Below, piece by piece: positions 1-33,995 of a stretch of DNA of 33,995 nt. The notes beneath the pieces were generated by a model. It was not told the DNA's origin, made no database searches, and saw only the letters and a list, made by a program, of their open reading frames with translations. This DNA is from Thermoanaerobaculia bacterium (GTDB lineage: Bacteria; Acidobacteriota; Thermoanaerobaculia; Multivoradales; JAIOJS01), in contig JAIOJS010000027.1 of assembly GCA_019911795.1 (NCBI GenBank), forward strand, positions 1 through 33,995, written 5' to 3'. The position numbers and the translations under genes are program-made. Position 1 is the stretch's first letter, and each line of letters opens with the position of its first letter.

Positions 1-585
1 GTTGAGGAACAGCAGGAAGATCAAGATGGCGACGATCAACAAGATCGGGAAGAGGACCATCCCAGGTCCAAACCGACGTCGGGGTTCGGGAGGAAGCGCC
101 GCGGGGTCGCCTTCGATCAGCTTGGCCAGAGCCTCGACTCCGGCTCGGGTCCCGCCGTCGAAATCGCCGGTCCGAAAGCGAGGTTGGATGAGTTCGTCCA
201 TCACTCGCGCGGCAAGGATGTCGGGGACCACACCCTCCAGACCGTAGCCGACCTCGATTCTGAGCCGGCGCTCCTGTGGAGCGATCAAGAGAAGGAGACC
301 ATTGTCGCGCTGTTCTTGCCCCAGGCGCCAGGTCTCGGCGACGCGCAGCGCATAGTCCTCGATCACTTCACCCTCGAGACTAGGTAGGGTCAGTACCACC
401 ACCTGAGCCCCGGTCGCCTGCTCCAGGCCCTCGAGTCTGTTCTCGAGTTCGACCTCCACGTTTGGCGAGAGAAGATCAGCCTCGTCCATCACCCGGCCAC
501 TGAGGAAGGGCACGTCGAGCGCAAAGGAAGCGACACTCGCCACCCACAGGAAACCCAGCAAGGCCGGCCTCAAGCGCCTACCCAT
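1..585 (-). CDS. TPM-domain (YgcG-like) protein with signal peptide and C-terminal TM segment, 3' end truncated by the window edge
   Basis: Minus-strand translation from ATG at 585: MGRRLRPALLGFLWVASVASFALDVPFLSGRVMDEADLLSPNVEVELENRLEGLEQATGAQVVVLTLPSLEGEVIEDYALRVAETWRLGQ..., which is a typical TPM domain; hydrophobic segment near the edge; next to a second TPM gene and lemA. Confidence 0.85.
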   Translation of the reverse strand, partial: MGRRLRPALLGFLWVASVASFALDVPFLSGRVMDEADLLSPNVEVELENRLEGLEQATGAQVVVLTLPSLEGEVIEDYALRVAETWRLGQEQRDNGLLLLIAPQERRLRIEVGYGLEGVVPDILAARVMDELIQPRFRTGDFDGGTRAGVEALAKLIEGDPAALPPEPRRRFGPGMVLFPILLIVAILIFLLFLN

Positions 586-1252
586 CGCTCTGATCACCCG
601 GCGCCCTCAGCTCGTTGGAGAGTTCATCGGCGTCGTCGGGACGACGCTCCACCCGTCTTTCGTGGAGCAAGAGCCCACAGGCCTCGATGGCGCCGACCAG
701 CCCTTCGACCGGCTCATCAGCCCGCAGCCGACGGCAGATCTCGGCCACGATCGCCTCCCACTCGCTCGATGCGACCACGGAGTTGATCCCTTCGTCAGCG
801 AGCACGATAGCTCGGCGCTCGAACAGGGCGAGGAAGATCAGGATTCCGGTTCGATCTCGGGTGGAAAAGATCTCCTCTTCCAGAAAGGCCAGCTTCGCCC
901 GTTGGCTTACACGCGTGTCAATCAACGAACGCGGAACCAGCCACCGACGAAGACTCGGCGAAAGGCGGGCAACGAGCTGCCCGAGAGCAGCTGCCACCAC
1001 GACCGGTAAGGTGATCCAAACAAGGCCGGATCCACCCCAGAAACCTCCCAAGGCGTGGACGGCGCCCGAGCCGAGTGCCGCGGCAAGGGCGGCCCCGAGC
1101 GCCGCCATCCACTCCGCACCGCGATAGTCGTCACAGGAGTCGACTACGTAGGGCACGACTTCGGCAGAAGTCCCCCCCTCCGCGGCCTCCACCGCTCGCC
1201 GGATCGCTCCTCTCTCGGCCTCTCCGAACGGGGAGTCACGCCGCTGAAACAT
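578..1252 (-). CDS. TPM-domain (TPM_phosphatase-like) membrane protein
   Basis: MFQRRDSPFGEAERGAIRRAVEAAEGGTSAEVVPYVVDSCDDYRG...; start chosen at 1252 rather than 1837 because the longer ORF overlaps lemA; central TM segments. Confidence 0.8.
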   Translation of the reverse strand: MFQRRDSPFGEAERGAIRRAVEAAEGGTSAEVVPYVVDSCDDYRGAEWMAALGAALAAALGSGAVHALGGFWGGSGLVWITLPVVVAAALGQLVARLSPSLRRWLVPRSLIDTRVSQRAKLAFLEEEIFSTRDRTGILIFLALFERRAIVLADEGINSVVASSEWEAIVAEICRRLRADEPVEGLVGAIEACGLLLHERRVERRPDDADELSNELRAPGDQSDG

Positions 1253-1266
1253 CTCCCGCGAGGCCG

Positions 1267-1857
1267 CTAGAACTGGACCTGTGGGGCTTGATCGGCGCCC
1301 AGGGTCGCTGCGAAATAAGGCTTGGCTTCGAAACCCAGTAGGTTCGCGACCATGATCGTCGGCACTTTCCGCCTCGTCGTATTGAAAGTCTGAGCCACCT
1401 CGTTGTAGCGCTTCCGCTCCACCGCGATGCGGTTCTCGGTTCCCTCCAAAGCCACCTGCAGATCGCGAAAGTTCTGCGTCGCCTTGATGTCTGGATAGCG
1501 CTCGACGACGACCATTAGCCGCGACAGAGCGGATGAGAGACCATCCTGGGCAGTCTGGAACTGCTGCATCTCCAACGCGGACGGGGGCCCCTGCACAGTG
1601 GTCTGACCGACCTTGGCCCGCGCTTCTACGACCTTCGTCAGGGTCTCCTGCTCGAAGTCCTTGGCCCCCTTGACGGTCTCGACCAGGTTCGGGATCAGAT
1701 CCGCCCGCCGCTGGTAGACGTTCTCCACCTGGGACCATGCGGTTTCGACCGCCTCTTGTTGGGCCACTAGAGTGTTGTACCGACCACCGCCCCAGATCGC
1801 CACGATCACGCCAAGCGCAACAACGATTCCGACGCAACCTAGAACCCCTTTGCGCAT
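1267..1857 (-). CDS. lemA: LemA family protein
   Basis: [85 protein letters not shown]: diagnostic LemA N-terminal region. Confidence 0.95.
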
Positions 1858-2089
1858 GGTGCTCCTCCCCTGGTATCGAGCCATTTCTCCAGTGAACTGT
1901 GAATGGATTGAATCAGAGTGGTGGATGCTTCGCAAGTCGGTGCTAGCAGCCCGTGGCAGAGTGGACTCTTCGAGTTGCGCGTGGGGGGCGTCGCTGCAAG
2001 GCGCACCGCAGCTGACGATGAGTGCCCCATCGAAGCGGCGCAACACGGCAGATGGCTCCACGAGGCACGCCTACCGCTACCGCGGGACG

Positions 2090-3454
2090 TTAGAGCTGGC
2101 TACGGATCAGAGGAGCCAACAGGCGCAGCAGCCGGAGGCGCAGGAGCTTTCCTCGCGGGGCTCCGGGAAAAGGCTGGTCGCTTCCCTCTGGCCAACCCCG
2201 GGAGTCGATTCGGTGAGCCTGATCCAAGTGTCGTTCGAGAAACTCAGCAACCTGAAACGCAACGGGCTGCGAGTCGACCACCGCCACCACCTCAGAGTTC
2301 AGATTTGCCGAGCGCGGGTCGAGGTTGAAGGATCCCACGATGGTGGTCTGTCGATCCAACACTCCCGCCTTGGTGTGGATCGACCCTGGCCCGTCGTACT
2401 CCCAGAGCTCAACTCCCATCGTGACCAGCCGTTTCCGCAGGCCGACATAACCAGCCTGGGCCCATAGGTTGTCGGTGGTCGCAAGCGAGTTGGTCAAGAT
2501 CCGCACCTCAACACCGCGCTCGAGGGCGGCGGCCAATCCGCGTCGCAGGCTTCGCGTGGGGATCAGATACGGACTCTCCACCACGACACTCTCTCGAGCA
2601 CTCTGAAGAACCAGCAGGAGGGCACTACCAACGCCAGCGCTGGACCCCTTGCCCTGAACCGGATCGTGGAGGAAACGAACATCGTCCACCCATATCGCTC
2701 CGTCTGCAGAGACCGTTCCATCGACCGGCGGATCGCCAAGCACTGGCAGCTTCATGCCCACAGTTCGAGAACCGCTGCCAATGAACTGATCGATCCTCTG
2801 ATTCAGCCAGGCCGCGTGGCGGTCGAGTTCCAGTGCTGCCGCCATGAGTTCCTCGGTCGAGGCCTGCGCCGGACTCGCGGCCGAATGGCGACTCTCCCAG
2901 ACGGCCAGGAAGTAGGTGCGAGCCTTGCGGGCCGCGTCACCCCGAACCGAGAGGTCCAGATCAACATAGTCGCGACGCTGCAGTTGGTGTCCGAACCCGA
3001 AGTATGGGCTCTCGACGTTACGCCCCCCGAGAATGAGCCGATCTCCGTCCACCACGAGCAGCTTGTCGTGCAACCGCTTGGTGATCCACAGGGGATGGCA
3101 AAAACTAAAAGGGTGGAACCGCCGCACCGCGACCCCTTCGGCCAGGAGGTGAGCCTCCACCGCTTCCGGCATCTTGTTCCACTGTGAATCGACGAGCAAC
3201 CGGACGTCGATGCCACGGCGCGCCGCCGAGCGCAAGAGCGCGAGCGCAGTCAGAGAGAAGGGCTCGTCGCCCACGATGAAGGTCGAGACGAAGACCTCGT
3301 CCTCGGCCTCCAGCACCATGGCAACTCGGGCCTCCATCGCCGTAGCGTCATCAGAGAGGAGTGAAATCCAGTCTGCAGCCGCCGAGGTCGCGAAGGCTCC
3401 GAGAGCCAAGACCAACGCGGTTGCAAGTCCGAGCCAACTGCGAGATGCCCTCAT
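2090..3454 (-). CDS. Secreted phospholipase D-like / cardiolipin synthase-like protein
   Basis: Two HKD motifs: HDKLLVVDGDRLILGGRN and HTKAGVLDRQTTIVGSFNLDPRS; N-terminal signal sequence MRASRSWLGLATALVLALGAFATSAAA. Confidence 0.9.
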   Translation of the reverse strand: MRASRSWLGLATALVLALGAFATSAAADWISLLSDDATAMEARVAMVLEAEDEVFVSTFIVGDEPFSLTALALLRSAARRGIDVRLLVDSQWNKMPEAVEAHLLAEGVAVRRFHPFSFCHPLWITKRLHDKLLVVDGDRLILGGRNVESPYFGFGHQLQRRDYVDLDLSVRGDAARKARTYFLAVWESRHSAASPAQASTEELMAAALELDRHAAWLNQRIDQFIGSGSRTVGMKLPVLGDPPVDGTVSADGAIWVDDVRFLHDPVQGKGSSAGVGSALLLVLQSARESVVVESPYLIPTRSLRRGLAAALERGVEVRILTNSLATTDNLWAQAGYVGLRKRLVTMGVELWEYDGPGSIHTKAGVLDRQTTIVGSFNLDPRSANLNSEVVAVVDSQPVAFQVAEFLERHLDQAHRIDSRGWPEGSDQPFPGAPRGKLLRLRLLRLLAPLIRSQL

Positions 3455-3518
3455 CGAGGGAGTGTATCCGGCCTTGAATACCGGCAACACAGTTCTCTTC
3501 CTCGGACACGCGCCCCTC

Positions 3519-3524
3519 TTGACA
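3519..3524 (+). promoter_or_regulatory. Candidate -35 hexamer (TTGACA) upstream of the asnB leader
   Basis: Perfect TTGACA; no convincing -10 box at normal spacing, so tentative. Confidence 0.3.
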
Positions 3525-3554
3525 ACCCCGTATCCGGCGTGGTCTCGTTTACAG

Positions 3555-3641
3555 ATGTCGTTGATCGTCCGCGTTCTGGTGAATAGCCTGCCCAATAGCA
3601 ATTCGAATTCGAATTGCCAGGAGCCCGTGCGGACCGGTTAG
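3555..3641 (+). CDS. Asn-rich leader peptide of asnB (28 aa, MSLIVRVLVNSLPNSNSNSNCQEPVRTG)
   Basis: ATG at 3555, TAG at 3639-3641; five AAT codons at 3582, 3594, 3600, 3606 and 3612; lies in the asnB 5' leader directly before a terminator-like hairpin; no strong Shine-Dalgarno. Confidence 0.7.
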   Translation: MSLIVRVLVNSLPNSNSNSNCQEPVRTG

Positions 3642-3707
3642 ACGACTGAACCTCAGAACCATCCAGAGCCCGCACCGGTTTCCCGGCTGCGGGCTCTTTC
3701 TCTTTCT
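3567..3707 (+). promoter_or_regulatory. Putative asparagine-responsive transcription attenuator (1:2, 2:3 and 3:4 alternative hairpins)
   Basis: 1:2 = GTCCGCG(3567-3573)/GTGCGGAC(3627-3634, includes one G-U) plus CTGG(3576-3579)/CCAG(3617-3620); 2:3 = GAGCCCGTGCGG(3621-3632)/CCGCACCGGTTT(3670-3681) with one C-C mismatch; 3:4 = terminator 3665-3697. Confidence 0.7.
3665..3707 (+). terminator. Intrinsic terminator-like hairpin within the asnB leader
   Basis: AGAGCCCGCACCGG-TTTC-CCGG(C)TGCGGGCTCT: 14-bp stem with one bulge, followed by TTCTCTTTCT. Confidence 0.8.
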
Positions 3708-3758
3708 GGAGAGCTGAACCGCCGCCGGACCGCTGCGCCACCAGACAGGAGTTTCCCC

Positions 3759-5441
3759 ATGTGTTCGATCCTAGGCCTTCTCGACCTGCACACCGACCCC
3801 AAGACCCTTCGGCAGTTAGCCCTCCGTCTGTCGGCGCGACAGCGCCATCGGGGACCCGACTGGAGTGGAGTGTGGGCGGACGACGAAGCGATCCTGGTCC
3901 ACGAACGGCTCGCAATCGTTGGGTTGGAGCACGGATCGCAGCCGCTAGAGGATCCCAACGGGGAGGTGGTGCTGGCCGTCAACGGTGAGATCCACAACCA
4001 TGTCCCCCTAGCAGCCGGACTCAGTACCCCCTACCCCTTTCAGACGGGATCGGACTGCGAGGTGATCCTCGCCCTTTATCGCGAACAGGGAGCCGACCTG
4101 GTGAAGTCTCTGAACGGGATCTTCGCGTTCGTGCTGTGGGACCGGCGTCGCTCGAGCTACGTCATCGCCCGGGATCCGATCGGTGTGGTGCCGCTGTACT
4201 GGGGCCGCGATCGCGAAGGCAACCTCCTCGTCGCCTCGGAGCTGAAGGCGCTGGTCGATGTCTGCCCGCGGGTCGAAGAGTTTCCGCCCGGACACGTCCT
4301 GGATTCAGCCGAGGACGAGCTTCCACGGCGCTACTTCGAACCCGCCTGGAAGGAGTTCGCACGAGCGGACCGACCGGCTGATCCAAGCGCCCTACGGACG
4401 GCCTTCGAGGATGCCGTGTGCCGGCAGATGATGAGTGAGGTGCCCTTCGGAGTGCTGCTCTCGGGAGGACTCGATTCGTCGCTGGTCGCCTCGGTTGCTT
4501 CACGCGCCCTGCGCGACGGCCGCTGTCGGTCGCCCTGGGGTGAGCAGCTGCATACCTTTGCCATCGGCCTGGTGGACTCTCCGGATCTCGCTGCCGCTCG
4601 CCGTGTTTCGAAAGCGCTCGACACGATGCATCACGAGTTCCACTTCACGGTCCAGGAAGGCCTCGATGCCCTCGCGGACGTCATCGCGCACATCGAGTCC
4701 TACGACGTAACCACCGTGCGCGCCTCGACCCCGATGTTCCTTCTCGCCCGCCGGATCCGTGCGCTTGGGGTCAAGATGGTGCTCTCCGGCGAGGGAGCCG
4801 ATGAGATCTTCGGCGGCTATCTCTACTTCCACCACGCCCCCGACGCCGAGGCCTTTCACGCCGAGACTGTCCGCAAGCTCGACGCGCTCTCGAAGTACGA
4901 CTGCCTGCGGGCCAACAAGTCGATGGCGGCGTGGGGGGTCGAGGCGCGGGTTCCATTCCTCGACGGAGAGTTCCTGGACCACGCGATGTTGATCGATCCG
5001 AACGCCAAACTCGTACAGCCGGGCGGGATCGAAAAAGAGCTGCTGCGTCGGGCCTTCGAGGGCCACCTACCCCACGAACTCCTCTGGCGCCAGAAGGAGC
5101 AGTTTTCGGACGGCGTCGGCTACTCCTGGATCGACTCCTTGAAGGCCCACGCCGAGGTCGAGGTGTCCGATGACGAACTCGTCCGGGCCGAGCATCGATT
5201 CCACGTCAACCCTCCCACGACCAAGGAGGCCTACCTCTATCGGCGCTTCTTCGAGGAAGCATTTCCGGGGGACGCCGCGGCCCGGTGTGTTCCCGGTGGA
5301 CCGAGTATCGCCTGTTCAACTCCCGAAGCGCTGGCGTGGGACGCCTCGTTCGCAACCCACGCAGATCCTTCGGGACGGGCAGTACGCGGTGTTCATGTCG
5401 ATACGCAGGAGCAGGAGGACAACGCGAGACGTCCCGCATGA
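3759..5441 (+). CDS. asnB: Asparagine synthetase B (glutamine-hydrolysing)
   Basis: MCSILGLLDLHTDPK (Cys2 nucleophile), RHRGPDWSG, VNGEIHNH, QTGSDCEVI, SGGLDSSLVASV PP-loop, ASTPMFLLARRI, SGEGADEIFGGYLYFHHAP, RQKEQFSDGVGYSWID; close to the E. coli AsnB pattern; SD AGGAG upstream. Confidence 0.97.
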   Translation: MCSILGLLDLHTDPKTLRQLALRLSARQRHRGPDWSGVWADDEAILVHERLAIVGLEHGSQPLEDPNGEVVLAVNGEIHNHVPLAAGLSTPYPFQTGSDCEVILALYREQGADLVKSLNGIFAFVLWDRRRSSYVIARDPIGVVPLYWGRDREGNLLVASELKALVDVCPRVEEFPPGHVLDSAEDELPRRYFEPAWKEFARADRPADPSALRTAFEDAVCRQMMSEVPFGVLLSGGLDSSLVASVASRALRDGRCRSPWGEQLHTFAIGLVDSPDLAAARRVSKALDTMHHEFHFTVQEGLDALADVIAHIESYDVTTVRASTPMFLLARRIRALGVKMVLSGEGADEIFGGYLYFHHAPDAEAFHAETVRKLDALSKYDCLRANKSMAAWGVEARVPFLDGEFLDHAMLIDPNAKLVQPGGIEKELLRRAFEGHLPHELLWRQKEQFSDGVGYSWIDSLKAHAEVEVSDDELVRAEHRFHVNPPTTKEAYLYRRFFEEAFPGDAAARCVPGGPSIACSTPEALAWDASFATHADPSGRAVRGVHVDTQEQEDNARRPA

Positions 5442-5448
5442 ACCGACC

Positions 5449-6963
5449 TCAACCAGCCTTGGACAACGGAGCGATCGGCAGCCGAAAGCGGAACCGCGCT
5501 CCGTGCCCCCGCTCGCTCTCGACCTCGACGGTGCTGCCGTGGAGTTCGAGGATGCGACGCACGATCGCCAAGCCCAGTCCGGCGGAGCCACCATCCCCGC
5601 CAACCCCGGGGTGGTAGAAGGGTTCGAAGATCCGCGCTTGCTCCCGTTCGGCGATCCCTTCACCGTTGTCGGCAACTTCGACCTGGACCCGCGATCCCCC
5701 GTTGTGGCACGAGATGGTCACCGTGCCCCCAGCCGGCGTATGGCGGACGGCGTTGTCGAGGAGGTTGTCCAGAACTCGTTCGACTAGGCGTAGATCCCCC
5801 ACCACGAACGGCAGGCCCACGCCATGGTCCGTCTCCAGCACGACGCCCTTTTGTTGGGCGCGCAGGGAAAACTTCTGGGCGACGTCCTGGATCAACTCTC
5901 CGATGGAAAAGTCTTCCCGATGCACCTCTAGGGTATTGCCGTCGAGAGTGGCCAGCTCGAACAGCTGCGTCACCAGTTCGGAAACGTTCTCGGCCTGTCG
6001 CAAGGCGGCCTCCAGGCTCCGACGCCGGTCGTCGGCGTCGAGCAGGCCCTCCTTGACCTGAAGTGTCTCGAGGTATCCGCGTAGAATCGTCAGCGGCGTG
6101 CGGAGATCGTGGGAGATCCCGGCCACTAGTTCGCGGCGCTGTACATCGGCCCGCATCAGTTCATCGATCTGGGCCGTCACGCGATCTGCCAGCGATATGA
6201 AGCTGGTGCGGAGACGGTCCAATTCGTCCCTTCCTCCGTCCTCTTCTCCATTCGCGCTTCCGTCTGCTCCGACACCGCGCAAGGAGTCCGGAACGAGACC
6301 GCGTTCGCGGAACGCGTCCATGCCGTCCGCCAGGCGACGCAGGCGTCCCGTCAAGCCATAGAAGAGAATCCATCCGAGAACCAGAGCCGCAACCAGAGCG
6401 GTGAGCGTGCGCCCGATCGCCAAGCGCAGCATGTAGCTTCCCTCCACCACACGTCGCGCTGAGTCGTGGAGCTGACTGGGCAGCACGATGTAGAGGTATC
6501 CGGCCGGAGTGTGGTCATCGGACGGACCGTACAATGCAGCGGCCGTGAAGACCTTCTGACCCGCGCCCCGCGGATCGTCACCGACGATCGGTAGCTGCGC
6601 CTCCCCGCCCAGCCAGCGGTGGACCGGTTCCAGCTTCACTCGATCTCGCAGTAGGGGCTTCTCGGCGGAGAAACCCACCACTTCCCCTCTCGCATCGAGA
6701 ATGTAGAGCTCGATGTTGGGGTTCAGCATCATCAAGTCATGGAAAAGCGGTTCGGATTCGGCGATGGTCGGCAGCCCCTTCCCGGCCCATCCCTGTGAGG
6801 CGATGATCTTGTCCGGGAGGTCGCGATTGAGCTTCTGATCGACCTCTGCCTGATACAGGTTGGTCAGCCGGAGCTGGCTCCAGAGGGTTACCAGGCCCAA
6901 AACGAGGAGTAGCAAGAGGAGCACCAACGAGAGGCGCACCCAGAGGGAACGCACCACCCTCAT
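5449..6963 (-). CDS. Two-component sensor histidine kinase (HAMP, HisKA, HATPase)
   Basis: GISHDLRTPLTILRGYLETL (H box), DNLLDNAVRHTP (N box), VADNGEGI (G1), GGSAGLGLAIVRRI (G2); N-terminal TM; start at 6963 overlaps the response-regulator stop. Confidence 0.93.
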   Translation of the reverse strand: MRVVRSLWVRLSLVLLLLLLVLGLVTLWSQLRLTNLYQAEVDQKLNRDLPDKIIASQGWAGKGLPTIAESEPLFHDLMMLNPNIELYILDARGEVVGFSAEKPLLRDRVKLEPVHRWLGGEAQLPIVGDDPRGAGQKVFTAAALYGPSDDHTPAGYLYIVLPSQLHDSARRVVEGSYMLRLAIGRTLTALVAALVLGWILFYGLTGRLRRLADGMDAFRERGLVPDSLRGVGADGSANGEEDGGRDELDRLRTSFISLADRVTAQIDELMRADVQRRELVAGISHDLRTPLTILRGYLETLQVKEGLLDADDRRRSLEAALRQAENVSELVTQLFELATLDGNTLEVHREDFSIGELIQDVAQKFSLRAQQKGVVLETDHGVGLPFVVGDLRLVERVLDNLLDNAVRHTPAGGTVTISCHNGGSRVQVEVADNGEGIAEREQARIFEPFYHPGVGGDGGSAGLGLAIVRRILELHGSTVEVESERGHGARFRFRLPIAPLSKAG

Positions 6964-7715
6964 CGAGTCTCCTCCTCGACGCCGGTGCTGTCGCTGTGGA
7001 CACAGAAGCGATAGCCCACCCCCCACACCGTTTCGATATGGCGGGGATTGGCAGGGTCCACTTCGATCTTGGACCGGAGGCGATTGATGTGCGAGTTCAC
7101 GGTGTGCTCACTCCCCGCATGGTGCGCGCCCCAAACGAGGTCGAGAAGCTGGGATCGTGTGTAGACCCGCTCAGGATTCGAGGCGAAACGAACCAGCAGG
7201 TCGAACTCCTTGGCGGTGAGTGGAATTTCGGTACCCCCAACCTCGACGAGACGGCGGTCACGATCGAGAACCAGGTCGCCGGCAATGACTACCGGCTGGC
7301 CGGCGATTGTCTTGCCGTCTCCTCGCAACAGGTCGACCCGACGGAAGATCGCCGCAGCTCGTGCGACCAATTCGCGCACGCTGAATGGCTTGGTCAGATA
7401 GTCGTCCGCTCCAACCTCCAGGCCGAGAACCCGGTCGACCTCCTCCCCCCGCGCCGTGACCATCAGGATCGGGGTGTAGTGCTCACCCTGCTGCAGGCGC
7501 CGACAGACCTCCAAGCCATCGAGTCCGGGAAGTCGCAAGTCCAGAATGATGAGATCGAAGTGCTCACTCTGCCCCCTTCGAAGGCCGCTCAACCCGTCGT
7601 GAACCACCTCGACCTCGCAACCGATGTCGCGTAGATGAATCGCCATCAGCTCTGCGATCTCAGGCTCGTCCTCGACGATCAAGACGCGTCGCTGGGTGAT
7701 GGGTGCCGGCTTCAT
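6960..7715 (-). CDS. OmpR/PhoB-family response regulator
   Basis: MKPAPITQRRVLIVEDEPEIAELM... DLIILDLRLPGLDGLEV ... GADDYLTKPFSVREL; winged-helix C-terminus TVNSHINRLRSKIE...VWGVGYRF. Confidence 0.95.
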   Translation of the reverse strand: MKPAPITQRRVLIVEDEPEIAELMAIHLRDIGCEVEVVHDGLSGLRRGQSEHFDLIILDLRLPGLDGLEVCRRLQQGEHYTPILMVTARGEEVDRVLGLEVGADDYLTKPFSVRELVARAAAIFRRVDLLRGDGKTIAGQPVVIAGDLVLDRDRRLVEVGGTEIPLTAKEFDLLVRFASNPERVYTRSQLLDLVWGAHHAGSEHTVNSHINRLRSKIEVDPANPRHIETVWGVGYRFCVHSDSTGVEEETR

Positions 7716-7771
7716 GTCATCCTTTGTACCTCAGAAACCTCCAAGAAGTATCCCAATTCAGGGATCTCCCT

Positions 7772-9295
7772 TCAGGGCCCGGTCCCGGCCGCAGCTGACA
7801 AGGGCTCGACGAACTCCAGCAGACGCCGTTCGAGGTACGGAAAGAACGGGTTGTAGCGCAGGCGCACAAGGAGGGACGGTGGTATGAGGAGCACCGATTT
7901 CTCGCCCCGGGGCGCCAGGCTGCCGATGCCGAAGCCACCTGGCTCACCAATCCCGTAGACCGGATCGTCGGGAGGAAAGGGGATGGCAACATGAGACAGG
8001 GAGAAGACCTCCGAGGGCCAGAAGAGATCGAGGGGCTCGTGACGCTCGTCCTGGGATCCGGGAAAACGGGTGACCGCCTGAACGCGGTCGGTGGCGGACC
8101 CGATGTTGGTGACCAGGGTGACCCTGAACGGAAAGGTCGTCCCGGAGTCAGCGAGGGCCAGGAGATCGTCCGTCCTGGGACCGAGAAAGTCGACTACCGA
8201 AGCGTGTCGATTGGCGTCGAAGAGCACGAGTTGGCTGTCGGGATCGAAGATTCGACGGTAGAGGCGAGTGAGTGACTCGACGGCGGGGACCGTCGCATCG
8301 ACGACCGACTGTACGGTGAGAATCGGCGGAAGCTCACCGAGCCGGTCCTCCTTCTCCAGCCGGCGAAGTCCTCTCTCGACGGCTCCGATGAGTCCATAGA
8401 TCTCGTAGCCGGAACGCACCGGAAAGGAGTTGTACTTGTAGGGGTCGTACTCGGGTACCACCGAGTTCCACGCCACCGAACGGAAGCCGGGGACCCGACT
8501 CAGAGCGAGCAGCGCGGGAGCGAACTTGGCGGAAGGGGTCACGGCGAGGGCCGGGGACAGCAGTACCATTCGGTCCGCGGCCAGCGGGACGTCGGGATCC
8601 TCGAGGGATCGCAACACGAGATCGAGAGCAAGGGCCGCGCCATTGGAGTAGCCCACGATGAGGATCGGCTTGCCGTCGCCGATCCTCTGCCGCAGATCCT
8701 GGTGGGCGAGGTCGGCAACATGCCGCCACTCTTCCCACGATACCTCGGCCAGAGCGCCTGGATGAAGGCCATGACCCGGCATTCGGGGCGCCACCACTTC
8801 GAAGCCTCGCCGATTCAGGAGTTCCCCCACGGCTCGTAAGCTGTACGGTGAGTCGGACAGACCGTGGAGAAGCAGGACGCCGGCGACCGGATCACTTTCC
8901 AGCCCATGCTCATCCCGGGCCGTCAGGACCTGCGACTGGTTCCAGTTGGTCGCTCGATCGGCGGTATAGCTGGGACTTGCCGGATCAAACCTCGAGAACG
9001 CCGGCCAGCGATCGACCCGGCGGGCGAGGGCCTCCGCGGCAGAGGCAAAGAGTTCCTCCTCCTGGGTCCGGTACTCAGCGAAAGACCCGACTGAACGCGG
9101 CGGATCGAGAAGCTCCTCGTGCCAAGGCTCGAGCTGAAACTGATTCCAGCTCCAGATCTGCGCCGCCACCAGGCCTATCGCGACGCCCAGGGTCAGGAGG
9201 AGAAGCGCCGCAGCGGTACGGCGCAGGCGGTCGAAGGCGCTTCGCTTCTGCGATGTGGGATGGGGGGATGGTGCCGGTGCCGGTGTGTCACTCAT
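7772..9295 (-). CDS. Alpha/beta hydrolase (lysophospholipase/carboxylesterase-like), membrane-anchored
   Basis: LLHGLSDSPYSLRAVGELL, APRMPGHG, VGYSNGAALALDLVL nucleophile elbow; N-terminal TM LLLLTLGVAIGLVAAQIWS. Confidence 0.85.
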   Translation of the reverse strand: MSDTPAPAPSPHPTSQKRSAFDRLRRTAAALLLLTLGVAIGLVAAQIWSWNQFQLEPWHEELLDPPRSVGSFAEYRTQEEELFASAAEALARRVDRWPAFSRFDPASPSYTADRATNWNQSQVLTARDEHGLESDPVAGVLLLHGLSDSPYSLRAVGELLNRRGFEVVAPRMPGHGLHPGALAEVSWEEWRHVADLAHQDLRQRIGDGKPILIVGYSNGAALALDLVLRSLEDPDVPLAADRMVLLSPALAVTPSAKFAPALLALSRVPGFRSVAWNSVVPEYDPYKYNSFPVRSGYEIYGLIGAVERGLRRLEKEDRLGELPPILTVQSVVDATVPAVESLTRLYRRIFDPDSQLVLFDANRHASVVDFLGPRTDDLLALADSGTTFPFRVTLVTNIGSATDRVQAVTRFPGSQDERHEPLDLFWPSEVFSLSHVAIPFPPDDPVYGIGEPGGFGIGSLAPRGEKSVLLIPPSLLVRLRYNPFFPYLERRLLEFVEPLSAAAGTGP

Positions 9296-9466
9296 CGAGA
9301 ACCACCGGGGAGCTGTCGGAGACCAAGTGGGGCATCGTAGGCATGGGCTAGTGCCGCGACGGGGAGGACTTCATTCCGAATCACGAGGACCAGTCTAAAG
9401 CGGGATGGACCGAGCGAGCCGCAACAAGGGTTCCGGCCCGCTGGGTCGACAGTCGATGCGCCTCGT

Positions 9467-9724
9467 CTAGGCCCGCTTGATGAGGCCGACGATAGCGAGT
9501 AGCACGATGGCACCGAGAAGAGCCTGAAGGAGGACACCCGCCAATCCGCTGACCCCGAGGGAAACACCCATCGAAGTGAGAAGCCAGCCACCCAAGAAGG
9601 CGCCGACGATACCCACGACCATGTTGCCGATCAGCCCGAAGCCACGGCCCGACATGATCTGACCAGCCAACCAACCCGCGATGGCGCCCACTAGCAAAAA
9701 GACGATCAACGACGATAGGTCCAT
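9467..9724 (-). CDS. GlsB/YeaQ/YmgE family stress-response membrane protein
   Basis: MDLSSLIVFLLVGAIAGWLAGQIMSGRGFGLIGNMVVGIVGAFLGGWLL...: transglycosylase-associated family signature. Confidence 0.9.
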   Translation of the reverse strand: MDLSSLIVFLLVGAIAGWLAGQIMSGRGFGLIGNMVVGIVGAFLGGWLLTSMGVSLGVSGLAGVLLQALLGAIVLLAIVGLIKRA

Positions 9725-9975
9725 TTCCACACTCCTTATCCAGTCAATTAATCCGGTACTGGCCGCACCCGATTCCGGGTTCGATCCATCGAATAGAACA
9801 ATCAAGAAAAACAATTGAAACCACTGATCTGGGGGCAATCTATCATGGAACCCCGGGGGCCAAATCCTCCAGGAACTATGGTTGCAGGGCTCTGTCGCTC
9901 CCGGCGCGGACGATTTCCTCGCCCACCAAACTGGTAGTCTTGTCCCCCACACTATGAAAGGAGCAGCTCCTGGAC

Positions 9976-10635
9976 ATGGAGAAGCGGAGCGACCGAGATC
10001 CGAGTTCCGGACTCGAGAACGGAGAACGCGCTGGCGACGCTCGACAGAGTGAAGTCACCGCCATCCTGGGCCGCGCCTCGACCGATCCGCGAGCGGTCTT
10101 CGATGAGCTGTTGCCCTATGTCTACGACGAACTCCACCGACTGGCCCACTGGCAACTCGGGGGCGAATGGCGCCAGCGAACTCTCGACACCACTGGCCTG
10201 GTGCACGAGGCGTACCTCAAACTGGTCGACCATTCGGCCGTCCCCGTAAAGAGCCGGGCCTACTTTTTTGGCGCCGCCGCTCGCGCCATGCGACAAGTTC
10301 TGGTCGACGCGGCGAGACGACGCAACCGAAACAAGCGGGGAGGTGGAATCCGTCCCGAGAGCCTCGACGAGGAGGTTCACAGTATCGAGGCATTGGCTAC
10401 CAATCTCGTCGACCTCGACGACGCGCTGGAAGAGCTGGCCGGGACCTTCCCTCGACCCGCCCAGGTTGTGGAATGCCGCTTCTTTGGCGGATTGTCGGTG
10501 GAGGAGACGGCCGCTGCCCTCGACATTTCTCCGCGCTCCGTGAAGAGAGACTGGTCCCTCGCCCGAGCCTGGCTCTTCCGCCATATCAACGGCGATTCCC
10601 CCGCCGAGCCAACCCTCGAAGGATCTAAAGACTAG
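9976..10635 (+). CDS. ECF-type RNA polymerase sigma factor (TIGR02999-like)
   Basis: LPYVYDELHRLAHWQLGGEWRQRTLDTTGLVHEAYLKLVD, FFGAAARAMRQVLVDAARRRNRNKRGG, VVECRFFGGLSVEETAAALDISPRSVKRDWSLARAWLF. Confidence 0.93.
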   Translation: MEKRSDRDPSSGLENGERAGDARQSEVTAILGRASTDPRAVFDELLPYVYDELHRLAHWQLGGEWRQRTLDTTGLVHEAYLKLVDHSAVPVKSRAYFFGAAARAMRQVLVDAARRRNRNKRGGGIRPESLDEEVHSIEALATNLVDLDDALEELAGTFPRPAQVVECRFFGGLSVEETAAALDISPRSVKRDWSLARAWLFRHINGDSPAEPTLEGSKD

Positions 10636-10735
10636 AGAAGGATAACGGCATGCCTCTGGCCCCCGACGAGGAGAAACGGCGCAGGTACTGTCGCCTGCGA
10701 CTTGGCAACTAACCGACGGCCCAGAGCCCACCACG

Positions 10736-13618
10736 ATGCGCCCAGATCCATCCCCTGAGAAGATCGCCGATCTCTTCGCTCGTCTCCAGAACGAGGCGCC
10801 GGAAGCCGTCGATCGCGAACTCGAGGACCTCGCCGCCGCCGATCCCGACCTCCACCGGGAGATCACGTCGTTGCTCGAAGCCGATCGCATCGCCGGGGAG
10901 TTTCTCGGCCCCCTGGATCCACAACTCAGTACTCGACTCCTGGAGGACGACGAAGCCAACTCGACTCCCCGTCGAGCTGGACCCTACCGCCTTCTCCAAG
11001 AGATCGGTCGCGGGGGAATGGGAGCGGTGTACCTGGCCGAACGCGCCGAGGGTGGTTTTGCCCAACGCGCGGCGGTGAAGATCGTCAAACGTGGAATGGA
11101 CTCCGACGCCATCGTCGCCCGCTTTCTTCGCGAACGGAAGATCCTCGCCAGTTTGGAACATCCTGGGATCGGAAGGCTCCTCGACGGCGGCCTCGCCGAC
11201 GATGGTCGCCCCTACTTCGCCATGGAGTACGTCGAAGGGGAATCGCTCCTCACATGGTGCCAAGAACGTCGCCTCTCCCTCGCGGACCGGCTCCGCCTCT
11301 TCGAACGAGTGACGCGTAGCGTCCAGTACGCCCACGCGCGACTCGTCGTCCACCGGGATCTCAAACCGGCCAACATCCTGGTCACCGAGACCGGTCAACC
11401 CAAGCTCCTCGACTTCGGTATCGCGAAGCTGCTGGATGGTCCAGACGATGTCACCGCACTCACCGCGGGAGGTCGTCACCTCATGACCCTACGCTACGCG
11501 GCGCCCGAGCAGGTGCGAGGTGAACTCGTCACGGTGGCAACGGACGTCTACGCGCTCGGCCTCTTGCTCTACGAACTGTTAACTGGCCGACATCCCAATC
11601 CCGGCGTCGGTCTCACCCAGCGCCAGATCGAGGAGGCGATCTGCTCGGCGGTACCTATGCCTCCCTCAGCGGCAATCAGTACCGACGAGGGAACGGCCAT
11701 GGCCGAGACTCTAGGCCTCCGTCCCGAAGCCTTACGCCGCCAACTGCGGGGCGACCTCGACACCATCGTGCTCGAGGCTCTGGCCAAGGAACCGGAGCGT
11801 CGCTATGCGTCGGCTCAGGCGCTGGCAGACGACGTGAGTGCCTTCCTCCAGGGACTCCCGATCGAAGCCCGCGTACCGAGTCGGCTCTATCGTCTGCAGC
11901 GATTCGTCGGCCGCCATCGCGGCGCCGTGCTCGCCGCCGTGGCAGTCGGTCTGGCCCTGATCGTCGGCGCCACCCTCGCCCTATGGCAGGGAAGAGTCGC
12001 CAAGCAGGAGCGAGACCGAGCGCGCCTCGAAGCGGGCCGTGCGCAGCAGGTTCAGGCCTTCCTCACCGGCCTGTTCGAGGCCTCGGACCCTGAGGAGTCG
12101 CAGGGAGAAGAAGTCACGGCCCGCGAACTCCTCGATCGCGGCGTCGACCGCATCGATCAGGATCTCGCAGACCAACCCGAGGCCCAGGCCGAACTGTCGA
12201 TCGTCCTCGGCAAGGTCAACCTATCCCTCGGGCGCTACGATCAGGCGGTCGAGCTCTTCGAACGCGGGCTTGCCCTTTCACAGGCAGGACCTGCCGCGGA
12301 TCCGATCCGACGAGCCCGAGTTCTCAGGAACCTGGGCGAAGCGAGAAGCGCCCGGGGTGAGTATGAAGAGGCCACTCTCCTCCTGCGCGAATCGGTACGC
12401 CTGCGACAGGAACTCTTCGGAGAATCGAGCGTCGAGGCGGCGGAAAGCCTCGATGCCCTGGGCGTCAACCTACACTACGACGGAGACCTCGATCAGGCCG
12501 GCGCCCTCTACCGACAGGCCTATTCGATCTACCGCGAGCGACTTGGCGAGGGCGACCCCGCCAGCCTCAACACGCTGCACAATCTAGCCAATCTGGTAAA
12601 GGACCAGGGGAGCTACGACGAATCGATCGAGCTCCACCAACGGATCCTCGAACTGAGCCTCCCCATCTACGGGGAGGTTCACACCGAGATCGCCACAAAC
12701 CTCTCGAGCCTCGCCGCCGCCTACCGCATCCGCGGGTTCTACACGGAGGCTTTCGAGATGGCACAACGAGCTGTCGCGGTCAAGACTCAGCTCTACGGAG
12801 AGGAGCACCCGAGCGTCACCACCACCTGGAACAATCTCGGCGTGATCCTCCGCAGCTATGGCCACTATCGAGAAGCCGAGCCGATCTTTCGGCGAGTCCT
12901 CGAAGGCGACCGGCGCAGCCTTCCCCCAAACCATCGCTACCTCGCCTACTCGCTCGACAACCTAGCGAGCGTCGTGGCCGAGCAAGGCCGTACGGACGAG
13001 GCTCTCCGTCTCCTCGACGAGGCTGAATCGGTCTACGAAAGAAACGATGACCTGGAAAGCGCGTCGTTCGGCACCCACCTCGAAGTGAGGTCACGGACCC
13101 TGGAGGTGGCGGGACGTCGGCAGGAAGCAGCTGAGTTACTGGATCGAGGCCTCGTCATTCTGCGCCGGGAACGGGGGGACGAGCATCCCAGAACCCTGAG
13201 CGCACTCGCCGCCCGCGCCCGGCTCATCGGAACTGAACCCGCCCTAGCTAGGGCCAAGTTGCAAAACGTCCTCGAGAGACAACGTCGCATCCTACCGGCC
13301 GGGCACCCGGACATCGCAATCACTCTGATCGAGCTGGCCAAGATCGAAAGCAACCTCGGGGAGTTCGAACTCTCTCGGAAGGCGGCCGAAGAGGCCCTCG
13401 CGTTGCGTCGAGACCTCTTCCCCGAAGATCACTGGATGGTGGCCGAAGGCGAAGCCCTGGTGGCAGCGGTCGAATGTCAGTCCTCCGCGGATCGGCAATC
13501 GACGAAGACCAGCCCGGCGATGGCCTACTCCCGAGCCCTGGCGACGGTCGAGTCCGGCCTGGGAGCTGACCACCCCACGGCCCAGGACCTCGAAGTCCTC
13601 GGCCAAGCCTGCCGCTAG
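10736..13618 (+). CDS. Ser/Thr protein kinase with TM segment and C-terminal TPR repeats
   Basis: YRLLQEIGRGGMGAVYLAE, AVKIVKRG, VVHRDLKPANILV, LLDFGIAK; TM AAVAVGLALIVGATLALW; many TPR units (e.g. EEHPSVTTTWNNLGVILRSYGHYREAEPIFRRVLE). Confidence 0.95.
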   Translation: MRPDPSPEKIADLFARLQNEAPEAVDRELEDLAAADPDLHREITSLLEADRIAGEFLGPLDPQLSTRLLEDDEANSTPRRAGPYRLLQEIGRGGMGAVYLAERAEGGFAQRAAVKIVKRGMDSDAIVARFLRERKILASLEHPGIGRLLDGGLADDGRPYFAMEYVEGESLLTWCQERRLSLADRLRLFERVTRSVQYAHARLVVHRDLKPANILVTETGQPKLLDFGIAKLLDGPDDVTALTAGGRHLMTLRYAAPEQVRGELVTVATDVYALGLLLYELLTGRHPNPGVGLTQRQIEEAICSAVPMPPSAAISTDEGTAMAETLGLRPEALRRQLRGDLDTIVLEALAKEPERRYASAQALADDVSAFLQGLPIEARVPSRLYRLQRFVGRHRGAVLAAVAVGLALIVGATLALWQGRVAKQERDRARLEAGRAQQVQAFLTGLFEASDPEESQGEEVTARELLDRGVDRIDQDLADQPEAQAELSIVLGKVNLSLGRYDQAVELFERGLALSQAGPAADPIRRARVLRNLGEARSARGEYEEATLLLRESVRLRQELFGESSVEAAESLDALGVNLHYDGDLDQAGALYRQAYSIYRERLGEGDPASLNTLHNLANLVKDQGSYDESIELHQRILELSLPIYGEVHTEIATNLSSLAAAYRIRGFYTEAFEMAQRAVAVKTQLYGEEHPSVTTTWNNLGVILRSYGHYREAEPIFRRVLEGDRRSLPPNHRYLAYSLDNLASVVAEQGRTDEALRLLDEAESVYERNDDLESASFGTHLEVRSRTLEVAGRRQEAAELLDRGLVILRRERGDEHPRTLSALAARARLIGTEPALARAKLQNVLERQRRILPAGHPDIAITLIELAKIESNLGEFELSRKAAEEALALRRDLFPEDHWMVAEGEALVAAVECQSSADRQSTKTSPAMAYSRALATVESGLGADHPTAQDLEVLGQACR

Positions 13619-13672
13619 ATGGTCCGGATCCAGCAAGTCCGGGCCTACTTGCCTGGACCTACCTTGCCGACC

Positions 13673-14023
13673 TCATGTCCACAGTATGGTTGCCAGCGCT
13701 ACGATGGCGGGCACCGCTTGGAGAAAGAAGATCCTTCGGTTGACGGTCATCGCGCCGAAGCACCCCGCCGTGACCACACAAGCGAGGAAGAAGGTGGCCA
13801 CCGTCGGACCGGCACCCAATAGGCTCCACAGCAATCCGGCGGCGAGGAATCCGTTGTACAACCCCTGATTGGCGGCAAGCGGCGCGCTTTCCAGAGCGAA
13901 CTCCGGGGTCAAGCCAAAGACCCTGCGACCGAAGGGTTTCGTCCACAGGAACATCTCGAGAACCAGAAAGAGAATGTGAAGCGAGGCCACCAGGGCGATG
14001 AGCGTCTGGGTCAGGGGAGTCAT
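13673..14023 (-). CDS. DUF1304 family membrane protein
   Basis: MTPLTQTLIALVASLHILFLVLEMFLWTKPFGRRVFGL...ANQGLYNGFLAAGLLWSLL...: typical DUF1304 pattern. Confidence 0.88.
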   Translation of the reverse strand: MTPLTQTLIALVASLHILFLVLEMFLWTKPFGRRVFGLTPEFALESAPLAANQGLYNGFLAAGLLWSLLGAGPTVATFFLACVVTAGCFGAMTVNRRIFFLQAVPAIVALATILWT

Positions 14024-14124
14024 AGATTTCCTTCCGAGAAGGTCGTAGTTACCTAGTTTTTCAAAGCATAGCCGATCGCTCTGGCCAATCTAGAGACCCA
14101 CGCCAGAAAGCGAGTGTCACTGAG

Positions 14125-15888
14125 TCAATGCGGCGTCGCGGGTTCGACGAGGACGACCCGCCGATCGACTCCCAGCGGACCGATCCTAGTGACTCCGCCC
14201 TGCGGCCAATGCACTTCGACCCGATCGACCCGGTCCGCCACTCCGAGGCCAAAAGTCACACTGGCCGGGTTGGAGGTGAGGTAGCCCGAACCCGGCTGGA
14301 CCCACCGGGTCTGTTCCCTTCCCTCGGCGATCACCGTCACCCGGGCACCAAGGGCGTCCCGACCTCGTACATCCATCAGTCGCAGTTCGAGAAAGTGTCC
14401 TCGGCTCGCCACGTTCCGGAGCAGGGTCACCGGACGATCTCGGTTGACGATCAGAGCGTCGATATCCCCGTCGCCGTCAAGGTCGCCGAAGGCAGCCGCC
14501 CGAGAGGTCCTCAACGCCTCGGCAGCAGCAACTCCGATCTCCCCGACGGCGAAGTCTCCGTCGGCCAGACCTCGAAAGAGGAGGTCGGGTTCAGCGAACG
14601 GATCGTCGGCATCATAGATCGGCAGCTCTCTCTTGACTCGACCATTGGCCACGAAGAGGTCGAGTCGACCATCGAGGTCGAAATCGAAAAAGCCGTTGCC
14701 AAAGCCGGTGGCATGAAGGCTTGGTGCCGCGAGTCGGCGGCGCGACGAATCGTCGTCGAAGAGGCCCTCCCGATTGGTGTAGAAGGTGTTGCTCTCTCCG
14801 CTCAGGTGGGTCAGAAAGAGGTCGGGCCATCCGTCGTCATCGATGTCCGCCACACTCACGCCCATGCCGGCTTCGGCCTGCCCGATGCCGTTCAGGGCGA
14901 CACCGGCCTGGAGGGCCTGATCGACGAACGTGCCGTCGGCTCGCTGGAGCCAGAGTTGATTGGCGCTCTGGTCATTGGCGACGTAGACGTCGATACGGCC
15001 ATCGCGATCGAAATCGGAGGCCACAACCCCCAGTCCGTTGCCGATCGCTGCTCCCAGCCCCGCCACGACGGAAACGTCTTCGAAGCGACCGTTACCGAGG
15101 TTGCGGTACAGAGTATCCCGAGCCGGCGCCCGATACTGCGTCGGTCCGCAGTAGTCTCGGACGCCATCGGCATCAAAGCAGGGGCGCTCGATATCGTGCG
15201 TCCAATGAAGGTAGTTGGTGACGTAGAGGTCGAGCCAGCCGTCTCCGTCGTAGTCGAGAAAGGTGGCACTCGCGCTCCAGCTCAGATCGCCCACCCCCGC
15301 CCCCGCGGTCACATCAAGAAACCTCGCGGCCCCGTCATTGAGAAGAAGAACGTTGGCGCCCAACTGGGTGATGTACAGGTCGACGTCGCCATCGTTGTCG
15401 ACATCCCCGCAGGCCACTCCCATCGCATAGCCGGTGTTCTTCAAACCGGCGCCTGTCGTGGTGTCGACGAAGCTACCGTCACCCCGGTTGAGAAAGAGTC
15501 GAGGACCACCTGGCGCCGATCGGTCCCTGGCGATGGGACCACCCTGCAGCAGCACCACATCGAGATCACCGTCCTGGTCGACATCGCAGAGACCGACTCC
15601 TCCGCCCATACTCTCGGGATAGAGAAACTCTCCGCCCGCTCCGGACCGGTAGGTGAAGTCGAGGCCCGAGAGTCCGGCCGGAACCGATTCGAACCATCCG
15701 CCCGGCGTCGACTGCGCTGAGTCGTCGGCAGTTGTTCCCGTCGCGGCGCGGGTCTCCGTCGTCAGATCCTCGGGTAGATCAGCGTCCGCCGGACCCGATC
15801 CCGAGCCGCGTTGGCAGGATGTCCATCCGACCGAAAGGCAGAGGAGCCCGACCGGAACCAGCTTCCCCAAGCGATCCGACCAGCTCAT
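14125..15888 (-). CDS. CRTAC1-like protein: FG-GAP/VCBS repeats with C-terminal ASPIC/UnbV domain, exported
   Basis: Repeats such as VDQDGDLDVVLLQGG, DVDNDGDVDLYIT, DYDGDGWLDLYVTNY, DFDRDGRIDVYVAND; C-terminus GARVTVIAEGREQTRWVQPGSGYLTSNPASVTFGLG. Confidence 0.93.
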   Translation of the reverse strand: MSWSDRLGKLVPVGLLCLSVGWTSCQRGSGSGPADADLPEDLTTETRAATGTTADDSAQSTPGGWFESVPAGLSGLDFTYRSGAGGEFLYPESMGGGVGLCDVDQDGDLDVVLLQGGPIARDRSAPGGPRLFLNRGDGSFVDTTTGAGLKNTGYAMGVACGDVDNDGDVDLYITQLGANVLLLNDGAARFLDVTAGAGVGDLSWSASATFLDYDGDGWLDLYVTNYLHWTHDIERPCFDADGVRDYCGPTQYRAPARDTLYRNLGNGRFEDVSVVAGLGAAIGNGLGVVASDFDRDGRIDVYVANDQSANQLWLQRADGTFVDQALQAGVALNGIGQAEAGMGVSVADIDDDGWPDLFLTHLSGESNTFYTNREGLFDDDSSRRRLAAPSLHATGFGNGFFDFDLDGRLDLFVANGRVKRELPIYDADDPFAEPDLLFRGLADGDFAVGEIGVAAAEALRTSRAAAFGDLDGDGDIDALIVNRDRPVTLLRNVASRGHFLELRLMDVRGRDALGARVTVIAEGREQTRWVQPGSGYLTSNPASVTFGLGVADRVDRVEVHWPQGGVTRIGPLGVDRRVVLVEPATPH

Positions 15889-17267
15889 GGGTCGAGGCCC
15901 ACCCGTCGCCGCAGGTCGAGGACGGCGGGATGCCGAGCATCGAGCCGTGTCGCATCCTCGAGAGCGCGGGCGGCCTCTTCGAAGTCGCCGGCGATGCCGG
16001 CGGTTTGCGCAAGGCCCAGGTAACCCCAGACTTCCCAGGGACGATTCCGAATCAGACCTCGAAACTGCTCTTCCGCACAGGTCAAGTCTCCGGCCTGCAA
16101 ACAGCAGTGTCCCAGATCGCGGCGGACCTGCGGATCGGCGGGCGCGAGGCGCAGAGCGCTCTCGAAGCTACGGCGAGCCTCCTCCAGACGATCGGGACAG
16201 CAGGCGAGCAGAGCGCGCCCCATCAGCTGGTGGGCGCGGGCGACTCCTGGACCCAGCGCCAGGGCCTTCTCGGCGTAGGTCAGGGCCGTCTGTGCGTGCC
16301 GACCAGCCAGCGAGCAATTGGCGAGTTGGAGAAGGGTCTCGAGGTTGTCACTCTGTAATGTCCTAGCTTCCTCCAGCGTCGCGCAAGACGCCTCGGAGTC
16401 CCCCTGGTCGAGCTGTACCACGGCGAGGAGTTGCTGCGCCGCGATGTCCTGCGGAGCCCCATCGACCGCCCTCTGAGCGAGCCGCGCCGCGACCGAGAGA
16501 TCCCCCCGAGCTCGGGCCGCACGCGCTTGCTCGAGGGCAGCCCCCGGGGTCCACGCGTATTCGGCAAGTCGATCGCTCCACGTGTCGTCGAGGAACTCAC
16601 GACTGGCCAACGCGCCGCGTTCCAGGGCGACCGCCGCCTCGTCGAACTCACCCAATCCGCGCAAGGCCCGCCCGAGGAGGAAGTAGCCCTGCCCCGCTAC
16701 AGGATCCAGCCGGAGTCCGTCCTCCGCCGCGCGTCGGGCGGAAGCGAAGTCGCGGCGCTCCAGAGAGACTCTGGCCAAACCAAAGTAGCCGACAGGCGAT
16801 CCGGGCGCTAATTCGACGAGCCGGCGAAAGTCGGACGCAGCCCGCTCCAGATCTCCATTCAGCAACGCCAGTTCGCCGTGTCGGTCGAAACCAGGTGCGA
16901 AGTCGGGGTGTTCACGAACGAGCCGGTCGAGGACCTCACCGGGTTCGCCTCCGCCACGAAGCTTCTCCCTCACGAAGTAGCCATGCAGCCGAGCATGGGG
17001 CAGTTCAGGATCGAGAGCGGAGAGGCGAGCGAAGCACTCGTCCGCTGCGGTCCACTGACGGTTGGCCTCGAGGGCGAGACAAAGCGGGATCAAAGGTCCG
17101 GAACTCGAAGGATCGAGGCGCGTTGCCTCAGCCAACCGCTCCAACTGACGCTGGGCAACCTCCGTTTCGAGTCGGGGCAACGAGGGCGGCCAGGGTCCGG
17201 AGTCCGAACCACCACACCCGACCGTCGACCCGACCGCCGCGGCCAGAAGTGCAACCCAGACCCGCAT
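15885..17267 (-). CDS. TPR-repeat lipoprotein
   Basis: MRVWVALLAAAVGSTVGCGGSDS lipobox; repeated TPR units; 4-nt overlap with the downstream CRTAC1-like gene. Confidence 0.85.
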   Translation of the reverse strand: MRVWVALLAAAVGSTVGCGGSDSGPWPPSLPRLETEVAQRQLERLAEATRLDPSSSGPLIPLCLALEANRQWTAADECFARLSALDPELPHARLHGYFVREKLRGGGEPGEVLDRLVREHPDFAPGFDRHGELALLNGDLERAASDFRRLVELAPGSPVGYFGLARVSLERRDFASARRAAEDGLRLDPVAGQGYFLLGRALRGLGEFDEAAVALERGALASREFLDDTWSDRLAEYAWTPGAALEQARAARARGDLSVAARLAQRAVDGAPQDIAAQQLLAVVQLDQGDSEASCATLEEARTLQSDNLETLLQLANCSLAGRHAQTALTYAEKALALGPGVARAHQLMGRALLACCPDRLEEARRSFESALRLAPADPQVRRDLGHCCLQAGDLTCAEEQFRGLIRNRPWEVWGYLGLAQTAGIAGDFEEAARALEDATRLDARHPAVLDLRRRVGLDP

Positions 17268-17365
17268 CAGCGCATCGTATCCCAAGGGCTGGGTACAATG
17301 AGCTAATCAAGGTACCGGGGCCGACTCTCTCCACGGCCCTCCCATGTCTACTGGAGTGCCCGCCC

Positions 17366-19297
17366 ATGAACTACGCCCGAACGCTCTGCACCCTCCTGCT
17401 GATGCTCGCCACTTCTCCGCTGTTGGCCAGCGGGACGGCGATCGATCTCGAGGTCGACGCCCGCCAGCTTCCCAAGAAGCTTCTGCACGCCACCTTGCGA
17501 ATCCCGGTCACCCCGGAGCGGCTCGACGATCGAGGTGTGCTGACTCTGGACTATCCGCTCTTCATCCCGGGAACCCACGCCCCATCTGGACCGATCGAAA
17601 ACGTCGCCGGCTTCGCGGCCACTGACTGCCAGGGTCAACCCACGACCTGGCTACGCAACCCTCTGCGACCCGAGAGCATCGAGGTCACTGTCCCGGAAGA
17701 GTGCGACGAAGTGACGGTGACGACCACGTACATCGCCTCTCAACCCAACGTGAATTCACGAGGCGTCGATTCCTACGGCTGGGCCGATCTCGGCGCCATC
17801 AGTTTCAACACCGTCCTCTGGGTACCCGCCGGTGAGTCGCACCAGGATGTTCGCCTGGCGACGACGGTTCGACTCCCCGCCCATTGGACGGGCGTGGCCG
17901 GCAGCCTGCCTCACACCACGAAGGCAACCTCCGAGGAGGTCATCGTCACCTTCGAGGAAGCGACCCTGGCCGAACTGGTCGACGCCCCGATGATCGCCGG
18001 CCGCAACCTGGTCACCCTCGAACTCGACCTGCCCGGCCATCCCCCCCACACCTTCAACGCCGTATCGAAGGAGCTCGTCAACGCTACCCCGCCCGACTGG
18101 ATGAAGGGATCACTCGAGGAGATGGTCCGGCAGGCGGCCCTGCTCATGGGGCACTTCCCGAGACGCCGCTTCGACTTTCTCCACGTCTTCGCCCCCGGCA
18201 TCAGCGCGGGTCTCGAGCACGGCGAGTCCACCCTGATGGGCGACGACGAGGACACCCTGGTAGAGGCGGTCCCCAAGGACGACCTTCAGGCCGGCGGTGA
18301 CAGCATCACCGTCATCCCCCACGAATACGTCCACGCATGGTGCGGCAAGCTCACCGCTCCCGAGGGTCTCGTCCCCTCCGACTTCAACGCGCCGATCCGT
18401 TCGGAGATGCTCTGGGTCTACGAAGGGCTTACCTCCTACCTCGACGAACTCCTCGCGGTGCGCTCGAACTGGGTCACCTTCGAGGAGTTTCAACATCATC
18501 TCCTGCGGTCCATCCTGTCCGCCGAGGGCCGAGAGGGTCGGCGCTGGCGTCCCCTCGAAGACACTGCGGCCGACAGCCGCAACCTGCGCGGCCGCAGCGC
18601 CCGATGGGGCGAGCTGAGACGGCGTCAGGACTACTACGCCGAGGGAGCACTCTTCTGGTTGGAAGCCGATGCCCGGATCCGGCGAGGCACGCAGGGAGAG
18701 CGCAGCCTCGACGACTTCGTACGCTCTTTCTTCGATGTTCCGGTGCGACCGGTCGGCGACCTGGTCACCTACACCCGCGACACGGTGGTGGAGAAGCTCC
18801 ACGCCGTCTACCCTGACGAGGACTGGGACGGGTTGATCCGGGCTCGTATCGAGAGCCCCCAAGAGGATCTCTCGATGACTCACCTCCTAGAGCAGATCGG
18901 CTACCAACTCGACTGGCAAGACGATCCTACTGCGCTCCAGAAGGTCCTCGACAAGAAGAGCAAGGAGCGCATCGACGTCATGGCCACCCTTGGTTTCGCC
19001 GTCGACGACGGTGTGGTCGAGAACCTCGCGCCGGGCGGTCTCGCCGACCAAGCCGGGATCCCGTTCGACGCGGAGATCGTGGGGGTCGCCGGGTGGCGAT
19101 ACTCCAAGGACCGTTTCGAGGAAGCGCTAAAGGCCACTCCGGAGTCGGGGCAGCTCGATCTCCTCGTCGACATCGAGGGGCAGCTGAAGCCTTTCACCCT
19201 GTCCTACGACGGAGGTGTCCGACACCCTCACCTGGTCCCGGTCGACGCCGACGACGACCTGCTGCGGAAGATCGCCGAACCGCTCTCGGGCTCGTAG
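17366..19297 (+). CDS. M61-family peptidase with C-terminal PDZ domain, exported
   Basis: MNYARTLCTLLLMLATSPLLASGTA signal; HEYVHAWCGK (HExxH); WVYEGLTSYLDELLAVRS; PDZ-like LGFAVDDGVVENLAPGGLADQAGI. Confidence 0.92.
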   Translation: MNYARTLCTLLLMLATSPLLASGTAIDLEVDARQLPKKLLHATLRIPVTPERLDDRGVLTLDYPLFIPGTHAPSGPIENVAGFAATDCQGQPTTWLRNPLRPESIEVTVPEECDEVTVTTTYIASQPNVNSRGVDSYGWADLGAISFNTVLWVPAGESHQDVRLATTVRLPAHWTGVAGSLPHTTKATSEEVIVTFEEATLAELVDAPMIAGRNLVTLELDLPGHPPHTFNAVSKELVNATPPDWMKGSLEEMVRQAALLMGHFPRRRFDFLHVFAPGISAGLEHGESTLMGDDEDTLVEAVPKDDLQAGGDSITVIPHEYVHAWCGKLTAPEGLVPSDFNAPIRSEMLWVYEGLTSYLDELLAVRSNWVTFEEFQHHLLRSILSAEGREGRRWRPLEDTAADSRNLRGRSARWGELRRRQDYYAEGALFWLEADARIRRGTQGERSLDDFVRSFFDVPVRPVGDLVTYTRDTVVEKLHAVYPDEDWDGLIRARIESPQEDLSMTHLLEQIGYQLDWQDDPTALQKVLDKKSKERIDVMATLGFAVDDGVVENLAPGGLADQAGIPFDAEIVGVAGWRYSKDRFEEALKATPESGQLDLLVDIEGQLKPFTLSYDGGVRHPHLVPVDADDDLLRKIAEPLSGS

Positions 19298-19316
19298 CCG
19301 ATCTCGGGTTCCCTCT

Positions 19317-21359
19317 CTAGTCAGACGCCTCCGGCGTGGAGCGCAGCGAGTCTCCGACGATCAGGAGGTTCCTGCGTAGATAGCCTTCGTGGCGCGCATC
19401 GGGCGGACTTCCCACCTCGCCTCCCAGGTAGCGGGCGAGCACGGTTTCGGTGAGAAATAGCCACGCGCGACGCAGTCGGGGGTCGACGAAGGAGTGTCCA
19501 GAGTCTGGATCGACGAAGAGGCTAACGTCCTTGCCGAGGTTCTGGAGTTCGGTCGCGTAGTGCTTCACTTCGACGATATCGACCTTGGCGTCCTTCCCCC
19601 CGGCGAGGATCAATAGCGGCCGAGCCGTCTCGGCAAGATGGGCCTCGGGAGACTTCCGCTGCAGTGTTTCGAAGGCCTCGGGCTGCTCACGATCCACGAG
19701 TAGCCTCTCGAGGATCTCGCGCTGCTTCAAGCCGTGCGTCAGGGTGAAGGAGGGATCGATCTGATCGAGCGAGCGCAGAAGGTCGATCGGGGGTGCCGAC
19801 GCGACGCCCACCGCGAAATGCTCGGGAGAAAAGGCGAGGGCACCTAAAACCGAGAAGCCGCCGAAGGAGTGTCCGACGATTCCCACCCGATCACGGTCAC
19901 CCAGGCCCAGGTCGAGGAGCGCGTCGACCCCCTCGATGATGTCCTGATGGACCCGACCGTCGCCGAACTCACCACGAGCCGCCATCACGTGGCGAAGTCC
20001 GTACCCGGTGGAGGCCCGATAGTTGGGCTCGAACACGATGTAGCCACGACTGGCCAAGACCTGACGTAGCCCACTGAAAGTTGGAAGGACCTGGGTCCAA
20101 GGACCCCCGTGTACCAGCGCAACGAGGGGCGCGGTGGCCGGTTCGACGCCGAGGGGAAGCGTCACAAAGCCCGGGATCTCGAGTCCATCGGATGACTCAT
20201 AGGTGACGAAGTGGGTCGGCGACAGGTGGCTCTCGACCAGGGGATTCCCCTGAAGTCGTTCCTCCTCCAGCAAAGGCCGGAGCGTTCCTGCCCGTCGGTC
20301 GAAGAGCCAGTAGCGAGGGTGGTGAACCTGTGGACCTGTCTCCTCCACCAGCCAAAAGGGACCCTGACGGCGAACCCCCACGGACACAGCGGCTCCGGCT
20401 AGCATCGTTTCCAAGCGCGAGAACTCGGCCCGCAGTCGGTCTTCGATCGGATACTGACGAAAGCGGTCGGTGTAGTAGCCGGTGGTCACGGGCGAACCGT
20501 CGATGGGATCTACCGTGACACTGGCCAGGTCGGCGCGACCGGTGGGGTCCTGGTGCAGGAGAACGAGTTGACCACTCTCCAGGTCCAAGCGATAGAGTCC
20601 CTCTAGATCGGCCCCGGCCCGGATCCGCACCACGAGACCACTACCGTCTTCGGTACGCGCCACCGGCTGGCAGGCATCGAGGAAGGCACAGCGCAAGATC
20701 TCCTTCCGCCCAGTGGCTAGCACCTGGGCGACGACCAGGTGGTCCTCGTCAGCCAGAGTCACGAAGGCGATGGTTCCCGCGTCGTCGAAGAGATACCTGA
20801 AGATGGGCGACTCGGCCGTGAAAAGCGATTCCGTCGTACCGTCCACTGCGACTCTGAGCAAGCCAAAGTCACGACGTCCCCTCTTCTCCGCCACCAGAAC
20901 ATGGTGCGGAGAGGCAGGATCGACACCGCGATAGCTCTGCTCCAGGCGCGGATCCAGTTCGAAGACGAAGGTAGGACGCCCCTCGAGGACCGGGAGGAAG
21001 GCGATTCGACCGGGGGTCTCCAGAAAGAGACCCGATCCGTCCGTCGCCCAGGCGATCCCATCCACTCGGCGGGACTCCGTGCGCAGGATGCGCTCTCCCG
21101 ACTGCGGGTCGTAGACCCACACCTCCTGAAGACGATCGCCGCGCAGTAGATAGGCCACCCGGTCTCCTCGCGGTGAGAGCACCACCTCCTGAATCTTGGG
21201 CTTGCGGAAAGCGTGTTCCATGGCAAGTGGCGCGGGCGCCTCGAGCCTTGCGGTACCCCCCAAGGGAGGAGTCAGAGTGGTTCCTGATGCGAATCCGGGG
21301 AGGGCACCCCAGCCGGCCATGACGATCGCTACCCACCAGGGAATGGCGACGCGGCTCAC
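19317..21359 (-). CDS. S9 family peptidase (prolyl oligopeptidase/acylaminoacyl peptidase type), exported
   Basis: VALVHGGPWTQV, GIVGHSFGGFSVLGAL, SGHSFVDPRLRRAW; GTG start at 21359 overlaps the TGA of the permease gene; signal-like VSRVAIPWWVAIVMAGWGALPGFASG. Confidence 0.9.
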   Translation of the reverse strand: MSRVAIPWWVAIVMAGWGALPGFASGTTLTPPLGGTARLEAPAPLAMEHAFRKPKIQEVVLSPRGDRVAYLLRGDRLQEVWVYDPQSGERILRTESRRVDGIAWATDGSGLFLETPGRIAFLPVLEGRPTFVFELDPRLEQSYRGVDPASPHHVLVAEKRGRRDFGLLRVAVDGTTESLFTAESPIFRYLFDDAGTIAFVTLADEDHLVVAQVLATGRKEILRCAFLDACQPVARTEDGSGLVVRIRAGADLEGLYRLDLESGQLVLLHQDPTGRADLASVTVDPIDGSPVTTGYYTDRFRQYPIEDRLRAEFSRLETMLAGAAVSVGVRRQGPFWLVEETGPQVHHPRYWLFDRRAGTLRPLLEEERLQGNPLVESHLSPTHFVTYESSDGLEIPGFVTLPLGVEPATAPLVALVHGGPWTQVLPTFSGLRQVLASRGYIVFEPNYRASTGYGLRHVMAARGEFGDGRVHQDIIEGVDALLDLGLGDRDRVGIVGHSFGGFSVLGALAFSPEHFAVGVASAPPIDLLRSLDQIDPSFTLTHGLKQREILERLLVDREQPEAFETLQRKSPEAHLAETARPLLILAGGKDAKVDIVEVKHYATELQNLGKDVSLFVDPDSGHSFVDPRLRRAWLFLTETVLARYLGGEVGSPPDARHEGYLRRNLLIVGDSLRSTPEASD

Positions 21360-23287
21360 GCCCGCTCCTCCACCGTCCGGACCAGGGCGATCCGAGGCGA
21401 CACCATCTTCGGCATCTTCTCTCGCCGAGGGGTCAGGCAGAGAAAGCTGAGGAAGCCGGGCAGGCCAGTGAGAAGGGCAGCGACCGTCCAACCATGACGC
21501 GCTGCCGTGGGCAGGCGTCGGCGAGTGCTCATCCAGGCGGTTAGGACGGCCGAGACCAGAGCCATCAGGAGTGTAGCCCAGAGCACCTCGGCCGGTAGGC
21601 GCCGATGAATGAGATCGGCCCAGCCAACCCGATGCGCACGGCGAGACGCGATTGCGCCCCAGGTCAGGTCGTAGAGATCGTGGACCAGGGGGGAAGCGAT
21701 AAAGGCCCGGTACCGGTAGAGAGCCGGGAATCCGGCCTCGAGGGAGCGTTGCGCTACCACCGTAGGCGCCATCGTGGGTGGCGCGTCGAGAGCCAGCTCG
21801 ACGACGAACTGTCGGGCATCAGCGTAGCCCTGATCATCCTGCAGTCCATACACAAAGGAGAGCAGGTAGCCGTCGAGTAGTTCGGCCACGGCGATCTGGT
21901 CGAGGTAGCGAGGCGGTCCAGGAAGCGGAACCACCGAGGTAGCGATCCATGGACCGAGTTCCTCCTCGCTGTCCTCGGGCTCGACGAAGTAGAGGGCGCG
22001 GTCACTGACGATCGTATCGAAGGAGCCATGATGCACGAGAGGACTCACCATCGTCTCTCCGATCGGTAACTCGAAGCGAAGTCGAGCCTCCTGCTCTTCG
22101 GGATCGAAGTGATAGACCCGGCGCGGCGTGACTAGATCGTCGCCATCGACGAGCGGAATCTCGACGAACGGCTGAACCTCGGCGAGATTCTCGCTCGGTC
22201 CTCCCTCGGCACCCAACCAACCAACCGCGCGTCCCGAGACCGCCTCCCTGCCGTGGAAGAGCATCTTGTCGTGGGAGAAGGTCCATACCGTGCCCTCCTC
22301 GGCGTCGACTAGTTGTGAGTCGCGGTCGGCGATCATCAGCTGATGACGCACCGCCGTCGGCCGCCGCTGGAACGGGAGGGGAATCGATACTGCCTCGGCG
22401 AGACGAACCTGTCGCCGAAGAAAGGCCGCGTGGTCGGTCGAGGTGAGCGCGAGGCCGTGATCGATCATTTCGGCGGGTTCTGCCGAGAGGTAGCTCACAT
22501 GCTCCAGGGTCCCCTCGGGGAAGTAGTCGTTCCAGCTGTGAACGGCAAAGCTCTTCAACCCATGGAGGCGGACCACGAGACCCGTCTGGTAGACCGTCGT
22601 GGCAAACACCGCACCGACGAGGAGGAAGGCGATCTGAAGGGTCAGGGCATTGGCAGAGAGCGGAAGAACCCCAGACGGATGGGTCGAGAGGTCGGGCTTG
22701 AAGACCGAGTAGGCCAAGTACGAGAGCCACGCGATGACCAGAATCTGCGGCACGAAGATCCACAGGCCCACCGCATGCCAGGTTAGAAAGAAGCTGGGAA
22801 GAACGATGGCCAGCAGCGCGGCCCGAGTGCGACTCAGGGCGATGTAGCAACCAACCAGGTAGAAACTCAAGGAGGTCCCGAAGAGGAAGAACGCCATCAG
22901 ATATTGGCGAGGGTCGACCCACTGAGCAGTGACCGCGTCGGAGAGAGCCGCGACCAGGAGCCAGGGCACGGCGATCACGGCGAAGAGCAGGAGGGCCGCT
23001 CCTCCGGCGATGGCCAGCAGGATCCGCGCGGGCTCCATCGGCCGGTGGATCAGGTAGGTCCAGCGATTGATCTTGCGGTAGGACCCCAGTTGGTACAAGC
23101 CGAAAAGAAGCCCGGTCAGCGCGTAGAGCATCAGCCCAGGCAAGAGCTTTGCCATGGATGGGATGTACAGATCTGAGAAGGTAGAGACAGCGCGCAGGAC
23201 GACCAGATGGAGGATGGCGAAACCGATCGCCAGGTAACGGAAGCGAGTCAGCTCGCTCTTCATGAGTGGCCACATATCGAGCTCCAA
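21356..23287 (-). CDS. ABC-2-type transporter permease with large soluble insertion
   Basis: MWPLMKSELTRFRYLAIGFAILHLVVL... several N-terminal TMs, long soluble region, C-terminal TMs; follows the ABC ATPase gene; true start may be 23275 or 23263. Confidence 0.8.
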   Translation of the reverse strand: MELDMWPLMKSELTRFRYLAIGFAILHLVVLRAVSTFSDLYIPSMAKLLPGLMLYALTGLLFGLYQLGSYRKINRWTYLIHRPMEPARILLAIAGGAALLLFAVIAVPWLLVAALSDAVTAQWVDPRQYLMAFFLFGTSLSFYLVGCYIALSRTRAALLAIVLPSFFLTWHAVGLWIFVPQILVIAWLSYLAYSVFKPDLSTHPSGVLPLSANALTLQIAFLLVGAVFATTVYQTGLVVRLHGLKSFAVHSWNDYFPEGTLEHVSYLSAEPAEMIDHGLALTSTDHAAFLRRQVRLAEAVSIPLPFQRRPTAVRHQLMIADRDSQLVDAEEGTVWTFSHDKMLFHGREAVSGRAVGWLGAEGGPSENLAEVQPFVEIPLVDGDDLVTPRRVYHFDPEEQEARLRFELPIGETMVSPLVHHGSFDTIVSDRALYFVEPEDSEEELGPWIATSVVPLPGPPRYLDQIAVAELLDGYLLSFVYGLQDDQGYADARQFVVELALDAPPTMAPTVVAQRSLEAGFPALYRYRAFIASPLVHDLYDLTWGAIASRRAHRVGWADLIHRRLPAEVLWATLLMALVSAVLTAWMSTRRRLPTAARHGWTVAALLTGLPGFLSFLCLTPRREKMPKMVSPRIALVRTVEERA

Positions 23288-23334
23288 GGGCTTGGTGATG
23301 GAAGAGTTGACGGGTTGATTGTTGTCAGAGAGGA

Positions 23335-24243
23335 CTAGCGACGGGGGGCGTGGTGACCTCGAGTGAGGTAGGCATTGACGGCTCGGTCGAGACCGACGGG
23401 AAGTCGCTGCACTGAAACAGCGCCGAGGCCACGGAGCCGCTCGCCGAGGTCGTCTCCCTGATCGAGTACGACGAGATGGCGTTGACCCTCGATCTCCCGC
23501 GCCTGAAGCAACCCGGGAATCGAGCCGTTGGCCACCCGCGGCGAGAGTCCCTCGGTGACCCAGTAGCTGACTCGTTCACAGAAGTCCTCCGGTGCCGCCA
23601 GGCAGGCAACTTCGCCGCGCTCGAGAATGACCAGATTGTCGGCCACCCGTTCGATCTCGTCCATCTGGTGCGAGCAGTAGACGATCGTGCGCCCCTCCTG
23701 ACCGCCAACAAAGAGAAGACTCTGGAGAAACGCCTGCTTGGCCACCACGTCGAGACCGAGGGTCGGCTCGTCGAGGATGAGGAGTTCCGGTCCCTGGGCC
23801 AGGGCCATGGCCAAACTCGTCCCGGCGCGCTCGCCCCGCGAGAGCTCAGAGATCTTCTGATCGCCGTGGACGTCGAAGTGACCCATCACCTCGCGGTGGA
23901 CGTCATCATCCCACTGCGGATAGAGCCGGCGGTTGAGAGCGACGAGATCCCGGACCTTCATCCACGCCGGAAGCGTGTGCTCCTCGTGCACCAGCCCAAT
24001 GCGGCCGCGAACCTCAGGCGTCAGCTGAGAGCTCTCGACCCCCAAAATGCGGGAACTCCCGGAGGACGGGCTGAGGATCCCCAGAAGGATCCTGAACAGG
24101 GTGGACTTGCCGGCGCCGTTGCTGCCGATCACCGCATGCACACCACCGCGCGGCAGCGACATCGTCAGGTCTCGAAGGGCTTGCTTGCGCCCGAAGGTCT
24201 TGCTCAGGGCGCTGGTTTCGATCACGTAGTCAGACATCATCAT
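23335..24243 (-). CDS. ABC transporter ATP-binding protein
   Basis: Walker A GSNGAGKST, signature-region LSRGERAGTSLAMALA, Walker B ELLILDEPTLGLD, switch His CSHQMDE. Confidence 0.95.
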   Translation of the reverse strand: MMMSDYVIETSALSKTFGRKQALRDLTMSLPRGGVHAVIGSNGAGKSTLFRILLGILSPSSGSSRILGVESSQLTPEVRGRIGLVHEEHTLPAWMKVRDLVALNRRLYPQWDDDVHREVMGHFDVHGDQKISELSRGERAGTSLAMALAQGPELLILDEPTLGLDVVAKQAFLQSLLFVGGQEGRTIVYCSHQMDEIERVADNLVILERGEVACLAAPEDFCERVSYWVTEGLSPRVANGSIPGLLQAREIEGQRHLVVLDQGDDLGERLRGLGAVSVQRLPVGLDRAVNAYLTRGHHAPRR

Positions 24244-24268
24244 TTCGGATTCCTTGAAGACGGTTCAG

Positions 24269-24655
24269 CTAGGAGGACTTCCTGAGGAGCGGCGCCAGCT
24301 CCTTCTCGAGGGCGTCGAGGATCTCGTCCGGTTCGAAACCCAGGGTGATCACGGTGGTCACCAACTGCTGGATCGCCGTGTCGAGACGCCGTCGGCGCTC
24401 CTCGTAACTCAGTTGTTGCCGCGGTTCGCAAACGAAAACGCCCACCCCCTGGCGAGACTCGATGAGTCCCTCTGCCGTGAGAGCGCTGTACGCCTTGGCC
24501 ACGGTGTTGGGATTGACGGTGAGCTGCATGGCGAGCCCTCGGGTGCTCGGTAGCTTGGTCCCAGGAAGGAGCTCTCCCGTCGCGACTTGCATGCGAAAGC
24601 CATCGACGATCTGTTGAAAAACGGGCCGGGAGTCCCCGGTGGTGATCTGGATCAT
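24269..24655 (-). CDS. GntR-family (YtrA-type) transcriptional regulator
   Basis: PVFQQIVDGFRMQVATGELLPGTKLPSTRGLAMQLTVNPNTVAKAYSALTAEGLIESRQGVGVFV; short C-terminal helix region, upstream of ABC genes. Confidence 0.94.
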   Translation of the reverse strand: MIQITTGDSRPVFQQIVDGFRMQVATGELLPGTKLPSTRGLAMQLTVNPNTVAKAYSALTAEGLIESRQGVGVFVCEPRQQLSYEERRRRLDTAIQQLVTTVITLGFEPDEILDALEKELAPLLRKSS

Positions 24656-24700
24656 TGTGATCTGCTCCTCCTCCTGTCATCTTGTCGAGCGCGTACCATC

Positions 24701-24744
24701 TGTACCACGCCACCTAGTACACCATAGGCACAGGGGAGTGTCAA
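24701..24744 (-). promoter_or_regulatory. Predicted sigma70-type promoter with overlapping GntR operator for the gntR-ABC-S9 operon
   Basis: Minus strand: TTGACA (24744-24739), 17-nt spacer, TGTACT (24721-24716); inverted repeat TGTAC (24701-24705) N11 GTACA (24717-24721) overlaps the -10. Confidence 0.65.
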
Positions 24745-24830
24745 GCGGGAACGAACGAGTCCAAGGGAGCGTGAGAACCGGAGGGAATGGAAACGGCACC
24801 CCCGGTTTCTCTGAACGCACGACTATCGTC

Positions 24831-25004
24831 GGACGCAGGACTCCTGTCGGAACGCAGGACTCCGGTCCTGCTCCCCGCTACCGGGTGATAGTTCATCGAG
24901 GGAGGACTGGACCTCTCGGAGCTCACAGACAAATGAAACTCCTTGGCTCCGGCCAGCGAAGAGCAGGATGGGAATCCTGCGTTCCGATGGGAATCCTGCG
25001 TTCC
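24831..25004. repeat. Intergenic imperfect inverted repeat (about 40-bp arms) built of tandem CTGCGTTCC-containing units
   Basis: Arm 24831-24870 reverse-complemented matches 24964-25004 at 34 of 40 positions by eye; right arm contains two 20-bp units (GGGAATCCTGCGTTCCGAT). Confidence 0.75.
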
Positions 25005-25072
25005 GAGGAAGACTGGACCTCCTCGGGGCTCAATAGCCGAACGCCGCTCCAGCGGCCACAACGCCCCGGAAC

Positions 25073-25090
25073 GCCAACGTCCCCGTTGGC
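25073..25090 (-). terminator. Hairpin downstream of the nitronate monooxygenase-like gene
   Basis: GCCAACG-GGGA-CGTTGGC, perfect 7-bp stem 25 nt past the stop codon; no U-tract, so terminator function unproven. Confidence 0.4.
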
Positions 25091-25114
25091 TCTTCGCTCG
25101 CCGAACGCTCCCGT

Positions 25115-26599
25115 TTACGGAGTTGGAAGCGTGGCTGCTTCGACCGTCGAGGCCTCCGACCGGACGGAGGACTCAGCCGCGGCCAAATCAACTCCCATCA
25201 GATGGTCGATGACGTCCGCCGCAGAGTAGGTTCCCCCGTGCAACTCCATCAACTTCTGAGCCAGGGTGTAGTCATCCCCCGAGGTCACGATCGGGATCTC
25301 CCGTCCGCCGCCCTTCAGCGACTGACCGATCGACACCGTCGAGAGCAGACCGTTGCACAGACAGCGCCGCCCCACCGTCTCCTGCTCCTCACCCCCCTTG
25401 GCGATAAAGCTCTTGATCGGTTCGGAAGCACAGCGGAAACCCACCCCGCCGTTCTCTTTGCGGAACGGAGTCCGCAGGTAGCCGAGGTCACAGATGCGGT
25501 CCCGGGACTCGTAGACGGCTTGATCCGCCATCGTTCCTTCCAACTCCACTACCTTGAAGGGAAACCCGGTAGGTGAAGCAAGGGGATCGGTGCGTACCTT
25601 GGGACCTCCCACCGCCGCTCCCGCCAGCAATTCGGCCCGGATCTCGGGGTCGAGTCCCGACTCGCGGCAGAGGGCGAACGTCGTTCCGATCTGGACACCG
25701 TTGCCTCCCAAGGCGAGGACCTCCTCGATCGATGCGCGGTCGGCACAGGCTCCGGCGAGCCAGAACGGTCGTCCCAACTCATGAATCTGGTTGAGGTCGA
25801 CAATATCCCGTGGTCCGTAGATCGGCTCCCCGCGTTCGTCGAGCTGCATCCTTCCGCGAGGCGGCGCGTTGTGGCCTCCTGCCTTCTCGCGCTCGATGAC
25901 AAAACCGTCGACGTGACCGCTCGCCTTGCGCGACAGCATGGTGGCGAGCGATACGGAGGCCACGATGGCGAGGAAGTAGGGCCGATGCACGGGGCGCGGC
26001 CAACCAAACTCGGCGGGATCCAGGGTCAGCTTGAAATCGTCGCCCTTCTGGGCGCCATCGACGGTAATCGACAAAAACGCAGGCCGCCCCTCGGCAAAGG
26101 CATCCATCGCGCCTGGAATCTCGCGCGGGATCCCGGCGCCCATGAGCACGTAGTTGACGCCGGCGAGCATGGCCCCATAGAGAGAGGCCAGGGTCGGAAT
26201 CTGGATCTTCTCGAGGAAGTTGATGCCCACCACACCCTCGTGGCCTTCCTTGGCCAACATCACCTCGACGTAGTTGCCGATCGCCAGGAGCTCCAGGAAG
26301 TCGCGCCGCAAGGGAAACTTCGGCTTGGGAATGAGGGCAAAGGGAGCGTCGGGATCCTTCCCTCCCTCGATGAACCACTTCTCCAGGACCTGCTCCGCCA
26401 CGTCGGGGATCGGGAACTGAGCCATCACCCGACGAGCGTCACCGTCGAGATCACCGAGTTGCAGCCGTCGCACCAGAACAGTGTCCAGCGCCGTCCCCGA
26501 GACCACGCCTAGTTGGCCGGTCTTGGCTACGCTCTGCGCTAACTGCCAGCTCGAGACCGCGACCCCCATCCCGCCCTGAATGATCGTCGGATGCCCCAT
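25115..26599 (-). CDS. Nitronate monooxygenase / PfaD-like FMN-dependent TIM-barrel protein
   Basis: MGHPTIIQGGMGVAVSSWQLAQSVAKTGQLGVVSGTALDTVLVRRLQ..., GVNYVLMGAGIPREIPG, LGGNGVQIGTTFALCRESGL; start at 26599 preceded by AAGGAGAC. Confidence 0.85.
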   Translation of the reverse strand: MGHPTIIQGGMGVAVSSWQLAQSVAKTGQLGVVSGTALDTVLVRRLQLGDLDGDARRVMAQFPIPDVAEQVLEKWFIEGGKDPDAPFALIPKPKFPLRRDFLELLAIGNYVEVMLAKEGHEGVVGINFLEKIQIPTLASLYGAMLAGVNYVLMGAGIPREIPGAMDAFAEGRPAFLSITVDGAQKGDDFKLTLDPAEFGWPRPVHRPYFLAIVASVSLATMLSRKASGHVDGFVIEREKAGGHNAPPRGRMQLDERGEPIYGPRDIVDLNQIHELGRPFWLAGACADRASIEEVLALGGNGVQIGTTFALCRESGLDPEIRAELLAGAAVGGPKVRTDPLASPTGFPFKVVELEGTMADQAVYESRDRICDLGYLRTPFRKENGGVGFRCASEPIKSFIAKGGEEQETVGRRCLCNGLLSTVSIGQSLKGGGREIPIVTSGDDYTLAQKLMELHGGTYSAADVIDHLMGVDLAAAESSVRSEASTVEAATLPTP

Positions 26600-26698
26600 G
26601 ATGTCTCCTTGCCTTGCGTCAATGGACGCAAAACCTGAGTTTGTCAGGCTCCCGCGGTCCACGGGTCACCGAAGCGTCAGAACTTCGTCATGGATCCG

Positions 26699-27184
26699 TC
26701 ACGGCGTCGCGAAGGTCGAACCCTCCTTGCGCTCGGCGTGGCGACGAATCGCCTGCACGATTTCATCCAGCTGCTGCAAGAACCTCGAGCGATCTCGCTG
26801 GGTATTTGGGGCCGGACCCCCGGTAATCGTCCCCGCCTCCCGCAGATCGGCGAGCAGGTCCCTCGTCGCCACCGCGACCCCGATGTTGTCCTCGGTAAAC
26901 GGCTTGCCCGTGGTTCCCAGTACCCGCGCTCCCCGCTCCAGGCAGCGACTCGCCAAGGGGATGTCGGTCGTCACCACGATGTCGTCCGGCGTCACGTGTT
27001 CGACGATCCAGTCGTCGGCGATATCGAGTCCGTCAGCAACCACCTCGAGGCGAATCGTCCGCTCGTGGGGAATCCGCATCCATTGGTTGGCGACAAGTGT
27101 CACCTCTAGGCCGTAGCGGCCAGCTACGCGATAAACCTCCGCCTTGACCGGACAGGCATCGGCGTCGACATAGATGTGCAGCAC
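26699..27184 (-). CDS. yaiI: YaiI/YqxD family protein (UPF0178, DUF188)
   Basis: MLHIYVDADACPVKAEVYRVAGRYGLEVTLVANQWMRIP...VVTTDIPLASRCLERGARVLGTTGKPFTEDNIG. Confidence 0.93.
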   Translation of the reverse strand: MLHIYVDADACPVKAEVYRVAGRYGLEVTLVANQWMRIPHERTIRLEVVADGLDIADDWIVEHVTPDDIVVTTDIPLASRCLERGARVLGTTGKPFTEDNIGVAVATRDLLADLREAGTITGGPAPNTQRDRSRFLQQLDEIVQAIRRHAERKEGSTFATP

Positions 27185-27229
27185 TTCGTCACTTCTCCTT
27201 ACTCCCAGCGCTCCGGCTGGTGTCCGGTT

Positions 27230-30200
27230 CTAGGGCGTGACCTTACTCTCGACCCGCTTTTCGTCGCTCCCCGTCAAGACCCCTCCCACTGAACGCATGA
27301 GACGCGAGCTGTAATGACTGAGGTCGTCGAAGAGAGTGTAGAAGATCGGGACGACGAGCAGGGTCAGGAGCGTCGCACTGACCAGGCCCCCGATCAGCGT
27401 CCACGCGAAGCTGGTGTAGGACAGGCCGATCTGGTTGGGTCCGCCGAAGAGCAGGGGCATCATGCCGCAGATCGTCGTCATCGCCGTCATCATGATGGGA
27501 CGGAAGCGCCGATGGGCGGCGAGAAGAATCGCCTCGGAACGCTCATGCCCCTCTTCCCGCAGTCGGTTGACGTAGTCGATGAGCACGATGCCGTTGTTCA
27601 CCACGATGCCGACCAGGAGCACCATCCCCACCATGCCGAGAAAGTCGAGGTCGATTCCGGCCAAGAGGTGCGCCCAGGCGACCCCCATGAAGGCGAGCGG
27701 GATGGTGACCACGATCGATAGCGGTAGAGCAAAGCTCTCGAAGAGGAAGGCCATCAAGAGGTAGATGAAGACCACGGAGAGGCTCAGGGCCAACAGCATT
27801 CCGACGACATCTTCGTCCATGGTTTCACTGGGCCCTTCTCCGATCCGGACGCCCTCGGGCAGATCCCAGCTCTCGATCATCGCCTGGAGTCGTTCCTTGG
27901 CCTCCTGCTCTTCTCCCTCGACGAGCTGCAAGCCTATCGAGTGCGAGGTGCGACGGTTGTCACGCCGGATTCGTCGCGTGGCGGGAAGGAAGTTGACCTC
28001 GGTCAGGGAACGGAGGGAGACGGCCTCGCCATCCTCGTTGGTCACGGCGAAGTCCTCCAACTGGTTGAGGCTCGCACGGTCCTTCTCCTGAAATCGCACG
28101 CGAACCGGGATCTCGCGACCCCCCTGGGAATACCGCGGTAGCGACTGACCCCGGAGCGAGTAGCCCACCATCCCGGCGATAGTCTGGGGATTCACGCCCA
28201 GGCGCTGGGCGCGGTCGCGGTCGACGACCAGGCCGACCTCCTGCATCGGCGCGTCGCCCGACTTCTCCAAGCCGAGCACTCCGGGGACCTGGACCAGCAC
28301 CTCGGCCAGGTCGGAGGAGACCTCCTCGAGAACCGAGGGATCCTCACCGAACAGCGTCACCCGGAAGTTGCTCTTCTGTTCGTCGCTATCCTCGGACTCC
28401 TGGCCCGTGAAGTACTCCACGCCCGGTTTCTCGGGTAGCAGTGCCACCATCGCGTCGGTAACTTCGCGGACACTGAGTTCACTCTCACGATCCTGGGCGA
28501 ACCAAGCCTGAAGTTCACCCCCGGTGGCGCGATGAAACACGAACCAACCATCCAAACCCCACGCCTCCTGATGGTCGGCCACCATGACCTCCAGCCCGCG
28601 GAAGAACTCCCGTGACTCCGCCAACGTCGTGCTCTGCGGCAGGTCCACTCCCACCCAAACGCCCTGCCCCTCATCGTCTTGGGACTCGACCAACTTCAGA
28701 TGTCCCGCCTGCATCAGGTAGACACTGAAGCCGAACAAAACAGTGAGGGCGATCACGATATCGATCCGGTGGTTGGCACCCCAGCCGAGGAGATGGGAAT
28801 AGCCATCGTTCATACGACCGAACGAGGCTTCGTAGGCTCGCTTCGAGACCGCATTCAGCCGTTCATGGAGGGCGACGAACCGACCGGACTTCGCCTCGGC
28901 GTCACGGGTCGGCAAAGTCAGATAGACCGCCAGGGGAATCAGCATCAAGGCGACGATCAACGACGCCGCCAGCGAGATCGAGATCGGCAACGACAGGCGC
29001 AGCAGAAAGAACTGTCCTTGCCCTTCCACCAGCGAGACGGGAAGGAAGACGATGATGGTGGTGAGGGTAGCCATGGTGATGGCCAGGGCGATCTCGGCCG
29101 CGCCCTGAATGCAGGCGTCGCGTCGGGACATGCCGAGACGGTGCATGCGGAAGATGTTCTCCGCCACCACCACGGAGTTGTCGACCAACAGTCCGACCGA
29201 GATCATCAGCCCCAACAGCGAGATGATGTTCAGAGTCTCGCCGGCGAAGTACATCACGGTGATCCCGACCAGAATCGACAGCGGAATCGACAGCGTGATG
29301 ATCAGGGTCATGCGGAAGCGGCGCAGGAAGAAGAAGAGGACGAAGATCGCGAAGAGCCCACCCACCTTGCCGCTATCGAGAAGAGTCGACAGGCTATCGG
29401 AGATGACCTCCCCCTGGTTGAAGAAGGTGGTCACCGTGATCCGGGCGATCCGCGGATCCTCTTGCAGCTCCTTCATGGCGGCCGCGACTCTCGAAGCGAC
29501 CTCGAGGGTGTTCGCATCACCCTCCTTGAACACCTGAAGCGCCACCGCGGGCATGCTCATCGCCCGCACCTCGAAGGTCTTGTCGGGCTGGGCGTAGCGC
29601 ACGGTGGCGATATCGCCGAGTCGTACCGAGGGGGCCATCCAGCGGTTCTGGAGTTCCTCGACGCTGTTGTAGCGGGCGATCGATCGCAGAAGGAGCTTGC
29701 GATCGCCGTCTCTGACATTGCCGCTCGACAGCGTGAAGTTGTCACTGCCGAGCTCCTGGGCGAGCTGGAAGATATTGAGACCGGCCGCTTCGGTGCGGTT
29801 GCGGTCGAGCTCGATGAGGATCTCCTTCTCGTCCTGTCCGCGGACCACCACATCCGCCACGCCGTCGATCCGCTTCAACGGCAGGACCACTCCGGTCTCG
29901 ACCAGTTCGTAGCTCGATGTGAGGTCGTCGGGGATCGACAGGCCAAAGACCGCCACCGGGATCGAGTTGTCGTCGTGCTTGTCGATGTGGACCTGTTCGA
30001 TGTCCTCGGGAAGCCGCGTGCGGGCGCGCTCGATGCGGTCGCGCACCTCCCGATACGCCACGTCCATGTCGGTACCCTGCTTGAAGGAGATCGACACGCG
30101 GCCGAAACCGGTATCGCTCACCGAATTGATCGACTTGATTCCGGCCACTGTCGCCAGCTCCTCCTCCAACGGGCGGACGACCTTGTCGATCATCTCCTCG

Positions 30201-30403
30201 GCGGGAGCGTCGCGCCACAGAGTCCAGACCCGCAGGAAGGGGTCGTCGAAGCCGCGCGGCAAGAGCTCCAAGGGGATCAGCTGGGTGGCGACGGCGCCCA
30301 GGACCAGCGCGCTCGCCAGGAGCACCAGGACCGTAATCCGGCGACGCAGGGAGAAAGCCGGAAGGCGGGCCGCCAGGACGTTGGCTTTTTCGTGCGGACT
30401 CAT
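27230..30403 (-). CDS. RND-family efflux transporter permease
   Basis: ITVLVLLASALVLGAVATQLIPLELLPRGFDDPFLRV, NSVVVAENIFR, GIVVNNGIVLIDYVNRLREEG; about 1057 aa; ATGA overlap with the upstream permease. Confidence 0.95.
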   Translation of the reverse strand: MSPHEKANVLAARLPAFSLRRRITVLVLLASALVLGAVATQLIPLELLPRGFDDPFLRVWTLWRDAPAEEMIDKVVRPLEEELATVAGIKSINSVSDTGFGRVSISFKQGTDMDVAYREVRDRIERARTRLPEDIEQVHIDKHDDNSIPVAVFGLSIPDDLTSSYELVETGVVLPLKRIDGVADVVVRGQDEKEILIELDRNRTEAAGLNIFQLAQELGSDNFTLSSGNVRDGDRKLLLRSIARYNSVEELQNRWMAPSVRLGDIATVRYAQPDKTFEVRAMSMPAVALQVFKEGDANTLEVASRVAAAMKELQEDPRIARITVTTFFNQGEVISDSLSTLLDSGKVGGLFAIFVLFFFLRRFRMTLIITLSIPLSILVGITVMYFAGETLNIISLLGLMISVGLLVDNSVVVAENIFRMHRLGMSRRDACIQGAAEIALAITMATLTTIIVFLPVSLVEGQGQFFLLRLSLPISISLAASLIVALMLIPLAVYLTLPTRDAEAKSGRFVALHERLNAVSKRAYEASFGRMNDGYSHLLGWGANHRIDIVIALTVLFGFSVYLMQAGHLKLVESQDDEGQGVWVGVDLPQSTTLAESREFFRGLEVMVADHQEAWGLDGWFVFHRATGGELQAWFAQDRESELSVREVTDAMVALLPEKPGVEYFTGQESEDSDEQKSNFRVTLFGEDPSVLEEVSSDLAEVLVQVPGVLGLEKSGDAPMQEVGLVVDRDRAQRLGVNPQTIAGMVGYSLRGQSLPRYSQGGREIPVRVRFQEKDRASLNQLEDFAVTNEDGEAVSLRSLTEVNFLPATRRIRRDNRRTSHSIGLQLVEGEEQEAKERLQAMIESWDLPEGVRIGEGPSETMDEDVVGMLLALSLSVVFIYLLMAFLFESFALPLSIVVTIPLAFMGVAWAHLLAGIDLDFLGMVGMVLLVGIVVNNGIVLIDYVNRLREEGHERSEAILLAAHRRFRPIMMTAMTTICGMMPLLFGGPNQIGLSYTSFAWTLIGGLVSATLLTLLVVPIFYTLFDDLSHYSSRLMRSVGGVLTGSDEKRVESKVTP

Positions 30404-33400
30404 GACGCCGCTCCACCCGGTTCGGGCAGCCCTTGAAGATCCTCATCGAGGAGCCCATCGTCCGTACCCTCAGCCTCCGCTGTCGCGCCGCCCAGGACCC
30501 GCTCCTTGACCGAGTCGAGGAGGGCATAAAGGGTGGGGATGACGATCAGCGTCAACAGGGTCGAAACGACGAGACCGCTGATGACGGCGAGCGCCATCGG
30601 GGTCCGTAGCTCCGCTCCCTCGGAGGTGGCGAAGGCCATCGGCAGCAGTCCCAACACCGTCGTAGCCGTCGTCATCAAGATCGGACGCAGACGAACCTCG
30701 CCGGCGGTCCTGACCGCCTCCCAGCGATCCATGCCCCGCTCCTTGAGGAGGTTGGCATAGTCGACGAGCACGATGGCGTTGTTGACCACGATCCCGGCCA
30801 GCATGATCATGCCGAGAACGACGACGATCGACAGGCTAGTCCCCGAGGCGAGGAGCGCCCAACCGGTACCGAGGAAGGCCAAGGGAATGGTAAAGAGAAT
30901 GATGAACGGATAGAGCAGGGACTCGAACTGCGCCGCCATGATGACGTAGACGAGGAAGATCGACAGGGCGAGGGCGAGTCCGAGGCTAACGGAGGACCGC
31001 TCCCATTCTTCCTGCTGCCCGGCCACCAGGAAGGTCATGTCGGCCGGCCATTCGACGTTCTCGATCAGCTCCTCGCGGATCCTGCCCACCGCCGCGCCCA
31101 GCGAGCCCTGCCCCAGATTGGCCCGGACCAGAGCGACCCGGCGGCCGTCGATGCGACGCACCTCGCTGGGACCTTCGCCGAGCTGCACGGTGGCGACCGC
31201 GGACAGAGCGATCGGGGCTTCCCCACCGGGGTTGACCGTCAGGTTGCGGATGTCCTCCACCGTGCGCCGATCGTCCTCCCCCAGCCTGACAACGATCGGG
31301 ATACGACGGTTCTCCATGTTGAACAGCGTCGCCTCATCGCCCCGCACCATGCTGCGCACCGATTGCGCCACCAGCCCAAGATTGAGACCGTAGCGTGAGA
31401 GGAGCTCCCGGTCGTAGAGGATCTCGACCTCGGGCGCGCCCGACTTCAGCGTCGTCTGAACGTCGGTCAGTTCAGGCATCGCCGCCAACCTCGATTGCAC
31501 CTTCTCGGCGTAGGCTTTGAGTTGACCCAGGTCTTCGCCGTGGACCTCAACCTCGATCGGCGTCTTGAAGCTGAACAGCACCGGGCGCTCGACGCGCTGG
31601 TCGAGGTCCGGCACGGCGGCCAAACGCTCGCGGATCCGTCGCACCGTGGCCTCCTCGGTGGCCGCATCGGCATCCTTGAGGATGACCTTGAACTGCGCCG
31701 TGTGCTCGCCCTCGTCAGAGCGCTGCGACTGCGCCGGATCGAAGCCGAAGCTGACGAGCAGGGAGTCGATATTGTCGACCTCCTCGAGAAGCGCCGCCTC
31801 GATCGGCTCGAGGGCTTCCAGAGTCTGCTCCAGCGGCGTGCCGGGGGGCAGGGCGAGTTCGAAGGTCACCTCTCCCTGATGGACCTCGGGCAGGAGCTCC
31901 GTCTCGAGACGCTGGTAGGTCCACACCGTCAGCACCAGACAGACGACGACCAGGACTCCGACTCGCGACGGATGATCGAGTGCTCCCGACAGGAGGCGCG
32001 AATAGACGCTCTGAGTCTTGGCTAGACCGCGCTCCATGAGACCCAAGGGAAACTTCATCAGCCAGGTTCCGATCGGCGCGAGGAGCTTCACGAGGCCGCC
32101 AAGAATGAAGAGCAAGATCCCCGCGCTGATCGCAAGGATCATACCCACCACTTCGAAGATCGCGGCGACCGCGAATCGGGGGGCGAGGTAGAACAATGCC
32201 AGCCATCCCAGGCCGCGCAAGCCTCGGCAATCGTCGACCAGATTGCCCCAAGAGCGGAATGACAACCAGTGATGTTCCGACGCTCCACCCTTGAACTCGA
32301 TCCCACGGCGGGCCGCCAGCATCGGGATCAGGTACAGCGCGACGATCAGGGAAGCGAGCAGGGAGACGATCACGGCCAGGCCGAGGTCGCCAAAGGCCTG
32401 ACCGGCCACACCTTCGACGAACACCATGGGAAAGAACACCGCGATCGAGGTCAAGGTCGAGGCGATGACCGCGCCGCGGACCTCTTCCGTCCCTCGCACC
32501 ACCGAAGTCACCAGGTCGTCCCCCTCCTCGCGACAGCGGAAGATGGACTCCAGAACCACGATCGAGGAGTCGACGAGCATCCCGATCCCCAGGGCCAAGC
32601 CACCCAGCGACATGATGTTGAGGGAGATGCCGAAGATATTGAGCGGCGCGAAGGTCACCAGCAGCGAGGCGGGAATCGCCACCGCGATGATCGCCGTGGT
32701 CCGCACGCTGCCGAGGAAGAGGAAGAGCACGCAGACGGCGAGAATGCCGCCGAGAAGGGCCGTCTCGCGCAGCTCCTTGATACTTGCAGCGATGAATAGA
32801 GAGCGATCGGCAACCACCTCCAACTTAGCGTTCTCGTTGCGGTAGAGCTCTGCAGCGAAGGCGAGTTTCTCGCCGCCCTGGCCATTCCCTTTGCCCTTGC
32901 CGCCGCCGGAAGTCGCCGCCGCGCCCTGACCCTCAGCACCGTCGGCGCCCTCGGTGTCACGTTCGCCATCCTCCCAGGAGCCGAGAGCGTCGCGAACCCT
33001 TCGCGCCAGCGCCACCATGTTGGCGTCGGCCTCTTTGAAGACATCGAGCTGGACGCTCTCCGCCCCGCCCCCGTGGGTCACCATCTGTCGGTCCTTGTGA
33101 CCACGTATCACCTGCCCCAGATCGCGCAGTCGAACCTCTCGTCCGTGCTGTCGCAGGAGTACGGTCTCGCCGATCTGTTCGAGCGTCTGATACTCGTTGA
33201 GGGTTCGCACCATGTACTCGGTGGTCCCCTCCTTGAGGGTACCGCCCGCCAGGTTGATGTTCTCCTGACTCAGACGCTGGATCACCTGATCGATCGACAG
33301 GCCGGTGCGCTCGAGTTCCCGTTGGTCCAGAAGGACCTGGATCTCCTCTTCGAGACCACCCCGGACCTGCACCGCGGCAACCCCTTTAATCGGTTCGATC

Positions 33401-33930
33401 TCGCGCTTGATCTGGAGCTCGGCGATCCGCCTCAGCCGTCGCAGCCCCTCCTCCCCCTGGTAGCGATCCCCCACTCCGGTCAGCGAAAGCTCCATCACGG
33501 GATCGAGCGACGGATCGAAGCGCAAGACCAGCGGCCTCTCGGCGTCGTCGGGCAGGAGGACCTGATCGAGCTTCTCCAGAGTGTCCTGGACCGCATCGCT
33601 CATCGCCGTGTCCCAGCCAAACTCGAGCACGACATCGCTCACTCCGGCTCGACTCACCGACGACACCCGCTGCAGTCCGCCGATGACGCCGAGGGCCTCC
33701 TCGACCGGACGGCTGATCTCGTTCTCCACCTCTTCCGGAGCCGCGCCCGGATACTCGGTGCGTACCGTCAAGGTCGGGTACGACATCTCCGGCATCAAGG
33801 TCACCGGCAGTCGGAAGTAGGAGAGAAAGCCGAAGACGACCGCCGCCAAGAAGACGACAGTGACGGCTACGGGTCTCGAGGTGGCAAAGCTCGACAGTCC
33901 GCCACCACGGTTCGGGGTGGCATCAGGCAT
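30400..33930 (-). CDS. RND-family efflux transporter permease with extra Gly-rich and hydrophobic insertions
   Basis: PVAVTVVFLAAVVFGFLSYFRLPVTLMPEMSYPTLTVRTEYPGAAPEEVENEISRPVEEAL, GIGMLVDSSIVVLESIFR, AGIVVNNAIVLVDYANLLKERG. Confidence 0.95.
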   Translation of the reverse strand: MPDATPNRGGGLSSFATSRPVAVTVVFLAAVVFGFLSYFRLPVTLMPEMSYPTLTVRTEYPGAAPEEVENEISRPVEEALGVIGGLQRVSSVSRAGVSDVVLEFGWDTAMSDAVQDTLEKLDQVLLPDDAERPLVLRFDPSLDPVMELSLTGVGDRYQGEEGLRRLRRIAELQIKREIEPIKGVAAVQVRGGLEEEIQVLLDQRELERTGLSIDQVIQRLSQENINLAGGTLKEGTTEYMVRTLNEYQTLEQIGETVLLRQHGREVRLRDLGQVIRGHKDRQMVTHGGGAESVQLDVFKEADANMVALARRVRDALGSWEDGERDTEGADGAEGQGAAATSGGGKGKGNGQGGEKLAFAAELYRNENAKLEVVADRSLFIAASIKELRETALLGGILAVCVLFLFLGSVRTTAIIAVAIPASLLVTFAPLNIFGISLNIMSLGGLALGIGMLVDSSIVVLESIFRCREEGDDLVTSVVRGTEEVRGAVIASTLTSIAVFFPMVFVEGVAGQAFGDLGLAVIVSLLASLIVALYLIPMLAARRGIEFKGGASEHHWLSFRSWGNLVDDCRGLRGLGWLALFYLAPRFAVAAIFEVVGMILAISAGILLFILGGLVKLLAPIGTWLMKFPLGLMERGLAKTQSVYSRLLSGALDHPSRVGVLVVVCLVLTVWTYQRLETELLPEVHQGEVTFELALPPGTPLEQTLEALEPIEAALLEEVDNIDSLLVSFGFDPAQSQRSDEGEHTAQFKVILKDADAATEEATVRRIRERLAAVPDLDQRVERPVLFSFKTPIEVEVHGEDLGQLKAYAEKVQSRLAAMPELTDVQTTLKSGAPEVEILYDRELLSRYGLNLGLVAQSVRSMVRGDEATLFNMENRRIPIVVRLGEDDRRTVEDIRNLTVNPGGEAPIALSAVATVQLGEGPSEVRRIDGRRVALVRANLGQGSLGAAVGRIREELIENVEWPADMTFLVAGQQEEWERSSVSLGLALALSIFLVYVIMAAQFESLLYPFIILFTIPLAFLGTGWALLASGTSLSIVVVLGMIMLAGIVVNNAIVLVDYANLLKERGMDRWEAVRTAGEVRLRPILMTTATTVLGLLPMAFATSEGAELRTPMALAVISGLVVSTLLTLIVIPTLYALLDSVKERVLGGATAEAEGTDDGLLDEDLQGLPEPGGAAS

Positions 33931-33995
33931 CGGTCGTGGCCTCGACCGCCGCGCCCTCGTCGGTCCCCTCGCCGCTACCAGCATCAGACTTCGGG
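33923..33995 (-). CDS. C-terminal fragment of the gene upstream of the RND permeases (possibly a periplasmic adaptor)
   Basis: In-frame tail ...PKSDAGSGEGTDEGAAVEATTDA* overlapping the permease ATG; identity inferred only from usual RND operon order. Confidence 0.4.
   Translation of the reverse strand, partial: PKSDAGSGEGTDEGAAVEATTDA

Follow-up and report, generated by a model that had tools for sequence, protein, structure and literature searches.

What controls asparagine synthetase B (asnB) in a Thermoanaerobaculia bacterium (Acidobacteriota) whose gene is preceded by a short open reading frame (ORF) rich in asparagine codons? The question is raised by a 33,995-nucleotide stretch of contig JAIOJS010000027.1, referred to here as the window. 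The leader of this gene is very probably a ribosome-mediated transcription attenuator that senses charged tRNAAsn and thereby controls asnB. A broader proposition, which is reasonably likely and held less firmly, is that the locus represents an undescribed class of asparagine-codon attenuators controlling asnB in Lysobacterales (on leaderless mRNAs) and in several Acidobacteriota lineages, with multiple origins.

The leader of asnB in the window

Between asnB and a divergent phospholipase-D-like gene is a 304-base gap that contains the leader ORF (Table 1). Five of its 28 codons specify Asn (codon starts at 3582, 3594, 3600, 3606, and 3612), and all five are AAT. This ORF had been proposed by a sequence-only reading of the DNA, and its coordinates proved exact. 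When this intergenic region was dinucleotide-shuffled, an ATG-initiated ORF with at least five Asn per 12 residues turned up in 0 of 20,000 cases, and one with at least four in 0 of 5,000. The gene placed from 3759 onward by the same reading is indeed asnB, as its product scores 787 bits against the asparagine synthase B equivalog NF006949 (cut-off 499).

Table 1. Features of the asnB leader region, in window coordinates
Feature	Start	End	Strand	Remarks
Candidate -35 element	3519	3524	+	TTGACA; from sequence; likely -10 at about 3542-3548, weak match
Leader peptide ORF	3555	3641	+	28 codons, MSLIVRVLVNSLPNSNSNSNCQEPVRTG then stop; ATG 3555, TAG 3639-3641
Region 1	3557	3581	+	partner of region 2 (3624-3646) without a nearby ribosome; minimum-energy fold
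Region 2	3620	3646	+	3620-3632 joins region 3 in the antiterminator; partner of region 1 at 3624-3646; contains leader stop codon
Region 3	3665	3682	+	terminator 5' arm 3665-3678; partner of region 2 at 3670-3682
Intrinsic terminator	3665	3706	+	hairpin 3665-3697 (regions 3 and 4), then T-rich tail TTCTCTTTC
asnB	3759	5441	+	glutamine-hydrolysing asparagine synthetase B, the gene under putative control; SD-like GGAG at 3748-3751

An intrinsic terminator separates the ORF from the gene, in the window as in its relatives. The strong hairpin (3:4) anticipated at 3665-3697 appears in the predicted fold and is followed by TTCTCTTTCT. The T run of the tail is imperfect, a point against an attenuator, and a simple terminator consensus scan, too strict for this GC-rich region, listed no terminator at 3665-3697. 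The 156-base leader folds with an energy of -68.8 kcal/mol (z of -5.8 relative to shuffles), and the antiterminator segment at 3596-3684 has a z of -4.0.

Two further pairings compete with this hairpin. The 2:3 duplex, expected at 3621-3632 with 3670-3681, folds at 3620-3632 with 3670-3682; it is mutually exclusive with the terminator and stronger than dinucleotide shuffles (p = 0.008). The 1:2 pairing is also real, and only its position, first given as 3567-3579 with 3617-3634, had to be moved to 3557-3581 with 3624-3646, where the longest run is 3557-3573.

The effect of a translating ribosome was modelled by masking parts of the RNA during folding. With no ribosome, 1:2 forms first in the model and 3:4 next. 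When the A site is placed at the first Asn codon (3582), the RNA up to 3684 adopts 2:3 with twelve pairs, and 2:3 is also predicted with the A site at 3594 or 3606. With the A site at 3600 or 3612, region 1 stays free and 1:2 is favoured, a point against the model. The proposal that a ribosome stalled for Asn-tRNA covers region 1 and frees 2:3 to form is matched in folding at the first Asn codon. Since stalls at 3600 and 3612 favour 1:2, the window's most convincing sensor is this first codon; in terms of the model it would be the most plausible decision point, the later codons being incompletely explained. A ribosome on the stop codon leaves no 2:3 in the masked fold, in agreement with the earlier suggestion that a ribosome finishing the leader hides region 2, so that in folding calculations the position of the ribosome switches the structure. 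In masked folds of RNA that already includes region 4 the terminator wins every time, as in known attenuators, and timing therefore matters.

A promoter is suggested by a TTGACA hexamer at a spacing that matches Lysobacterales, with a weak -10 element in the window; a promoter consensus scan of the window, too strict for the GC-rich region, found none. From the placement of these two elements (Table 1), transcription would start at about the leader ATG. The ATG is probably at or beside the transcription start, which amends the earlier reading of the window.

The proposed switch would operate as follows. The transcript would begin at or adjoining the leader ATG. Under ample Asn-tRNA, a ribosome would reach the stop codon at 3639 and hide region 2, whereupon region 3 would pair with region 4 and transcription would terminate ahead of asnB. 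Under scarce Asn-tRNA, the ribosome would stall in the Asn run, chiefly at the first codon, and block region 1; 2:3 would then pair and RNA polymerase would continue into asnB. If the leader were not translated, 1:2 plus 3:4 would form and transcription would stop.

Recurrence and covariation in other genomes

The 600 bases upstream of asnB were surveyed in 80 genome loci and in the order, class, and phylum of the window, and then in two Lysobacterales families. Judged by sequence, well over 100 further bacterial genomes, spread over two phyla, have the same arrangement before asnB. The conservation on which the sequence-only reading had staked its proposal is borne out, with Asn-run ORFs, terminators, and competing stems recurring in Lysobacteraceae, Rhodanobacteraceae, and several Acidobacteriota lineages.

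An ATG-initiated ORF with at least four Asn that ends just 5' of a terminator was found at 106 of the 109 sampled Lysobacteraceae loci (L111-L219). The leader was detected automatically (within 260 nt) at 19 of 30 Rhodanobacteraceae loci, and ten of the remaining eleven, read by eye, carry it further upstream with a longer spacer. Rhodanobacteraceae loci with a different type of asnB (about 65% identical) have the leader in 0 of 13 cases; in Lysobacterales the leader accompanies one asnB clade and is unseen before the other asnB type. Elsewhere in Pseudomonadota, no convincing Asn leader was found (54 of 399 genomes gave a match, and 49 loci were read or screened). Among these, two AT-rich loci (L302 and L332), each having five Asn within 12 residues, were set aside as likely products of chance.

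In part of the Rhodanobacteraceae, the interval from the leader terminator to asnB also holds a GGCCATCC-TGGCC palindrome with CTTTTC after it (L253, L255-L257, L260, L262, L267, and similar loci, with two copies in L257). This palindrome may represent a repeat or a further terminator.

The carriers in Acidobacteriota comprise the window, its genus-mate (L083), two loci from the same order (L095 and L098), two from the same class (L108 and L109), L225, and most sampled members of family f39, for which the carrier counts are lower bounds because the automatic filter missed L229 and L234. These two f39 loci are non-carriers according to the filter, yet show apparent Asn-run leaders on reading, in L234 perhaps with a TTG start. 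The weaker cases are L083 and L098, whose leaders have only two Asn codons each; a weak match at L224 was given no weight.

Mapped onto the asnB tree, the carriers imply no fewer than five changes on branches with good support, and a minimum of eleven. The window pair forms the sister of the group holding the Lysobacterales carriers (support 88), and the other carriers are scattered. This tree accommodates repeated origin as well as an ancient element lost many times. Two asnB genes that lack the leader, from an Acidobacteriota metagenome-assembled genome (MAG; L096, genome G021) and from Rhodococcus sp. RD6.2 (L065), fall inside the Lysobacterales clade, a placement that may reflect horizontal transfer or assembly contamination.

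The competing helices are conserved beyond their mere presence. Measured against shuffles, the 2:3 duplex comes out stronger at p ≤ 0.05 for 22 of the 34 representatives, including the window. Region 2 pairs more strongly with its own terminator arm than with arms swapped in from other loci (Lysobacterales, 0 of 20,000 permutations; Acidobacteriota, 1 of 20,000), a signal to which shared descent contributes part. In an alignment of Lysobacteraceae leaders (A1), 84% of cells are paired in 2:3 and 99% in 3:4, against at most 41% and 54% in slid controls. Two-sided changes affect four pairs in each of these helices, above both shuffles and slid controls, with the caveat that the sequences are related and the pair counts not independent. 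For the 1:2 helix, around the last Asn pair, the covariation score tops all shuffles and the slid controls; its count of two-sided changes is not above that of slid versions and only 72% of cells are paired in the main helix, because the register differs between subclades (for example, CTGCGCGCG with CGTGCGCGG versus GCGATTG with CAATCGC). The compensatory changes sought by the sequence-only reading are found in the 1:2, 2:3, and 3:4 helices. A helper hairpin over the leader stop codon, located in the antiterminator loop, covaries as well, its score lying above shuffles and slid controls (A1 columns 105-108 with 129-132) and has a counterpart at the same place in the window fold, at about 3635-3648. 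RNAalifold returned only a reduced structure from a mixed alignment since helix registers shift, and the named helices were therefore counted instead.

What the leader may sense

The leader bears the signature of a coding sequence. The distance from the ATG to region 2 takes five lengths among 59 dereplicated Lysobacteraceae leaders and is equal modulo 3 in all 59, and all three modulo-3 residues occur in the spacer from region 2 to the terminator of the same leaders. Asn accounts for 22% of codons in Lysobacteraceae leaders versus 1.9% in asnB, and the remaining peptide is poorly conserved save for Asn and pairing-related residues, as a leader peptide would be. Of 106 Lysobacterales leaders, 100 have their best -10 hexamer beginning 12-13 nt 5' of the ATG, and an SD-like sequence precedes the ORF in only 5. 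A -10 element abutting the ATG and the rarity of SD sequences point to probable translation of the leader from a leaderless mRNA in Lysobacterales.

Sensing of charged tRNAAsn by this route also depends on how Asn-tRNA is made. Asparaginyl-tRNA synthetase (AsnRS) is present above the family cut-off in the window genome (G000) and in 22 of 23 further genomes examined; the remaining one (G155) is a 3.4-Mb MAG that may be incomplete. The window genome has one AsnB above the strict threshold, and asnA was not found in it. GatB is absent from both Lysobacterales genomes tested, and G000 and its genus-mate have only partial C-terminal matches. Free asparagine is thus the likely source of Asn-tRNA, as such an attenuator needs. 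Full-length GatB does occur in some leader-bearing Acidobacteriota (G075 and G769; the f39 genomes have GatB), and the gene content of G075 and G769 suggests that their Asn-tRNA might come partly via transamidation.

Codon choice is distinctive in these leaders. In the window (3582-3614) and in Lysobacteraceae they strongly favour AAT, whereas asnB and the genomes favour AAC, a preference that slower decoding or RNA pairing may have selected.

The alternative that survives best, while still improbable, is that the attenuator senses another cue, such as the speed at which rare AAT codons are translated or an inhibitor that arrests ribosomes on the peptide. Such a cue would be in keeping with a window leader whose Asn codons are all AAT although the window uses AAC more often (42 AAT versus 134 AAC; a chance of ∼0.0008 for five in five) and with an AAT share of 51% in Lysobacteraceae leaders versus 10% in asnB. 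RNA structure could, however, explain part of this excess, and AAC makes up roughly half of the Asn codons in Lysobacteraceae leaders. The peptides also diverge between lineages, whereas the Asn run and the downstream asparagine synthetase persist, which favours charged tRNAAsn as the signal.

It is more improbable still that the hairpin acts as a constitutive terminator or ends a small RNA, with the Asn-rich ORF encoding a small protein of independent function. A constitutive terminator does not account for a region 2 that complements the terminator 5' arm and covaries with that same arm, and a small protein is hard to reconcile with the poor conservation of the peptide and with its confinement, in Lysobacterales, to a single asnB clade. 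Direct binding of tRNAAsn by a T-box or other RNA, the ORF being incidental, has a precedent in the asparagine genes of Firmicutes and a negligible probability here: the window and 11 relatives match no Rfam family at the gathering cut-off (T-box and the His, Leu, Thr, and Trp leaders included), the reading frame is maintained through changes in length, and the few bases at most that would lie 5' of the ORF offer no space for a stem I. A chance Asn-rich stretch and hairpin before asnB, to which the two Asn codons of the genus-mate lend some colour, is very improbable in view of the shuffled intergenic regions and the recurrence across two phyla.

Relation to known leader-peptide systems

The trp, his, leu, ilv, thr, and phe attenuators of Proteobacteria combine a leader peptide with a terminator and are represented in Rfam by His_leader, Leu_leader, Thr_leader, and Trp_leader. 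The asnB leader shares with them a short ORF with codons for the product amino acid, four regions with mutually exclusive pairings, a stop codon within region 2, and a terminator before a biosynthetic gene. It differs in its codon, its gene, its occurrence in Acidobacteriota, and a start codon that probably lies at the 5' extremity of the transcript. By its anatomy the attenuator belongs to the general trp/his/leu kind, with a new amino acid specificity. Leaderless leader-peptide attenuators are found in Actinobacteria; the asnB leader may resemble them in being translated from the first transcript bases without an SD sequence, and differs from them in phylum, amino acid, and gene. Asparagine genes of Firmicutes are under T-box control, which has the same input (the charging of tRNAAsn) and related target genes, but in which the RNA binds the tRNA directly and translation plays no part.

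A closer parallel in method is uORFC-8-2, which precedes cysS in Rhodobacterales. It is a cysteine uORF attenuator deduced, like the present one, from the conservation of a uORF that carries cognate codons in tandem, and differs by its amino acid, its tRNA-synthetase gene, and its restriction to a single order of Alphaproteobacteria (PMC8632094). Histidine leader peptides take the place of the T-boxes of other lineages before hisS/hisZ in Bacilli, which indicates that such sensing systems are exchangeable, in that case for histidine and in Firmicutes (PMC2965389).

The suspicion that an asparagine-codon attenuator might be undescribed is sustained by the lack of an Rfam match and by a full-text survey of 5.39 million open-access papers, in which no earlier description was found; its novelty is likely. 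Naville and Gautheret state that the attenuators predicted in Acidobacteria were almost all without assigned function (PMC2965389).

If the proposed mechanism is true, asparagine would join the amino acids that are sensed by a translating ribosome in attenuators, and the logic of attenuation would extend into Acidobacteriota. It would also offer an explanation of asnB control in Lysobacterales, a large and well-studied group of Gammaproteobacteria, and the scattered distribution on the asnB tree would provide a usable case for the gain or loss of leader-peptide control.
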